This document shows, piece after piece, positions 1-64,000 of a stretch of DNA of 64,000 nucleotides. The notes under the pieces were generated by a model. The model saw only the letters and a list, made by a program, of their open reading frames with translations. It was not told where the DNA came from and did no database searches. How positions within the stretch are numbered: position 1 is the stretch's first letter; each line of letters opens with the position of its first letter. The translations under genes and the position numbers were made by a program. The stretch comes from Massilia sp. R2A-15 (GTDB lineage: Bacteria > Pseudomonadota > Gammaproteobacteria > Burkholderiales > Burkholderiaceae_D). The DNA lies in NCBI RefSeq assembly GCF_030704305.1, contig NZ_CP131935.1:4464001-4528000 (forward strand), written 5' to 3'.

Positions 1-278
1 ACCAGCGCCTCGAATTGCTCCATCCGCTCGGCCGCCTGGATGTCGAGCGAGATCTCGACGATGGCGCACAAGCCGGCGCCGACCTTGGCCGGCGCCACGA
101 TGGCGACCTGGCGTTCGATCACCCCCGCCTCGGTCAGATGCTTGACGCGGCGCAAGCAGGTGGGCGCCGAGACGTGCACGAGTTCCGCCAGCTCGGCGTT
201 GGTGTGCGATGCATCAAGCTGGAGCGCATTGAGGATGCGACGATCGACATCGTCCAGCTCCGCGGTAAGGTTTTCCAT
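1..278 (-). CDS. Lrp/AsnC family transcriptional regulator (truncated by window edge)
   Basis: The reverse strand from the ATG at 278 reads MENLTAELDDVDRRILNAL, then an AsnC-type winged helix-turn-helix (about residues 8-60: NAELAELVHVSAPTCLRRV) and the start of the ligand-binding RAM domain (AIVEISLDIQ). About 92 residues are visible; the C-terminal part lies outside the window. Lrp/AsnC proteins are amino-acid-responsive DNA-binding regulators that usually control their own gene and a divergent neighbour. It diverges from glmS across a 163-bp AT-rich spacer with GTGAAATAA half-sites, so autoregulation and control of glmS are plausible (inference). Confidence 0.9.
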   Translation of the reverse strand, partial: MENLTAELDDVDRRILNALQLDASHTNAELAELVHVSAPTCLRRVKHLTEAGVIERQVAIVAPAKVGAGLCAIVEISLDIQAAERMEQFEAL

Positions 279-312
279 GGCGATTATTTCGTTTTCATTC
301 GTTTTTTTCTAT

Positions 313-391
313 TTGGTGAAATAATATTTCACCAAGAATGTCTAGTGAAATAATATAACGAAAGTTCGCTGATTTAGAAAGCTTATTTCAC
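313..391. promoter_or_regulatory. palindromic operator array between lrp-like gene and glmS
   Basis: Positions 313-335 form a near-perfect palindrome: TTGGTGAAAT (313-322), a 3-bp spacer, ATTTCACCAA (326-335). The 12-mer GTGAAATAATAT occurs at 316-327 and again at 345-356, 29 bp apart, and the inverted half-site TTATTTCAC occurs at 383-391. Repeated phased half-sites are what octameric Lrp/AsnC proteins bind. The spacer is AT-rich compared with the genes on both sides and must hold both divergent promoters. Confidence 0.7.
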
Positions 392-441
392 GATGGTTCA
401 TCTAGGATGTTTCCATTGCAAATTATTCAAATGAGGCTCAC

Positions 442-2271
442 ATGTGCGGCATCGTCGGCGCGGTAGCGCAGCGTAATATCACCCCTATCCTGATCGAAGG
501 CCTCAAGCGCCTCGAGTACCGGGGCTACGACTCCTGCGGCGTCGCCCTGCACGTCGACGGCCGGCTCAAGCGTTCGCGCAGCACGGCGCGCGTGGCCGAG
601 CTCGAAGCGCAGATGGCCAGCGCGCACCTGGAAGGCTTCACCGGCATCGCCCACACCCGCTGGGCCACGCACGGCGCGCCGGCTTCGCACAATGCGCACC
701 CGCACTTTTCGCCGGCCGAAGAATCGGCCCGCATCGCGCTCGTCCACAACGGCATCATCGAAAACCACGACGAGCTGCGCGCCGAGCTGACCGCGGCCGG
801 CTACAACTTCACCAGCCAGACCGACACCGAAGTGATCGCCCACCTGGTCGACCAGATGTACAACGGCGACCTGTTCGACACCGTGCAGCAGGCGGTCAAG
901 CGCCTGCACGGCGCCTACGCGATCGCCGTATTCTGCCGCGAGGAGCCGCACCGCGTGGTGGCCGCGCGCCAGGGTTCGCCGCTGATCGTCGGCGTCGGCC
1001 AGGGCGAGAACTTCGTCGCCTCGGACGCGATGGCGCTGGCCGGCACGACCGACCAGATCATCTACCTGGAAGAAGGCGACGTGGTCGACCTGCAGCTGGG
1101 CCGCTACTGGATCAATGACGTCGACGGCCGTCCCGTCACGCGCGAAGTCAAGACCGTGCACGCGCACACCGGCGCCGCCGAGCTGGGCCCGTACCGCCAC
1201 TACATGCAGAAAGAAATCTTCGAGCAACCGCGCGTGATCGGCGACACGCTCGAAGGCGTCACCGGCATCATGCCCGAGCTGTTCGGCGACAACGCCTACA
1301 AGGTGTTCAAGCAGATCGACCGCGTGCTGATCCTGGCGTGCGGCACCAGCTACTACGCCGGCCTGACCGCCAAATACTGGATCGAGTCGGTGGCCAAGGT
1401 GCCGGTTGCCGTCGAGATCGCCAGCGAATACCGCTACCGCGACAGCGTGCCGAATCCGAATACGCTGGTCGTGACGATCACGCAATCGGGCGAAACGGCC
1501 GACACGCTGGCCGCGCTCAAGCACGCGCGCAGCCTCGGCATGGTGCACACCCTGACCATCTGCAACGTTGCCACCAGCGCCATGGTGCGAGAGTGTGCGC
1601 TCGCTTACATCACCCGCGCGGGCATCGAAGTGGGCGTCGCGTCGACCAAGGCCTTCACCACCCAGCTGGCCGCGCTGTTCCTGCTGACGCTAACGCTGGC
1701 GCAAGTGAACGGGCGCCTGACGGACGACGAGGAAGCGACTTACCTGAAGCAGATGCGCCATTTGCCGGTTGCGCTGTCGGCGGTGCTGGCGCTCGAGCCG
1801 CAGATCATGGCCTGGGCCGACGACTTCGCGCGCAAGGAAAACGCGCTGTTCCTGGGCCGCGGCATCCACTACCCGATCGCCCTCGAAGGCGCGCTCAAGC
1901 TTAAGGAAATCTCCTACATCCACGCCGAAGCCTATCCGGCCGGCGAGCTGAAGCACGGCCCGCTGGCGCTGGTGACCGAGGAAATGCCGGTGGTGACGAT
2001 CGCGCCGAACGACGCGCTGCTGGAGAAGCTGAAGTCGAACATGCAGGAGGTGCGGGCGCGCGGCGGTCAGCTGTATGTGTTCGCCGACGTCGACTCGCGC
2101 ATCACCTCGGGCGACGGGCTGCACGTGATTCGCCTGCCGGAGCACTACGGCCTGCTGTCGCCGATCCTGCACGTGGCGGCGCTGCAGCTGTTGGCGTATC
2201 ACACGGCGCTGGCGCGGGGGACGGATGTGGACAAGCCGCGGAATTTGGCGAAGTCGGTGACGGTGGAGTAG
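442..2271 (+). CDS. glmS: glutamine--fructose-6-phosphate aminotransferase (isomerizing)
   Basis: 609 residues, the usual GlmS length. It makes glucosamine-6-phosphate from fructose-6-phosphate and glutamine, the first step to UDP-GlcNAc for peptidoglycan and LPS; cytosolic. Starts [10 protein letters not shown]: Cys2 is the nucleophile of the class-II glutamine amidotransferase domain (about 2-220), followed by RYDSCG- and [12 protein letters not shown] motifs. Two SIS domains follow (about 285-420 and 455-590; CGTSYYAG and [10 protein letters not shown] bind the sugar phosphate). The C-terminus [13 protein letters not shown] is the conserved end whose DNA is the TnsD recognition site of attTn7. 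A Tn7-like end starts 25 bp after the stop. Confidence 0.98.
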
Positions 2272-2295
2272 TCAGCGATCGGGTCTTCACGGCCC

Positions 2296-2342
2296 TGTGG
2301 ACGAACAATAAAGTCTGACACTAAACAATAGAGTTTGACACC
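2296..2342. mobile_element. Tn7-like transposon end at attTn7 (remnant)
   Basis: Starts with TGTGGACGAACA exactly 25 bp after the last base of the glmS stop codon, the known Tn7 insertion point. It continues with two 19-bp repeats at a 20-bp period: 2304-2322 (AACAATAAAGTCTGACACT) and 2324-2342 (AACAATAGAGTTTGACACC), 16 of 19 identical. From memory, the Tn7 right end starts TGTGGGCGGACAATAAAGTC and carries TnsB sites of this kind. Orientation (outer end toward glmS) matches Tn7R. The putative 5-bp target duplication would be GGCCC (2291-2295). No tnsA-E gene and no opposite end are visible. Confidence 0.85.
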
Positions 2343-2344
2343 GC

Positions 2345-2385
2345 GCTGTATCTGCCTTGGACGACCCTACCAAGGCAGATACAGC
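2345..2385. repeat. perfect 16-bp inverted repeat next to the Tn7-like end
   Basis: GCTGTATCTGCCTTGG (2345-2360) and its exact reverse complement (2370-2385) are separated by 9 nt. It lies between the transposon end and the 3' end of the leftward E1 gene, so it could terminate that operon or the glmS transcript; there is no U-tract. It could also be an internal transposon sequence. Confidence 0.7.
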
Positions 2386-2427
2386 CCCCGTACCCTGCTC
2401 GCTCGCTCTGACATCGGCAACGAAAAT

Positions 2428-3288
2428 TTAGATGTAGCGCCCTATGTCAGCTTTTTCCCCGGCACCTTTCACTACCGTACAGTAATAGCAATCACAAACG
2501 GTGTTTGCAGGTAGGCTCTTTGTCACGATGCCAGTTCGCCCTCGGTAGGATAATTTGCGATGCGCCGGCCGAAGGCCGGTGACCTGCATGATGAATTCAG
2601 TGACTGCGAGAGCGGCTACTACCCCGTTCAGAGAGACCACTGACGGTCCTGCTTGGTCGAGGTTGGCCTTATCCACACCGTAAATTCGCTCTCGATCCTC
2701 GCGCGCCGCTGGGCTTTCGAGGTCCCGGCGGGCCTCGTCCATGTCCAAGACGTCCAGGCAGACAAGGCAACCCGGTTGCTCGTCCATTAGCACAACGCGT
2801 CCGCCAAAATCTAGTGCGTCGCCTGGAGGAATGTCTGTGGCTAAGTCGAAGTAGCGAATGCGGTTAGTCAGCGCAAATTCCATCAAGACGAGACGACTAC
2901 CTTCATTGTCCACACAGCCGAATATGGTAGTGGCCTTACTGAGGCTTGAGAGGGCCTCATGGCTGCGCAGCGATGCCTTCACTGGAATGAACTGCACCGT
3001 CGGATCGATAGCCTTCACGCTGCGTTCTGCGATGTCTACCTTGTGCGTACCAGGTACCGCATCATCGTGTCGCGCTAGGATGTAGCGGTTGCGGTTAGTG
3101 TCGCTTAGGTCCTCGTCATCGATGCCAATGATGCCAGCAACACCGAGACAGGCCAGCTGCGGAATTAGATGTTCGCCAAGGCCACCGCAGCCCACAACCG
3201 CAACGAGCTCTCGTGCGATTAGTCGCTGCCCTTCTGCGCCGAAAAAACGTTCGTTCCTGTCGTGCTTACCCATAGCGTACGTCCCCAT
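2428..3288 (-). CDS. E1-like (ThiF/MoeB/UBA1 family) adenylyltransferase of a bacterial Ub-like system
   Basis: 286 residues. Rossmann nucleotide-binding motif GCGGLG at 33-38, acidic D57 at the end of the next strand, NRNRY at 65-69 (arginine finger), K83 and the CVDN motif at 125-128: the E1/ThiF core that adenylates the C-terminus of a ubiquitin-like protein. Two CxxC pairs (C174/C177 and C267/C270) form the expected zinc site. I see no cysteine in the crossover region (about 203-222) where E1s carry the thioester cysteine. An alternative start is Met6 (3273). Last gene of the leftward Ub-like operon; its start overlaps the JAMM gene by 23 bp (8 bp from Met6). Confidence 0.85.
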   Translation of the reverse strand: MGTYAMGKHDRNERFFGAEGQRLIARELVAVVGCGGLGEHLIPQLACLGVAGIIGIDDEDLSDTNRNRYILARHDDAVPGTHKVDIAERSVKAIDPTVQFIPVKASLRSHEALSSLSKATTIFGCVDNEGSRLVLMEFALTNRIRYFDLATDIPPGDALDFGGRVVLMDEQPGCLVCLDVLDMDEARRDLESPAAREDRERIYGVDKANLDQAGPSVVSLNGVVAALAVTEFIMQVTGLRPAHRKLSYRGRTGIVTKSLPANTVCDCYYCTVVKGAGEKADIGRYI

Positions 3289-3799
3289 AGATTTTACTGC
3301 TCAACAACGTCGTTTTCTGGATTTGTGAGCCGGAATAGATGTGACCGATTGGTATCGGAGTTTTGGAATCACCGAACCATGCGAGTCCATCGATACTGTT
3401 GTGGCCGACGACAAGGGCCGCATACGGCTTCCCTCGCAGTCGCCAGCGAATATGGGGCACAAATTCAACAAGGCCGAGGATATCTGCCGGGGAAAAGCAC
3501 GCAGGTTGCTTGCTTGGGTGGCAGTGCACTTCTAACAGGATCGCATTGCGCTCATGTGCAAGCTTGATGATGCGCGCGCGCGCCGCATCTGACAGCTCCA
3601 GGTAGTCGCTCGCCTGCGTGACATAATCGTCGCGCATAAGCGGAAGCCACTCCTCTACCACAAGTGAGTAGGGTAATTCTTGGGCGCAGGATTTACAGAG
3701 TAAGAAGCCGCCTTGTTCCATGTTGGAATTCCCAGGGAACAGGTGCGCCTGCATTGCAAGGAGCATCGCCGTCGGGATCGTTATCGTTGCGCTCGACAT
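3266..3799 (-). CDS. JAMM/MPN+ (Mov34/PAD-1, JAB) metallo-isopeptidase
   Basis: 177 residues with a complete JAMM zinc-protease signature: catalytic E28 (MEQGG), H92-x-H94 (EVHCHP), S103 and D106 (FSPAD). JAB proteases in bacterial Ub-like systems remove or trim the Ub-like modifier, like eukaryotic JAMM deubiquitinases and Cap3 of type II CBASS. It starts at an ATG whose T overlaps the stop of the upstream Ub/E2 gene (TAATG) and it overlaps the downstream E1 gene, so the three are translationally coupled. It could act as processing enzyme or as antagonist of conjugation; the sequence does not decide. Confidence 0.88.
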   Translation of the reverse strand: MSSATITIPTAMLLAMQAHLFPGNSNMEQGGFLLCKSCAQELPYSLVVEEWLPLMRDDYVTQASDYLELSDAARARIIKLAHERNAILLEVHCHPSKQPACFSPADILGLVEFVPHIRWRLRGKPYAALVVGHNSIDGLAWFGDSKTPIPIGHIYSGSQIQKTTLLSSKIYGDVRYG

Positions 3800-4539
3800 T
3801 ATTTGCCTTGCATGAAGCGAACATTGACCCCGATGGCGAAGTTGAGCAAGTTCGAACCGCTCGCCACAGTCTTAGCCGGCCGCCATTGACCATTGTCGGC
3901 CAACCAAGAGAACTGCCCCCACTTGCCCGGAAACGGTACGATTTCGCCGACCGGCTCGGAGTAGTTGTCCGGAATCTGGCCTTTAAAGCGGATGCCTTCC
4001 GGCACCATGAAAGCGTACGGCTCTGTGCCCGGATAGCTGGGCTGCACGCGCAGCACGACATCGGTAGATTGCCTGTCCCAGCCAATATCCGGCAGCGGCA
4101 CAGCGGGGAGGTGGAACCAGTTCCCTACGCGGGAGCTGCCTGGATAACGCGTTTGCAGGAGTGCCAGTTCTTCGTCCAGACGGGATTCGAACAGCGAATC
4201 GCCACGTTTCCACTGGATTTTCTTGGCAAAGCCGTGGCCAGGCTTCAGCTCAACCACCTCATCGGGTGCAAGCGTGCGCTCGTTATTGTCCTGGTCGACC
4301 TCGATTACGCCGGCCGAGGCATCCCAGCCGCCCAACACAATGATCTGTGCCACCGTAATGGTTGGGGCGTGCCACTCATGCATGCTGCCTTCAATGTCGA
4401 TATAGTAAGTTTTTCCCGGCTGCTCTTTGCCCTTTTCTTGAGCTACAATTCCATTGGTCATCATTGTTCCTTCAAGATTCAGATCGCTGCCTGCGTCAGC
4501 CATGTCGTTGGTCGTAGTTGCGAGTTTTTCGACACTCAT
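3799..4539 (-). CDS. fusion of a multiubiquitin-type Ub-like domain and an E2-like domain
   Basis: 246 residues from the ATG at 4539, chosen because AAGGA lies 9 nt upstream; an in-frame start 24 codons earlier (4611) has no such site. Residues about 43-112 (KTYYIDIEG, then ITVAQIIVLGG, then VELKPGHGF) fit the bacterial multiubiquitin beta-grasp domain. Residues about 130-246 (YPGS, LPDIGW, YPGTEPYAF, WGQFSW, WRPA) fit the prokaryotic E2 family E. No cysteine occurs anywhere in the 246-residue protein, so the E2 part cannot form a classical thioester. There is no GG tail after the Ub-like domain or at the C-terminus (FMQGK). First gene of the operon with JAMM and E1 genes; divergent from the sigma-like gene. 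Confidence 0.75.
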   Translation of the reverse strand: MSVEKLATTTNDMADAGSDLNLEGTMMTNGIVAQEKGKEQPGKTYYIDIEGSMHEWHAPTITVAQIIVLGGWDASAGVIEVDQDNNERTLAPDEVVELKPGHGFAKKIQWKRGDSLFESRLDEELALLQTRYPGSSRVGNWFHLPAVPLPDIGWDRQSTDVVLRVQPSYPGTEPYAFMVPEGIRFKGQIPDNYSEPVGEIVPFPGKWGQFSWLADNGQWRPAKTVASGSNLLNFAIGVNVRFMQGK

Positions 4540-4699
4540 GGTTATGGTCCTTATAAAGGGCACCGGGAAATCCGGTTGCATGAGCTGTATGGCTCCTGAG
4601 CAAGCCGCCACGGAAGCTGGCCGAAAAAAATATTTTCCTCAGGTATGAATCCGCAAGCTGAAGTTCGAGAGTCCTATGATGTGAAATGGAGATCCATTG
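4540..4699. promoter_or_regulatory. divergent promoter region of the Ub-like and sigma/ImmA operons
   Basis: 160 bp separate the chosen starts of the leftward Ub/E2 gene and the rightward sigma-like gene. The middle holds an AT-rich stretch (about 4624-4640, with AAAAAATATTTT). GGAG at 4688-4691 serves the ATG at 4700. I cannot assign -10/-35 boxes with confidence, nor a clear inverted-repeat operator. Confidence 0.4.
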
Positions 4700-5281
4700 A
4701 TGCCCCTATCCGAAACACCCGAAGACGACTTGACTCCCCAGGAGGTTAGTGCGCAGCTGCGCAGCCTCTCTGCGGCGGACTTCAAACGTGCCGGTTCTTT
4801 GGCGAAGATGTGCGCCGCTGGCATTCCTGGGATGGATGCCGGCGACCTTTTGCAAGAAGCGATGGTCAAGCTGCTGCTGGGCGAACGTGTTTGGCGCCGC
4901 GGGGTACACCCCTTGGTGACGCTGAAAATGGTAATGCTCAGCATCGCGTTCGACGCCCGAAAGAAGGCAAAAGGCGCGATCGATTGGCTCGCCATGATCG
5001 ATGACGGAACGAAGACCCGGGATACCTCCTGTCCGGGCGCGCTGGAGCCTGATAACCGTTCCCCTCAGGAAATTGTTGATGGTCGCAGCCAACTCAAATA
5101 TATCGAAAGCTTGGTGGCGGATGACGCCGATGCTAGTCTGGTTGTGACGGCTTGGGGTTTAGGGATGCGTGGCGAGGAGGCCGCGCGGGAAACCGGGCTC
5201 GAGATGAACCGATACGAGGCTGCACGCAAGCGCGTGACCAAAAAGCTTGAGCCTTTAGCGGCGCTAAGGAAAACCACATGA
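4700..5281 (+). CDS. sigma-70-like (ECF-type) RNA polymerase sigma factor
   Basis: 193 residues from ATG 4700 (GGAG 8 nt upstream). The N-terminal half resembles sigma region 2 (MDAGDLLQEAMVKLLLG, then HPLVTLKMVMLSIAFDARKK); the C-terminal half resembles region 4 (SLVADDADASLVVTAWGLGM, then GEEAARETGLEMNRYEAARKR), the helix-turn-helix that reads a -35 element. Sigma factors of this class direct RNA polymerase to a dedicated promoter set. It starts a three-gene operon; its stop overlaps the next start (ATGA at 5278-5281). It is divergent from the Ub-like operon, so that operon is an obvious candidate target (inference). It could also be a non-promoter-binding HTH protein of sigma origin. Confidence 0.7.
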   Translation: MPLSETPEDDLTPQEVSAQLRSLSAADFKRAGSLAKMCAAGIPGMDAGDLLQEAMVKLLLGERVWRRGVHPLVTLKMVMLSIAFDARKKAKGAIDWLAMIDDGTKTRDTSCPGALEPDNRSPQEIVDGRSQLKYIESLVADDADASLVVTAWGLGMRGEEAARETGLEMNRYEAARKRVTKKLEPLAALRKTT

Positions 5282-5688
5282 GCTTGCCTATCGAAAAACT
5301 GGAGCCGTTCGACGTGCTTCTTAACACTTATCTCGACGAATTAATGGCAACGCCGGACGACGAAATCCTGGATGGTGATGATCCGGCTGCGGTTAGGGCT
5401 GCGGGTATGAAAATGCTCGAAGCAGCGACGGCTAAAGCGGGCAAGCTAAGGCTTGCAGCGGCTCGCGATCGTATGGTGACTCATAGAAAAAGTCCAAAAG
5501 AAGGTCTTCTTTTCTCGGGATCAATTGAAGAGGCAAGAGCATTCCTACGCACGGCAAGTAACGATCCGAGATTTACGTTAGCCGCTCGCGGACTTGATGA
5601 GATGTCTGATGATGATATTCGCCGCCTCTATCAACGATATATTCAGTTAACCAGAGAAAAAACTCAGCCTGATGGGGAAAGAGAATGA
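5278..5688 (+). CDS. hypothetical protein between sigma factor and ImmA protease
   Basis: 136 residues, acidic N-terminal half (PDDEILDGDDPAA), helical, no signal peptide or membrane segment, no cysteine. I do not recognise the family. It overlaps its upstream neighbour (sigma factor) and downstream neighbour (ImmA/IrrE peptidase) by ATGA on both sides, so the three are made together. By analogy with repressor/ImmA pairs, it could be the anti-sigma or repressor partner that the peptidase cleaves; this is inference from position only. Confidence 0.75.
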   Translation: MSLPIEKLEPFDVLLNTYLDELMATPDDEILDGDDPAAVRAAGMKMLEAATAKAGKLRLAAARDRMVTHRKSPKEGLLFSGSIEEARAFLRTASNDPRFTLAARGLDEMSDDDIRRLYQRYIQLTREKTQPDGERE

Positions 5689-6482
5689 CCCCTGGTCAGC
5701 GCGCAGAGTCTCTTATCGCAAGTTTTGGAATCTCTTCTCCAAGCGAGATTGACATTGAAGCGATTGCTTTCGCCTCTGGTGTTGAAATTCAATACGATAG
5801 TCTTAAGGGTTGCGATGCAACATTAGTTGGGGTGGATGACCGGGCGATCGCAACCGTGCGACCCTCAAGCGTACGCGGGCGTGAACGCTTCTCCATTGGC
5901 CATGAGCTGGGCCATTGGGAGATGCACCGTGGACGATCCTTTCGTTGCAGGACCGACAGTCCTGACGAGAACCTTGCATCCAACCGTGTGGAGGAGAAAG
6001 AGGCTGATAGCTTCGCAGCGCACCTCTTGATGCCGGCAACGCTGTTCAATCCACGTGTCAACGCACTCATCAAGCCAGGATTTAGCGCCCTTGACGAAGT
6101 GGCACGTGAATTCGAGACGAGTTTGCTGGCAACCTCAGTGCGGTTGACAGACGTTAATCAGCTGCCTGTAGCTCTGGCTTGCTACTCGGCTTCTGGCCGG
6201 CGTTGGTATAAGTTTTCTAGCGATATTCCGAGGCGCTGGCGGCTCGAAAGTAAGCTCGATGAAGAAAGCTTTGCATATGACCTGCTTAAGTTAGGGAAAA
6301 TGCCAGGCGGACTTCGTAAGCAGCCTGCCGACGTATGGTTCGAAAACTCTAATGCGGATGATTTCGAGGTCTATGAAGATTGCTTTCCGGGAAAAGATGG
6401 TGAGGTACTCGTACTCCTCTATTTGGAGGCTGACATGATGGAAGCTGAATTTGAAAGGAATGCTAGGGGTCGCAGGTTTTAA
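5685..6482 (+). CDS. ImmA/IrrE family metallo-endopeptidase
   Basis: 265 residues. Gluzincin motif HELGH at 73-77 with third zinc ligand E106 in EKEADSFAAHLLMP, the hallmark of ImmA/IrrE (COG2856) peptidases. Known members cut a partner repressor to derepress genes (ImmA of ICEBs1, IrrE/PprI with DdrO, CapP with CapH in CBASS). The N-terminal 60 residues resemble the usual helical lead-in; residues 170-265 are an extra C-terminal region I cannot name. Third gene of the sigma/unknown/ImmA operon, ATGA-coupled to the 136-residue gene. Confidence 0.88.
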   Translation: MTPGQRAESLIASFGISSPSEIDIEAIAFASGVEIQYDSLKGCDATLVGVDDRAIATVRPSSVRGRERFSIGHELGHWEMHRGRSFRCRTDSPDENLASNRVEEKEADSFAAHLLMPATLFNPRVNALIKPGFSALDEVAREFETSLLATSVRLTDVNQLPVALACYSASGRRWYKFSSDIPRRWRLESKLDEESFAYDLLKLGKMPGGLRKQPADVWFENSNADDFEVYEDCFPGKDGEVLVLLYLEADMMEAEFERNARGRRF

Positions 6483-6617
6483 GCGATCTGCCTGCTCTGC
6501 CTACATGATCCTTATATTAGAAGAACCGAACCACAGTGGACGAACACTGGACGAAAGAAGAGCCACGCTGAGTGGACCTCCGGCTCATAAATCATTTTCT
6601 ATAACTCATCGAGAATA

Positions 6618-7397
6618 GTGGATTCCCATACTGGACATGTGCGTGCGGCACGCGATAGTGATATTCCGATCATAGAAGCTTGGCTACCGAAGGACGAGAG
6701 CGTTCCCTCGTTGGCGGTAAATTGGAAGCTCACCAAGAAGGTTTATCAAGAGAGGGGCATGCTCGTCTGGGAAGACTCCATGACAGAAAGGCCCATCGCC
6801 TATTTTTGGGGATCTCTTCACACTCACGACAGCGTACTCGAAATACATCCGGCTTACCGCGGTAAGGGCATCGGCCGAGCATTTGTCGAACATCTGATGG
6901 CCATGTCGCGCGAACAGGGCGAGCCCTTGCTCGAGATCGAATGCGCGCACGAAACATCCAAGGAGTTCTGGATGGTGATGGGATTCGATGTTCGCGAACA
7001 TGGGTGGACTATGCATGGCCCACAGCTGATCGGACAGCAAATTCTCCGCTTGCGACGACAGCTACCAGAAGGACCGAAAATTCCCGTGACCGTGGCATTT
7101 CTACCCGAGTCAGCGGCTTATGATGACTCTGACGTTACGCCCTTCGTAATGCACGCCCTCGTCGGAGCCGCAACCCCCTCAGGAGGCATCGAACTTAATG
7201 AAAGGGTTGCGTACTTTGACCTCGACGACGGCAAGGACTTAGTTATTGAAATTGTCGTCGCAGGCAAGAGAGTGTATCGGGGTAAGGCAAAATATCAAGA
7301 AGCGAGAGCGATTGGTGTAGAGCCTTGTAAAAGAGGATTCGCAGTGGATACTCTTAATCTTGATCGCGCCATCTTGGGTTCCTCTCACGACGAGTAG
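6618..7397 (+). CDS. GNAT-family N-acetyltransferase with unknown C-terminal domain
   Basis: 259 residues from a GTG at 6618; the upstream SD is weak, so the start is uncertain. Residues about 5-130 are a GNAT fold, with the acetyl-CoA loop in IHPAYRGKGIGRAFVEHL (R/Q-x-x-G-x-G/A type). Residues about 150-259 form a second domain rich in beta strands (VAYFDLDDGKDLVIEIVVAGKRVYRG) that I do not recognise. It stands alone between the ImmA operon and the arsH fragment; 135 bp upstream are AT-richer than the core genome. Substrate unknown. Confidence 0.65.
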   Translation: MDSHTGHVRAARDSDIPIIEAWLPKDESVPSLAVNWKLTKKVYQERGMLVWEDSMTERPIAYFWGSLHTHDSVLEIHPAYRGKGIGRAFVEHLMAMSREQGEPLLEIECAHETSKEFWMVMGFDVREHGWTMHGPQLIGQQILRLRRQLPEGPKIPVTVAFLPESAAYDDSDVTPFVMHALVGAATPSGGIELNERVAYFDLDDGKDLVIEIVVAGKRVYRGKAKYQEARAIGVEPCKRGFAVDTLNLDRAILGSSHDE

Positions 7398-7483
7398 TCC
7401 ACTGGCCGGACGTAAAGCCTATCCTTTCGTCCGTAGTCACTTCATAGCTTTTCGATCTGTCGGTCGATCGCCTTCCGAGCTCG

Positions 7484-7861
7484 CTAGTTGCGCTCGCTGT
7501 AGCGATCTGTCAGGTAATCGGTAAGGCCGCGCATCAGTAGCGTCATCTTGTAGAGCTCCTCCATAACGTCGACCACGCAGTCGTAGTAGGCGGACGGACG
7601 CATGCGCCCAGCATCGTCGAATTCCTTGTAGGCCATCGGCACCGAAGACTGGTTCGGGATCGTGAACATGCGCATCCAGCGGCCCAGCAGGCGCAAGGTA
7701 TTCACCACGTTGAAGGACTGCGAGCCGCCGCAGACCTGCATCACCGCCAGTGTGCGTCCCTGGCTCGGCCGGATCGCGCCCATTTCAAGCGGTATCCAGT
7801 CGATCTGGTTCTTCATGACCGCAGTGATCGCACCATGACGCTCCGGGCTGCACCACACCTG
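7484..7861 (-). pseudogene. arsH: 3' fragment of arsH (NADPH-dependent FMN reductase)
   Basis: The reverse strand encodes [20 protein letters not shown] and on to a normal stop, with [20 protein letters not shown] and the [14 protein letters not shown] tail, an unmistakable ArsH C-terminal half (about 125 of about 230-240 residues). Homology stops abruptly at about 7861; the open frame continues upstream only into antisense of the next gene. The flavin-binding N-terminal half is missing and is not found elsewhere in the window. No other ars genes are present. It marks a recombination junction in the island. Confidence 0.85.
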
Positions 7862-7937
7862 TGGCCTCAGCCCGTCCATAACGAATCTTGCGGCCCGTAG
7901 TACGATTTCGCTAAATTTTGTGAACCATGAGAGAACA

Positions 7938-8462
7938 ATGATGAGTAAGAATGCCGAAAAGTGGCGGGTCGTACGTGCCGCGTTTGCCGCTACAAGCGCA
8001 AGCAACGATTGGAAGAGGGAAGTGGGTGAGTCCGCTGCCACCATCTGGCTCGACAAGAATGGTTGGAACTACGTCGCTCTTAACACAAAGATTGATGACA
8101 AGCCGGCTTCACTCGCTGCGTTAGGCGGCAAGCGGCCTGACTTTTGTGCCGAAATCAAGGGTGAGCTCGTATATCTCGATGCGAAGTATCACAAATGCGC
8201 GAACGATGAGTTCTACCTCGAAGAAAAAGAAATTGCTCAGTATGTGAAGTTGCGGGAATGGCTTATCAAAGAGGGAGACTCTGGTGAGAGGGACATTGTA
8301 TTCATGGTCTTCCCGCACAGGCATACCGCTACTCAGCTGGTGTTCGTTCACTTGGACGAGCTAATTCATGGGCAAGCTTTCGTAACCGCTGAGGGAAATT
8401 CTGCAAGAAAAGTGTCATTACTCGACCGCGATAACCTAACCTTCGAGGTATCGCTCATATAG
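7938..8462 (+). CDS. PD-(D/E)XK nuclease-like protein, function unknown
   Basis: 174 residues from ATG 7938 (a second ATG follows at once at 7941; a GTG at 7920 is also possible). An N-terminal helix with WKREVGES is followed by KRPDF (P67-D68) and LDAK (D81-x-K83), then a helix [14 protein letters not shown]: the order of a PD-(D/E)XK restriction-endonuclease-like fold. No DNA-binding or methylase partner is adjacent. GC content is clearly below the core genes. Its start region lies against the broken end of arsH, suggesting arrival by the same recombination. Role in defence is inference from fold and context. Confidence 0.6.
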
Positions 8463-8542
8463 CTGTGATCTTTGCCCCTAACGGTGAGAAAAATCTAACT
8501 TTGAAGGGCTATCGTAGCCTCTTGAATCCGGTACCTTCGCCC

Positions 8543-8567
8543 ATATGTTGTGGAATCCACAACATAT
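8543..8567. promoter_or_regulatory. perfect 12-bp palindrome in front of a small orphan gene
   Basis: ATATGTTGTGGA (8543-8554) and its exact reverse complement (8556-8567) around one central A. It ends 3 bp before the GGAGG ribosome-binding site (8571-8575) of the gene starting at 8581. It could be a repressor operator or, in the mRNA, a hairpin controlling access to the start. Confidence 0.75.
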
Positions 8568-8580
8568 AATGGAGGTTAGA

Positions 8581-8925
8581 ATGCCGCTTACTGGGCCATT
8601 TGCTGATGCAGTCTACCTGTCACTCGGCCGTGCGATTCTCCGCAAACAAGAACGTGCGGAGAGGACTATCTCCGATCATGAAGCTTTGGGTCATGCACAA
8701 GTGTTGCAGGGACATTACGGTTTTGTCAAAGACGAGGACAGTGCGAAGTTCGGTCAGAAAGTGCTGCACGCATTCCGCTACGTCGAGCAGGAAAACCTGC
8801 CGCTTTCATCGTTGGCGGCTGCTTCATATGGGAAGGATAAGGTGTTAAACAGGACGCCGCTTCATGACGACGTAATCGATGCCAAGCTGGATGAGGACTT
8901 GGGTGCTGCAGGTTTCAGTACCTGA
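8581..8925 (+). CDS. hypothetical small protein under a palindromic operator
   Basis: 114 residues from ATG 8581, chosen because GGAGG sits 5 nt upstream; an earlier in-frame ATG (8545) lies inside the palindrome. Starts MPLTGPFADAVYLSLGRAIL and continues KQERAERTISDHEALGHAQV; charged, helical, no signal peptide or membrane segment. I do not recognise the family. It is preceded by the PD-(D/E)XK gene (119 bp away) on the same strand and followed by 235 bp without a recognisable gene. Low GC like the rest of the island. Confidence 0.6.
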   Translation: MPLTGPFADAVYLSLGRAILRKQERAERTISDHEALGHAQVLQGHYGFVKDEDSAKFGQKVLHAFRYVEQENLPLSSLAAASYGKDKVLNRTPLHDDVIDAKLDEDLGAAGFST

Positions 8926-9160
8926 CAGGGCTCCGGGCAGCGCTTGGCGTTTATTTAGAACGATAGGATTTTGCATGCACGCTCAAACTCCACAATGGAT
9001 TAGCGCGCGAGGAAGTTCGGCAGGGGCCACTTGCCGAGCTTCGCTTTTAGAGCATCGTGCTCGTAACTCGTGACATACTAGGTGCTGTAGGTCATCAGTA
9101 AAGCCTGTATTAGGATGGACATCATCAGGCTTCCCTCTCGCTTGCCTGTTCACTCAGCGG

Positions 9161-9493
9161 GTGAAGAGAGTGGTGTATGTGGAACCCTATCCCAAGAGCA
9201 AGGCGCTTGAGTTTCATGGTGATGCGATAACCCTCGACGCATCCCTACCGCACAATAAGGTTGTATTTGAGCCATTTGTTGGAGTGGGGCCCCGAAGCTT
9301 TTTCAATTTGTTTTCTACTGGTTTGGGCAGTGGTTACGAGGTCGTTCGCAAAAGCGCCGACGGTAAAATTGTCAAGTGGAATGAACACGGCAGCAAGTTA
9401 AGAATGCAGATGCTACCCACTTCGTATATAGAGCGCGAAACCGATGTTGCTGATGAATTCAACCAAAAATTGGAGAAAATCAATGGAAAGTAA
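9161..9493 (+). pseudogene. C-terminal remnant of a dCTP/dCMP deaminase-like antiphage protein
   Basis: 110 residues with RVVYVEPYPKSKALEFHGDA, then VVFEPFVGVGPRSFFNLFS, the region that follows the zinc motif in deoxycytidylate deaminases and in the deaminase domain of antiphage dCTP deaminases (AvcD/DCD type). The PCxxC zinc motif, the catalytic HAE and the N-terminal NTPase-like part are absent; upstream codons (before 9155) do not match in any frame. The GTG at 9161 is therefore probably not a real start. GGAG for the next small gene lies inside its end. Confidence 0.7.
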
Positions 9494-9653
9494 ATCCGCA
9501 TTTCTCGATCATCTTAATCGTTCGAGCGAAACAGTAAAAGCTTGGCCAAGCTGGAAGCAACGAGTGCCCCAAGGAGCGGCTACATCGAGGGACGCATCCG
9601 CGCAGTCATCAGCAATGACCGGACGACAACATCTTACAAAACCCAATCGATAA
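9483..9653 (+). CDS. small protein overlapping the deaminase remnant
   Basis: 56 residues from ATG 9483, with GGAG at 9472-9475; the start overlaps the end of the deaminase remnant by 11 bp, a coupling expected in an operon. Starts MESKSAFLDHLNRSSETVKA and continues WPSWKQRV. The N-terminal 30 residues look like a conserved short protein of the S-x-x-V-x-x-W-P-x-W-K type; the last 25 residues look like read-through into unrelated sequence. It may be broken. Function unknown. Confidence 0.4.
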   Translation: MESKSAFLDHLNRSSETVKAWPSWKQRVPQGAATSRDASAQSSAMTGRQHLTKPNR

Positions 9654-9694
9654 GAGCTTTCTCAGACCGGTGTGGGGCAGTCCCTCGCCGTGGC

Positions 9695-12082
9695 CTACCG
9701 ATTTGCCGCTTCCGTCGCCTCGGCGATCACGCTTAGCATTCCAGACAGGCTCGCCGGCTTCACCATGAATTCGTCGAAGCCAGCGTCTTTTGCCTTCTGC
9801 CTATCCTCGGGCTGGCCGTAGCCGGTGAGGGCGACCAGCCGGGAATTCCGAGTTGCTGCCATCCCCCGCATTTCGCGCGCGAGCATGTGCCCGTCCATGT
9901 CGGGCAGGCCGATATCGAGGAACAGCACCGTCGGCGACAGGCGCCGTCCCGCTTCCAGCGCCTCCTTGGCCGTGTGCGCCACCGCCACCTTGAAGCCCTC
10001 GGACTCCAGCAGCATCGCTAACGTCTGCGCCGCATCGACATTGTCGTCCACCACCAGCAGCGAGTGATCCTTCGAAGCGCGAACCGCGCCCGGCTCCGCA
10101 ATGTCGGCCGCCGGCGCCAGCAGCGCGCGCGGCAGGGAAACCGTGAACGTGCTGCCCTGCCCCCTGCCGGCGCTCTCGGCCGCCACCGTTCCGCCGTGCA
10201 GCTCGACCAGCCGCTTGACCAGCGACAGGCCAAGACCGAGTCCGCCCTGCGCGCGGTCCGGCAGCCGCTCTCCCTGGGTGAACAATTCGAAGATGTGCGG
10301 CAGCAGCGTGGCGGTAATCCCCGCGCCGCTGTCTTCCACCGTCACGACCAGGCGATCCGCGTTCGCCCCCAGGCGAAGCGCGATGTTTCCGCCATCGGGC
10401 GTGTACTTCGCGGCGTTGTTCAGGATGTTGGCGAAAATCTGGATCAGCCTGGTCTTGTCGCCGTTGACGAAGTAGTCGGCGCCCGGCAGGTCGGCCGAGA
10501 ACACCTGGCGCCTGGTTTCCACCAGCGGACGGGTCTGTTCGATCGCTTCCCGCAGGATGTCGGTGATGCGCAGGTTTTCGTGGCGCAGCGCGATGTGCCC
10601 GCGCGTGACGCGCGATACGTCCACCAGGTCTTCCACCAGCTTGGACATGTGATCGACCTGGCGCGCGATCACCCGGCTGGTTTTCTGCACCAGCGCCTCG
10701 TTGCCGGCAGCGTGCTTGAGCAACTCGGCGCCGGTGGCGATCGGCGCCAGCGGATTGCGCAACTCATGCGCGAGCATGGCCAGGAATTCGTCCTTGCGGC
10801 GGTCGGCCGCGCGCAGCTTGTCTTGCGCCGTATGCAGGGGCGTGACATCGGTGTTGGTGCCGAACCAGCGCACGATGGCGCCGGCCTCGTCGCGCAGCGC
10901 TGCGGCGCGGATGAAGAACGTGTGATACGCGCCGCTCACGCTGCGCAGGCGGCCGGTCGCCTCGTACAGCGCGCCGGTTTCGGCCGAATGGCGCCATTGA
11001 CTGGTCAGCGCCTCGACGTCGTCGGGATGGACGATCGACATCCAGCCGCGCTCCATCATTTCTTCGTGCGAGGTGCCGGCGAATTCCAGCCAGCGGTCGT
11101 TGTACCAGTGGACGATGCCATCGGACTCGGCCATCCACGCCAGCTGCGGGATGGTGTTGGCCAGCTGGCGCAAGCGCTGCTCGCTTTCGCGCACCGCGTT
11201 CTGCGCCCTGACCGCTTCGGTCACGTCGCTGCCTTCGACAAAGATGCCGGTGACCTTGCCGCGATGGTCGAAGGTGGGCTGGTAGATGAAATTGACGAAC
11301 CGCTCTTCCAGTTCATCGTCGCGGCTGCGTTGCAGCATCACCGGCACCTCGCGGCCCAGGAAGGCCTCGCCGCTGGAATACACCTTGTCGAGCAGTTCGT
11401 AGAAGCCCTGGCCTTCCAGCTCCGGGATCGCCTGCCGCACGGTCATTCCGATGACGTCGGTTTTTCCCAGCAGCGCAAGGTAGGCGTCATTGGCCAGCTC
11501 GAAGGTATGCTCGGGGCCGACCAGCGAGGCGATGATGCCGGGCGCCTTCTGGAACAGATGGCGCAGGCGCCGGTTTTCTTCGGCGCGATGGCGCTCGCCC
11601 AGCACCTGGTCGGTCGTCTCCGCCACCGCGCAGAACATGCCGCCGACCGAACCCGTTTGGTCGAGCACCGGCGAATAGGAGAAGGTGAACCACGCCTCCT
11701 CGAACTGGCCGTGGCGGCGGATGGTCAGCGGCAGGTTCTCGAAAAAGCTCGCTTTCCCGGCCATCGCATCGGCGACGATCGGGTAAATATCGCTCCAGAT
11801 CTCATGCCAGATCTCCTCGAAACGTCCGCCGGCAGCGGCCGGATGCTTGGCGCCGAGGATCTCGCCGTAGGCGTCGTTGTAGAGGAACACCAGTTCCGGT
11901 CCCCAGGCGACGAACATCGGAAATTTCGAGCTCAACATGAGCGCCACCACCGTGCACAATGGCTGCGGCCAGCTGGCCGGCTCCCCGAGCGGCGACGCCG
12001 ACCAGTCAAGCGCGCGCAGGATTTCGCCTGCCTGGCCGCCCCCGGACAGACACGGTGACACTTCACATCGTTGAACACTCAT
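9695..12082 (-). CDS. PAS-domain hybrid sensor histidine kinase with receiver domain
   Basis: 795 residues from the ATG at 12082 (GGAA upstream; 17 codons downstream of the longest possible start). No membrane segment, so a cytosolic sensor. Three PAS-like domains (about 50-165, 180-300, 305-430; LIYQPTFDHRGKVTGIFVEG, HWYNDRWLEFAG), then HisKA with phospho-acceptor His in LAMLAHELRNPLAPI, HATPase_c (NILNNAAKYTPDGG N box, VEDSGAGI, GGLGLGLSLVKRLVELHGG) and a C-terminal receiver (VVDDNVDAAQTL, phospho-acceptor Asp in VLFLDIGLPDMDG). No cognate regulator is adjacent; signal unknown. First core-genome gene right of the island. Confidence 0.93.
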   Translation of the reverse strand: MSVQRCEVSPCLSGGGQAGEILRALDWSASPLGEPASWPQPLCTVVALMLSSKFPMFVAWGPELVFLYNDAYGEILGAKHPAAAGGRFEEIWHEIWSDIYPIVADAMAGKASFFENLPLTIRRHGQFEEAWFTFSYSPVLDQTGSVGGMFCAVAETTDQVLGERHRAEENRRLRHLFQKAPGIIASLVGPEHTFELANDAYLALLGKTDVIGMTVRQAIPELEGQGFYELLDKVYSSGEAFLGREVPVMLQRSRDDELEERFVNFIYQPTFDHRGKVTGIFVEGSDVTEAVRAQNAVRESEQRLRQLANTIPQLAWMAESDGIVHWYNDRWLEFAGTSHEEMMERGWMSIVHPDDVEALTSQWRHSAETGALYEATGRLRSVSGAYHTFFIRAAALRDEAGAIVRWFGTNTDVTPLHTAQDKLRAADRRKDEFLAMLAHELRNPLAPIATGAELLKHAAGNEALVQKTSRVIARQVDHMSKLVEDLVDVSRVTRGHIALRHENLRITDILREAIEQTRPLVETRRQVFSADLPGADYFVNGDKTRLIQIFANILNNAAKYTPDGGNIALRLGANADRLVVTVEDSGAGITATLLPHIFELFTQGERLPDRAQGGLGLGLSLVKRLVELHGGTVAAESAGRGQGSTFTVSLPRALLAPAADIAEPGAVRASKDHSLLVVDDNVDAAQTLAMLLESEGFKVAVAHTAKEALEAGRRLSPTVLFLDIGLPDMDGHMLAREMRGMAATRNSRLVALTGYGQPEDRQKAKDAGFDEFMVKPASLSGMLSVIAEATEAANR

Positions 12083-12312
12083 TTCAAATTTCCAAAGTCG
12101 GTAGCATTTCAGGTTCCCACTACTCAATAGCACAACTGCGCGCGCGCATCCGTTCGGTAGATGCCGGATGGGCGCGCGTTCTGCAAAAAATTTGAGGTGC
12201 GGCGATCAACTGACTGTCCCGGACGCGGCGATGGGCCGGTACGGGGCTGTCGTGGCCAGTTGTGCCAGTGTACGGTGTTTCTCGTGTGCCGGGGCGGGGA
12301 GCCGTGGGCGGC

Positions 12313-13134
12313 TCAGACGGTCGCCAGGTAATCCGACAGCACTTTCGGATCCGTAATCATCGGATCGTGGTGGGTATTCAACTCCACCCAGTTCCACCCC
12401 GACTGCGCGCGCAGGTTTTTTTTCACCTCCACCAGCGGCTCGAACGGCGAAGCAACGCAGTCCACATAGGTCAGCGGCCGCCCGTTGCCCAGCGGGTTGG
12501 CCAGCACCAGCTTTTCCTCGTACGTGCCGACCGGATGCGGCGTCAGGCGCGCGCTGACCCAGTCCAACGTGGCCTTGTCCTTGATGCCGTAGGTCGAGGG
12601 CGGCGGCACCGGGATCGCCACGCCTTTGCCAGCGCTGGCCACCTGCTCGAGCCGCTTGCGCGTCACCGCCGCCGGCTGCGCCTCGAACACCGACAGGCCG
12701 CTCGCCAGCACCATCGCATCGACAAACACCATTTGCCTGATCAGCTGCGGAATCCGGTCGGCCACGCCGCTGATCACCACGCCGCCGAAGCCGCTGCCGA
12801 CCAGGATCACGTCGCGGACGTTTTCGAACAGGATGTGGTTGGTGATGCTGGTGATGAAGGTGGTCAGGGAGATGTCCTTCGACAGCAAATGCGACTGCTC
12901 GCCGAGGCCCGGGCAGGTCGGCGTGGTGACGACATGACCCTGCGCGCGCAGCGCCTGCGCCACCTTGTCCCAGCACCAGCCGCCGTACCACGCGCCATGC
13001 ACCAGCACGAAAGTCTTCGGCCGGGCCGGCGCCGTCGAGATGATGGCCGAGGCGCCGGCAGGCGCCATCGCGCCCAGCAGCATGCCGAGCGCGGCGGCGT
13101 GGAAGGAGCGGCGTTGCAGTTTTGGGGAGTCCAT
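12313..13134 (-). CDS. Tat-exported alpha/beta-hydrolase fold protein with altered nucleophile elbow
   Basis: 273 residues. Starts MDSPKLQRRSFHAAALG, a twin-arginine signal (RRSF) with hydrophobic stretch and A-x-A cleavage site near 30. Then FVLVHGAWYGGWCW (oxyanion loop HGAWYGG) and a C-terminal THHDPMITDP that carries the catalytic His of the EstA/pyrethroid-hydrolase-like family. The nucleophile elbow reads ILVGSGFGGVV where relatives have G-H-S-x-G-G: aligned this way, His is Ser and the nucleophile Ser is Gly. Either the Ser is shifted by one or the enzyme is inactive. Monocistronic; 195 bp upstream spacer shared with the divergent VOC gene. Confidence 0.85.
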   Translation of the reverse strand: MDSPKLQRRSFHAAALGMLLGAMAPAGASAIISTAPARPKTFVLVHGAWYGGWCWDKVAQALRAQGHVVTTPTCPGLGEQSHLLSKDISLTTFITSITNHILFENVRDVILVGSGFGGVVISGVADRIPQLIRQMVFVDAMVLASGLSVFEAQPAAVTRKRLEQVASAGKGVAIPVPPPSTYGIKDKATLDWVSARLTPHPVGTYEEKLVLANPLGNGRPLTYVDCVASPFEPLVEVKKNLRAQSGWNWVELNTHHDPMITDPKVLSDYLATV

Positions 13135-13329
13135 GTCGGTTTGCCTCGTCGGTTAGGGGTTTCCATGCGGAAACGACAGTTGCATTGTGGTTAGGATTGG
13201 CGCGGCCGGTTTTGATTTTGCGCAGACAAAAGAGGTGCTTTGCAGACACCTTATCGGCGGCATAACACAGTGCTTGGGTTTGTGTTGATCCGAGGATATG
13301 ATTACGTGTCAACTCAACAAGGAAAATCC

Positions 13330-13728
13330 ATGTCCACAAATGAACAAGTGCGCGTTACCGGCATCGGCGGGATCTTTTTCAAGGCGAAGGATCCCGAAGC
13401 GCTGCGCGAATGGTATCGGCGCCATCTGGGCCTGAAGCTGGAGGAATGGGGCGGCGCCGTGTTTCGGTGGCAGTCGCCCGCCAATCCGGACGGAGCCGGC
13501 ACGACCGTGTGGAGCATTTTCGAACCGGACAGCGATTACTTCAAGAGTCCGTCGCCCTTCATGATCAATTACCGCGTCGCCGATCTGCATGCGTTGCTGG
13601 CCCTGCTGCGCGCGGAGGGCTGCCAGGTCGATGAGAAGACGGACGAATCGGAACTGGGCAAGTTCGGCTGGGTGACCGATCCCGAGGGGACACGCGTGGA
13701 ATTGTGGGAGCCGCCGCCGGGACGTTAG
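13330..13728 (+). CDS. VOC (glyoxalase/bleomycin resistance) family protein
   Basis: 132 residues from ATG 13330 (AAGGA 6-7 nt upstream). One vicinal-oxygen-chelate module pair: GIGGIFFKAKDPEALREWYR, LGLKLEEWGG, then DLHALLALLRAEGCQV and the closing WVTDPEGTRVELWEP with the metal-ligand Glu. Such proteins are small dioxygenases, isomerases or drug-binding proteins; substrate not assignable. Shares a bidirectional terminator with the convergent TonB receptor gene. Confidence 0.88.
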   Translation: MSTNEQVRVTGIGGIFFKAKDPEALREWYRRHLGLKLEEWGGAVFRWQSPANPDGAGTTVWSIFEPDSDYFKSPSPFMINYRVADLHALLALLRAEGCQVDEKTDESELGKFGWVTDPEGTRVELWEPPPGR

Positions 13729-13773
13729 CCCACCTTCGTCTGCCCGCTCAGGCAGCTGCGGCAAACCATGAAA

Positions 13774-13795
13774 AAAGCCACCCGAGGGTGGCTTT
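13774..13795. terminator. bidirectional rho-independent terminator
   Basis: Stem AAAGCCACCC (13774-13783), GA loop, GGGTGGCTTT (13786-13795), flanked by A-run on the left (AAAAAA from 13771) and T-richness on the right. It lies between the convergent VOC gene (stop 13728) and the TonB-dependent receptor (stop 13818). Confidence 0.85.
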
Positions 13796-13817
13796 GCTGT
13801 TTCTCGGGCTGGCCGCG

Positions 13818-16313
<2,496 letters not shown>

Positions 16314-16380
16314 TGGTTATCTTTCCCTTGTTGAAAATGAATGAACGAGCCCTCTATGGACAGCGGGCCTCTTATAGCGA

Positions 16381-16413
16381 AAACACGTTCAATTAATGCT
16401 GTTACACGTGTTT
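16381..16413. promoter_or_regulatory. possible operator upstream of the TonB receptor gene
   Basis: AAACACGT (16381-16388) and its reverse complement ACGTGTTT (16406-16413), 17 bp apart; the second half includes an 8-bp palindrome ACACGTGT (16404-16411). It sits about 70-100 bp upstream of the receptor start in AT-rich DNA where the promoter should be. The binding protein is unknown. Confidence 0.35.
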
Positions 16414-16507
16414 ACTAAAGTCAATTCATGACAACATTTCAGGGGTTCAATAACAAAATTTACAACAGGCCCGTCAGTTCCGCGTAAGCTTGCGCGCCCC
16501 GGCGGCG

Positions 16508-16675
16508 CTACTGGGACAGGTTGACGATGGTGACCCGGCGGTTTTCCGGCGCGATCGGGTTAGCGCGATTCATCGGTTCGCGGTCGCCCTCGAGGTCGTG
16601 GTGGCGGCCGTGTGTGCCGGCTTGCTCCAGGCCCGTCACATGGCCGTCGATCGTGAGGCCGGTGCCGAGGAGGTC
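16508..16675 (-). pseudogene. decayed 3' end of an OmpA-like gene
   Basis: The reverse strand reads DLLGTGLTIDGHVTG and ends MNRANPIAPENRRVTIVNLS before a stop. This recalls the end of an OmpA/Pal peptidoglycan-binding domain (I-x-G-H and A-P-E-N-R-R-V). Upstream (to about 16812) the similarity continues only weakly and in other frames, and no start exists. It fills most of the space between the TonB receptor promoter and the TPR-methyltransferase gene. Confidence 0.45.
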
Positions 16676-16812
16676 GTGCGGCGCGCGGCCGCTTTTTCGC
16701 TGACCAGGTCGAGCTCGAATTCGCTCAGTGGCGACAGTCTTCGCGCGCTCGCATGCGATGCAACAGCGGCTGCTGAACTTCGGCGCCAGCCTTGGTGATG
16801 CGCCTCAAAAAA

Positions 16813-18216
16813 TCATAGTCCCCGATGCGCGGGTGGAACGATCTGTCGCAGAGCCGCCGGCTTGCCGGCGCTTCGCGCGCGCGCCGTGACGACCCAGCCT
16901 GCTACGGGCTTTCCGGACTCCATCCGCAGCTCGCCCGCCTCGAGCGCGGCGACGGCGAAGCCGGCCAGGTGCAGCGCGCGCCGTACGTAGCCGCGCGCAT
17001 GAGAGTAGCGTCCATGCGGCTCGAGCCGGTAACGCGGCCCGTGGTCGGCGCCCGCTTCGAGCGTGAACAGCAGCAAGCCGTGCGGACGCAGCGCATGGCG
17101 CGCGGCGGCGAACACGCCATCGAGCGCGCCGAAATAGCACAGGGTGTCGGCCGAGATGATGACGTCGAATTGCCTGTCGTGACGCGCGAGCCAGGCCTGC
17201 AGTTCGGCCTTCTCAAGCGCATCGTAACTGCCGCGCTGAGCGGCGCGCTCGAGCATGCCTTGCGACAGGTCGACCCCCGTCAGGCGCGCGGCGTACGGCG
17301 CTACCAGCGGGCCGCACCAGCCGGTACCGCAGCCGGCGTCGAGGATATCGAACCGGTGCGCCGGTGCTCCCGCAGCATGCTCGAGTGCGTCCGCTATCAG
17401 TTTGGGGGCGCGGTAGCGAAGCTTGCCGAGCTTGGCGTCGAAGCTAGCGGCGAAGCCGTCGAAGGTACGTTCAACATAGGCGTCCGCCGCGCGCGCCGGA
17501 ACGTCGCGGCGCGAGCAAGCGGCATGCAGGTGGAGCGCGATCGGATCGTCAGGCTCCTCGCGCAGCCAGTCGCGGTACACCTGGATCGCTCGCTCCGGCT
17601 GGCCCAGGGTGGCGTACGCCAGGCCCAATAGTTTTCTCGCTTGCGGATGGTGCGGCATCAGGGTGATCGCCTTGCAGTAACAGGCGACCGCCTGGCTGCC
17701 CTGGCCGAGGGCCGTCAGCAGGTTGCCCAAGTTCGTGTAGGCTTCGACGTGGCTCGGATCGATGGCGATTGCCTGCTCATAAGAACTGCGCGCCTCCTCA
17801 AGATGGCCCAGCGCGCGCAGCACGGCGCCCAGGTTGTTGCAGGCGTCGGCGTGGCGCGCATCGCGCTCGATCGCCTCCCGGTAGGCGGTCGCGGCCTGCT
17901 CCAGCTGGCCCAGTTCGAGCAGCACGTTGCCCAAGTTGTTGTAGCGACCGGCCGGTGCCGCATCGAGCGCGATCGATTGCAGCACCAGTTCCAGGGCCTG
18001 GTCGCTGCGGCCGCGCTGGTGCAGCAGAACGCCGAGGAAGTGCAGCGCATCGGCGTGCGCTGGCTCGGCGTCGAGGATGCGCCGGTACAGCTGCTCGGCC
18101 ACGTCATGCTGGCCCAGCCGATGCAGCTGCAGCGCCACCTGCACCGCGTCGTCGACGCCCATGTCGCTGATCTCGTCGGGATCGTCGCCCTCGCCCGCCG
18201 TGTCGAGTACTCGCAT
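16813..18216 (-). CDS. TPR-repeat protein fused to a SAM-dependent methyltransferase
   Basis: 467 residues. About residues 20-230 are six or so tetratricopeptide repeats (GQHDVAEQLYRRILDAEPAH, PAGRYNNLGNVLLELGQLEQ, HADACNNLGAVLRALGHLEE, HVEAYTNLGNLLTALGQGSQ). Residues about 270-440 are a class I methyltransferase with the SAM-binding motif ILDAGCGTGWCGPLV, the acidic GVDLS and the DVIISADTLCYFG motif IV. Cytosolic. Such TPR-methyltransferase fusions are common in Burkholderiales; substrate unknown. Monocistronic. Confidence 0.9.
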   Translation of the reverse strand: MRVLDTAGEGDDPDEISDMGVDDAVQVALQLHRLGQHDVAEQLYRRILDAEPAHADALHFLGVLLHQRGRSDQALELVLQSIALDAAPAGRYNNLGNVLLELGQLEQAATAYREAIERDARHADACNNLGAVLRALGHLEEARSSYEQAIAIDPSHVEAYTNLGNLLTALGQGSQAVACYCKAITLMPHHPQARKLLGLAYATLGQPERAIQVYRDWLREEPDDPIALHLHAACSRRDVPARAADAYVERTFDGFAASFDAKLGKLRYRAPKLIADALEHAAGAPAHRFDILDAGCGTGWCGPLVAPYAARLTGVDLSQGMLERAAQRGSYDALEKAELQAWLARHDRQFDVIISADTLCYFGALDGVFAAARHALRPHGLLLFTLEAGADHGPRYRLEPHGRYSHARGYVRRALHLAGFAVAALEAGELRMESGKPVAGWVVTARARSAGKPAALRQIVPPAHRGL

Positions 18217-18666
18217 GGCGTAATCCTTTCATTCGAAGGCGTAGCTGAAAACGCCGTGGCGCACGCCAACGTCAACTTTCAGGATGGGCTGGCCCTGCAT
18301 CGGGCGGCTCAGGAATTCCGTGCTGATCCACGTCAGCATGGTGTTGGACTCACGCCCATGCATGCCAGCGCCGTTCAATCGCCTCGAATCGCCGCAATCA
18401 GTGTGGGATTGCACGCTCAAAATCGGTTTGACCACGATCAACCGTGCGCAGGTGATCCAGGATTAGCACGTCCGGCAGCAAAATGCCGGCAGATTGCAGT
18501 TGCCGCATCGAAGCGGCCGCGCAACGCTAAAGGTGCGGCAAAGTTCGGTGCCGTCGCGCCGCCGAGATCGGTGGATCCGACGACGCGGCCCTTCACGCGT
18601 CCCTGCAGACCAAACGTGCTTGCCGACCGTTGAACCCGGCGCAAATAACAATCACCCCGCCGGCGA
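18217..18666. other. 450-bp gap without a recognisable gene
   Basis: Both strands hold only short open frames of about 60-70 codons with no start signal and no family resemblance that I can see. The reverse-strand frame ending at 18229 (tail GQPILKVDVGVRHGVFSYAF) could be the remnant of a C-terminus but I cannot name it. No repeat or terminator stands out. Confidence 0.5.
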
Positions 18667-19599
18667 CTATCCCTTGCGCTTGAACAGCCGCGTCGCGATC
18701 GTCACCACCACCAGCGCGGCGGCGCCGGCGAGCATCCCGGCAACCGCGTCGATCGCCGACGGAGTGACGAACTTGAGCACCGGCCCCACGCCGGCCACGC
18801 TGCCGGCCCCGGCCGCCGCGCCGTCGACAAAGTGGTGCAGCGCCGGGACCCCGTGCATCAGGATGCCGCCGCCGACCATGAACATGGCGGCCGTGCCGAG
18901 CACCGACAGCGCCTTCATCAGCAGCGGCGCGCCGGTCAGCAGCGCCTGGCCGATGCGGCGCAGCGCGCCATTGCCACGCCCGGCCAGGTACAGTCCGGCG
19001 TCGTCGAGCTTGACGATGCCGCCCACCAGGCCGTACACGCCGACCGTCATCACCACCGCGATCGCCGCCAGCACGGCGACCTGCTGGCCGAACGGCGCGC
19101 CAGCCACGGTGCCGAGCGAGATCACGATGATCTCGGCCGACAAAATGAAATCGGTGCGCACCGCGCCCTTGATTTTGTCCTTCTCCAGCGCCACCAGGTC
19201 GACCGCGTCGTCGCACACCGCCTGCACCAGTTCGGCGTGGTGCTGCTGGTCCTCTTCGGCGCTGTGCAGGAACTTGTGGGCCAGCTTCTCGAAGCCTTCG
19301 TAGCACAGGAAGGTCCCGCCCAGCATCAGCAGCGGCGTGATCGCCCACGGCGCAAAGGCGCTGATCGCCAGCGCGGCCGGCACCAGGATCGCCTTGTTCT
19401 TGAGCGAGCCGACCGCCACGGCGAACACCACCGGCAGCTCGCGGTCGGCATCGACGCCGGACACCTGCTGCGCATTGAGCGCCAGGTCGTCGCCCAGCAC
19501 GCCGGCGGTCTTCTTGGCCGCGACCTTGCTCATCAGCGCGACGTCGTCGAGGATCGCCGCGATGTCGTCGATCAATGCCAGCAAACTGCCTGAAGCCAT
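18667..19599 (-). CDS. DUF808 (YedI-type) inner-membrane protein
   Basis: 310 residues. Starts [20 protein letters not shown], then [20 protein letters not shown], the signature of DUF808/YedI proteins. Several membrane segments: about 70-105 ([20 protein letters not shown]), 155-190, 195-225, 250-275 and 285-305 ([17 protein letters not shown]). Function in E. coli (YedI) unknown. Single gene; the AT-rich start of the next spacer (TTAAAAAAATATCAT) may contain its promoter. Confidence 0.92.
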
Positions 19600-19794
19600 C
19601 GGCCCTGCTCCTCATCCATTAAAAAAATATCATCTTACCCGACGCCGCCGCGTGCACCGGCCAGCCGCGAAATCCGCCGTTCATTCCCCGAAAAATGCAA
19701 CTCGTCGCTTTCCGCGCAATTGGCGCGCCGACATACGTATAGTTGCCTTACTGGCTCGCTGCGTTACGGCAGCGGCCCATCCACCAGGGGAATC

Positions 19795-19998
19795 ATGATG
19801 AATACCGACTACCAGACATCGACCGCCGCCGCCCGTCCTGCGCGCCAGGTCAAGCGCAAGACGCGCATCACGATATATCTCGACGACGAGGTGCTGTCGC
19901 AGTTCCGTTCGCTGTCCGAGCAGAGCGGCAAGGGCTATCAGACCCTGATCAACGCGGCGCTGCGCACCCGTCTGGCGAACCCGGCGCAGGCGCAATGA
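19795..19998 (+). CDS. BrnA-like/CopG-type antitoxin without a toxin gene
   Basis: 67 residues from ATG 19795 (AGGGG at 19786-19790). RKTRITIYLDDEVLSQFRSL, then GKGYQTLINAALRTRL is the ribbon-helix-helix DNA-binding fold of BrnA antitoxins. In BrnTA pairs, brnT lies directly upstream; the 195 bp before this gene have no BrnT reading frame, so it is an orphan. It may act as a stand-alone repressor or as a domesticated antitoxin. Confidence 0.75.
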   Translation: MMNTDYQTSTAAARPARQVKRKTRITIYLDDEVLSQFRSLSEQSGKGYQTLINAALRTRLANPAQAQ

Positions 19999-20002
19999 GG
20001 TA

Positions 20003-20044
20003 ATGGGTCAGGTCCGCCGGAACGACGGGGACGCCTAGTCCCCG
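20003..20044. repeat. degenerate copy of the GGGGTCAGGTCC palindromic repeat
   Basis: Begins ATGGGTCAGGTCCGCCGGAA four bases after the antitoxin stop and ends near TAGTCCCC. Left half matches the intact copies (for example at 23086, 41892, 47345); right half is altered. Its position directly behind a stop codon is typical of the family. Confidence 0.6.
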
Positions 20045-20154
20045 GGCTTGTCGCAGGCCGTCGAAAGGTCGAAACCGTGTTGTGAGCAGGTCGTCGAAAT
20101 CGTGGCGATCCAGTCACAGCCGGGCTTACTTTCGCGCGCCCCTTCGAGAAATTA

Positions 20155-20182
20155 TTGCACAGAGCAATATTTATGCTAATCT
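20155..20182 (+). promoter_or_regulatory. sigma-70 promoter of the HU gene
   Basis: TTGCAC (20155-20160) and TAATCT (20177-20182) with 16-bp spacing, in an AT-rich island 29 bp before the HU start. GGAGG (20200-20205 region) is the ribosome-binding site. Confidence 0.6.
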
Positions 20183-20210
20183 TCCCGCTCTTTCAACTTG
20201 GAGGTTAGTT

Positions 20211-20495
20211 ATGAAAAAAGGCGAACTGATTGCAGAATTTGCGAAGCGCACCGAGATGTCCGGCGCCGCAGCCAACAGCGCGATCAACACGGTCATCGAT
20301 ATCATCACCGAGCGTCTGAAAAAAGGCGACACGGTTGGTATCACCGGCTTCGGCACGTTCTCGGTCGCCAAGCGCGCCGCACGCAAGGGCCGCAATCCAT
20401 CGACCGGCGAAGCGATCAAGATCGCCGCTTCGAAGTCGCCAAAATTCTCGGCTGGCGCGACCCTGAAGGCCGCTGTCAACCCAAAGAAGAAGTAA
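20211..20495 (+). CDS. HU family DNA-binding protein
   Basis: 94 residues from ATG 20211 with a strong GGAGG. MKKGELIAEFAKRTEMSGAA, then the beta-arm region GITGFGTFSVAKRAARKGRN and PSTGEAIKI are canonical HU/IHF features (GFGTF, RKGRNP). A nucleoid-associated dimer that bends DNA. Slightly extended lysine-rich C-terminus (AAVNPKKK). Own promoter, monocistronic. Confidence 0.96.
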   Translation: MKKGELIAEFAKRTEMSGAAANSAINTVIDIITERLKKGDTVGITGFGTFSVAKRAARKGRNPSTGEAIKIAASKSPKFSAGATLKAAVNPKKK

Positions 20496-20601
20496 GCGTC
20501 ACCCGGGCGGACGCGGCTGGCTTCATGCCGGCGCGCGCCCGCCCTGCCGCGCCGCGCGGCGTCCCCCGCCCCCCTGAAGTTCCCCATTCCCTGTTCCCCG
20601 C

Positions 20602-21231
20602 ATGACTTTTGCCACCTGGATTACGTTCGTCTTCGCCGGCACGCTGATCGCGATTTCTCCCGGCTCCGGCGCCGTGATGGCGATGTCGCACGGCCTGGCC
20701 TACGGCCTGCGCAAGGCCAGCGCCACCGTGCTTGGCCTGCAAATCGGCCTGCTGCTGGTGTTCGCCATCGCCGGCGCCGGCGTCGGCTCGCTGCTGGTGG
20801 CGTCCGCGCTGGCCTTCGGCGTGGTCAAGACGGTCGGCGCGCTGTACCTGATGTACTGCGGCGTGAGCCAGTGGCGCGCCGCGCCGCAGCCAATGGCCGG
20901 CGCCGCCGCGGCGGGCCATCCGCCCTTCGCCCGGCGCGTACTCACTGGCTTCCTGACCAACGCTACCAACCCGAAGGGCATCATCTTCATGGTCGCCGTG
21001 CTGCCCCAGTTCATTTCGCAGCAAGCGCCGCTGGTGCCGCAGCTGGCGATCCTGGGCGCCACCATGGTCACCATCGACACGCTGGTCATGCACGGCTACG
21101 CCGGCCTGGCCGCCGCCATGCAGCGCTACTTTCACGATGCGCGCGCGGTGAAGAAGCAGAACCGTTTTTTCGGCGCCGTGCTGGTGCTGGTCGGCGCCGC
21201 GCTGTTCTTCGTCAAACGTAGCGCGAGCTGA
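20602..21231 (+). CDS. LysE/RhtB family amino-acid exporter
   Basis: 209 residues, about six membrane segments. MTFATWITFVFAGTLIAISP-GSG is the conserved LysE/RhtB start (P-G-P/S), followed by LATGLR-like GLAYGLRKASATVLGLQIGL. The cytoplasmic loop (about 88-105) is followed by GFLTNATNPKGIIFMVAVLP, the family's N-P-K motif. Exports amino acids such as lysine, homoserine or threonine across the inner membrane; exact substrate not clear. Likely single gene. Confidence 0.92.
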   Translation: MTFATWITFVFAGTLIAISPGSGAVMAMSHGLAYGLRKASATVLGLQIGLLLVFAIAGAGVGSLLVASALAFGVVKTVGALYLMYCGVSQWRAAPQPMAGAAAAGHPPFARRVLTGFLTNATNPKGIIFMVAVLPQFISQQAPLVPQLAILGATMVTIDTLVMHGYAGLAAAMQRYFHDARAVKKQNRFFGAVLVLVGAALFFVKRSAS

Positions 21232-21325
21232 CGTAATTGCAACGCTTTGTAACCCCCGTGCACAATTTGGGTGCACGCGCGTTTAATTCTAACGACGCAC
21301 CTCGTCCACTTTTTTGGAGTTTCAA

Positions 21326-23083
21326 ATGACTACTCGCTTCATCAAGGCCGCGACGCTGGTGGCGTGCGCGATGTTCTCGACGCTGGCGCTTGCGCAAGCC
21401 GATCTCGCCGATCCGCCGGCGCGCGTGGGCCGCGTGTCGCTGGCCCAGGGCCAGGTCAGCATCAGCGGCGAGCAAGGCGGGGAAGTCAACGCCGCGCTGG
21501 TCAACTGGCCGGTGACCTCGCGCAACCGCATCACCACCGCGCGCGGCGCGCGCACCGAGATCCGCATCGGCTCGACCTCGCTGCGCCTTGACGGGGATAC
21601 CTCGCTGGAGGTCGATGAACTCGACGACGACAGCCTGCGCCTGCGGCTCGACTACGGCAGCGTGAACGTCCGCATCCGCAACGCCGAGGCGCTGGCCGGC
21701 TTCGAGCTGGGCACGCCGAACGGCGTCGTGCGCATGCAGGAGCCGGGCCGCATGCGCGTGGACGCCGCATCGCTGACCGTGGTGAACGTGTTCGACGGCG
21801 TCGCGCTGGTCAACGAGCGCGGCTCGCAGCTGATCGTCCGCGCCGGCAAGCGCGCCGAAGTGGGCGACGACTCGGTGCGCACCGATACCGCGCGCCGCGA
21901 TGGCTTCGACGACTGGGCCTTCCAGCGCGACCAGTACGAAGACCGCTCCACCTCGGCGCGCTACGTGACGAGCGAGATGACCGGCTATGAAGACCTGGAC
22001 CGCAATGGCGTCTGGCGCGACGATCCGGAGTACGGCCCGCTGTGGACGCCGACCGTGGTCGGTGTCGACTGGGCGCCGTACCGCGACGGCAGCTGGACCT
22101 GGATCGCGCCGTGGGGCTGGACCTGGGTGGACAACGCGCCGTGGGGTTATGCGCCCTTCCATTACGGCCGCTGGGTGCAGGTCGGCTCGCGCTGGTCGTG
22201 GGCGCCGGGCCGCCATATCGATCGCCCGGTGTGGTCGCCGGCGCTGGTGGGCTGGGTCGGCGGCTCGGGCTGGAATTTCGGCGTCGGCCGCAGCGCGCTG
22301 CCGTCGCGCAGCTGGTATCCGCTGTCGCCGCGCGAATCGTACACGCCGGTGTATCGCCTGTCGCAGCAGCGGCTGCAGCACCTGAACCGCTATGCGCATC
22401 CGGACGAGCGGCGCCAGGAATGGCGCGACCAGCGCAGCGGTCTGACGGTGCTGCCGCATGAAGGCGCCGGCCGCCGCGGCACGATTTCGGTGCACAACGC
22501 GCCCGGCACGGCGGTACCGCAGATCACGCTGCGCGACCGGCAGTGGAATCCGCCGGCCGCGCGCCAGGAAGAGCATCGCGGGCGCGAGCGGATGGACCGT
22601 GACGACATGGAACGCAATCGTCAGCATCGCCCGGAGATGGTCGGCATGCCCGCGCCGCAGGCGGCGCCGGCACAGCAGCAGGCGCCGGCTCCTTCGCCAT
22701 TCTGGCGCCGCGACGGCCGGCCAGGCTTCGAAGAGCAGCGCCAGCGTCCGCAGGCGCCCGCGCCCGTAGCCGCGCCGACGCCCGCGCCGGCACCGCAGGC
22801 GGCGGCGCAGCAGGCGGTGGACCAGGTGCTGCATGGATCGCGCCAGGAAGAACGGCGCCATCGCGAGCCGGAAGCCGCCCAGCAGCCGCGCCAGATGGCG
22901 CAGCCGCCGGTGTTCCAGCAGCAGAGCGCGCCGACCGCGGCGCCAGCTGCTCCGCCAGCGGCACGGGAACGCCCGGCTCCTGCGCCAACGCCTGCCGCTC
23001 CATCGCCGGCCCGTGAACGTCCGGCCCCGCCTCCTCCTGGCGAGCGAAAACGTGGCGGCGAAGGCGAGCAGCGCGAACGCTGA
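21326..23083 (+). CDS. FecR-domain protein with Trp-rich region and Pro/Ala/Gln-rich tail
   Basis: 585 residues from ATG 21326 (TTGGAG upstream), signal peptide MTTRFIKAATLVACAMFSTL with A-L-A-Q-A cleavage. Residues about 30-190: FecR-like beta-rich domain (GRVSLAQGQVSI, TTARGARTEIRIGSTSLRLD, LDYGSVNVRI). Residues about 215-340: Trp-rich repeats (GVDWAPYRDGSWTWIAPWGW, WGYAPFHYGRWVQVGSRWSW) as in the DUF6600 group. Residues about 400-585: low-complexity, Arg-, Pro-, Ala- and Gln-rich, probably disordered. Periplasmic; role unknown. The stop is followed at once by a paired palindromic repeat. Confidence 0.88.
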   Translation: MTTRFIKAATLVACAMFSTLALAQADLADPPARVGRVSLAQGQVSISGEQGGEVNAALVNWPVTSRNRITTARGARTEIRIGSTSLRLDGDTSLEVDELDDDSLRLRLDYGSVNVRIRNAEALAGFELGTPNGVVRMQEPGRMRVDAASLTVVNVFDGVALVNERGSQLIVRAGKRAEVGDDSVRTDTARRDGFDDWAFQRDQYEDRSTSARYVTSEMTGYEDLDRNGVWRDDPEYGPLWTPTVVGVDWAPYRDGSWTWIAPWGWTWVDNAPWGYAPFHYGRWVQVGSRWSWAPGRHIDRPVWSPALVGWVGGSGWNFGVGRSALPSRSWYPLSPRESYTPVYRLSQQRLQHLNRYAHPDERRQEWRDQRSGLTVLPHEGAGRRGTISVHNAPGTAVPQITLRDRQWNPPAARQEEHRGRERMDRDDMERNRQHRPEMVGMPAPQAAPAQQQAPAPSPFWRRDGRPGFEEQRQRPQAPAPVAAPTPAPAPQAAAQQAVDQVLHGSRQEERRHREPEAAQQPRQMAQPPVFQQQSAPTAAPAAPPAARERPAPAPTPAAPSPARERPAPPPPGERKRGGEGEQRER

Positions 23084-23085
23084 AA

Positions 23086-23165
23086 ATGGGGTCAGGTCCG
23101 CAGGACCAGACCCCGGACCGCCGGCGTCAGCATATCGGGGTCTGGTCCGGCGGACCTGACCCCAT
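23086..23165. repeat. paired palindromic repeat (family 1) behind a stop codon
   Basis: Two inverted 29-bp units: 23086-23114 (ATGGGGTCAGGTCC, GCA, GGACCAGACCCC) and 23137-23165 (GGGGTCTGGTCC, GGC, GGACCTGACCCCAT). Each unit is itself nearly palindromic and the pair can fold into one long cruciform. It begins 3 bp after the FecR-protein stop, so it is well placed as a terminator. Confidence 0.9.
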
Positions 23166-23288
23166 CTGCTGAGGCACGCGGGGAAGACCCCGTCATCCGG
23201 CAGCATCTCCTCAAAGCCGCTCGCCCCGTCATTTCAGTCGGCCAGCCCGCGAATTGTGCAGTTCGTCGCATCCCGATGGCCTGCAAGA

Positions 23289-23417
23289 GGGGACAACGGT
23301 ACAGTGATATCACTCCCGCACACGCAGTCGTGCAGGAGGGTGATCCTCTCCGTTTTGTCCCGCTACTTCCTCTGAATGGAAATAGTTTTGGCCGGCCCAG
23401 CGCCGGCCTCTTTTTTT
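23289..23417 (+). ncRNA. candidate structured small RNA
   Basis: In a 347-bp gap, the + strand can fold into a long interrupted hairpin: GGGACAA (23290-23296) with TTGTCCC (23355-23361), CGG (23297-23299) with CCG (23350-23352), ATCACTCCC (23309-23317) with GGAGGGTGAT (23335-23344) and GCAC/GTGC closing an 8-nt loop (23318-23333). A strong intrinsic terminator follows (23390-23417). No reading frame fits. It could be a stand-alone sRNA or a leader; a separate -10-like TACAAT (23449-23454) before ybeD favours a stand-alone RNA. Not a family I recognise (not 6S, 4.5S or RNase P). Confidence 0.45.
23390..23417 (+). terminator. rho-independent terminator
   Basis: GGCCGGC (23390-23396), 5-nt loop, GCCGGCC (23402-23408), then TC and seven T. 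It acts on rightward transcripts, 95 bp before the ybeD start, and does not follow any coding gene directly. Confidence 0.85.
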
Positions 23418-23512
23418 GTGCGCGCTGTTCAAAACTCCAACTTTGACTACAATGAGAACAGGCAAGCCTGACCGGCTGTGCCGTTTCATGTTCACTACTG
23501 ACTGGATTTGCC

Positions 23513-23788
23513 ATGCAACCGACCCCACCCGTTGACTCCCTGATCGAATATCCGAGCGACTTCCCGATCAAGGTGATGGGTCCCACGCACGAGGATTTTG
23601 CCGCGACCATCGTCGACGTGGTGCTGGAGCACGATCCGACCTTCCACATCGGCCGCATGGAAGTGCGTCCCTCGGCCAAGGGCAACTACACCGGCCTGAC
23701 CGTGATGGTGCGCGCCACCAGCCGCGCCCAGCTCGACGACCTGTACCGCGCGTTGTCCGGACACCACATGGTCAAGATCGTGATGTAA
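23513..23788 (+). CDS. ybeD: YbeD/DUF493 family protein
   Basis: 91 residues. LIEYPSDFPIKVMGPTHEDF, then VVLEHDPTF and the ferredoxin-like alpha/beta core ending GHHMVKIVM match YbeD. In enterobacteria, ybeD lies in front of lipB, as here. The fold resembles ACT-type regulatory domains; a role in lipoate metabolism is suspected from context only. 101-bp gap to lipB. Confidence 0.93.
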   Translation: MQPTPPVDSLIEYPSDFPIKVMGPTHEDFAATIVDVVLEHDPTFHIGRMEVRPSAKGNYTGLTVMVRATSRAQLDDLYRALSGHHMVKIVM

Positions 23789-23889
23789 AAAATGGGCGCG
23801 CGCCGGCCGGGCCAGGGCCCTCGCCAAGCACCCGGATCGGCGCTGACTTATAATGACGGGGCTCCATAACCCCGTCAGCGACCATCTCA

Positions 23890-24606
23890 ATGTCCTCCAA
23901 GCGCCCCGAGCCGGCCATCATCCGCGATCTCGGCCGCGCCGAGTACGACACCGTTTTTGCCGCGATGCGTGCGTTTACCGACGCGCGTAACGCCGATACG
24001 CGCGACGAACTGTGGATCGTCGAGCATCCGCCGGTGTACACGCTGGGCCTGGGCGCCGACCGCGGCCACGTGCTGGCGCCGCACGGCATCCCGGTGATCC
24101 AGACCGACCGCGGCGGCGAAGTGACCTACCACGGCCCCGGCCAGGTGGTGATCTATCTGCTGATCGACCTGCGCCGCAACAAGCCGGGCGGCAAACTGTA
24201 TGCGCGCCAGTTCGTGACAAAAATCGAGCAGGCGATCATCGAAGTGCTGGCGGCGTATAATCTCGGCGGTGAGCGCATCGCCGGCGCGCCGGGCATCTAC
24301 ATCGCCGACGGAGCCAAAAAAGGCGCGAAAATCGCCGCGCTGGGCCTGAAAGTGCGCGGCAACGGCTGCACTTACCACGGCGTGTCGCTCAACGTCGCGA
24401 TGGACCTGGCGCCGTTTTCCTGGATTAATCCGTGCGGCTACTCCGGCCTCGAGACGGTCGACATGCGCACCATGGGCGTCCTTGCACCGCTGGCCGATGT
24501 CCAGCAGGCGCTGGCGCTCGAACTGGTGCGCCAGCTGGCCACGATGGACCTCGCCGCAACAACCGAACAACCAAACCACAGCCCCACCGGGCTCGCAGCC
24601 AAATGA
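23890..24606 (+). CDS. lipB: lipoyl(octanoyl) transferase
   Basis: 238 residues. Transfers octanoate from acyl carrier protein to lipoyl domains of pyruvate and 2-oxoglutarate dehydrogenases and GcvH. Motifs: [12 protein letters not shown] (substrate lysine/His region), [20 protein letters not shown] (catalytic Lys in KIAALG) and [16 protein letters not shown] with WINPCGY (catalytic Cys in the P-C-G-Y motif). Stop overlaps the lipA start (ATGA). Confidence 0.97.
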
Positions 24607-25586
24607 CTTCTGACACCGATACCAGCATCGCCCCCGCCTACAACGCCAGCGACAAGCAAAAAGGCGCCAGCAAGACCTCGCGCATCCCGATCAAGATCGT
24701 GCCGATCGCCGAGGTCGAGCGCCTCAAAAAGCCGGACTGGATCCGCGTCAAGGCGGCGTCGGCATCGACCCGCTTCTACGAGATCAAGGACATCCTGCGC
24801 GCCAACAACTTGGTGACGGTGTGCGAAGAAGCGAGCTGCCCGAACATCGGCGAATGCTTCGGCAAGGGCACCGCGACCTTCATGATCATGGGCGACAAGT
24901 GCACGCGCCGCTGCCCGTTCTGCGACGTCGGCCACGGCCGTCCTGACCCGCTCGACGTCAACGAGCCGCGCAACCTGTCGAAGACCATCGCCGACCTGCG
25001 CCTGTCGTATGTGGTCATCACTTCGGTGGACCGCGACGACCTGCGCGACGGCGGCGCCGGCCACTTCGTCGAATGCATCCAGCAGACCCGCGCGCTGTCG
25101 CCGAACACGCGTATCGAAGTGCTGGTGCCGGACTTCCGCGGCCGCCTCGAAAAGGCGCTGGCCATCTTCAAGGACGGCCTGCCGGACGTGATGAACCACA
25201 ACCTGGAAACCGTGCCGCGCCTGTACAAGGAAGCGCGTCCCGGCGCCGACTACATGCACTCGCTGCAGCTGCTGCGCGACTTCAAGGCGCTGTACCCGAA
25301 CGCGGTGACCAAGTCCGGCATCATGGTCGGCCTGGGCGAGACCGACGAAGAGATCCTGCAGGTCATGCGCGACATGCGCGAGCATAACGTCGAGATGCTG
25401 ACGATCGGCCAGTACCTGGCGCCGTCGAATTCGCACCTGCCGGTGCGCCGTTACGTGCACCCGGACGTCTTCAAGATGTTCGAAGAAGAGGCATACAAGA
25501 TGGGCTTCGTGCACGCGGCGGTCGGCGCGATGGTGCGCAGCTCGTACCATGCCGACGAACAGGCGCACAGCGCCGGCGTTGAGTAA
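24603..25586 (+). CDS. lipA: lipoyl synthase (radical SAM)
   Basis: 327 residues. Inserts two sulfurs into protein-bound octanoate. Auxiliary cluster motif [12 protein letters not shown], radical-SAM motif CTRRCPFC, and the C-terminal RSSYHADEQ with the conserved R-S-S-Y serine ligand. The start ATG at 24603 overlaps the lipB stop by 4 bp; other upstream starts would run through lipB. A perfect palindromic repeat follows the stop. Confidence 0.97.
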
Positions 25587-25597
25587 GCATGCATTTT

Positions 25598-25626
25598 GGG
25601 GTCTGGTCCTGCGGACCAGACCCCAT
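25598..25626. repeat. single palindromic repeat (family 1) behind lipA
   Basis: GGGGTCTGGTCC (25598-25609), TGC, GGACCAGACCCC (25613-25624): a perfect 12-bp inverted repeat, followed by AT. It lies 11 bp after the lipA stop and 31 bp before the convergent antitoxin gene, so it can terminate both. Confidence 0.9.
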
Positions 25627-25657
25627 CTTGAATATCCACTCGCCCCGTAACAGCGAC

Positions 25658-25909
25658 TCACAAATCATCCAAATTGATTCTGATAGGCGTTTTGCCGTCG
25701 GACAGTCGAGTCTCGACGATCTCCAGCAATTCCGCATCCTCCAACAATGCGCAGATTCTTTCCCACGCTTTTGGCGACAGAAGATATCCAATTGCCTTTT
25801 GCGCGTCCAGAACCGCGATGAGATCGTCGCCGGCCGATTCCAGAACAGCAGCTGGGTCCGCTTTGAGTTCGCTAATGTCGACTGACCTTGGCGCAAATAT
25901 GCGATCCAT
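25658..25909 (-). CDS. Phd/YefM-like antitoxin without adjacent toxin
   Basis: 83 residues. FAPRSVDISELKADPAAVLE, then LIAVLDAQKAIGYLLSPKAW is the N-terminal Phd/YefM DNA-binding fold. The C-terminal part is short. The toxin would be expected just downstream (below 25657), where there is only the palindromic repeat, so this is an orphan. The start is at the reverse-strand ATG at 25909. Confidence 0.75.
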   Translation of the reverse strand: MDRIFAPRSVDISELKADPAAVLESAGDDLIAVLDAQKAIGYLLSPKAWERICALLEDAELLEIVETRLSDGKTPIRINLDDL

Positions 25910-25997
25910 GACCTCGCCTTTTTCGATCCTACAGGTTCCAGATTAGCACCTGCGACTGACCAAGCGATGTGTAAATTGCATTGTCTTCCACGCGAAA

Positions 25998-26025
25998 ATC
26001 GCTATATAGGTTAGTATATAGCGAT
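25998..26025. promoter_or_regulatory. ModE operator
   Basis: ATCGCTATATA (25998-26008), 6-bp spacer, TATATAGCGAT (26015-26025): perfect 11-bp inverted repeat of the ModE-box type (CGNTATAT-N-ATATANCG). It lies 30 bp before the modA start. ModE, encoded as the last gene of the operon, binds such sites when loaded with molybdate and shuts off uptake. Confidence 0.9.
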
Positions 26026-26054
26026 CACTAGTCGCCAAATTCCAGGAGATCGTC

Positions 26055-26810
26055 GTGCGTCCGTTTGCCCGCCACATAGCCACCGCTGTCGCCTTGATCG
26101 CTGCGAGCGCCACGGCCAGCGCCGCCGACCTCGTCGTCTCCGCCGCCTCCAGCCTGACCAACGCTTTCAACGACGTCGCACGCGGCTACGAAGCGCAGCA
26201 CGCGGGCACCAAGGTCCTGCTGAATTACGGCGCGTCCGGCGCGCTGCTGCAGCAGATCGCCAAGGGCGCGCCGGCCGACGTTTTCGCATCGGCCGACCAG
26301 GAAACCATGGACCGGGCCGTCGCGCAGAATCTGGTGCAGGCCACCGACCGCCGCAACTTCGCGCAGAACGCGCTGGTAGTCGTGGTGCCGATGGACGCAA
26401 AGGTGCGCGTCGCCCGGATGTCAGACCTCGCCGCCGCCCCGGTCAAGCGCGTCGCCATCGGCATGCCGGCCAGCGTCCCGGTCGGGCGCTACACCAAACA
26501 CGCGCTCGAAGCCGCCAGGCTGTGGCCGGGCGTCGAGCCGAAAGCCATCTATACCCAGAACGTGCGCCAGTCGCTCGATTACGTCGCGCGCGGCGAAGTG
26601 GACGCCGGCTTCGTCTACGGCACCGATGCCGCCATCATGAAGGACAAAGTGAAGGTCGCCTTCAGCGTGCCGCTCGATGTGCCGATCGCCTACCCGATCG
26701 CGCGCACCAGGGGCGGCGCCAACGCGGCCGAGGCGCAGCGCTTCGTCGACTACGTGCTCTCGCCGGCCGGCCAGGCGATCCTCGCCAAATACGGCTTCCT
26801 CAAGCCCTGA
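26055..26810 (+). CDS. modA: molybdate ABC transporter substrate-binding protein
   Basis: 251 residues from GTG 26055 with AGGAG upstream. Signal peptide to about residue 24 (TATASAAD). LVVSAASSLTNAF, YGASGALLQQIAKGAPADVF, IGMPASVPVGRYTKHALEA and VYGTDA are ModA ligand-binding stretches. Periplasmic binding protein for molybdate (or tungstate), first gene of modABCE behind the ModE box. Confidence 0.95.
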   Translation: MRPFARHIATAVALIAASATASAADLVVSAASSLTNAFNDVARGYEAQHAGTKVLLNYGASGALLQQIAKGAPADVFASADQETMDRAVAQNLVQATDRRNFAQNALVVVVPMDAKVRVARMSDLAAAPVKRVAIGMPASVPVGRYTKHALEAARLWPGVEPKAIYTQNVRQSLDYVARGEVDAGFVYGTDAAIMKDKVKVAFSVPLDVPIAYPIARTRGGANAAEAQRFVDYVLSPAGQAILAKYGFLKP

Positions 26811-26811
26811 C

Positions 26812-27483
26812 ATGACGCCCGCCTGGACCGCCCTCCTGCTGTCGCTGAAAGTGGCCGGCTGCGCCACGCTGATCAATCTGTTCTTCGGCGTCGGCACCGG
26901 CTTCGCGCTGGCGCGCCTGCGCTTTCCCGGACGCGACCTGCTGGCCAGCGTGCTGACCCTGCCGATGGTGATGCCGCCCACGGTCCTTGGCTACTACCTT
27001 CTGGTGCTGCTGGGGCGGCGCGGCGCGATCGGCGCGTGGCTGCAGGATACCTTCGGCTTCTCCTTCATCTTCACCTGGCAGGGCGCAGTGATCGCATCGG
27101 CCATCGCGTCCTTCCCGCTGGTGTTCAGGCCGGCCCGCGCCGCCTTCGAGGCGGTGGACAGCCAGCTGGAACAGGCCGCGCGCGTGCTCGGCGTGTCCGG
27201 CATCGCGATGTTCCTGCGCGTGACGCTGCCGCTGGCATGGCGCGGCGTGCTGGCCGGCCTGCTGCTGGCCTTCGCCCGCGCGATGGGCGAATTCGGGGCA
27301 ACGCTGATGGTCGCCGGCAGCATCCCCGGCAAGACCCAGACCCTGTCGATCGCGGTGTACGAGGCGGTGCAGGCCGGCCAGGACGACACGGCGAATGCGC
27401 TGGTGGTGCTCACTTCGATGGTCTGCATCGCCGTCCTGCTGATCGCCGGCCGGCTGGCGCCCGCCCGCGCGGGCCGGGAGTGA
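26812..27483 (+). CDS. modB: molybdate ABC transporter permease
   Basis: 223 residues from ATG 26812, 1 bp after the modA stop. Five or six membrane segments (TLINLFFGVGTGFALARLRF, VLTLPMVMPPTVLGYYLLVL) and the ABC-permease EAA loop (EAVDSQLEQAARVLGVSGIA, FARAMGEFGATLMVAG). Forms the inner-membrane channel with ModC. Confidence 0.95.
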   Translation: MTPAWTALLLSLKVAGCATLINLFFGVGTGFALARLRFPGRDLLASVLTLPMVMPPTVLGYYLLVLLGRRGAIGAWLQDTFGFSFIFTWQGAVIASAIASFPLVFRPARAAFEAVDSQLEQAARVLGVSGIAMFLRVTLPLAWRGVLAGLLLAFARAMGEFGATLMVAGSIPGKTQTLSIAVYEAVQAGQDDTANALVVLTSMVCIAVLLIAGRLAPARAGRE

Positions 27484-27488
27484 CGACA

Positions 27489-28163
27489 ATGGAACTCGAA
27501 TTCGACATCCGCAAGACGCTCCGCTCCGGCAAGCGCACCTTTGAACTGGACGTCGCCATGCGCGCCAGCGGCCAGCGCATCGTCCTGCTCGGGCCTTCCG
27601 GCGCCGGCAAGAGCATTACGCTCAAGGCGATCGCGGGGCTGATCAAGCCTGACAGCGGCTTTATCCGGTTGAACGGCCGCACCCTGTTCGACGCGCAGGC
27701 CGGCATCGACATCGCCCCGCAGGACCGCAACGTCGCCTACGTGTTCCAGGAATATGCGCTGTTCCCGCACCTGAACGTGCGCCAGAACGTGGGCTTCGGC
27801 CTGCGCCGCGGCTGGCTCAATCCCTCGCGCAGCGCGGCCAGCGAGGCGGTCGATTACTGGCTCGACGCGCTGGAGCTCACGCCCATGGCGCACCAGCTGC
27901 CGTCCGAGCTGTCGGGCGGCCAGCGCCAGCGCACGGCGATGGCGCGCGCGCTGGTGTCGCAGCCGTCCGCGCTGCTGCTCGACGAGCCGTTCAGCGCGCT
28001 CGATCACACGCTGCGCGCGGCCATGCGCGTCGAACTCGATGCCCTGCAGCGTCGCCTGAACATCCCGATGATCCTGATCACGCACGACCCGGCCGACGCC
28101 GCGATGTTCGGCGATATCGTGCTGCGTCTGGACGAGGGTTCCGTCGTGAAGGAGCCGGCATGA
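27489..28163 (+). CDS. modC: molybdate ABC transporter ATP-binding protein, short form
   Basis: 224 residues from ATG 27489. Walker A GPSGAGKS, Q-loop FQEYALFPHL, signature LSGGQRQR, Walker B ALLLDEPF, H-loop ITHD. Typical ModC is about 350 residues and ends in a TOBE/Mop regulatory domain; this one stops right after the ATPase core. The TOBE domains are present instead in ModE next door. Its stop overlaps the modE start (ATGA). Confidence 0.93.
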   Translation: MELEFDIRKTLRSGKRTFELDVAMRASGQRIVLLGPSGAGKSITLKAIAGLIKPDSGFIRLNGRTLFDAQAGIDIAPQDRNVAYVFQEYALFPHLNVRQNVGFGLRRGWLNPSRSAASEAVDYWLDALELTPMAHQLPSELSGGQRQRTAMARALVSQPSALLLDEPFSALDHTLRAAMRVELDALQRRLNIPMILITHDPADAAMFGDIVLRLDEGSVVKEPA

Positions 28164-28963
28164 GCGATTCGCTGGAGCTGCACGGCCAGGTATGGCTGAC
28201 GCTGCGCGAGCAGAATTTCGGCAGCCCCGCGCGCATCGCCCTGCTCGCAAAGATCGCAGAATGCGGCTCGATCACCGCGGCGGCGAAGGCGGCCGGCATG
28301 AGCTACAAGGCGGCGTGGGACGCGATCGACGCGATGAACAACCTGTCGGGCGAGCCGCTGGTCGAACGCCTGGCCGGCGGCAAGGGCGGCGGCGGGACCC
28401 GGCTCACCGCGCGCGGCCAGAAACTGGTGGATAATTTTCGCGTGATCGAACGCGAGCACCGCCAGTTCATAGAACAGCTGAACCAGCAGGCCGGCAGCAT
28501 GGCCGACGATCTGTTACTGATCAGGAGAATCGGCATGAAGACCAGCGCACGCAACCAGTTCTTCGCCCGCGTCATCCAGGTGCGGCCCGGCGCCGTCAAC
28601 GACGAGATCGACCTCGAAATGGCCGGCGGCCACAAGCTCGCCGCCATCGTCACCCACGAAAGCACCGAAACGCTGGGGCTCGCACCCGGCGCCGAAACGT
28701 TCGCGCTGGTGAAGGCGTCGTCGGTGCTGCTGGTGACCGAGCCTGGCGGCGCCAGATTCTCGGCGCGCAATCAACTCGCTGGCACCGTGTCGCGCGTCTC
28801 GCCCGGCGCGGTCAATACGGAAGTGATCCTCGATCTTCCCGGCGGCGCCTCGGTGGTGGCGATCATCACCAACGAAAGCTGCACGGAGATGGGACTGGCG
28901 CCCGGCATTGCCGCGACTGCGATGTTCAAGGCATCATGCATCATTCTGTGTATGCCGGCCTAG
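28160..28963 (+). CDS. modE: molybdate-responsive transcriptional regulator
   Basis: 267 residues. N-terminal LysR-like winged helix (ITAAAKAAGMSYKAAWDAID, then LVERLAGGKGGGGTRLTARG), followed by two tandem TOBE/Mop molybdate-binding domains (about 125-190: SARNQFFARVIQVRPGAVND; 198-264: SARNQLAGTVSRVSPGAVNT). Represses modABCE via the operator at 25998-26025 when molybdate is bound, giving autoregulation because modE is in the operon. Confidence 0.95.
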   Translation: MSDSLELHGQVWLTLREQNFGSPARIALLAKIAECGSITAAAKAAGMSYKAAWDAIDAMNNLSGEPLVERLAGGKGGGGTRLTARGQKLVDNFRVIEREHRQFIEQLNQQAGSMADDLLLIRRIGMKTSARNQFFARVIQVRPGAVNDEIDLEMAGGHKLAAIVTHESTETLGLAPGAETFALVKASSVLLVTEPGGARFSARNQLAGTVSRVSPGAVNTEVILDLPGGASVVAIITNESCTEMGLAPGIAATAMFKASCIILCMPA

Positions 28964-28996
28964 CCGCATCGCTTTCACCAATCACCTAAGCTAACC

Positions 28997-30937
28997 ATGC
29001 AATCGACACCCGACGACAGCGACGACACCCTCCTTTCCGCTGAACTGGCCAAGACCGGCGCGCGACTGGTCAAGATGGAGGGCCGCGTGTTCCTGCGTTT
29101 TTCGGGCGTGGCGCGGTACGAAGACCTGCGCGTGCCCTGGCAGCTGGTACCGGCGCAGGGCGTGCTGGCCAAGCCGAGCAAGTGGCGCAAGATGGACCCG
29201 GATGCGCAGCGCGCGCTTGTGCTGGAGCGCGCCAGTCCGGAGGCTGCGGAGGAACTGAGCGCAAGCGTCGACAAATTCGTCCAGGAGATTTCGGAGCTTG
29301 CCGACGATTGCGAATTCGATGCGATGACGTTCCTCGGCACGCTGGCCGACCTCGAAACGTCGGAGCCGGCCGAATATGTATTCGACCGCATCCGCCAGCG
29401 CATCATTCACGCTGTGGAGCGCGAGCAGGAGGAGCGCTACGCCGCGCGCACCAAGGAAAGCATCAACCTGGCCGAGTATCCGCAGTCGTTCGAGGCGGCG
29501 CGCATGCCGCGCAAATTCATCGCGTTGCTCGGGCCGACCAACTCCGGCAAGACGCACCGCGCGATGGAAGCGCTGATGAAGGCGCCGAGCGGCATCTACT
29601 TGGCTCCGCTGCGCCTGCTGGCGCTGGAGAACTTCGAGCGCATGCAGGCGGCGCGCCCGCACGGCAAGCAGCTCAAGGTCAGCCTGGTCACCGGCGAGGA
29701 ACGCCGGCTGGCCGAAGGCGCCACCCACGTCGCCAGCACGGTCGAAATGCTCGACACGCGCACGCGCGTGGACGTCGCGGTGATCGACGAGATCCAGATG
29801 CTGTCCGACCGCGACCGCGGCTCCGCCTGGACCGCCGCGGTGTGCGGTGCGCCGGCGTCGGTGGTCTATCTGGTCGGCGCCCCGGAAGCGCGGCGCGCAA
29901 TCGAGGCGCTGGCCGAGCGGCTCGAGTGTCCGCTCGAAGTGCACGTGCTCAAGCGCATGGCGCCGCTGGCGATGGAACCGTCTCCGGTGCGCAAGCTGCG
30001 CGGCCTGCGCCGCGGCGACGCCGTCATCGCGTTCTCCCGCCGCGAAGTGCTGAAATGGCGCGACATGATTACCGAAACCGGCCTGTCGGTCGCCACCGTG
30101 TACGGCAACCTGTCGCCGGAGGTGCGGCGCGCGCAGGCCGAGCGCTTCCGCGACGGCTCGGCCGACATCGTGGTCGGCACCGATGCGCTGGCGATGGGCC
30201 TGAACATGCCAATTTCGCGCATCGTGATGACAACGGCGGTCAAGTACAACGGCGTCGAGGAAGAAGAAATATCGGCGGCGCTGGCGCGGCAGATCGCCGG
30301 CCGTGCCGGCCGCTACGGCGTGCACGAGGAAGGCTGGGTGGCCGGTTACGATGACGACACCCATGAGGTCATGCGCGCGCTGCTGAAGGAAAAGCTGGCG
30401 GCGATTCCGTCCAGCGGCTTCGCCGTCGCGCCGTCGATCGAGCAGCTGCACCGCATCGCCGCGGTCACCCACGAGACTTCGCTGGTCAAGCTGCTCAAAC
30501 GCTTCGTGCACAATATCGACGTGCCGGACGGGTTCTTCTACCCGCGCATCACCGAGGACCAGTCCGAGCGCGCGATCTGGCTCGACACCCTGACGCTGAC
30601 GGTGGCGGAGAAATTCATGCTGTCGCTGGTGCCCATTTCGAGCAAGGTGCCGTCGCTGCAGAACGCCTGGGAATACTGGGCGATGTGCCTGGCGAAGAAG
30701 AAGGTCTGCAAGCTAGAACCGGAAGGCCGCTCGCTGCGCTGGCTGAACCTTCAGGAAGTGGAAGACGCCTGCCGGCGCTATTCGGCATACGCCTGGATCG
30801 CCTACCGCGATCCGGACATCTTCCCCAGCGTGGAACTGGCGCAGGAACTGTCGCGCGAGGCGTCCGAGCGGGTCGATTCGATCTTGCAGCAGCAGAATGC
30901 GGCGGCGCGCCAGCGCGGCGGCGGCAAGCGCCGCTAG
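28997..30937 (+). CDS. Suv3-type DEAD/DEAH-like RNA helicase
   Basis: 646 residues. Walker A GPTNSGKTH at about 179, DEIQM as motif II, GAPEARRA, IAFSRREVL, motif V VGTDALAMGLNMP and motif VI QIAGRAGRYG: the arrangement of mitochondrial Suv3, the helicase of the RNA degradosome. The first 150 residues are a separate N-terminal region; the C-terminus is basic (QRGGGKRR). Bacterial Suv3 homologues occur in alpha- and some betaproteobacteria, role probably in RNA decay. Its stop overlaps by 4 bp the stop of the convergent GNAT gene. Confidence 0.88.
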   Translation: MQSTPDDSDDTLLSAELAKTGARLVKMEGRVFLRFSGVARYEDLRVPWQLVPAQGVLAKPSKWRKMDPDAQRALVLERASPEAAEELSASVDKFVQEISELADDCEFDAMTFLGTLADLETSEPAEYVFDRIRQRIIHAVEREQEERYAARTKESINLAEYPQSFEAARMPRKFIALLGPTNSGKTHRAMEALMKAPSGIYLAPLRLLALENFERMQAARPHGKQLKVSLVTGEERRLAEGATHVASTVEMLDTRTRVDVAVIDEIQMLSDRDRGSAWTAAVCGAPASVVYLVGAPEARRAIEALAERLECPLEVHVLKRMAPLAMEPSPVRKLRGLRRGDAVIAFSRREVLKWRDMITETGLSVATVYGNLSPEVRRAQAERFRDGSADIVVGTDALAMGLNMPISRIVMTTAVKYNGVEEEEISAALARQIAGRAGRYGVHEEGWVAGYDDDTHEVMRALLKEKLAAIPSSGFAVAPSIEQLHRIAAVTHETSLVKLLKRFVHNIDVPDGFFYPRITEDQSERAIWLDTLTLTVAEKFMLSLVPISSKVPSLQNAWEYWAMCLAKKKVCKLEPEGRSLRWLNLQEVEDACRRYSAYAWIAYRDPDIFPSVELAQELSREASERVDSILQQQNAAARQRGGGKRR

Positions 30938-31380
30938 GGCAATTGCTTGCCGAGGCAGATCGAGTCGGCGTTGCCGGCATACTTGCCGTAGCCGGGAACC
31001 GGCGCATAATCGCGCGACAGGTAAAACTCGACTGCGCGTCGATTGACTACGCGCGTCGACAGCCAGACCGCGCGGTAGCCCATCGCCGCCGCTTGCGCTT
31101 CGAGGAAGGCAAGCACTGCGCCGCCGACGCCGCGTTCTTTGGCGAACATGCGTTTCAATTCGGCGACGCCGGGGTCGAGTGGCCGCAGCGCTCCGCAGCC
31201 GATGGCGCGTCCCTGCGCATTGCGCGCGACCGCGAACAGCGCCCCCGCCATGCGCATTTCTCCCGCGTCGAACGACGACCTGCCGCTGTCGCCCGTGATC
31301 GCGGCCAGCGCGCCGGACAGTTCGTCCAGCAGGGCGATGGCGTCCGGCGTACCCGGATCTTCCGCGCAGATGGTCAGCAC
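30934..31380 (-). CDS. GNAT family N-acetyltransferase
   Basis: 148 residues. LDELSGALAAITGDSGRSSF, AIGCGALRPLDPGVAELKRM, then the acetyl-CoA site ERGVGGAVLAFLEAQAAAMG and YGKYAGNADSICLGKQL tail: a small single-domain GNAT. The C-terminal YxG...CxxK segment matches small acetyltransferases often annotated PA4866/RimJ-like; substrate unknown. Lies 4 bp after the DUF3667 gene on the same strand and probably shares its transcript. Confidence 0.85.
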   Translation of the reverse strand: MLTICAEDPGTPDAIALLDELSGALAAITGDSGRSSFDAGEMRMAGALFAVARNAQGRAIGCGALRPLDPGVAELKRMFAKERGVGGAVLAFLEAQAAAMGYRAVWLSTRVVNRRAVEFYLSRDYAPVPGYGKYAGNADSICLGKQLP

Positions 31381-31384
31381 ACGC

Positions 31385-32476
31385 TCAGGCCATGCTGAGC
31401 ATCAGGATCAGCAACAGGTACAGGATGAACACCGTGGCCGACGCAAACAGGAGGAAGGCCGTGCGCCACAACGTGCCGGCCAGTCCGAGTCCATACGCCC
31501 CGCGCAGCTGGAGGAACATGTGGATGGGCGGGACGAAAAATATCATCGCCACCACCAGCGGCTTCATGCCGGCCATCTTCAAGAGCGCCAGCACCACCAC
31601 CAGCAGCGCCATGAACGACAGCGAGTACAGCGAGAACACGGCGTGATCGTACATCGTCACACCGCGCTTCCAGAAGAACATCAGCCACAAGAATGGCAGC
31701 GAGATCGGCACCAGCAGGAACGAATATTTCGACGCCGCGTTTTTCAGCTTGTAGAGCGTGAGCTCGGGATTCTGCACGGCGTGCCTGATCGCTTCGTCCA
31801 GCCTTGGGAAACCGGTATCGGCGCTGAATTCGTCCTTGCCGGCCTGTTCGACGACTTTCCCGGCCTTGCCGGCGCCCGTGCGCACGAGCCGCAGCGCGTC
31901 CTCTTCTTCCTTCAGGCTGGCGCGCGCCGCTTCGATACCGCTTTCGGCGTCGTCGACACCTTGACCGCTTGCGCGCGCCGCCACCAGCTGCGTTTCGGCG
32001 TCGGCCAGATCCTTCTTCATCTTGACGATTTCGCTTTCGATGCGGCTGGCCGGCGCGGAGACCGAGCCCTTGATCTTTGCGCCGTCGATATTCGATTTGC
32101 TCACGCTCGACACGACGAAGAACATGAAGAACACCATGAACAGGAACAGCGCCAGCGGCGAGACGTAGCGCGTGCGCTTGCCGTCGATGTAATCGCGCGT
32201 CAGCTTGCCGGGCCTGGCCACCAGCAGCGGCAAGGTGCGCCAGCCCTTGGCGTCGAAGTGCAGCAAGCCGTGCGCCAGTTCTTCGCCGAAGTGCAGCAGC
32301 GATCGGTGCACGTGCGCGCGCTGGCCGCAGGCATGACAGAAGCTGCCCGCCAGCGGCGTGTGGCAGTTGGCGCAGTCGCCGTGGTGGGCCTCGCGCCGGC
32401 CCGTCTCGCGCTCGATTTCGTTCGCCGCGAGCGACGCGGTGGCCAGTTCGGCGACGGATTCAAGTTCCAGGTTCAT
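31385..32476 (-). CDS. DUF3667 domain membrane protein
   Basis: 363 residues. A zinc-ribbon-like CANCHTPLAGSFCHACGQ (CxxC...CxxC) at about 35-52, then HFGEELAHGLLHFDAKGWRT and PLLVARPGKLTRDYIDGKR, the DUF3667 core. Membrane segments at about 105-125 (LALFLFMVFFMFFVVSS) and four in the C-terminal 130 residues. A charged, coiled-coil-like region (about 140-230) lies between. Function unknown. Confidence 0.88.
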   Translation of the reverse strand: MNLELESVAELATASLAANEIERETGRREAHHGDCANCHTPLAGSFCHACGQRAHVHRSLLHFGEELAHGLLHFDAKGWRTLPLLVARPGKLTRDYIDGKRTRYVSPLALFLFMVFFMFFVVSSVSKSNIDGAKIKGSVSAPASRIESEIVKMKKDLADAETQLVAARASGQGVDDAESGIEAARASLKEEEDALRLVRTGAGKAGKVVEQAGKDEFSADTGFPRLDEAIRHAVQNPELTLYKLKNAASKYSFLLVPISLPFLWLMFFWKRGVTMYDHAVFSLYSLSFMALLVVVLALLKMAGMKPLVVAMIFFVPPIHMFLQLRGAYGLGLAGTLWRTAFLLFASATVFILYLLLILMLSMA

Positions 32477-32534
32477 CGTGCTTCCTTGTTATTTATTGCT
32501 TTTAATAAATAATAACATTTACTCATGCCCGCGG

Positions 32535-34805
32535 TCACGGGGCAAATTCGACGTCCACCTCGCGCGCGTCGGCGCGTCCGCGCTGGTCGACCACGCGCAG
32601 TTCGAAATGGCCAGGCGCCGGCGGCGTCCACGCCACGCTGTCGGCTGCGCGCGCTTTCCCGACCAGGCCTCCGTTCGCGAACCAGAACAGCGTGTCCTGC
32701 GCCGCCAGCGAATTGGCGCGCAGCGCGAGCGGCGCCGGCTTCGACAGCCGCACCGTGTAGGTGGTCGATTTGTTCGGCGATGCGATCGAGGGCCCGTCAT
32801 CAGGCCGGTCCGGGCTCGCGCCGCAGTCGGCCAGCGTTGGCGGCTGGCGGCGCGGCATGCCGGCCTCGCGGAACAGGCGCTGCATGTCGGTCGGCCAGAA
32901 TTCGTACACCTCGCTGCGAGTGCCCGGCCCGCGCGCGCAGGTCGGCCGCCCGGATGCCGCATCGACTGTCACCGCGCGGTGCAGCTGGCTGATGCGGATC
33001 GGCGATTTCCCCGGTATGAACCAGGTTTGCGAACGCGCGGGGCACAAGTCGTTCGGCAGGTCGCCGCTGGCGGTGCACACTTCCATGATGGCGGCATTGG
33101 CCGGCGCCGGCGGCTCCGCTTCGGCAGGAACCAGTCCCTGGCCGCGCAGGCTGTCGACAATCCGGAAGAACAGCGGCGCAGCCGTCTTGATGCCGACGAA
33201 GGCTGGGTTGCCGGCGCCGTCGAAATTGCCCACCCAGACCAACAGGACGTGGCGGCCGAACACGCCGGCCGTCCAGGCGTCGTGAAAGCCCCACGAGGTG
33301 CCGGTCTTCCACGCTACCGGGGGCGCCGCGGGCTCGCCGGTATCGGGGCGCTGGTTCGTGCGCAGCATCTGCAGCGTGATGAAGGCCGCTTCCTCGGACA
33401 GCAGCCGCGGCGCGGCCGTGTGCTGGCCCGGCGCGGTGCGCTGATGGCGTACCGGGATCATCACGCCGCGGTTGGCCAGCATCAGGTACATGCGGCCCAG
33501 TTCCTCCATCGTCACCTCGCCGCCGCCCAGCGCCAGGGCCAGTCCGTAATGCCGTTCGGTGGACAGCCGCGTCACGCCGGCGCTCTTGAGAAAATCGTAG
33601 AGGCCCGGGTTGGCCAGTTTCGACGCCACCGCCACGGCGGGCACGTTGCGGCTGCGGACCAGCGCTTCCTGGGCGCTGATCGGGCCGACGAAACGGCCGT
33701 CGAAGTTCTCGGGACTGAACGGGCCGAAGGCTGTCGGCGCATCCTTCAGCATGGTGGCGGGATGGAGCAGGCCCTGGTCCAGCGCCAGTCCGTAGATGAA
33801 GGGCTTGAGCGTCGATCCCGGCGAGCGCTTCGCCTCGGTGCCGTTGACCTGGCCATCGATGGCGCGATCGAAGTAATCGCTCGACCCGACCAGCGCGCGT
33901 ACTTCGCCGCTGTCGCGGTCCAGCAGCATTGCGCTGGCGTTGACGATGCCCTGGCCGCGATTGTTCTCGACGAACTGGGCGATCATGCGCTCCAGCGTGG
34001 CCTGCGCGCGCAGGTCGACGCCGGACCACACCTCGCCCGCATGCGTCTCGCGCAGCAGGCGGTCGGTCAGGTGCGGGGCCAGGAAGGGCAGCTCGCGCGC
34101 CGTCGCCAGCGCGGGCGCCGCGACGTCGGCAGCATCCGGATGGCGCTCGCGCCAGAGCCGCCAGAGCCGTTCGCGCGCCTGCGCCAATTCCCGCGGCTGG
34201 CCAATCACGCCGCGCTTGCGCGGATTTTGCGGGATGACCGCCAGCGTCAACGCTTCCGCCAGGGTCAGGTTGTGCGCGCGCTTGTGAAAATAGATCAGGC
34301 TTGCCGCGCCCACCCCTTCAATGTTGCCGCCGTAGGGCGCGAGGTTCAGGTAGGCTTCGAGCAGGTCGCGCTTGCCGTAGCGCGCCTCCAGCCACAGCGC
34401 CGCCGCCACCTGGCGCAATTTGCCCGCCGGGGTGCGGCTGTCGATGCGGTACAGCCGGCGCGCCAGCTGCATGCTGATGGTGGAGGCGCCGCGCCGCGAG
34501 CCGCCGCTCCAGGTGGCGCCCGCGGCCCGCGCCAGCGCCGCCGGGTTGACGCCGGGGTGCCACCAGTACCAGCGGTCTTCATACAGCTGCACGGCCTGCA
34601 CCAGGCGCGGGTCGATATCGGCGAGCGGCACCCATAGCCGGTACTGGTCGTCGGGCGCCAGCGCGAGGCGCAGCAGTTGCCCGTCGCGCGCATACAGCGC
34701 CGTCGACAGCTGCGCCGCCTCTCGCAGCGGCGGGTGCGGCCAAAACCGAACGCCCAGCAGCACCAGGACGGCCAGCGCCAGCAGGCGCTTCATCCACTTC
34801 ATCAT
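32535..34805 (-). CDS. pbpC: penicillin-binding protein 1C
   Basis: 756 residues (first of two adjacent ATGs). N-terminal membrane anchor (LLALAVLVLLGVRFW), family-51 transglycosylase (EDRWYWWHPGVNP, RRGASTISMQLARRL), transpeptidase with S-x-x-K in SPGSTLKPF, SRN in VRSRNVPAV and KTGT in VAWKTGTSWGF, then the BiPBP_C domain (residues about 660-756). Makes peptidoglycan in the periplasm. Its start overlaps the stop of the alpha-2-macroglobulin gene (ATGA), the pairing also seen for E. coli yfhM-pbpC. Confidence 0.95.
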   Translation of the reverse strand: MMKWMKRLLALAVLVLLGVRFWPHPPLREAAQLSTALYARDGQLLRLALAPDDQYRLWVPLADIDPRLVQAVQLYEDRWYWWHPGVNPAALARAAGATWSGGSRRGASTISMQLARRLYRIDSRTPAGKLRQVAAALWLEARYGKRDLLEAYLNLAPYGGNIEGVGAASLIYFHKRAHNLTLAEALTLAVIPQNPRKRGVIGQPRELAQARERLWRLWRERHPDAADVAAPALATARELPFLAPHLTDRLLRETHAGEVWSGVDLRAQATLERMIAQFVENNRGQGIVNASAMLLDRDSGEVRALVGSSDYFDRAIDGQVNGTEAKRSPGSTLKPFIYGLALDQGLLHPATMLKDAPTAFGPFSPENFDGRFVGPISAQEALVRSRNVPAVAVASKLANPGLYDFLKSAGVTRLSTERHYGLALALGGGEVTMEELGRMYLMLANRGVMIPVRHQRTAPGQHTAAPRLLSEEAAFITLQMLRTNQRPDTGEPAAPPVAWKTGTSWGFHDAWTAGVFGRHVLLVWVGNFDGAGNPAFVGIKTAAPLFFRIVDSLRGQGLVPAEAEPPAPANAAIMEVCTASGDLPNDLCPARSQTWFIPGKSPIRISQLHRAVTVDAASGRPTCARGPGTRSEVYEFWPTDMQRLFREAGMPRRQPPTLADCGASPDRPDDGPSIASPNKSTTYTVRLSKPAPLALRANSLAAQDTLFWFANGGLVGKARAADSVAWTPPAPGHFELRVVDQRGRADAREVDVEFAP

Positions 34806-37800
34806 TTCTTCCCGGGCGTCTCCACAATGATCACCTGGCCGCCGGCCGACCTGGCCTGCACGGCCCGCTCGTACATCGATTCCGCATACGCCGGCGGCAG
34901 CACGAAGCGTCCGCTGTTGGTCGCCTTGATGCGGTACGACAGTTCGCTGAAGTCGCTGGTCACGTGCCCATAGAACACCACGCGGTCTTCGCGCACGTCG
35001 GCGTAATGAATCTTCCAGGTCGCCTTGCCGCCGGCCAGTCCGGGCAGGCTGGTGGTCGGCGCCGGCGCGGTTTCGCCCGGAGGCGCCGGCGGCGCCGGCG
35101 TCTCGAGCACCGGTTCGAAACCGCCCGGCATCAGGTCGACCAGCGCCACATTGCCTACCCAGGCGCGGCCGACGGCGCGGAACTTCAGGCGCACCGTCAC
35201 TTCGTCGCCGACCATGATCGTGGTGACCGGCTTGCCCGCGGCGTCGACGAATTCGCGCAGCACTTCCATGCCGGCGCGCACTTCAGCCTTCGGCACTTCC
35301 CTGTCGAAGCCCGCTTCCGTCACCGAGTAATAGCCTGCCACGCCGCTGTCGTTGGCGAAGCGCAGTTTTGCCGTGCCAGGCGTGAACGGCACGCGCGGCA
35401 CCAGGTTGTTCGGCAGCGCCAGCGCTTTCTTGCCACCCTTCGCGTCGATTTCGACGATCGCCAGCTTGCCTGCCCCCTCGGCGCCCACCGCGGTCGCGTA
35501 GGCGTCGAAGGCCAGGATCGAATACGCGCCGGACAGCGTGTTGTAGCGATTCTCGGCCAGCGGCTTGACCAGCGCGGCCATGGCTTCCGGCGGCAGCGCC
35601 TTGGCGCGCGCCGGGAAATGGCGCGACAGGATGTACAGCGTCTGCGCGTCCTCGACCAGCGGATCGACGTAGTAAGGCGGCGTCTCGCCCTTCGCGCGCG
35701 CCGGCCGCTTGACGAGCCGCGCCACCTGCTGGTCCATCAATTCGCTGGCCTGGCGGTCCTGCTTCTGGATCAGGTAGGCGGCGGCGAGATACGCAGCGGC
35801 CGGGTCGGACTGCCACTGCTTCGGATACAGCTTGTCGAGGCTTTCGCGGATTGATGCAAGGATTGGCGTCGTCACCGTCATCTGCCGCGTCAGCAGGTAG
35901 GCGGCGTAGGCGCGCACGCGTAGTGCGGGCAGGTCGCTGGCGGGGCTGGCGGCAAGCTGGCGGATGTAGGCGAGGCCCAGCTGCAGCATGTCGGCCGGGA
36001 CGCTGTCGCCGCGGTCGCGCGCTTCGAGCAGCAGGTGCACCGCGTACACCGAGGCGAATTCGTCGGCCTGCACGTCGGCGTTCCACATGCCGAAGCCGCC
36101 CTCGGCGTTCTGGCGCGTGCGCAGCACCCGCAGCGCGTCCTCGAAAGAACGCGCGACCTGCGCCTTCGCGCCGGACTTGCCGAATTCCGGACGCTTGTCG
36201 AGGATCAGCGCCGGCACCGCCTGGCTGACGACCTGCTCGGTGCACAGGTGGGTGAAGTTGGCCAGGTAGTTCGATACGCCGCTGGCCATCACCAGGGGCA
36301 GCGTCGACACGCCTGCTTCGAGCTGGCGGAATTCGCTGTACATATTGCGCGTGACGGGCGCTTCGGCCGAACCCTTGAAGCTTCCCATCGCCGTGACGGC
36401 GTAGCGCGGCGCCGGCGGGCGCACCGATACATCGGTCGACAGCCTCGCGCCCTTGGCGCCCAGGGCGGCGGCGAAAGTCATCGTCGCCGATCCAAGCTGC
36501 GCGCGCGCGCCGTCCACTGCCCTGATCCGGAAGGTCGCGACCGATTCGCGCATCTCGCCGATCTTCAGCGTCTGCGCGGCGCTGCCGATTACTTCGAGGT
36601 GCGCCGACGTCTTCAGCGTCAGCGCCACCGGCGCCTCCTTACCGGAGCCGGCGACGTTATTGGCCACGCCGACGCTGACATCGAATTCGTCGCCCGGCGT
36701 CACCGCCAGCGGCAGGTTCGGAGACAGCACGAAGTCGCCGCGCACGGTGGTTTTCGCCTGGGCGGTGCCGATGGTGGCGTCGTTCACCGCCACCGCGAAC
36801 ACGCGCATGCTGCCGTTGAAGGTCTCCGGCACGTCGTAGCTGAATTCCTTCTCGCCGTTGACGTCCACGATGCCCGACCAGTACACAGCCGGCTTGTCGT
36901 GCTTGCGCTTGAACGGATTGAGGTGGCGCCCCAGCGCGCCATCGCCGTCGCCGCCGGGCGCGCTGGCCTGCATCAGTTTTTTGAACTCGGGCAGGATCAG
37001 GTCGAGGATCTGCGAGGTGCGCACTTCCAGCATGCGCTTCTGGAAGAACAGCGACAGCGGATCGGGCGCCTGGTAGCGCGCGACCTGCAGAATGCCCTCG
37101 TCGACCGCGAACACCACCACGCGCGCCGGCTTCGCCGACTTCAGTTTCATCGTCATGCGCTGGCCCGGCTTGACCAGTTCCGGCACGGTGAGCGACAGCG
37201 TGTTGGTGCGCGCGGCCAGGCTGGTGGCGAACGGCGCGGCGCCGTAGCTCAGGGGACTCATGAAGATTTCATCCGAACCCGGGTCGCGGATGAACTGCAC
37301 GCTGACGTAGCCGTTGCCCTCGAAGTCTTTCGGCACTTTGATCTTCTGCACCGAGGCCAGCGTGTCGGTCTTGAACCACTGGTGCACGAACACCTTGTCG
37401 CGCTCGATCGTGATCAGCCCCGCGCCGGCATACGGCGCCTTGATGCTCACTTCGATGTCCTCGCCCGGCACGTAGTCCTTCTTGTTGAGGGTCAGCTGCA
37501 GCTCGGCGTTGCGTTCCAGGCTGCGCGTGACGTTGCCGCGCCCGGCCACCGCGTATTCGATACGGTTTAGCTCGACACCCTCGGAATTCCGTATCACATA
37601 GGCGAAGTTCCCCGGCGTTCCGGTCTCCAGCGCGAGGTTCTGGCCGGCGGCGGCGATCGCCAGCGGCGTCTCCTTGAGCGTCACCTCCTTCTTGCGCGAC
37701 TCGTACTTGAAGGTGTTGTTGCCCTGTTTGGTCAGCACCGACACGAACTTGCGCTCGACCAGCTGCAGGGTCAGTCCGGCCACCGCGGTCTTCTGCGCCT

Positions 37801-40800
37801 TCGGATCGATCGCGATGAGGGCCACGTCGCGCTTGGACGCGCGGGTGACGAAATCGAGCGCGCCGTCGGCCTTGAAGCCGACCAGGTAGGGCAGCTCGGA
37901 CACCAGCGCCGCCGTTTCCGCGGCGACGCCGCGCCCGCCCTGCGCCTCGAACACGCGGGCGACGAAATTGACGCGGTAGGTGGCCTTCGCATACTTGTTC
38001 AGTCCCAGCTCGAAGGTGGTTTCGCCCTTGTCGTCGGTGGCCTGGTCGTTCAGCTTCGCGCTGTAGCCTTCCTTGGCGCGCAGCGGATCGTAGAACTTGT
38101 AATCCGGGTAGCGGGAAAACGCCGGGAAGGCCGGGCTGAGCGTGATCTCGGCCGACACCCGGCGATTCTGGGCCGGCGTGCCGAACAGGTTTAGCGCGCT
38201 GACGGCGGCCTTGAGCTCCTTCGGATTGAGCCAGCCCTCGGACGGACCGTCCGAGAAACGGGCGCTCACCTTCAGGCGGTCGGGCTGGAACTCCTGGACC
38301 TTGACGGTGGTGCTGCCGATCTGCGCGCCAGTCTGGCCGTCGCGCACCAGGTGCAGGTTGACCGTGTAGCTGCCGGTCGGCGCGCTTTCCTGGGTGGTGT
38401 ACGCGGTTTCGATGAAGCCGCCCGGCGGCAGCGTGAGCTTTTCACGCTTGACCGTCAGGCCGCGCGGATCGAGGATCTCGGCTTCGAGCGGCAGGCCGGC
38501 GATGCTGGTGGACCAGCTGGCCGGCTTGGCGATCATCCCGATGTGGAAGGTGTCGCCCGGCCGGTACATGCCGCGGTCGCTGAACAGGTAGGCCGACAGC
38601 TGGTCGGCGACGGCCGCGTTGCGCGCGCCGCCGGTGTCGAAACGCGACATGTCCAGCCCGCGGTCGTAGCGGTTGAGGGGCATGAAACTGAGGTCGCCGC
38701 CCTTGCGCGCCAGGATCATCAGGGGAGCGCGTTCGCGCGCCAGCCCCGCGATGCGGGCGAAGCGCGCATGGCCGGCGGCGTCGGTGGCCTGGGTGAACAG
38801 CACCTGGCCGTTGACGCCGACGATCTCCACGCTGGCGCCGTCGACCGGCTTGCCGGTGTAGATCGACTGGATGTACACGTCCTGAGAGCCGTCCTGCGAC
38901 TTCTTGACGACGATGCCGAGGTCCGTCACCAGCACCAGCCGCTTGTCGACCTTGTTGATTGCGGCGGCGGCAGCGCGGTCGGGCGCCTCTGCGCAATCAG
39001 CGCATTCGTCCTCGGCATCCGCTTCCGGCGGCGCTTCGCCGGGCCGGCGCTCCGCCGCTTTCGCGTCCCTCGCCGCGCGCTCCTCCGCCTTCGGATCGTA
39101 GCCGCTGACCGTCAGCAGGAACACGCCGCGGCGCTCGGCGCCGTCGCCCTTCAGGTACTCGCCCATGTCGACCGCCTCGTAATGCGCGCGGCCCCGCTCC
39201 AGGGCCGGCAGCGGCACCTTGCGCTCGAAGCGCTCGGTCAGGTTGTCCGGGCCGAAGCGGTCGTAGAACTCCGGGTTGGCGAAACCGCCGTTCGACTGCG
39301 ACACCAGGTGCTGCAGCTGGGACGGCAGCACGCGGCCGATTTCGACCTTCACGCCGAGCAGGTCGCGCACCAGCACCGCGACCTTCTTTTCGCCGGACAG
39401 CGCGAGCAGCGCGCCCTGGCTGAGGATTTTCAGCTCGGACGGATACGGCGGCACCTGCAGCACGCGCGCCTCGGTCTTGCCAAGCACGTAGCCGCCGAAC
39501 GACTTGATGTCCTTCGCCACCTGGACGTACAGGTAGGCGCCGACGTCGGCGCGGTATTTGAAACTGTGCAGCTGGGTGTATTCGCGCTCGGCGGGAATCG
39601 CTTCCGGCGCCAGCCGGGTGGCCAGCTTGAGCGCCGCCTCGCTGACCGTTGCGCTGCTCCAGTCGAACGGATCGCCATTCGGCGGATTGAGCTTGGCGTC
39701 GGGGTTGAGCTTCGGCAGGACCCACACCGCCATCGCCTTCTGCAGCTCGCGCTCGTGCACGGTGGCCGATGTTTGAAGCACCAGCACCTGCTCCGGCTCG
39801 TTCTTGTCGTTGGTGACGACCTTCGGCGCGATGTCGGTCACGGCAAGGCTGTACAGGCCGGGAATGGCCACCTCCTTCGACAGCTCCGCATCGAGGGCGG
39901 GGCTGCCGCGCGCCGCGGACAAGCCCTTGGCGAGCGTGAAGCGCATCGCGCCGCTGTCCTTCGGGATCGGAATGCTGTCCGACTGGACGTAGGCGTTCAG
40001 TTTCAGCTTGTCGTAGGTGACGGTGAATTTGCTGGTTTCCTTGCCGAGGCCGAGGATGCCGCCGGACTGCTGTTCCTGGCGCAGCTCGATGCGCTTTTCC
40101 AGTTCGGCGGGATTGACCGGATAGGTGAAATTGAGGTCGACGACGACCTTCTTGACGGTGGGGTTGACCGGGTCCTGGTAGAACTCGGCCCTGGTGATGG
40201 AAGCGGCGAACGGCGCGGTTGCGAACACGGCTTCATCGTCGGCCAGGCGCGTCTCCGGCTTGAAGAGGCCTTTGTGGAAGCGAGCCTTGTACTGCGCGCC
40301 GGCGGGCCAGTCGTCTTTCGGCGTGAAGGCGAGCGTCTTGTCGTCGTCCCAGTGCCAGGTGCCGGCGAGCGCCGGCGACAGCGTGACGCCCGCGGCGACG
40401 TCCTTGCCGACCAGCGACAGCGGCGCGACCGACTGATTGAACGCGATCACGGCCGGCCTGGGCTTGCGCGCCTCAGCGTCTTCGGCCTCGATTTGCGTGC
40501 GCGCCGGCGCGGTCACCTTGAAGGTCGCTTCGACCGGCCTGGGCAAGGCCTGCCACCAGCGGTAGCCGTACCAGCCGCCGGCGGCGAGCACCGCCACGAG
40601 CAGCACGCCCGACGCCGCGGCGCGCGGATTGGCGCGCACTGTTGCGCCGCCGCGACGGCCGGCATCGGCGATCCCGCGGCACCAGGGCGGCGCCTGCCAG
40701 TCGAACCGTCCGAACATCCGCGGGAACAGCCAGGCCAGCGGCCGCCACACCAGCGTCAGCCAGGCTGCACGCAGTTTTGCGAGTGGCGCGGAGGGGTAAT

Positions 40801-40810
40801 TGGAGGCCAT
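34802..40810 (-). CDS. bacterial alpha-2-macroglobulin family protein
   Basis: 2002 residues, one of the longest genes here. One membrane segment near residues 68-88 (ASGVLLVAVLAAGGWYGYRW) after a cytosolic lead; no lipobox, unlike E. coli YfhM. MG-type beta domains through the centre, a bait-like region, then the thioester motif CTEQ at C1523-Q1526 inside HLCTEQVVSQAVPALI, and the terpenoid-toroid thioester domain. Traps proteases in the periplasm and works with PBP1C in envelope repair (known for the family). Transcribed before and overlapping pbpC. Confidence 0.95.
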   Translation of the reverse strand: MASNYPSAPLAKLRAAWLTLVWRPLAWLFPRMFGRFDWQAPPWCRGIADAGRRGGATVRANPRAAASGVLLVAVLAAGGWYGYRWWQALPRPVEATFKVTAPARTQIEAEDAEARKPRPAVIAFNQSVAPLSLVGKDVAAGVTLSPALAGTWHWDDDKTLAFTPKDDWPAGAQYKARFHKGLFKPETRLADDEAVFATAPFAASITRAEFYQDPVNPTVKKVVVDLNFTYPVNPAELEKRIELRQEQQSGGILGLGKETSKFTVTYDKLKLNAYVQSDSIPIPKDSGAMRFTLAKGLSAARGSPALDAELSKEVAIPGLYSLAVTDIAPKVVTNDKNEPEQVLVLQTSATVHERELQKAMAVWVLPKLNPDAKLNPPNGDPFDWSSATVSEAALKLATRLAPEAIPAEREYTQLHSFKYRADVGAYLYVQVAKDIKSFGGYVLGKTEARVLQVPPYPSELKILSQGALLALSGEKKVAVLVRDLLGVKVEIGRVLPSQLQHLVSQSNGGFANPEFYDRFGPDNLTERFERKVPLPALERGRAHYEAVDMGEYLKGDGAERRGVFLLTVSGYDPKAEERAARDAKAAERRPGEAPPEADAEDECADCAEAPDRAAAAAINKVDKRLVLVTDLGIVVKKSQDGSQDVYIQSIYTGKPVDGASVEIVGVNGQVLFTQATDAAGHARFARIAGLARERAPLMILARKGGDLSFMPLNRYDRGLDMSRFDTGGARNAAVADQLSAYLFSDRGMYRPGDTFHIGMIAKPASWSTSIAGLPLEAEILDPRGLTVKREKLTLPPGGFIETAYTTQESAPTGSYTVNLHLVRDGQTGAQIGSTTVKVQEFQPDRLKVSARFSDGPSEGWLNPKELKAAVSALNLFGTPAQNRRVSAEITLSPAFPAFSRYPDYKFYDPLRAKEGYSAKLNDQATDDKGETTFELGLNKYAKATYRVNFVARVFEAQGGRGVAAETAALVSELPYLVGFKADGALDFVTRASKRDVALIAIDPKAQKTAVAGLTLQLVERKFVSVLTKQGNNTFKYESRKKEVTLKETPLAIAAAGQNLALETGTPGNFAYVIRNSEGVELNRIEYAVAGRGNVTRSLERNAELQLTLNKKDYVPGEDIEVSIKAPYAGAGLITIERDKVFVHQWFKTDTLASVQKIKVPKDFEGNGYVSVQFIRDPGSDEIFMSPLSYGAAPFATSLAARTNTLSLTVPELVKPGQRMTMKLKSAKPARVVVFAVDEGILQVARYQAPDPLSLFFQKRMLEVRTSQILDLILPEFKKLMQASAPGGDGDGALGRHLNPFKRKHDKPAVYWSGIVDVNGEKEFSYDVPETFNGSMRVFAVAVNDATIGTAQAKTTVRGDFVLSPNLPLAVTPGDEFDVSVGVANNVAGSGKEAPVALTLKTSAHLEVIGSAAQTLKIGEMRESVATFRIRAVDGARAQLGSATMTFAAALGAKGARLSTDVSVRPPAPRYAVTAMGSFKGSAEAPVTRNMYSEFRQLEAGVSTLPLVMASGVSNYLANFTHLCTEQVVSQAVPALILDKRPEFGKSGAKAQVARSFEDALRVLRTRQNAEGGFGMWNADVQADEFASVYAVHLLLEARDRGDSVPADMLQLGLAYIRQLAASPASDLPALRVRAYAAYLLTRQMTVTTPILASIRESLDKLYPKQWQSDPAAAYLAAAYLIQKQDRQASELMDQQVARLVKRPARAKGETPPYYVDPLVEDAQTLYILSRHFPARAKALPPEAMAALVKPLAENRYNTLSGAYSILAFDAYATAVGAEGAGKLAIVEIDAKGGKKALALPNNLVPRVPFTPGTAKLRFANDSGVAGYYSVTEAGFDREVPKAEVRAGMEVLREFVDAAGKPVTTIMVGDEVTVRLKFRAVGRAWVGNVALVDLMPGGFEPVLETPAPPAPPGETAPAPTTSLPGLAGGKATWKIHYADVREDRVVFYGHVTSDFSELSYRIKATNSGRFVLPPAYAESMYERAVQARSAGGQVIIVETPGKK

Positions 40811-40984
40811 GGTCGTGTCCCGAGAGGCGCGGAAAAAGGGAGGATTTTGTTTCCACTAAATAATTAGCTTAAAACAAATGTTTGGCAAGAACTATCGAAT
40901 CGCGGAACGGAAGTTTTCACGCCGGCGCGCGAATTCCCCTAAGATGGCAGGCTGAGAAAACGGAACACAGAAGGGATTTGCATC

Positions 40985-41413
40985 ATGAGCGCAAGAGAAA
41001 CGACGGCCGAACAGTTGAACAGCATCGGCGTTGGCCATTTTCCCGGTTACCTGGGCATTGAAATCACGCGCGTGGAAAACGGCGAAGTGTCGGCGCGCAT
41101 GGCCGTGCAGCCGCACCACCTGGCGCCGAACGGCTTCCTGCACGCCGGCAGCGTGGTGACGCTGGCCGATACCGCGTGCGGCTACGCCTGCCGCGTCAAC
41201 CTTCCCGACGGCGCCGAGAATTTCACGACGATCGAGCTCAAATCGAACCATCTCGGCACCGCGCGCGAAGGCGCCATCGAGGTCGTCGCAAAGCCTGCGC
41301 ACCTGGGCCGCACCACGCAGGTCTGGGACGCGGTCGTCACCAATGCGGCCAACGGCAAGACCATCGCCATCTTCCGCTGCACGCAGATGATCCTGTATCC
41401 GAAAACGAACTGA
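40985..41413 (+). CDS. PaaI-type hotdog-fold thioesterase
   Basis: 142 residues. FPGYLGIEITRVENGEVSAR, HHLAPNGFLHAGSVVTLADT (N-G-x-x-H-A-G-x-x-x-x-L-A-D active-site helix, with N and D/T residues), then NFTTIELKSNHLG: hotdog thioesterase of the PaaI/YdiI type. Hydrolyses acyl-CoA thioesters. Four bp before the globin gene, probably cotranscribed. Confidence 0.92.
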   Translation: MSARETTAEQLNSIGVGHFPGYLGIEITRVENGEVSARMAVQPHHLAPNGFLHAGSVVTLADTACGYACRVNLPDGAENFTTIELKSNHLGTAREGAIEVVAKPAHLGRTTQVWDAVVTNAANGKTIAIFRCTQMILYPKTN

Positions 41414-41417
41414 AGCC

Positions 41418-41840
41418 ATGACCATGAAATCCATCGCCGCCGCATTGCTGGCGCTTGCCGTCATCGCTCCCGTCCACGCGGCCGACGACGCCACCTACGC
41501 CGGCCTTGGCGGCCAGCAGGGCATCAGGAACATCGTCGCTACCCTGATTCCGCTGATCCAGGCCGACCCGCGCATCAAGGAGTCGTTCGCGGACTCGGAC
41601 ATGAAGCACATCGGCATGCGGCTGGAGGAGCAGTTCTGCATGCTGTCCGGCGGCCCGTGCGAGTACAAGGGCGAGCCGATGAAGGAGGTCCACGGCGGCC
41701 TGAAGGTCACCAATGCGCAGTTCAACGCGCTGGCCGAAGACCTGCAGGTCGCGATGGAGCGCAACGGCGTGCCGTCGCACGTGCAGAACAAGCTGGTGGC
41801 CAAGCTGGCGCCGATGCAGCGCGAGATCGTGACGAAGTAA
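41418..41840 (+). CDS. exported group-I truncated hemoglobin
   Basis: 140 residues. Signal peptide MTMKSIAAALLALAVIAPVH (cleaved near AHAA-D), then ATYAGLGGQQGIRNIV (helix A/B), DMKHIGMRLEEQFC, and the proximal His in EVHGGLKVTNAQFNALAEDL. A periplasmic truncated globin is unusual in general but common in Burkholderiales next to DUF3034 genes, as here. It may bind O2, NO or act in redox sensing; not determinable. Confidence 0.92.
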   Translation: MTMKSIAAALLALAVIAPVHAADDATYAGLGGQQGIRNIVATLIPLIQADPRIKESFADSDMKHIGMRLEEQFCMLSGGPCEYKGEPMKEVHGGLKVTNAQFNALAEDLQVAMERNGVPSHVQNKLVAKLAPMQREIVTK

Positions 41841-41850
41841 TCCGCGAGAC

Positions 41851-41920
41851 GGGGTTCGAGGACCTGGCCCCATCTTCCCATTTCGCTCCAAATGGGGTCA
41901 GGTCCGCAGGACCAGACCCC
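41851..41920. repeat. palindromic repeat pair (family 1), left unit degenerate
   Basis: Degenerate unit 41851-41873 (GGGGTTCGAGGACCTGGCCCCAT region) followed by an intact unit 41892-41920 (ATGGGGTCAGGTCC, GCA, GGACCAGACCCC). It starts 11 bp after the globin stop and ends 40 bp before the DUF3034 start. Confidence 0.85.
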
Positions 41921-41960
41921 TTCGCTGCTCACATAAAAACACAACACAAGAGAACGAATT

Positions 41961-42863
41961 ATGCAATTCAGTATTAGTCACGCAAGCGGACGCCTCGTGC
42001 TGCTGCTGGCATCCGCCATGTGCAGCGGCGCCGTGCTGGCGCAAATTCCCGACATGGGCAAGCTGACCGCCACCGGCGGCGTCAGCACGGTCGAAGGCGC
42101 TGGAGGCGGCGGCCTGGCGCCGTGGGCGCTGATCAGCGGTTACGGCACGCGCGACAGCTGGGGCGCCAACGCCCATGTCACCCGCGTGGCGACCCAGGAC
42201 TATTCGCTCGACACCTACGGCGTTGCGGTGGGCGTGGCCGACCGCGTCGAAGTATCGCTGGCGACCCAGGACTTTCGCGGCAGTCTGGCGCCGCTGAACG
42301 ACTTGCGCATCAAGCAGGACATCGTGGGCGTGAAGGTCAAGCTGGTGGGCGACGCCGTGTACGACCAGGACCGCGCCCTGCCGCAGATCGCCGTCGGCGT
42401 CATGGCAAAGCGGAACAAGGGCATCGGCGGCCTTGGCGCGCTGGGCGTGACCAAAGTGACGCAACTGGGCGCGAAGGACGAAAACGGCGTCGACTACTAC
42501 GTCGCCGCGACCAAGATCCTGCTGGATCAGAGCCTGCTGCTTAATGGGACCGTGCGCGCGACCAGGGCCAACCAAATGGGCCTGCTCGGATTCGGCGGCG
42601 ACAAGGGCGACAGCTACAAGGCAAAGCTGGAAGTGTCGGCTGCGTACCTGATCAACCGCAAGCTGGTGGCCGGCGTGGAGTACCGCATGAAGCCGCGCAA
42701 CCTGGGTGTGGACAACGAGAAGGACTACTACGATGCGTTCGTCGCGTGGTTCCCGACCAAGAACTTGTCGGTGACGGCGGCGTACGCGGTGCTGGGGGAT
42801 ATCACGGTGTTCAATCCGACGAAGCAGCGCGGCGCGTACCTGTCGGTGCAAGCGGGGTTCTAA
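41961..42863 (+). CDS. DUF3034 family outer-membrane-type protein
   Basis: 300 residues. Signal peptide to about residue 29 (CSGAVLAQ). TATGGVSTVEGAGGGGLAPW, GTRDSWGANAHVTRV, then alternating beta strands ending RGAYLSVQAGF with terminal Phe: a small barrel-like DUF3034 protein. Function unknown; neighbours are the exported globin and a TlpA-like thioredoxin, as in related genomes. Confidence 0.9.
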   Translation: MQFSISHASGRLVLLLASAMCSGAVLAQIPDMGKLTATGGVSTVEGAGGGGLAPWALISGYGTRDSWGANAHVTRVATQDYSLDTYGVAVGVADRVEVSLATQDFRGSLAPLNDLRIKQDIVGVKVKLVGDAVYDQDRALPQIAVGVMAKRNKGIGGLGALGVTKVTQLGAKDENGVDYYVAATKILLDQSLLLNGTVRATRANQMGLLGFGGDKGDSYKAKLEVSAAYLINRKLVAGVEYRMKPRNLGVDNEKDYYDAFVAWFPTKNLSVTAAYAVLGDITVFNPTKQRGAYLSVQAGF

Positions 42864-42866
42864 AGC

Positions 42867-42943
42867 TGTCGTTCCTGCGGAGGCAGGAACCCATGCCGGT
42901 GTGAGCACCTTCAGTATAGGTTCCTGCCTGCGCAGGAACGACA
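42867..42943. repeat. 25-bp inverted repeat (family 2) between convergent genes
   Basis: TGTCGTTCCTGCGGAGGCAG and 5 more bases (42867-42891) against the reverse complement at 42919-42943, one mismatch in 25, with a 27-nt loop. Each arm contains its own small palindrome (TTCCTGCG/CGCAGGAA). It sits 4 bp after the DUF3034 stop and 10 bp before the TlpA stop; a bidirectional terminator is likely. Confidence 0.9.
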
Positions 42944-42952
42944 CCAAGAGGT

Positions 42953-43459
<507 letters not shown>

Positions 43460-43473
43460 GATGGGATTATAGC

Positions 43474-43502
43474 GGGGTCCGGCCCGGAGGACATGACCCC
43501 CA
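43474..43502. repeat. degenerate palindromic repeat (family 1)
   Basis: GGGGTCCGGCCCGGAGGACA, then TGACCCCCAT: related to the intact family members but with altered arms. It lies between the start of the TlpA gene and the stop of the BON-domain gene, both leftward. Confidence 0.7.
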
Positions 43503-43507
43503 TTTTC

Positions 43508-44143
43508 TTACAGACCCGGCTTCGGCGGCTCCAAGGCGCGCAGTTCGTCCTCGGTGATGTATTCGAAGATTTTCACCACGCGCTGCACGCCGGACACGCC
43601 GCGCGCCACATCGGCGGCGACCTGGCCTTCGCGCTGGGTCACGCGGCCCATCATGTAGACGGTGCCGTTTTCTGTGACGATCTTGAACGAAGTGGCCGAA
43701 ATGGTCTTCATATCCACCAGGCTGGCCTTGACCTTGGTGGTGATCAGCGCATCGGACGAACGCGAGGTGTAGCTCGACGGGCCCGAAACCTGGATCTCGT
43801 TGGCGATCGTCTGCACGCCTTCGATGGAGCGTACTTCGCGCTCGACCGCGGCCTTGGCTGCCTCGTCGCGCACTTCACCGGTCAGCAGCACCTTGCGGTT
43901 GAAGCTGGCGATGTTCACGTGCGCGTCGGGACCTGCGATCTTCGGCACGCGCAGCTCGGCCTTGACGGTGATCGTCTTGTCCTCGGTCTGCGCGCCCAGG
44001 GTGCGGCGGTCGGCGCCGGCGACAGCGCCCATCACGGCGCCCCCGACAACCATTTCGACGCAACCGGAAAGACTGGTCAGCAGGGCTGCGCACAGGATCG
44101 CCTTCGCGAGCGGGCGCATGAGGGGCTGGCCATTTTTATTCAT
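43508..44143 (-). CDS. dolP: BON-domain outer-membrane lipoprotein (DolP/YraP-like)
   Basis: 211 residues. Lipobox LLTSLSGC (Cys about 28). Two BON domains, about 55-122 (ITVKAELRVPK, FNRKVLLTGEVRDEAAKAAV, VRSIEGVQTIANEIQV) and 132-200 (DALITTKVKASL, TENGTVYMMGRVT, ARGVSGVQRVVKIFEYI), as in DolP, a lipid-binding quality-control lipoprotein at division sites. Fourth gene of the lpoA-yraN-SIS-BON operon; start overlaps the SIS-gene stop by 8 bp. Confidence 0.92.
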   Translation of the reverse strand: MNKNGQPLMRPLAKAILCAALLTSLSGCVEMVVGGAVMGAVAGADRRTLGAQTEDKTITVKAELRVPKIAGPDAHVNIASFNRKVLLTGEVRDEAAKAAVEREVRSIEGVQTIANEIQVSGPSSYTSRSSDALITTKVKASLVDMKTISATSFKIVTENGTVYMMGRVTQREGQVAADVARGVSGVQRVVKIFEYITEDELRALEPPKPGL

Positions 44144-44732
44144 TCACATCTCCTCCAAACAGGGCGACGTCGATGCCGTCGCAAATACAGTGGATCGTCA
44201 CCAGGTGAACTTCCTGGATGCGGGCGGTACGGGTGTGCGGGACGCAGATATGCACGTCGGCGTCGGTCAGCATCTTGCCGAGTTCTCCGCCGTCCTTGCC
44301 GGTCAGCGCGACGACGCGCATCTCGCGCTCGAGCGCCGCTTCGACGGCGGCCAGCACGTTGGCGGAGTTACCGGACGTGGACAGCGCCAGCAGCACGTCG
44401 CCGGCCTGGCCGAAGGCCTGCACCTGCTTCGAGAAGATCTCGCGGTAGCTATAGTCGTTGCCCACCGCGGTCATGATGGACGTGTCGGTGGTCAGCGCCA
44501 GCGCCGGCAGCGGGAAGCGCTCGCGCTCGAAACGGCCGACCAGCTCGGCGGCGAAATGCTGGCAATCGGCGGCCGAACCGCCGTTGCCGCAGGCGAGAAT
44601 CTTGTTGCCGTTCGAGAGCGCGCCGAACATCAGGTCGATGGCTTCGGAGATGGGTTGGGACAGGACGGAGGCCGACTTGAGCTTCAGGTCGGCGCTTTCC
44701 TGGAAATGAGCGAGGATGCGTTGAGTATTCAT
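44136..44732 (-). CDS. SIS-domain phosphoheptose isomerase-like protein (GmhA/DiaA)
   Basis: 198 residues. ACGNGGSAADCQHFAAELVG, RFERERFPLPALALTTDTS and AVGNDY are shared by GmhA (sedoheptulose-7-phosphate isomerase) and DiaA (DnaA-binding). The GmhA catalytic Glu in AAELVGRF and the Gln and His in IQEVHLVTIH are present, so enzymatic activity is possible. Operon order (lpoA-yraN-this-dolP) is the same as E. coli yraM-yraN-diaA-yraP. Which role applies is open. Confidence 0.9.
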   Translation of the reverse strand: MNTQRILAHFQESADLKLKSASVLSQPISEAIDLMFGALSNGNKILACGNGGSAADCQHFAAELVGRFERERFPLPALALTTDTSIMTAVGNDYSYREIFSKQVQAFGQAGDVLLALSTSGNSANVLAAVEAALEREMRVVALTGKDGGELGKMLTDADVHICVPHTRTARIQEVHLVTIHCICDGIDVALFGGDVNE

Positions 44733-44789
44733 AGTGTGGCGATTATAGTGCAGGCGCCGCCGGGACCGGGCAAGCGGTGTTAAAAATGC

Positions 44790-45149
44790 TTACACTTCGA
44801 TCACGTTGCGCAGCCATTCGAGCTGCCCGGCGTCGATCGCGACCACGTCGAAACGGCACTCCGGCAGGGCGTCGAAGCGCAGCAGGTAGACCTGGGCGGC
44901 GCGCACCAGGCGCCGGATCTTGGCCGGCCCGATGCTCGCGGCCGCGCCGCCGTGCGCCATGTCCTGGCGCTTGCGCACCTCGACGAACACCAGCGTCGGG
45001 CCGTCGCGCATGACCAGGTCGATTTCCCCGCCCTTGCAGCTGAAGTTGGCCTCGACCAGCGCCAGGCCGTGACGCTGCAGGTGGGCCAGCGCGGCGTGCT
45101 CGCCCAGCTGGCCCTGTTTCTGCTTCTCGCTGAGGCGCTTGCCCCACAT
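44790..45149 (-). CDS. yraN: YraN/UPF0102 family protein
   Basis: 119 residues from the ATG at 45149. [20 protein letters not shown], then [26 protein letters not shown] residues of a restriction-endonuclease-like fold typical of UPF0102. Function unclear; possibly a Holliday-junction or repair nuclease. Starts 2 bp after the lpoA stop. Confidence 0.93.
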
Positions 45150-45151
45150 GG

Positions 45152-46432
45152 TCAGCGCCCGGCCGGCACCAGCGTAAACACCCCGCCGTTGTACACCGCC
45201 GCCGGCTGGACACGCTCGAAGCGCGCCGGCCCTTTGCCGAAGCCGATCGACAGTTTGCCGGTGACCCCATCGACCTCGACGTCGGCGCCTGGGTGCAGCG
45301 TGATCTCGCGCGCGACGCGGAAGGCGTCGATGCCGAGCGCGTACAGGCGATCCATGTCGAGCGTGCGGCTGGCCGAGGCCCAGCGCGGGTAGACCATCAC
45401 CGCCTGGTGCGCCGGCTGCATTTCCCATGGCATGTCGAGCATGCGCACGCCATCGAGGTCGGCGATCGCCGCGCCCGGATCGGCGCCCGGATTGACCGAC
45501 GAGGTGCCATAGAACGGCAGGGCCGCGCCGACCGCGCCGCGCACCTGGCCGGCCTGGGCGGGGTCGAGCGCCGTGAATACCAGCGCCGGCTGGGCGCCGT
45601 CGACCTGGGAGCGCAGCTGGCCCAGCGCCGCTTCGCTCAGGTAGCCGTTCGAATCGGACAGCTCCAGCATCTGCGACTCGCGCCCGAGCTGCTTCCAGCG
45701 CGCGGCGAAGCTGCTGGCGATGCGGCGCTGCCAGGCGCTCGAGCCGGAGACGATCATCGCCGCGCCGCCGGGATGCTCGGCGCCGGCCCAGTCGGCGACC
45801 TGGCGCGCCTCGTCCTCGATCGACAGGCCGATCGCCAGCATCTGCGCCGGAAGGGCCGCGCGGCCGCGCGATTCCGGATGGTTCAGCGCGATGGTCGGCT
45901 TCTGTACCAGGCTGCTGGCGGCCAGCGCGCCGACCGCGGAACGCGCGAGGGGGCCGACGATGATGTCGTTCTGGTCCTGCGCGGCGGCGTAGGCGTCGAG
46001 CGTATCCTGCGGGCTGTCGCCGGTTTCGATCAGGTTGACGGTGAAGCCGTCGCGGTCGCGCTCATAGGCGGCCATGAAGCCGGCGCGCAAGGCCTCGGCC
46101 GGCGCCCCCAGCGTTTCCGAGCGCAGCGGCAGCATCAGGCCGATGCGGGTGATGGGCTTGCGCGGCTCGGCGCCGGCGGCATCGATCGGGACGGTCTGCA
46201 TTTCGGAAGGTGGCTCGGTCCGCGCGGGACCCGGTTCCACGGGCCGTTCGGGCGGCGGCGGGGGCGGCGGCTGGCCGCGCGTGTACCATTGCGGAAGCGT
46301 GCTTGTATTTGAATCGTCAGGCGCGCACAATCGCCCCGGCGCGTCGCACGGCGTGCTGCAGCCGGCCAGCACAAGCATCGCGGCGCCGGCCAATGCCGCA
46401 AGCAGGCCATTCAGACTATTAATCGGCATCAC
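45152..46432 (-). CDS. lpoA: penicillin-binding protein activator LpoA
   Basis: 426 residues (first of two adjacent ATGs; AGGGA upstream). Lipobox LVLAGC (Cys 25). Proline-rich linker ([16 protein letters not shown]), then a periplasmic-binding-type domain ([40 protein letters not shown]). Outer-membrane lipoprotein that stimulates PBP1A. Shorter than E. coli LpoA because the N-terminal TPR-like domain is absent. Diverges from rsmI with only 7 bp between start codons, so promoters must lie within the opposite genes. Confidence 0.92.
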
Positions 46433-46439
46433 ATTCCCT

Positions 46440-47342
46440 ATGACAGAAATCCAGTCCAGCCAGATCGCGCAGCTCCCCGTTGTCGGAGAAACGGCCCACC
46501 AGTCCTATCCTACCGCAACCCTGTACATTGTCGCTACTCCGATCGGCAACGTGACCGACATCACGCTGCGCGCCCTTCAGGTGCTGGCGCTGGCGGACGC
46601 GGTGGCGTGCGAGGACACGCGCAACACCGGCAACCTGCTGACGCGCTTCGGCTTGTCCAAGCCGATGATCGCGGCGCACCAGCACAACGAGCGCGAGGTG
46701 GCCGAGAAGCTGATTACGCGCCTGCTGGCCGGCGAACGCATCGCGCTGGTGTCGGACGCCGGCACGCCGGGCGTTTCCGACCCCGGCGCGCGGATCGTCG
46801 ACGCGGTGCGCGCAGCCGGCATCCGCGTGCTGCCGCTGCCCGGCGCCTCGGCGGCGGTGACGGCGCTGTCGGCCAGTGGGCTGGTCAACGACCGGTTCTA
46901 CTTTGTCGGCTTCCTGCCGGCGAAGGCGAAGCAGCGCGAGAGCGCGCTGCGGGAACTGGCGGCGGTGCCGGCCACGCTGGTGTTCTACGAGGCGCCGCAC
47001 CGGATCGTGGACTGCGTGGAAGCGCTGGCCGGCGTGTTCGAACCGCAGCGCCAGGTGGTGTTCGCGCGCGAGCTGACCAAGCTGTTCGAAGAGATTCACC
47101 GCTGCCCGCTCGGCGAAGCGCTGGCGTGGGTGAAGGCCGATCCGCACCGGGAGAAAGGCGAGTTCGTGGTGCTGGTCGAAGGCGCGGCGGAAGGCGCCGA
47201 TGCCGATGAAGCCGAGGCCGAACGCATCCTCAACATCCTGCTGGCGGAGTGCTCGGTCAAGCAGGCGGCCAGTCTGGCGGCGCAGATCACGGGGCGCAAG
47301 AAGAATGCGCTGTACGAACGGGCGCTTGCAATCAAGGGCTGA
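46440..47342 (+). CDS. rsmI: 16S rRNA (cytidine1402-2'-O)-methyltransferase
   Basis: 300 residues. TLYIVATPIGNVTDITLRAL, ACEDTRNTGNLLTRFGL, ALVSDAGTPGVSDPGARIVD, PLPGASAAVTALSASGL and FYEAPHRI are the tetrapyrrole-methylase-fold motifs of RsmI (YraL). Methylates the ribose of C1402 in the decoding centre. The C-terminal helix region (AERILNILLAECSVKQAASL) is typical. A paired repeat follows the stop immediately. Confidence 0.96.
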   Translation: MTEIQSSQIAQLPVVGETAHQSYPTATLYIVATPIGNVTDITLRALQVLALADAVACEDTRNTGNLLTRFGLSKPMIAAHQHNEREVAEKLITRLLAGERIALVSDAGTPGVSDPGARIVDAVRAAGIRVLPLPGASAAVTALSASGLVNDRFYFVGFLPAKAKQRESALRELAAVPATLVFYEAPHRIVDCVEALAGVFEPQRQVVFARELTKLFEEIHRCPLGEALAWVKADPHREKGEFVVLVEGAAEGADADEAEAERILNILLAECSVKQAASLAAQITGRKKNALYERALAIKG

Positions 47343-47344
47343 AA

Positions 47345-47416
47345 ATGGGGTCAGGTCCGCAGGACCAGACCCCGAATGCCGTCGTCAGGGGTCTGGTCCT
47401 GCGGACCTGACCCCAT
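47345..47416. repeat. paired palindromic repeat (family 1) filling the gap between convergent genes
   Basis: Units 47345-47373 and 47388-47416, inverted to each other. The left unit starts 2 bp after the rsmI stop and the right unit ends exactly at the base before the stop codon of the convergent gene (47417). The intergenic gap therefore consists of nothing but this element. Confidence 0.92.
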
Positions 47417-47980
47417 CTACCATTTGCAGCCGCTGTCCTTCTTGTCCATCATGAGGATGAGAGGCGCCAGCAGCCCGCCTGGAATGCCATCCTTGCAATC
47501 GCGCCTCTTCGCCTGGGAAATCGCGCGCGCCGCGCGGGTTTCGGTTTCCAGCGGCCTGGCGGGAAATTGCGCCAGCGGCGTGCCGGCTTTCGCGGGATCG
47601 GGCTCATTGGCCGCCTGGCGCGCGGTCCTGCGCGCGGCATCGAGGTCGAAACGCGGCGCTTCCGGCCGCGGCGCCTCGACGGTGAAAGCATCGAGGCGGA
47701 CCGCCTCCCCGGCCGGCAGCGCGATCACATTGGCTGGCGCGCGCCGCTTCGGCATCGCCCGCGCAGGTTTCGACGACGAGGCCGGAGTGGCCGGCGCCGG
47801 TCCGACTTTCGGCGGCGGCGGTGGACGCAGCCAGACCGCGATCGACGACGGCGCAGGCGCCTCGGGCGCATGCGCCGGCAGGCGCCACGCCAGCAGCAGC
47901 GCCGCATGCAGCGCCAGCGAGACGGCAAGGCCCGTCATCAGGCGCGAGGGCCGCTGCTCAATTGTCAGGGTTGCGTTCAT
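47417..47980 (-). CDS. hypothetical single-span protein with Pro-rich periplasmic part
   Basis: 187 residues from the inner ATG at 47980 (four codons after another ATG). LMTGLAVSLALHAALLLAWR is a TonB-like N-terminal membrane segment; then a Pro/Ala-rich stretch (WLRPPPPPKVGPAPATPASS) and a C-terminal DCKDGIPGGLLAPLILMMDK with cysteines that may pair with the final CKW. Similar to TonB-like hypothetical proteins of Oxalobacteraceae; no TonB C-terminal domain. Function unknown. Confidence 0.75.
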   Translation of the reverse strand: MNATLTIEQRPSRLMTGLAVSLALHAALLLAWRLPAHAPEAPAPSSIAVWLRPPPPPKVGPAPATPASSSKPARAMPKRRAPANVIALPAGEAVRLDAFTVEAPRPEAPRFDLDAARRTARQAANEPDPAKAGTPLAQFPARPLETETRAARAISQAKRRDCKDGIPGGLLAPLILMMDKKDSGCKW

Positions 47981-48096
47981 GAAGGCGCCCATGGTCGCAT
48001 GACTTGGGAGATTTGCAAGACACAGTTCCGGAGATTCATAAAAAATGCGCGCTGGCCCTTGACCATTTCAGTCCCAGCCGTCATACTTCTTGTCCT

Positions 48097-48173
48097 CGGA
48101 GTGTGGCGCAGTCCGGTAGCGCACCTGGTTTGGGACCAGGGGGTCCAAGGTTCGAATCCTTGTACTCCGACCA
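48097..48173 (+). tRNA. tRNA-Pro (anticodon UGG)
   Basis: 77 nt with encoded CCA. Acceptor stem CGGAGTG pairs with TACTCCG; D arm GCGCAGTCCGGTAGCGC; anticodon stem-loop CCTGG-TTTGGGA-CCAGG with anticodon TGG; T arm with GGTTCGAATCC. A rho-independent terminator follows 10 bp later. Confidence 0.97.
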
Positions 48174-48182
48174 GCATTAAAT

Positions 48183-48216
48183 GAAAAAGCCGACGAATTC
48201 GTTCGTCGGCTTTTTC
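48183..48216 (+). terminator. rho-independent terminator behind tRNA-Pro
   Basis: GAAAAAGCCGACGAA (48183-48197), TTCG loop, TTCGTCGGCTTTTTC (48202-48216): perfect 15-bp stem with T-tract, working in both directions. Confidence 0.92.
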
Positions 48217-48299
48217 ATTTTCAGCGGTCATCTGTAGTAGTTGACCATAACGTTCAGGATCAACGAGTTACTCAGCCCGTTCGACGTTTGGCCAGCGCC

Positions 48300-48596
48300 C
48301 TATGGTTTAAGGTGGTTTGCGGCGTGCATTCGCCCATGAAGAACTCGAATGATCTCGATGCCATAGCCAGTGATTCGAAAATAGATGACATGGCGTTCAA
48401 AAACTTGGCGGCGATATCCTGGCTTGATGTCGTCACACGCCGGAGCTGAGGCCGGCGACATCGCCAACGCGTCGAAAGTCTCTACTAAACCGTCAGTGTA
48501 ATCGTTGGCTTGCTGTTCGCCCCAATTGTCGTAGGAGTACGACCAAATATCTTCAAGGTCCCTCTCTGCTTTTGGCGCTAGTCGATACTCAGCCAT
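48300..48596 (-). CDS. parE: ParE-type toxin
   Basis: 98 residues. YRLAPKAERDLEDIWSYSYD, then PGYRRQVFERHVIYFRITGY and IEIIRVLHGRM match ParE (RelE/ParE superfamily), which poisons DNA gyrase. Downstream of and overlapping parD by 8 bp. Together they form a stabilising or defensive addiction module. Confidence 0.92.
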   Translation of the reverse strand: MAEYRLAPKAERDLEDIWSYSYDNWGEQQANDYTDGLVETFDALAMSPASAPACDDIKPGYRRQVFERHVIYFRITGYGIEIIRVLHGRMHAANHLKP

Positions 48597-48855
48597 GAGC
48601 GAGCCGGTCAGCGGTTTTCTGCGCCGTGCTCTTCATCCGCTTTTTGAAAGCAGCGAGATCAAATGGCCGCGGCTCACCGCTCGACTCTCCCTCGCTCAAG
48701 GCAGCGCGGATTGCAGCCAGGTCGCCGTATTGATCGCGACGTATCAGGTCGCGAAAATATTCGCTGTCATTTGTATAGTGGCCAGCTTCAACCTGCGCCT
48801 TAATGTATTTGTCTTGCTGCTCGGTTACGGTGATCGTCTTGCGAATCGTTGTCAT
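48589..48855 (-). CDS. parD: ParD-type antitoxin
   Basis: 88 residues from the ATG at 48855 (GAGGAG upstream). MTTIRKTITVTEQQDKYIKA, then YTNDSEYFRDLIRRDQ is the ribbon-helix-helix domain of ParD; the C-terminal FKKRMKSTAQKTADRLAHG wraps the toxin. ParD-ParE represses its own promoter (family knowledge). 126-bp gap to mvaB. Confidence 0.92.
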   Translation of the reverse strand: MTTIRKTITVTEQQDKYIKAQVEAGHYTNDSEYFRDLIRRDQYGDLAAIRAALSEGESSGEPRPFDLAAFKKRMKSTAQKTADRLAHG

Positions 48856-48981
48856 GGCGGTTTCTCCTCGGTCGATTCGGTTGTATGAACATATCATACT
48901 ATTGCCGCAGATCGTTCGCATCCCGTACGCACAAATTTCCCGCGCCGCGCACCACGCCGAAAACCGCAGCCGCCAGGCCAA

Positions 48982-49902
48982 CTAGCCGGCGCGTTTCGCG
49001 GCAATCGCGTTGCCGGCGCGGCTGACCGCCTTGCGGCCCAGATGCTGCGAGATGAACTGGCCCGCGTCGACCACCAGGTCGAGGTCGATGCCGGTCTCGA
49101 TGCCCAGTCCATTCATCATGTACACCACGTCTTCGGTCGCGATATTGCCCGTCGCGCCCTTGGCGTACGGGCAGCCGCCCAGCCCCGCCACCGACGAATG
49201 GAAAATCGCCACGCCCACTTCCAGGCTCGCGTAGATGTTCGCCAGGGCCTGCCCGTAGGTATCGTGGAAGTGGCCGGCGATGCTCTCGATGCGGAACTCG
49301 CCCGCAGCGCGCAGCATCACCGCCTGGGTCTTGCGCGGCGTCGCCACGCCGATGGTGTCGGCGATGTCGATCTCGTCGCAGCCCAAGTCGCGCATGCGGC
49401 CCACCACCTCGGCCACCGCGTCGAGCGGCACCTCGCCCTGATACGGGCAGCCGAATGCGCAGCTGATCGATGCGCGCAGGCGCAGGCCGGCCGCCTTGGC
49501 GGCTTTTGCCACCGGCTCGAAGCGCGCGATCGATTCGGCGATCGAGCAGTTGATGTTCTTCTGCGAGAACGCCTCCGACGCCGAGCCGAAGATCACCACT
49601 TCATCGGCCTTCGCCGCCAGCGCGGCGTCGAAACCCTGCATGTTGGGCGTGAGCGCCGAGTAGATGGTGCCGGCGCGGCGCGCGATCTGCGCCATCACCT
49701 CGGCGCTGGTGGCCATCTGCGGCACCCATTTCGGCGACACGAACGACGCCGCTTCGATGTTGAGGAAGCCCGCCTGCGACAGGCGGTCGACCAGTTCGAT
49801 CTTGACCGAAGCCGGCACCGACTCCTTCTCGTTCTGCAGGCCGTCGCGCGGCCCCACTTCGACGATCTTGACCTTGCGCGGCAAATCCGGTTGCGTGTTC
49901 AT
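48982..49902 (-). CDS. mvaB: hydroxymethylglutaryl-CoA lyase
   Basis: 306 residues from the ATG at 49902. KIVEVGPRDGLQNEKESVPA, SFVSPKWVPQMA, and the catalytic VAGLGGCPYAKGATGNIATE signature (Cys in G-G-C-P-Y). Cleaves HMG-CoA to acetoacetate and acetyl-CoA, the last step of leucine degradation. 1 bp from the ghrA-like stop, last gene of the leu/bio operon. Confidence 0.95.
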   Translation of the reverse strand: MNTQPDLPRKVKIVEVGPRDGLQNEKESVPASVKIELVDRLSQAGFLNIEAASFVSPKWVPQMATSAEVMAQIARRAGTIYSALTPNMQGFDAALAAKADEVVIFGSASEAFSQKNINCSIAESIARFEPVAKAAKAAGLRLRASISCAFGCPYQGEVPLDAVAEVVGRMRDLGCDEIDIADTIGVATPRKTQAVMLRAAGEFRIESIAGHFHDTYGQALANIYASLEVGVAIFHSSVAGLGGCPYAKGATGNIATEDVVYMMNGLGIETGIDLDLVVDAGQFISQHLGRKAVSRAGNAIAAKRAG

Positions 49903-49903
49903 A

Positions 49904-50833
49904 TCAGTACCCCAGTGTGCGGTCGACGACATCAGCCACCGGCTCGCCGTTTTCCAATGCGTTGATCTTCCCGGCGATCTGGCAAACGCTGTCGCGCCGG
50001 ACGGTAAGCGCCGAAATATGCGGCGTCATGGTGATGCGCGGCTCGTCCCAGAAAGGATGGGGCGCAGGCAGCGGCTCGTTGCGGAACACGTCGAGCGTGG
50101 CGCCGGCCAGGTGGCCCGAGCGGATCAGCGTGAGCAGGTCCGGCTCGGCCACGTGCGCGCCGCGCGCGACGTTGATCAGGTAGGCGCCTTGCGGCAGCAG
50201 CGACAGCCGCGCGCGGTCGAGCAGGTTCGAGGTTTCGGGCGTCAGCGGCAGCATGCACACCAGCACCCGCGTGCCGGCCAAAAAATCGCCAAGCGACTCG
50301 ACGCCCGAATAGCAGGCTACGCCGGCCAGCTGCTTCGGCGTGCGGCTCCAGCCGCGCAGCGGAAAGCCGAAATGCGCCATCGTGTCGATGACGCGCAGTC
50401 CCAGCTTCCCCATTCCCAGCACGCCGATGGTGAACTCGCTCTTTTTGGGCAGCGCCAGCGGCGACCAGACGCCACGCCGCGCCTGCTTTTCGTATTCGTC
50501 GAAGCGGCGGAAGTAGCGCAGCACCGCGTGCGCCACGTATTCGGCCATCTGCACCGCCATGCCGGCGTCGCCGAGGCGAACGATCGGCACGTTCGGCAGC
50601 GCGTCGCCGAATTTGAGGATCGCATCGACGCCGGCGCCGGCGAGAAAAATCGCTTTCACCTGCGCCAGCTGGCCGAGCAGCGCGGCGGGAGGGCCCCACA
50701 GCACCGCGTAGTCGCAAGGCGCTTCCTGCGCACCCTCCTGCCACACCACCATCTCGGCGCCGGGCAGCACTTCGGTGAAATCGCGCACCCAGGGTTCGGT
50801 GTTGCCATCGGCGCGGTGCAGGAGGATTCGCAT
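49904..50833 (-). CDS. ghrA: D-2-hydroxyacid dehydrogenase (glyoxylate/hydroxypyruvate reductase A type)
   Basis: 309 residues. GVLGMGKLGLRVIDTMAHFG (NAD(P) Rossmann), LPLTPETSNLLDR, LINVARGAHVAEPDL (R of the active site), LDVFRNEPLPAPHPFW (E) and TMTPHISA (His): the GhrA branch of D-2-hydroxyacid dehydrogenases. Placed between mccA and mvaB inside the leucine operon; its link to the pathway is not obvious, but this placement is also found in related genomes (from memory). Confidence 0.9.
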   Translation of the reverse strand: MRILLHRADGNTEPWVRDFTEVLPGAEMVVWQEGAQEAPCDYAVLWGPPAALLGQLAQVKAIFLAGAGVDAILKFGDALPNVPIVRLGDAGMAVQMAEYVAHAVLRYFRRFDEYEKQARRGVWSPLALPKKSEFTIGVLGMGKLGLRVIDTMAHFGFPLRGWSRTPKQLAGVACYSGVESLGDFLAGTRVLVCMLPLTPETSNLLDRARLSLLPQGAYLINVARGAHVAEPDLLTLIRSGHLAGATLDVFRNEPLPAPHPFWDEPRITMTPHISALTVRRDSVCQIAGKINALENGEPVADVVDRTLGY

Positions 50834-50846
50834 GCGTGGCTCCTTC

Positions 50847-52889
50847 TTACGCGGCCGCGAATGCGAGCAGCGGCGCGCCGTCCGTCACCTGGTCGCCGAC
50901 CTGATACAGAATCTCCTCGACCAGGCCATCGCTCGGCGCGGCGATCGTGTGTTCCATCTTCATCGCTTCCATGATGACCAGCGCGTCGCCCTTCTTGACC
51001 TGCTGGCCCTTCGACGCGAGCACCGCGACTACCTTGCCCGGCATCGGCGCGGTCAGGCGCCCGCCCGCCGCTTCCGCTTCGCCGGCATGCGCCATCGGGT
51101 CGTTGTAGGCCAGGACGAAATGGCGACCGCCGGTGAACACGTGGAAGTTGTCGCCGTCGCGCCGCACCGCGCCGTGCATCGACGTGGCGCCCAGGTTAAT
51201 CGACAGTTCGGCGCCGTCGCGCTTGAGCAGCGACGCCTCGGCCTCCATGCCGCCGAAGTCGAGCTCCCAGCCGTGCGGATGGTAGGTCACGCCAACCTGG
51301 TAGGCCTTGGTGTCGGTGCCGGCGCTGTAGTCGTCGGCGAACGAGAACTGGCGCTTGTAGGCGCCGTTCAGGCGCCAGCCGAGCGCATTGCCGAACGGGT
51401 CGGCGCTATTTTTCGACACCGCCGCCGAGGCATCCTTCTCCGCTTCGATCAGCGCTACCACCGCGAACGCCAGCGCGCCGGCCGGTACCGCGCGCGGCGC
51501 CGGGAACAGGGTGTCGGAATTGCGCTCGATCAGGCCCGTATCGAGGTCTGCCTGCGAAAACGCGCCGCCTTCGACCAGGCGCTTGAGGAAGGCGATGTTG
51601 GTGGCCAGGCCGACGATGCGGAACTCGGCCAGCGCCTGCGACATGCGCGCCAGCGCCTGCGTGCGGTCCGCGCCCCAGACGATCAGCTTGGCGATCATCG
51701 GGTCGTAGAACGGCGAAATCGCGTCGCCCTCGCGCACGCCCGAGTCGATGCGCACCGGCGCCGGATCGCCGTTACTGCCAGCACCCAGCTCGAAGCTAAC
51801 CGCGCCCGGCGTATCCATGTGGCGCAGCGTGCCGATCGATGGCAGGAAGCCCTTCTCCGGATTCTCGGCGTAGATGCGCGCCTCGATCGAGTGGCCGTGG
51901 ATCGCCAGTTCTTCCTGCTTCTTCGGCAGCGGCTCGCCAAACGCGACGCGCAGCTGCCATTCGACCAGATCGGTCCCGGTGATCATTTCGGTAACCGGAT
52001 GCTCGACCTGCAGGCGGGTGTTCATCTCCATGAAGTAGAACGAGCCGTCCTGGTTGGCGATGAACTCCACCGTGCCGGCGCCGACGTAGCCGACCGCCTT
52101 GGCCGCGTTGACAGCAGCCGTGCCCATCGCGGCGCGGCGCTCTGGAGGCATGCCCGGCGCCGGCGCTTCTTCCAGCACTTTCTGGTGGCGCCGCTGCACC
52201 GAGCAGTCGCGCTCGTGCAGGTAGACGCAGTTGCCGTGGGTGTCGGCGAACACCTGGATCTCGATGTGGCGCGGACGCTGCAGGTATTTTTCGGCCAGCA
52301 CCTTGTCGTCGCCGAAGGAGCTGATCGCCTCGCGCTTGCACGACTCCAGCGCGGCCTTGAAGTCTTCCGACTTCTCGATCACGCGCATGCCCTTGCCGCC
52401 GCCGCCGGCCGAAGCCTTCAGCAGCACCGGGTAGCCGATGCGGTCACCCTGCTGCTGCAGGAAGTCAGGATCCTGGTTGTCGCCGTGGTAGCCGGGCACC
52501 AGCGGCACGTCGGCACTTTCCATCAGCGATTTGGCGGCGGACTTGGAGCCCATCGCGCGCATCGACGACGCCGGCGGGCCGATGAACACCAGGCCGGCCT
52601 GCTCGCAGGCGTCGGCGAAGTCGGCGTTCTCGGACAGGAAGCCGTAGCCAGGGTGGATCGCCTGGGCGCCGGTGGCCAGCGCCACGGCGATGATGCGCTC
52701 GCCGCACAGGTAGCTTTCCTTGGCTGGCGCGGGCCCGATCAGCACCGCCTCATCGCACACCGCCACATGCTTTGAACCGGCGTCCGCTTCGGAATACACG
52801 GCGACGGTCTTGATGCCCATACGGCGCGCAGTGGCGGCGACACGGCAAGCGATTTCGCCACGGTTGGCGATGAGGATTTTCTTGAACAT
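50847..52889 (-). CDS. mccA: methylcrotonyl-CoA carboxylase subunit alpha (biotin carboxylase + BCCP)
   Basis: 680 residues. Biotin carboxylase domains 1-450 (GGGGKGMRVI ATP loop, EMNTRLQVEHPVTEM), BT-like central region, and BCCP with the biotinyl-Lys in EAMKMEH at about 645. With LiuB it makes 3-methylglutaconyl-CoA from 3-methylcrotonyl-CoA in leucine degradation. The assignment to MCC rather than propionyl-CoA carboxylase rests on neighbours liuB, liuC and mvaB. It directly follows bioB, so the enzyme that makes biotin and the one that carries it are coexpressed. Confidence 0.93.
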   Translation of the reverse strand: MFKKILIANRGEIACRVAATARRMGIKTVAVYSEADAGSKHVAVCDEAVLIGPAPAKESYLCGERIIAVALATGAQAIHPGYGFLSENADFADACEQAGLVFIGPPASSMRAMGSKSAAKSLMESADVPLVPGYHGDNQDPDFLQQQGDRIGYPVLLKASAGGGGKGMRVIEKSEDFKAALESCKREAISSFGDDKVLAEKYLQRPRHIEIQVFADTHGNCVYLHERDCSVQRRHQKVLEEAPAPGMPPERRAAMGTAAVNAAKAVGYVGAGTVEFIANQDGSFYFMEMNTRLQVEHPVTEMITGTDLVEWQLRVAFGEPLPKKQEELAIHGHSIEARIYAENPEKGFLPSIGTLRHMDTPGAVSFELGAGSNGDPAPVRIDSGVREGDAISPFYDPMIAKLIVWGADRTQALARMSQALAEFRIVGLATNIAFLKRLVEGGAFSQADLDTGLIERNSDTLFPAPRAVPAGALAFAVVALIEAEKDASAAVSKNSADPFGNALGWRLNGAYKRQFSFADDYSAGTDTKAYQVGVTYHPHGWELDFGGMEAEASLLKRDGAELSINLGATSMHGAVRRDGDNFHVFTGGRHFVLAYNDPMAHAGEAEAAGGRLTAPMPGKVVAVLASKGQQVKKGDALVIMEAMKMEHTIAAPSDGLVEEILYQVGDQVTDGAPLLAFAAA

Positions 52890-52929
52890 GCGTGAGTTCC
52901 GAAACGGTGGTTGATCGGTGAATAAAGAA

Positions 52930-53964
52930 TTAGCAGCCGCAGCGCTCTTTCGGCGCCGAGTCGAGCGTCGAAGCGCGCGTCTTCAGGCCGAGCTTTTCCA
53001 GCAGCGCGCGGTCGTCGTTCGCTTCCGGGTTGTCGGTCGTGAGCAGCTTGTCGCCGTAGAAGATCGAGTTGGCGCCAGCCAGGAAGCACATCGCCTGCAC
53101 CGCTTCGCCCATCTGGCGGCGGCCCGCCGACAGACGCACGCGCGCCTTCGGCATGGTGATACGCGCGACCGCGATGGTGCGCACGAATTCGAGCGGGTCG
53201 AGCGGGTCGATGCCGTGCAGCGGCGTGCCTTCGACCTGCACCAGGTGGTTCACAGGCACCGATTCCGGATACGGATTCAGGTTTGCCAGCTGCGCGATCA
53301 GGCCGGCGCGCTGCAGGCGCGATTCGCCCATGCCCACGATGCCGCCGCAGCAGACCTTCAGGCCGGCGTTGCGCACCTTGCCGAGGGTGTCCAGGCGGTC
53401 CTGGTATTCGCGGGTCGAGATCACGTTGTTGTAGAACTCGGGCGCGGTGTCGAGGTTGTGGTTGTAGTAATCGAGGCCGGCGTTCTTCAGGCGGTCGGCC
53501 TGGCCTTCTTCGAGCATGCCGAGCGTGGCGCAGGTTTCCATGCCGAGCGCCTTCACCTCGCGCACCATCTCTTCGACCTTGTCCATGTCGCGGTCCTTCG
53601 GGCTGCGCCATGCGGCGCCCATGCAGAAGCGGGTGGCGCCGTTGGCCTTGGCCTGGCGGGCGGCGTCGAGCACAGTGTCGATGTCGAGGATTTTCTTGGC
53701 TTCGACGCCGGTGTCGTAGCGCGCGGCCTGCGGGCAGTAGCCGCAGTCTTCCTCGCAGCCGCCGGTCTTGATCGACAGCAGGGTCGCCAGTTCGACGTCG
53801 CCGTCGGGGAAGTTGGCGCGGTGCGCGGACTGCGCCTGGAACATCAGGTCGTTGAACGGCAGCTCGAACAGCGCCATGACATCGGCCAGCGGCCAGGTAG
53901 CCGCTTCCGGCAGCGTGATCGCGGCGGCTGGCTTGTGGAACGAAACTTCGGTGATGTTCGACAT
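52930..53964 (-). CDS. bioB: biotin synthase (radical SAM)
   Basis: 344 residues from the ATG at 53964 (AAGGA upstream). [11 protein letters not shown] is the radical-SAM CxxxCxxC, with [13 protein letters not shown] and the auxiliary [2Fe-2S] residues ([16 protein letters not shown]). Inserts sulfur into dethiobiotin. The tail KERCGC is typical of betaproteobacterial BioB. Last step of the pathway, fourth of the bio genes here. Confidence 0.97.
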
Positions 53965-53987
53965 TGTGATTCCTTTTACTATTTGAT

Positions 53988-54788
53988 TCAGTCCCGCGCC
54001 GGCGGCCATCCAGGCAGTCCGTCGAGGTCGATGTATTCGGCCGCCTTGGCGGCGGTCGGGTTGTTCATGAAAGGCACGCGGCCCAGCAGCGGCGCCGGGA
54101 TCCGCTGCAGCAGCGCTTCGACGTTCTCGTCGGCGAACTGCATGTCCGGGTCGATTTCGTTGACGACCCAGCCGGCCAGCACCAGGTTGCGCGCGACGAT
54201 GGCTTCGATCGTCAGCAGGCTGTGGCTGATGCAGCCGAGGCGCAGGCCGACCACCAGGATCACCGGCAGGTTCAGTTGCGCGGCCAGGTCGGCGGTGTCG
54301 AAATCGTCCGACAGCGGAACGCGGAAGCCGCCCACGCCTTCGACCACCACCGCGTCCGAGGCGGCGGCGATTTCGGCGTAAGCCGCGATGATCGGCACCG
54401 GCTGGATAGCCACGCCTTCCAGCGCGGCGGCGATGTGCGGCGCGGCCGCGGCGCGCAGCATGTACGGCGTGGTCAGGTCGGCCGGCAGGTGCACATTGCC
54501 GGCTTCGATCAGCATGTCGGCGTCTTCGTTGTGCAACTGCCCGTCGCGCATTTCGGCGCCGGCGGCGATCGGCTTCATGCCGCAGGCGCGCGCTCCGCCG
54601 GCCACGAGCTTGTGCAGGATCGCCGACGACACCAGCGTCTTGCCGATCTCGGTGTCGGTGCCGGTGACGAAGCAGGAAAAGCGCGACGGCAGGCCGCCAA
54701 TGGCTTGCGCCTTCGGTTCGGTTTCACGCACGGGCGCGGCGGCGGTTGCCGGGGCCAGCACGGGATCGATCGGATCGTTGAGGCTCAT
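53988..54788 (-). CDS. bioD: dethiobiotin synthetase
   Basis: 266 residues from ATG 54788. [20 protein letters not shown] (P-loop), [33 protein letters not shown] (Mg/diamine site). Forms the ureido ring from DAPA. The N-terminal 45 residues (to SRFSCF) are an extension rich in Pro and Ala. Starts 1 bp after the bioF stop. Confidence 0.94.
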
Positions 54789-54789
54789 C

Positions 54790-55971
54790 TCAAGTCCTTT
54801 CCAGTTGGTTGAGCGCAGCGACAAGCTGCGATACGTCTTCATGAGTGTGCGCGGCCGACAAGGTCACGCGCAGGCGCGCTGTTCCGGCAGGGACGGTCGG
54901 CGGGCGGATCGCCGGTACCCACAGGCCCTGGCCATACAGCCCGGCGCCCACGCGCAACGCTTCGTCGTTGGCGCCGATGATGATCGGCTGGATCGCGGTG
55001 GCCGACGCAGGCAACTGCCAGCGTTGCAGGCGCAAGCCATCGCGGAACTGCGCAATCAGCGCCTGCAGGTGCGCGCGGCGCGACGCGCCCTCTTCGCCGC
55101 CGATGATGTCGAGGCTGGCCAGCAGCGCATGCGCCAGCGCCGGCGGCGCGGCGGTGGTGTAGATGTATGGGCGGGCGCGCTGGATCATCAGTTCGATCAC
55201 GCTGGCGTGCGCCGCCACGAAGGCGCCGCCGACGCCGGCGGCCTTGCCCAGCGTTCCCATATAGACGATGTTGGGCGAGCGCAGGCCGAAGTGCTCGAGC
55301 GCGCCGCGGCCATGTGCGCCCAGCGTGCCGAAGCCGTGGGCGTCGTCGATCACCAGCCAGGCGCCGTGGCGTTCGCACGCGGCCAGCAGTTCCGGCAAAG
55401 GCGCGAGGTCGCCGTCCATGCTGAACACGCTGTCGGTGACGACGATCTTCGTTTGTGCGGTGCTCGCATCAAGCAGCGACGCCAAGGCGGCCGCGTCGGC
55501 ATGCGGATACAGCTTCACCTGCGCGCGGGCGAGGCGGGCGCCGTCAATCAGCGAGGCGTGATTCAGCTGCTCCGAGAAAATCTCGGCGCCGGCGTCGGCG
55601 CCCAGCGCGGTGAGGATCGCGAGGTTGGCCATGTAGCCGGTGCAGAAGCTCAGCGCGCGCGCGTTGTCGAGGTGCGGGCTTTCGAATTCGGCCAGGCGGT
55701 CTTCCAGCCGCACGTGGGCGCGGCTATGGCCGCTGATCAGGTGCGAGGCGCCGCTGCCGGCGCCGTAGATATCGGCGCCTTCGCGCAGCGCCGCAACGAC
55801 CGCCGGATGCGCGGCCAGGCCCAGGTAGTCGTTGCTGCAGAACGCCAGCATCGGCCGGCCTTCGATCACCAGCCGCGGCGCGCACGGCGTGTCGACCGTG
55901 CGGCGGCGCCGGGTCAGGCTGCGCTCGTCGAGGTCGCGCAGCTGGCGGTCGATGTTGGCGATCATGTCCAT
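54790..55971 (-). CDS. bioF: 8-amino-7-oxononanoate synthase
   Basis: 393 residues. [60 protein letters not shown] and the PLP-Lys in [13 protein letters not shown] (T-L-G-K). Alpha-oxoamine synthase that makes KAPA from pimeloyl-ACP and alanine. TGATG overlap with bioA stop. Confidence 0.96.
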
Positions 55972-57314
55972 CAGGAGGCCATCACCTGGTCGAACACCTT
56001 GCGGGTGCGGGCCGCCAGCAGCACGGCTTCCTCGTCGCTCAGCACGTACGGCGGCATCAGGTAGACGGTGGTGCCGATCGGGCGCAGCAGCAGTTCGTTG
56101 TCCAGCGCGGCAGTAAAGAAGCGGCGCGAGAAGGTGGCGGCACGGGCGGGATCAGGCTCGATCGCATCGAAGGCCCAGATCATGCCGCGCTGGCGGAAGT
56201 GGCGCACGCGCTCATCCCCGGCCAGCGGCGACAGCGCCGCGGTCAGGCGCTCGGCGCGCACGCGGTTCTTGTTCAGCACATCGTCCTCGCGGAAGATCGC
56301 CAGCGTCGCCAGCGCGGCGCGGCAGGCCAGCGGATTGCCGGTGTACGAGTGCGAATGCAGGAAGCCGCGCGTGACGTCGGCGCTGTAGAACGCCTGGTAG
56401 ATCTCGTCGCGCGTGAGCACCAGCGACAGCGGCAGGTAGCCTCCGCTGATGCCCTTGGACAGGCACAGGAAGTCGGGCCAGATGCCGGCCTGCTCGCAGG
56501 CGAAGAAGGTGCCGGTGCGCCCGCAGCCGACCGCGATTTCGTCCACGATCATGTGGACCTGGTAGCGGTCGCACAGTTCGCGCACCAGCTTCAGGTACAA
56601 CGGATCGTGCATCGCCATGCCGGTCGCGCACTGCACCAGCGGCTCGATGATGATGGCGGCGATGTGGCCGGCGCGCTCGGCGAACAGCGCCTCCACGTCA
56701 GCAGCGGCGCGGCGCGCGACATCGGCGGCGGTCTCGCCTTCCAGCGCATTGCGTGCGTCGGGCGAGGCCACTACGCGGGCGGCGCGCAGCAGCGGGCCGT
56801 AGGCGTCCTTGAACAGCGCGACGTCGGTTACGGCCAGCGCGCCGATGGTTTCGCCGTGATAGCTGCCCTTGAGGCAGACGAATTCCTGCTTGTCCGACTG
56901 GCCTGCGTTGCGCCAGGCGTGGAAGCTCATTTTCAGCGCGATCTCGACCGCCGATGCGCCGTCCGATGCGTAGAACGCGTGGCCGAGCACATTGCCGGTC
57001 ATATCGGACAGCTGTTCCGACAGGCGGATCACCGGTTCGTGCGTGAAGCCGGCCAGCATCGCGTGCTCCAGCTGGTCGAGCTGGTCGCGCAGTTCGGCGT
57101 TGATGCGCGGATTGGCGTGGCCGAACAGGTTGACCCACCACGAGCTGATCGCATCGAGATAGCGCTTGTTGTCATGGTCGAACAGCCAGGCGCCGCGGCC
57201 GTGGCTGACCGGGATCAGCGGCACGGTCTCGTGGTGCTGCATTTGCGTGCATGGGTGCCAGACGCTGCGCAGGCTGCGCGCGACCCAGTCGGCGGAGGAT
57301 TTATCGGCTTGCAC
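55971..57314 (-). CDS. bioA: adenosylmethionine--8-amino-7-oxononanoate aminotransferase
   Basis: 447 residues. [56 protein letters not shown] and the PLP-Lys in [15 protein letters not shown]. Transaminates KAPA to DAPA using SAM. First of bioA-F-D-B. It follows the liuC stop by 7 bp, so it is inside the leucine operon. bioC and bioH are not in the window. Confidence 0.96.
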
Positions 57315-57320
57315 GGCGCC

Positions 57321-58106
57321 TCAGTTCAGCCATGACGGCTTGCGTTTTTCGAGGAAGGACGCGACGCCCTCGCGCCCTTCGCTCGATGCGCGGATGGCGG
57401 CGATGCGCTGCGCGCTGTCGGCCAGCAGCGCGTCGTCGACCGGGCGGCCGGCGATGTCGCGCACCAGCACTTTGGCTTCGCGCACGGCGTTCGGGCTGTT
57501 CGTCACCAGCGCCTTGACGATGGCGGCGACAGTGGCGTCCAGCGCATCGGCGGCCACCAGTTCGTGCACGAAACCGATGCGGTGCGCCTCCTTCGCCGAA
57601 AAGCGTTCAGCGGTCAGGAAGTAGCGGCGGGCGGCGTTCTCGCCCATCGCCTTGATCACGTACGGCGAGATGGTGGCCGGGATCAGGCCGAGCTTCACTT
57701 CGCTCAGGCAGAAGTTCGCTTCGTCGACGCATACCGCCACGTCGCAAGCGGCGACCAGGCCCATGCCGCCAGCGTAGCAGTCGCCCTGGATCTTCGCCAC
57801 CACCGGCTTCGGGCACAGGTAGATCGTGCGCAGCATGTCGGCCAATTTACTTGCGTCGTCAAGGTTCTCGGCGTCGGAGTAGCCCGCCATTTTCTTCATC
57901 CAGTTCAGGTCGCCGCCGGCGCAGAAAGCGGGGCCGTTCGCGGCCAGCACGATGGCGCGCACGTCGTCGTTGCGGCCCAGTTCATCGAAGGCCAGCGCCA
58001 GTTCATTGATGGCGGTTTCGTTGAACGCGTTGCGCACGTCAGGACGGTTCAGGGTGACCGTGGCGACACGCGACGCGATGGAGATCTCGATAGTCTGATA
58101 GCTCAT
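57321..58106 (-). CDS. liuC: enoyl-CoA hydratase (methylglutaconyl-CoA hydratase type)
   Basis: 261 residues of crotonase fold. NRPDVRNAFNETAINELALA, AFCAGGDLNWM (oxyanion hole), VAKIQGDCYAGGMGLVAACD, SEVKLGLIPATISPYVI (Glu region) and FLEKRKPSW tail. Third step of leucine degradation. Between liuB and bioA. Crotonases are versatile; the specific role is assigned from neighbours. Confidence 0.9.
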   Translation of the reverse strand: MSYQTIEISIASRVATVTLNRPDVRNAFNETAINELALAFDELGRNDDVRAIVLAANGPAFCAGGDLNWMKKMAGYSDAENLDDASKLADMLRTIYLCPKPVVAKIQGDCYAGGMGLVAACDVAVCVDEANFCLSEVKLGLIPATISPYVIKAMGENAARRYFLTAERFSAKEAHRIGFVHELVAADALDATVAAIVKALVTNSPNAVREAKVLVRDIAGRPVDDALLADSAQRIAAIRASSEGREGVASFLEKRKPSWLN

Positions 58107-58115
58107 GTCCGCTCC

Positions 58116-59723
58116 TTACATCCGGAAGACGCCGAACTTCGTCTCGCCGATTTCGGCGTTGAGCGCGGCCGACAGGCCCAGGCCCAGCACCATGCGGGTG
58201 TCGGCCGGGTCGATCACGCCGTCGTCCCACAGGCGCGCGGTGGCGTAGTACGGGTGGCCCTGATGCTCGTACTGCTCCTTGATCGGCTGCTTGAACGCGG
58301 CTTCCTCGTCGGCGCTCCACTGGCCGCCCTTGCCCTCGATGCCGTCGCGCTTGACCGTGGCCAGCACGCTCGCGGCCTGGTCGCCGCCCATCACCGAGAT
58401 GCGCGCGTTCGGCCACATCCACAGGAAGCGCGGCGAGAAGGCGCGGCCGCACATGCCGTAGTTGCCGGCGCCGAAGCTGCCGCCGATGATGACGGTGAAC
58501 TTCGGAACCGAGGCGGTAGCGACCGCGGTGACCATCTTGGCGCCGTTGCGGGCGATGCCTTCGTTTTCGTATTTGCGCCCGACCATGAAGCCGGTGATAT
58601 TTTGCAGGAACACCAGCGGGATCTTGCGCTGGCAGCACAGTTCGATGAAGTGGGTGCCCTTCAACGCCGACTCCGAGAACAGGATGCCGTTGTTGGCGAT
58701 GATGCCGACCTTGACGCCGTAGATGTGGGCGAAGCCGCAAATCAGGGTGGTGCCGTAGCGCGCCTTGAACTCGTCGAATTCGCTGCCGTCGACCACGCGC
58801 GCGATCACTTCGCGCACGTCGAAGGGCTTGCGGGTATCGACCGGGATCACGCCGTACAGCTCTTTCGCCGGGTACTTAGGCTCGACCGACTCGCGCAGGT
58901 CCATCTGCTGCGGCTTGGTGCGGTTCAGGTTCGACACGATGGTGCGCGCCAGCGACAGCGCGTGCAGGTCGTTCTGCGCCAGGTGGTCGACCACGCCGGA
59001 CAGGCGGGTGTGGACGTCGCCGCCGCCGAGGTCTTCAGCGCTGACGACTTCACCGGTGGCCGCTTTCACGAGCGGCGGGCCGCCGAGGAAAATCGTGCCC
59101 TGCTCCTTGACGATGATCGACTCGTCGCTCATGGCCGGCACGTAGGCGCCGCCGGCGGTGCATGAACCCATGACGACGGCGATCTGCGGGATGCCCTTGG
59201 CGGACAGGTTGGCCTGGTTGAAGAAAATGCGGCCGAAATGGTCGCGGTCGGGGAACACGTCGTCCTGGTTCGGCAGGTTGGCGCCGCCCGAATCGACCAG
59301 GTAGATGCACGGCAGGTTGTTCTGGTCGGCGATCTCCTGCGCGCGCAGGTGCTTCTTGACCGTCATCGGATAGTAGGTGCCGCCCTTGACGGTGGCGTCG
59401 TTACAGACGATGACGCATTCCTGGCCCGAGACGCGGCCAATGCCGGTGATGATGCCGGCGGCCGGCGCGGCGCCGTCGTACATCTCGTAGGCGGCGAGCT
59501 GGGACAGTTCGAGGAAGGGCGTGCCGGGGTCGAGCAGCATCTGGACGCGGTCGCGCGGCAGCAGCTTGCCGCGGGCGACGTGCTTGGCCGATGCCGCGGC
59601 GCCTCCGCCGGCCGCGACGGCGGTGACTTTGGCGTGCAGGTCGTCGACGATCGCTTGCATGGCGGCCGCGTTGGCCTTGAAGTCGTCGCTGCGGGAATTG
59701 AGCTTGCTGTCGATGAGAGGCAT
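58116..59723 (-). CDS. liuB: methylcrotonyl-CoA carboxylase subunit beta (carboxyltransferase)
   Basis: 535 residues. [59 protein letters not shown] and [20 protein letters not shown] (CoA/biotin sites of crotonase-like carboxyltransferases). Strongly like Pseudomonas LiuB. With MccA forms methylcrotonyl-CoA carboxylase. No isovaleryl-CoA dehydrogenase (liuA) in this window, so the first step must be encoded elsewhere. Confidence 0.95.
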
Positions 59724-59747
59724 TCCTGTCCTTCTTGTTTGCGGGTC

Positions 59748-60158
59748 TTAGTCGGGGAAGCTGCCGTCCAGGTAGAACCAGCGACCGTCCTCGCGCACGA
59801 AGCGGCTGACTTCGTGGAGGCGGTGCGCGCGCCCGGCGATCTTGTAGCGGGCGACAAATTCCACGGTATCGCGGTCTGGCGTTTCTGGCAAATCTGCTTT
59901 ACGTTGACGTAAACGTAAAGCAGATTTTACCTCAAGTCCGAGCCACTGGCATCTTTCGTCGGGCTCGACCAGGGGGCCGGCCGGCAGGGTCGTCGGGTGC
60001 CAGGTGGCGCGCAGATACGCTTCGTCGGCGCGGGTGAAGGCCGTATAGCGCGAGCGCATCAGCTGTTCGGCCGTTTGCGCGATGGCGTCGCCGGCCAGGT
60101 AGGGGCCGCAGCAGGTGTCGAAACTGGGGCCGCCGCAAGGGCACGATGGTGATTGCAT
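59748..60158 (-). CDS. ychJ: YchJ-family SEC-C protein with in-frame palindromic insertion
   Basis: 136 residues. CPCGGPSFDTCCGPYLAG (SEC-C-like zinc motif), RSRYTAFTRADEAYLRATWH, then EFVARYKIAGRAHRLHEVSR and FVREDGRWFYLDG, the YchJ core. Between WLGLEVK and TVEFVARY lies an unusual RLRQRKADL stretch encoded by a perfect inverted repeat (59890-59927) that relatives lack or have as variable loop. Function of YchJ unknown. 24 bp upstream of liuB. Confidence 0.9.
   Translation of the reverse strand: MQSPSCPCGGPSFDTCCGPYLAGDAIAQTAEQLMRSRYTAFTRADEAYLRATWHPTTLPAGPLVEPDERCQWLGLEVKSALRLRQRKADLPETPDRDTVEFVARYKIAGRAHRLHEVSRFVREDGRWFYLDGSFPD
59890..59927. repeat. palindromic element inside ychJ coding sequence
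   Basis: AAATCTGCTTTACG (59890-59903), 10-nt spacer, exact reverse complement (59914-59927). An inner palindrome TTTACGT-TG-ACGTAAA (59898-59913) overlaps it. AT-rich compared with the gene around it, in frame, without stop codon. Confidence 0.85.
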
Positions 60159-60216
60159 GGTGATTCGCTGCGAGGTAATCGTGCATTATCCGCCATTTTG
60201 CCGCAGGTGCGCGGCA

Positions 60217-60244
60217 ATGGAGTCAGGTGCGCGGGGCCGGACCC
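60217..60244. repeat. degenerate palindromic repeat (family 1)
   Basis: ATGGAGTCAGGTGCGCGGGG, then CCGGACCC: matches the ATGGGGTCAGGTCC half of the intact copies with several changes. It lies between the ychJ start and the GNAT stop, both leftward. Confidence 0.5.
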
Positions 60245-60281
60245 TGCCGCGCCGATGGGGCCCGCCGCACCGCGAAGCAGG

Positions 60282-60719
60282 TCATTGTTCGCGTGCGATC
60301 CACTGGGCCATTCCGATCGAAGCCGGGGCGGTAGGCTTGAATCCGAATTGGGCGTACAGGCGATGGGCTTCGCCATCGGCAATCAGGCTGACATACGCCT
60401 CCGAAGGCACCAGCCGCTCCAATTGTGCCATCAAGGACGCCATGATGGCTTTCCCGAGGCCCTTTTTTTGATGTTTCGGGTCGACTGCGATATCAACCAC
60501 TTGATAGAACAGGCCGTCCCCAATCACACGACCCATCCCCACGGCCATACCATCGTTTCGAATCACCACGCCTGCAATCGTGTTCGGCAATCCAGCCTGC
60601 GCCGCCGCGCTAGTGCGGGGAGTCAAACCTGCAATGCGGCGAAGACGAAGGTAGTCGTCGACCGCCGGGATTTCATTGTGTGCGGAATAGTCCTGGTTCA
60701 TCGCTGCTGTCTCTGTCAT
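60282..60719 (-). CDS. GNAT family N-acetyltransferase
   Basis: 145 residues; Met7 (60701) is an equally likely start. VGMGRVIGDGLFYQVVDIAV, then the acetyl-CoA site PKHQKKGLGKAIMASLMAQL and LYAQFGFKPTAPASIGMAQW. Small single-domain GNAT like YhbS-type proteins. Substrate unknown. Confidence 0.88.
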   Translation of the reverse strand: MTETAAMNQDYSAHNEIPAVDDYLRLRRIAGLTPRTSAAAQAGLPNTIAGVVIRNDGMAVGMGRVIGDGLFYQVVDIAVDPKHQKKGLGKAIMASLMAQLERLVPSEAYVSLIADGEAHRLYAQFGFKPTAPASIGMAQWIAREQ

Positions 60720-60806
60720 CGGGGAAGCGTGGAGTGAAGATTGCCGGGTTGACTGCGCCGATATATTAACCTGACAGCAACTGCAGGTGAATTGACGAAC
60801 AACTCC

Positions 60807-60866
60807 GATGGGGACGCAGCGGATGGGGACGCAGCGGATGGGGACGCAGCGGATGGGGACACGGCG
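60807..60866. repeat. 15-bp tandem repeat (four units)
   Basis: GATGGGGACGCAGCG three times exactly (60807-60821, 60822-60836, 60837-60851), then GATGGGGACACGGCG (60852-60866). A half-copy of the family-1 repeat (GCAGGACCAGACCCC, 60878-60892) follows and ends 8 bp before the dadA stop. In the space between the leftward dadA and GNAT genes. Confidence 0.9.
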
Positions 60867-60900
60867 TCCCCGTCGCTGCAGGACCAGACCCCGGCCGTGG

Positions 60901-62136
60901 CTAGCGCAGCGTCAGGCCGTCGAGCGGAAACGGCGGCGCGTCGCCCTTGATGGCGCCGGCCAGCAGCTTGGCCGAGCCGCAGGCGAAGGTGAAGCCGAGC
61001 GGGCCCTGGCCGACGTTGAGCCACAGGTTCGGATACTTGGTCGCGCCGATGATCGGGGCACTGTCCGGCGTGGCCGGACGCAAGCCGGCCCACGGCGAGA
61101 TGCGGTCGTAGTCGGCCGCGTTCGGCATGGTCTCGCGCACCTGGCGCGTCAGCGCGGCCACGCGCTTCGGATCGAGCGAGGCGTCCTCGCCAACCATGTC
61201 CACCATCGCGGCCACGCGCAGCGAGTCGCCGATGCGCGCGTACAGCACCTTGCGCTCGAAGTCGGTCACCGAGATCTCCGGCGCCACGTCGGTCGCGCGG
61301 ATCGGCACGGTCAGGCTGTAGCCCTTGAGCGGATACAGCGGCAGCGCGATCTCGGCGGTGGCGGCCAGGTCGCGGCTCTGGATGCCGGCGGCCAGCACAT
61401 AATTGTCTGCCCACAGCATGCCGGCGGTCGTGTCGAGACCGGTCACGCGGCCGTTGTTGACGGCGATGCGGCGCGCTTCGCCGTGCATCACGCCGCGAAA
61501 ACGCGGATGCTCCTTGAGCCGCGCGGCCAGCACTTCGCAGAACGCGTGGCAGTCGGCCACCGCTTCGCCTTCGTTGAAGATGCCGCCGGCCAGCACCGGC
61601 AGCGCGGCGGACAGCGCCGGCTCGCGCGCGACGCATTCGGCCGCCGACAGCACCTCGCCGGCGCCGCTGGTCTTGGCGACGGCGGCGTCAAAGGCTTTCT
61701 TCGAGCGGTACACCACCAGCTTGCCGGCGTTGCGCCACGCGAACTGGTCGAGCGGCACGGCCAGCTCGAGTTCGCCCATCGCGCGGCGCGACAGTTCGCC
61801 CAGCTCGAGCAGCTTGGAGGTGGTCTTGCGGTTGTCGGCGGCGTTGCAGTTGGCGAGGAACTTGGCCAGCCAGCACCACTGGCGCAGGTCGGCCTCGGGC
61901 TTGAAGCGCAGCGGCCCGTCGCCCTGGATCATCCATTCGAGCGCCTTGAGCGGCACGCCCTGGTCGGCCAGCGGCGAGACGTAGCGGTAGCTGAGCTGCC
62001 CGCCATTGCGGTAGCTCGCGCCGCTGCCGACGTCAGCTTCGCGTTCGAGCAGGGTCACGCCATAGCCGGCCTCCAGCAGCCACCAGGCCGATGTCAGTCC
62101 AATTACGCCGCCGCCAATTACGATTACTTCCTGCAT
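60901..62136 (-). CDS. dadA: D-amino acid dehydrogenase small subunit-like FAD oxidoreductase
   Basis: 411 residues. VIVIGGGVIGLTSAWWLLEA (FAD-binding GxGxxG), LLEREADVGSGASYRNGGQL, LPLYPLKGYSLTVPI and ISPWAGLRPATPDSAPIIG, NVGQGPLGFTFACGSAKLLA match DadA. Oxidises D-amino acids to keto acids, membrane-associated. Single gene here; no alanine racemase alongside. Confidence 0.92.
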   Translation of the reverse strand: MQEVIVIGGGVIGLTSAWWLLEAGYGVTLLEREADVGSGASYRNGGQLSYRYVSPLADQGVPLKALEWMIQGDGPLRFKPEADLRQWCWLAKFLANCNAADNRKTTSKLLELGELSRRAMGELELAVPLDQFAWRNAGKLVVYRSKKAFDAAVAKTSGAGEVLSAAECVAREPALSAALPVLAGGIFNEGEAVADCHAFCEVLAARLKEHPRFRGVMHGEARRIAVNNGRVTGLDTTAGMLWADNYVLAAGIQSRDLAATAEIALPLYPLKGYSLTVPIRATDVAPEISVTDFERKVLYARIGDSLRVAAMVDMVGEDASLDPKRVAALTRQVRETMPNAADYDRISPWAGLRPATPDSAPIIGATKYPNLWLNVGQGPLGFTFACGSAKLLAGAIKGDAPPFPLDGLTLR

Positions 62137-62257
62137 GCCGTTTCACGATTCTTATTGGGAGATAGCTGGCCAGCTTAGGTGCTGGTCAACCATCGGGCTA
62201 ATGAATGTGCATCGCCCGGTTATAACTAACATTTATGTAATGTCGGGATCATCAATT

Positions 62258-63580
62258 CTAGTTGCTTAAACCCAATATTGCACCACGGTAAAGTGCGGTG
62301 AGGACGCGTTCCTCGAAGCGCGCCATCGACGAGTGGGCGCCGCGCCGGGTTTCCGGGTCGGCCGAGGTGCCGCCGACCAGAACCACCATGCCGTTTTTGG
62401 TGGCCGGATCGAACACGAAGGTCGATACCAGGCCGTAGGCGTCGCCATGGTGGCCGAGTCCGGCAAAGCCGCCGCCGTCCACCAGCGCGATGCCGGCCTG
62501 GTCGGGGAACTGCTGGTTGCCCAGGCCCCAGCAGTTGAACAGGCCGCGGTAGGTGTCGCCGTTCTTGCCGTCGAAGGTCCACTGGCGCTCGAACATGGCT
62601 GACAGCGTGGCCGGCTTGAGGATCCGGCGGCCGTCGATGGCGCCGCCGTTCATCATCATCTGCATCACGCGGCCCATGTCGCGGGCCGAGATGCGCAAGC
62701 CGCCGGTGGGGCTGAACGACGTCGCGTTGGTGCCCGGGACGTAGCGCTCGATGCCGGCCGGCGGCGTGGGCGCGCGGGTGCTGTAGTCGTCCACCTGGGC
62801 GATCCATGGACCGGCGCTGTCCCACACTTCGGTGTCGGTAGTGCGCTTGCGGTAGATAGTGGCGACGTTGGCCAGGTCTTCCGGCGAAAATTCCGACGGG
62901 TTGTAGCCGCCGTGCAGGCCCATCGGATCGAGCAGCAGGCGCTTCATCAGGCGGTCGAAACGCTCGCCTGTGACGCGCTCCATCAGGGTGCCGATTACGC
63001 CCCAGTTCAGGTTGCAGTAGTTGAAGTACTGTCCCGGTCCGGCATTTTTCGCCCACGCGCCCGGCGTAATGGCGGACGACAGCGCGGTGTCCAGCGGCCA
63101 GAAATAGCCGGCCTCGTCGCGCAGCGAGGAGGTGTGGGTCAGCAGCGTGCGCAGGGTCACCGGCTGGTCCGGGAAGTTCGGATTGCGGAGGGTGAAGCCT
63201 AAGTGAGCGCTCACATCGGCGTCCAGCGCGACCTTGCCGTCTTCGACCAGCCGCATCAGGCCGAGCGTGGTCATCATCTTCGAGATCGAAGCGATGCGGT
63301 ACATGGTGCGCTCGTCGGCCGGGCGGCTTGGCGCGGCGGCGGTGGCGAGGAAGCGATGGCCGAACTGGCGCTGGTAGACCGGCTTGCCGGCGCGGATCGC
63401 CAGCACCGACAGGCTGGCCATCTGGCAGGCCGGGTCGCCGGCGATGTCCGATAACTCGCGGTCGAGCGCGCCGAACGGATTGCCGGCGATCGGATTGCCG
63501 GCGAGCGGCGCGGCGCGCAGGAGGTGGCTCATCCCGCCCATCAGGGCGAGTCCCAGCAAAGTGCGCCTGGTGTGTTTCAT
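62258..63580 (-). CDS. class-C beta-lactamase-fold serine hydrolase, Tat-exported
   Basis: 440 residues. MKHTRRTLLGLALMGGMSHL is a Tat-like signal (RRTLL) with A-x-A near 25. S-x-x-K in RIASISKMMTTL, Y-x-N in FNYCNLNWG, and a late GHHGDAY. This is the group of esterases, D-aminopeptidases and class C beta-lactamases; substrate unknown. Monocistronic, 209 bp from the divergent GntR gene. Confidence 0.9.
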   Translation of the reverse strand: MKHTRRTLLGLALMGGMSHLLRAAPLAGNPIAGNPFGALDRELSDIAGDPACQMASLSVLAIRAGKPVYQRQFGHRFLATAAAPSRPADERTMYRIASISKMMTTLGLMRLVEDGKVALDADVSAHLGFTLRNPNFPDQPVTLRTLLTHTSSLRDEAGYFWPLDTALSSAITPGAWAKNAGPGQYFNYCNLNWGVIGTLMERVTGERFDRLMKRLLLDPMGLHGGYNPSEFSPEDLANVATIYRKRTTDTEVWDSAGPWIAQVDDYSTRAPTPPAGIERYVPGTNATSFSPTGGLRISARDMGRVMQMMMNGGAIDGRRILKPATLSAMFERQWTFDGKNGDTYRGLFNCWGLGNQQFPDQAGIALVDGGGFAGLGHHGDAYGLVSTFVFDPATKNGMVVLVGGTSADPETRRGAHSSMARFEERVLTALYRGAILGLSN

Positions 63581-63724
63581 TCTGGCTTGTCCCTGTATCC
63601 CGTCTGCAACAGACGAGGTTTTTTCTTGCAGGATACGGGCTCGATTCGCTCCGATCCAATGAATTGAAGTAAATGCAGCATAACCTTTTGATATGCTTGC
63701 AATGCTTGCCGCCCGATCAGACCA

Positions 63725-63749
63725 ATGCGGCTAAAATATGCGGCAAAAT
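63725..63749. promoter_or_regulatory. adjacent direct repeat in the hydrolase/GntR spacer
   Basis: ATGCGGCTAAAAT (63725-63737) is followed directly by ATGCGGCAAAAT (63738-63749), 40 bp before the GntR start. TAAAAT (63732-63737) could be a -10 box. It may be an operator for the GntR-type regulator. Confidence 0.3.
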
Positions 63750-63789
63750 GCGCGCCTGCCAATGACGCCGACCGATCGAAAGACATTCA

Positions 63790-64000
63790 ATGAGTAATAC
63801 CAGTACCGATTTCCGCGCCGATTCGAACGACAATTCGCCGCTGTACATGCAGGTGGCGCGCAAGCTCATCGCCGATGTGCGCGAAGGCCGCTACCAGGTG
63901 GACCAGGCGCTGCCGTCCGAGCGCCTGCTGTCCGAGCAGCTCGACGTCTCGCGCGTGACCGCGCGCAAGGCGATCGACCAGCTGGTCGGCCAGGGACTGG
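63790..64000 (+). CDS. GntR family transcriptional regulator (truncated by window edge)
   Basis: The first 70 residues are visible. PLYMQVARKLIADVREGRYQ, then LPSERLLSEQLDVSRVTARK and AIDQLVGQGL: the GntR winged helix of the HutC/NagR (UTRA) subfamily. The effector domain is outside the window. Members of this type often control N-acetylglucosamine or histidine catabolism; the target here is unknown. Confidence 0.92.
   Translation, partial: MSNTSTDFRADSNDNSPLYMQVARKLIADVREGRYQVDQALPSERLLSEQLDVSRVTARKAIDQLVGQGL

Follow-up and report, generated by a model that had tools for sequence, protein, structure and literature searches.

A compact Bub-type ubiquitin-like operon with a Ubl-E2 fusion, missing catalytic cysteines and a divergent sigma-like/CapH-like/CapP cassette

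A compact relative of the Bub pathway

Within the window, the 64,000-nucleotide stretch of Massilia sp. R2A-15 DNA analyzed here, three overlapping genes at 2428-4539 on the minus strand encode a 246-residue fusion of a ubiquitin-like (Ubl) domain to an E2-like domain, a JAMM protease and a ThiF/E1 protein (Table 1), an arrangement that the original prediction had described correctly. Judged by their sequences, the three genes are a compact relative of the Citrobacter Bub (bacterial ubiquitination-like) pathway, a placement that rests on predicted structure and sequence profiles. We consider it probable that they form a compact Bub-type conjugation operon serving as a mobile stress/immunity cassette, in which JAMM would cut the fusion, the Ubl would be transferred without cysteine and the opposing sigma-like/CapH-like/CapP genes would exercise control, any antiphage role being putative. 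This reading builds on domain and fold identities, conservation of the operon, Arg-Gly ends, missing cysteines and the recurrence of the regulators. Bub pathways are newly characterized; with one Ubl, one E2, one JAMM and one E1 in 2.1 kb, the compact form is a small system for reconstitution.

Table 1. Features of the operon, the opposing cassette and the adjacent Tn7-like end
Feature	Position	Strand	Evidence
Tn7-like left-end remnant: TGTGG, then direct repeats at 2305 and 2325	2296..2340	+	24 bp past the glmS stop
E1-like adenylyltransferase, ThiF fold, 286 aa, BubC-like	2428..3288	-	Pfam ThiF 2.4e-27; best PDB match Citrobacter BubCD 2.1e-12
JAMM/JAB metalloprotease, 177 aa, counterpart, in a gene of its own, of the JAMM half of BubCD	3266..3799	-	Prok-JAB 0.0016, below cut-off
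Ubl-E2 fusion protein, 246 aa	3799..4539	-	predicted structure, profiles, alignment A1
UBC-fold E2-like domain without cysteine, BubB-like, residues 114-246	3802..4200	-	
Beta-grasp Ubl domain, BubA-like, residues 45-113	4201..4407	-	
Arg112-Gly113, invariant, Ubl/E2 junction; predicted JAMM cut after Gly113	4201..4206	-	alignment A1, ends of separate Ubls
Divergent promoter region between ubiquitin-like operon and regulator cassette	4540..4699	.	sequence; near-identical in G748
ECF-sigma-like protein, 193 aa	4700..5281	+	weak: family profile vs CnrH 0.0077, SigH 0.14; Pfam Sigma70_r2 0.14, below cut-off
CapH-like protein, 136 aa, candidate anti-sigma and CapP substrate	5278..5688	+	PADLOC capH 0.002, profile 59-97 of 103; no Pfam HTH up to E 1
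CapP, IrrE-type metalloprotease, 265 aa	5685..6482	+	PADLOC capP 7.5e-61; Peptidase_M78 5.8e-13; HELGH at residue 73

When family profiles were compared with the PDB, BubCD ranked first for the E1 (2.1e-12) and also for the JAMM protease, but in the latter case at 0.053 over its N-terminal half, which is not significant. The Ubl-E2 profile matched the multi-ubiquitin protein 9d59 (0.0028) and BubB (0.0033 and 0.0035), with BubB the best match of the UBC-fold E2-like part; it also matched a pectinesterase at 0.0055, so the PDB scores of this family are weak when taken alone. A single predicted structure of the 246-residue protein, the check proposed with the original prediction, contains both the beta-grasp and the UBC fold, with a pTM of 0.64 that leaves the domain arrangement undecided. 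A conventional Bub protein at locus L011, in a genome (G581) of the same bacterial family, scores 5.1e-49 against BubA and 6.8e-29 against BubB. The E1, JAMM and Ubl-E2 profile matches, together with the matches of this protein to BubA and BubB, place the operon as a Bub relative, and the Bub features present in the window are a multi-ubiquitin-type Ubl, a cysteine-less UBC-fold E2, an E1 without the catalytic cysteine and a JAMM protease in the operon. The E1 gene is the last of the operon.

The available text of Iyer et al. 2006 (PMC1779556) describes, in its row 6e, a polyUbl, a cysteine-less protein with an E2/RWD-like fold, a JAB protease and an E1; some species have polyUbl and inactive E2 joined in one protein, and one species has a solo Ubl. 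To judge from that text, the operon class, including a Ubl fused to an inactive E2, was already in print in 2006 and is not new (PMC1779556). What is new are the fused and split relatives with Arg-Gly ends, the absence of cysteine, and the opposing three-gene sigma-like/CapH-like/CapP cassette.

Missing catalytic cysteines and an intact JAMM active site

The Ubl-E2 protein of the window contains zero cysteines, and the E2 part is cysteine-free in 14 of 18 fused relatives. Among the 24 E2 ORFs of split loci (that of L053 being incomplete), cysteine occurs in 12, at positions that differ except among close Bradyrhizobium relatives. The catalytic residue C187 of Escherichia coli MoeB aligns with L210 of the window E1, and none of the 45 E1 rows (42 compact plus 3 outgroup) has cysteine there; in the alignment of the window E1 with BubCD, BubCD is seen to lack it as well. 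The cysteines that are kept have another pattern: each of four zinc-type CxxC positions is cysteine in 43/45 E1 rows, the window E1 carries the two pairs C174/C177 and C267/C270, and a separate 28-row alignment (25 of the best 120 of 1210 relatives plus the window, the Tenderia protein and G399) has C125, C174, C177, C267 and C270 as its invariant E1 cysteines.

The lack of cysteine in the Ubl-E2 protein, with 0/45 at the MoeB position, makes a thioester cascade or relay unlikely on sequence grounds. Bub E1s are not known to carry the catalytic cysteine, and according to Ye et al. the Bub Ubl reportedly goes from the adenylate directly to a substrate serine by an ester bond. The original prediction had credited the operon with every class of a ubiquitin-like pathway; since both E2 and E1 are without a catalytic cysteine and no E3 was seen, that statement does not hold for a canonical pathway. 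The JAMM protease, for its part, keeps E28, H92, H94, S103 and D106 in 42/42 sequences, 35 of them in a tight HxHP-x(5-9)-S-x2-D pattern and the seven others at the aligned residues.

An invariant Arg-Gly junction in fused and split relatives

Arg112 and Gly113 are invariant in all 41 rows of alignment A1, which excludes a 135-residue fragment (P0041). Scanning the genome contigs with the single Ubl-E2 protein returned zero relatives, and scanning with alignment A1 returned 39 loci, with Ubl and E2 in one gene in 14 and the Ubl separate in 25, one of which (L071) had no identified E2. The separate Ubls end exactly at RG in 21 of 25 cases and carry tails of one to three residues (QS, A, AK, RHE) in the other four. 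RG is kept at the junction in 18/18 fused rows (the 14 loci plus the window, G748, G399 and the Tenderia plasmid), the following residue being variable, and in three-Ubl forms such as that of the Tenderia plasmid it occurs at the last Ubl only. The solved BubA chain likewise terminates in Gly (PKDVNNG), and the fused conventional Bub protein of L011 has PKDVDNG there.

On this comparison, the Ubl very probably has its functional C-terminus at Gly113. Separate Ubls that end in RG, matching R112-G113, are most simply accommodated if the fusion is a precursor cut by JAMM after Gly113; to expose this residue the fusion would very probably need a cut there, for which the adjoining JAMM is the obvious candidate. 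In the predicted structure, helix 114-131 begins directly after Gly113, so a cut at this point would need local unfolding. On the 45-row E1 tree the fused/split state changes seven times by parsimony, at least three of them on well-supported branches, and fusion is therefore readily tolerated. A chance or misread fusion was ruled out: the reading frame runs without interruption through both domains, and the fused state is seen in 18 rows. Comparing fused with split forms allows a precise prediction of where the mature modifier ends, and of a JAMM processing step that is readily testable.

The E2 C-terminus is also conserved, as x-G-x, with G245 near-invariant in A1 and Gly as the penultimate residue in 35 of 38 loci. 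We set aside the idea of a second C-terminal handle because the same bases can double as the JAMM ribosome-binding site; given that a strict GGAG/GAGG/AGGA motif occurs in 29/40 E2-JAMM junctions and that the window junction has just AAGG, it is possible that the conserved end has a role of its own.

A divergent sigma-like/CapH-like/CapP cassette

Divergent from the ubiquitin-like operon, at 4700-6482, lie three overlapping genes for a sigma-like protein, a CapH-like protein and CapP. The sigma-like family profile matches CnrH in region 4 (0.0077) and SigH in region 2 (0.14), both weakly. In the available text of a 2026 study of Bub (PMC13373217), CapP is activated by ssDNA and then cleaves the repressor CapH, and 219 of 544 Bub operons adjoin CapW or CapH+CapP while 59 adjoin CapK+CapS. 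The gene content of the cassette suggests a sigma/anti-sigma/protease form of this known DNA-damage switch. A Pfam HTH was found in 0/8 CapH-like proteins of the sigma-type cassettes scanned. The PADLOC capH profile (103 positions) is covered at 12-101 by L093, 24-100 by L095 and 29-101 by L096, and in its C-terminal part (59-97) by the window protein; because the first three match most of the profile, the CapH-like protein is possibly a diverged CapH repressor that binds DNA. Among the papers listed in literature searches, none pointed to a sigma/CapH/CapP cassette.

The sigma-like profile has matches in 18 of 385 genomes of the family of the window, and in the seven of these regions that were opened CapP adjoins in five, four of which also have a CapH-like gene; the sigma-like gene of L097 was itself identified by the family profile. 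Neither CapP nor a CapH-like gene lies beside the sigma-like gene in the two other regions (L092 and L098). The sigma-type cassette faces other ubiquitin-like operons in two of the seven: a Bub operon with polyUbl-E2 and JAMM-E1 in G452, and a Ubl-like ORF with a DUF6791-ThiF protein and a DUF6527 protein in G494. In three others of the seven, a sigma-like/CapP cassette is faced by an unrelated protein of 312-314 residues without a Pfam match at L093 9254-10198, L094 2344-3288 and L095 6957-7895, beyond which L095 encodes a 1947-residue NACHT protein; the 312-314-residue protein is a candidate uncharacterized defence gene.

Upstream of compact operons, a CapP-like gene lies within 2.5 kb in 18 of 35 loci when sought with an HMM trained on other sequences, and in 26/35 with a broader HMM partly trained on the counted loci. 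In the remaining nine the broader HMM, too, detected nothing CapP-like upstream, the flank being short in L038 only, and downstream the count is 0/35, with the full 2.5 kb present in 31. These counts leave out L035, L049 and L054, which have little upstream sequence, and L071, in which JAMM and E1 were not seen. The accompanying genes vary. Two compact Bub loci, L039 and L050, have a protein with Sigma70_r2 above cut-off (1.6e-9 and 7.6e-6) and an IrrE-type protease nearby; PADLOC gave no capH match for the middle gene of either L034 or L039; G399 pairs an HTH-like protein (HTH_3 0.00014, marginally below cut-off) with a CapP-like protein (6e-13); and G581 has a CapK-resembling protein with a weak GHKL-ATPase match (0.00016, below cut-off). 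One sigma family across Bub loci was unsupported: an HMM of five proteins (window, L093, L095, L096, L097), whose matches to its own building rows are circular, had no hit among the ORFs of the 35 compact loci with the threshold as loose as E 10, and the hhalign probability was 10.8%.

Distribution and the Tn7-like island

The 39 loci come mostly from metagenome-assembled genomes and span Pseudomonadota, Planctomycetota, Chloroflexota, Acidobacteriota, Myxococcota, Thermodesulfobacteriota, Bacillota and Actinomycetota. In the class of the window, A1 matches occur in 3 of 369 sampled genomes (one being its own and one weak) and Multi_ubiq matches in 14/369, 13 of them above cut-off; in its family, A1 matches occur in 4 of 392 genomes, again with one its own and one weak. 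G748, from a different genus, has all six genes, with protein identities of 94% (Ubl-E2), 96% (JAMM), 99% (E1), 94% (sigma-like), 90% (CapH-like) and 98% (CapP).

The original prediction placed the operon in a Tn7-type island. A Tn7-like end, whose TGTGG and repeats we take to resemble those of Tn7, lies just past glmS, while the same repeat pattern gave no right end in the window. The first 18 bases of this end have a single exact copy in the genome, and a TnsD search of the genome gave no match, although its control matched nowhere either. An end of this kind is also present in G748, flanked on its outer side by TnsD/TniQ genes; the two TnsD/TniQ proteins, at L009 2431-6143 just outside the Tn7-like end by the G748 cassette copy, suggest neighbouring Tn7-like elements. 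At L093 4938-9089 (G670) a sigma-like/CapH-like/CapP cassette directly follows a glmS-like gene (called from N-terminal sequence), a hint of further Tn7-type spread. At L011 2334-9315, in a related genome, a glmS-like gene is likewise followed by a conventional Bub operon with a CapK-like gene; one of its proteins combines three Ubl matches with the E2, and another is a JAMM-E1 fusion.

In the window, at 6536, downstream of capP, GTGGACGAACA repeats 2297-2307 of the Tn7-like end and is possibly another end remnant. The minus-strand ORF at 7484-8056 matches FMN_red (3.8e-14, residues 67-142 against profile positions 75-150) and encodes the C-terminal portion of an NADPH-dependent FMN reductase, presumably ArsH-like, that looks N-terminally truncated. 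A short plus-strand ORF at 9161-9493 matches the C-terminal end only of anti-phage dCTP deaminase (NCBIfam 2e-15, PADLOC 4.2e-23) and is, by sequence, what remains of a further defence gene in the island. As the original prediction stated, a CD-NTase is absent from the island ORFs scanned. Protection against phage is not demonstrated for Bub in the available text of that study (PMC13373217), and the accessible part of a review says that phages appear to be the main target of systems of this type (PMC12687455).

Proposed mechanism and alternatives

In the mechanism we favour, the Ubl-E2 protein would be made as a precursor and cut by JAMM after R112-G113, the products being a BubB-like E2 and a Ubl whose C-terminal Gly is free. 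The E1 would adenylate this Gly, and a substrate bound to the E1-E2 complex would receive the Ubl directly from the adenylate, without a catalytic cysteine; JAMM could take the Ubl off again. The divergent cassette would govern expression: ssDNA from DNA damage would switch on CapP, which would cut the CapH-like protein, freeing the sigma-like protein to have the operon transcribed. We are more hesitant about the full proposal that a cytoplasmic sigma/anti-sigma switch, opened by ssDNA-triggered CapP, replaces the CapH repressor and turns on a cysteine-free ubiquitin-like pathway with a JAMM-released Arg-Gly modifier from a Ubl-E2 precursor; we hold it to be rather doubtful, the more so as the CapH profile is matched over most of its length by relatives of the CapH-like protein. 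If it is true, Bub operons would freely swap CapW, CapH+CapP, CapK+CapS and sigma-type controllers. The divergent cassette may be the activating counterpart of a DNA-damage switch described so far as a repressor system.

The fusion might instead stay uncut, with the Ubl and the E2-like domain acting in cis as a scaffold or sensor subunit, for example by oligomerizing as multi-ubiquitin proteins do, and with JAMM directed at another target. Such a role would fit the helix that comes straight after Gly113 in the model, the stability of the fused state within clades such as the Tenderia-like group (four rows), and the confinement of RG to the last Ubl of three-Ubl forms. We nevertheless judge it unlikely, as separate Ubls terminate at RG or within one to three residues of it, as expected of a Gly exposed by trimming, RG is constant in fusions while the residue after it varies, and the JAMM active-site residues are kept throughout.

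Protein conjugation is also preferred over a sulfur-carrier or small-molecule system of the ThiS/MoaD kind, which the similarity of the E1 to the ThiF and MoeB families and the Gly terminus of the Ubl might suggest. The nearest solved relative is BubCD and not MoeB or ThiF, the MoeB catalytic cysteine is missing in 45/45, a UBC-fold partner with BubB as its best match is present, and among the 25 NCBIfam matches listed all are far below cut-offs; we reject this system as very improbable. We give least credence, and very little, to the operon being a decayed remnant in a degrading island: the FMN_red and dCTP deaminase pieces and the finding of one transposon end only point that way, but all six genes are ORFs of the expected length, their catalytic residues are intact, and another genus keeps all six at 90-99% protein identity.

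Comparison with known systems

The operon shares with Citrobacter BubA/BubB/BubCD (PDB 9d59, 9d5a, 9ea4, 9ea5, 9ea8, 9eae and 9eav) a multi-ubiquitin-type Ubl, a UBC-fold E2, an E1 and a JAMM protease. It differs in having one Ubl, fused to the E2, where Bub has several, and in encoding JAMM and E1 as separate genes; three-Ubl BubA reportedly forms Ca2+-mediated filaments. The window Ubl ends in WKRG and BubA in PKDVNNG, and the window E1 has two CxxC pairs where the conventional JAMM-E1 proteins of L011 and L097 have no CxxC at all and BubCD lacks the first pair. A further likeness is that Bub operons often adjoin DNA-damage regulators, according to the available text (PMC13373217). Class 6e, as far as the accessible part of its description extends (PMC1779556), resembles the operon in its polyUbl, inactive and sometimes fused E2-like domain, JAB and E1, with one solo-Ubl species, but there JAB and E1 mostly form one protein and a metal-binding protein Y may accompany them, whereas here JAMM and E1 are separate genes and the operon has no later one.

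The cassette resembles CapH+CapP regulators in its CapP (7.5e-61), its C-terminal CapH match and its divergent orientation, and departs from them in that its CapH-like protein has no Pfam HTH and is preceded by an extra, sigma-like gene. Bil and CBASS Cap2/Cap3 share the logic of E1, E2-like protein and JAMM; however, the PADLOC E1-E2 models match the window E1 only (best 3.3e-9), its E2 has no cysteine, and the island ORFs scanned include no CD-NTase, setting this compact Bub-type operon apart from both.
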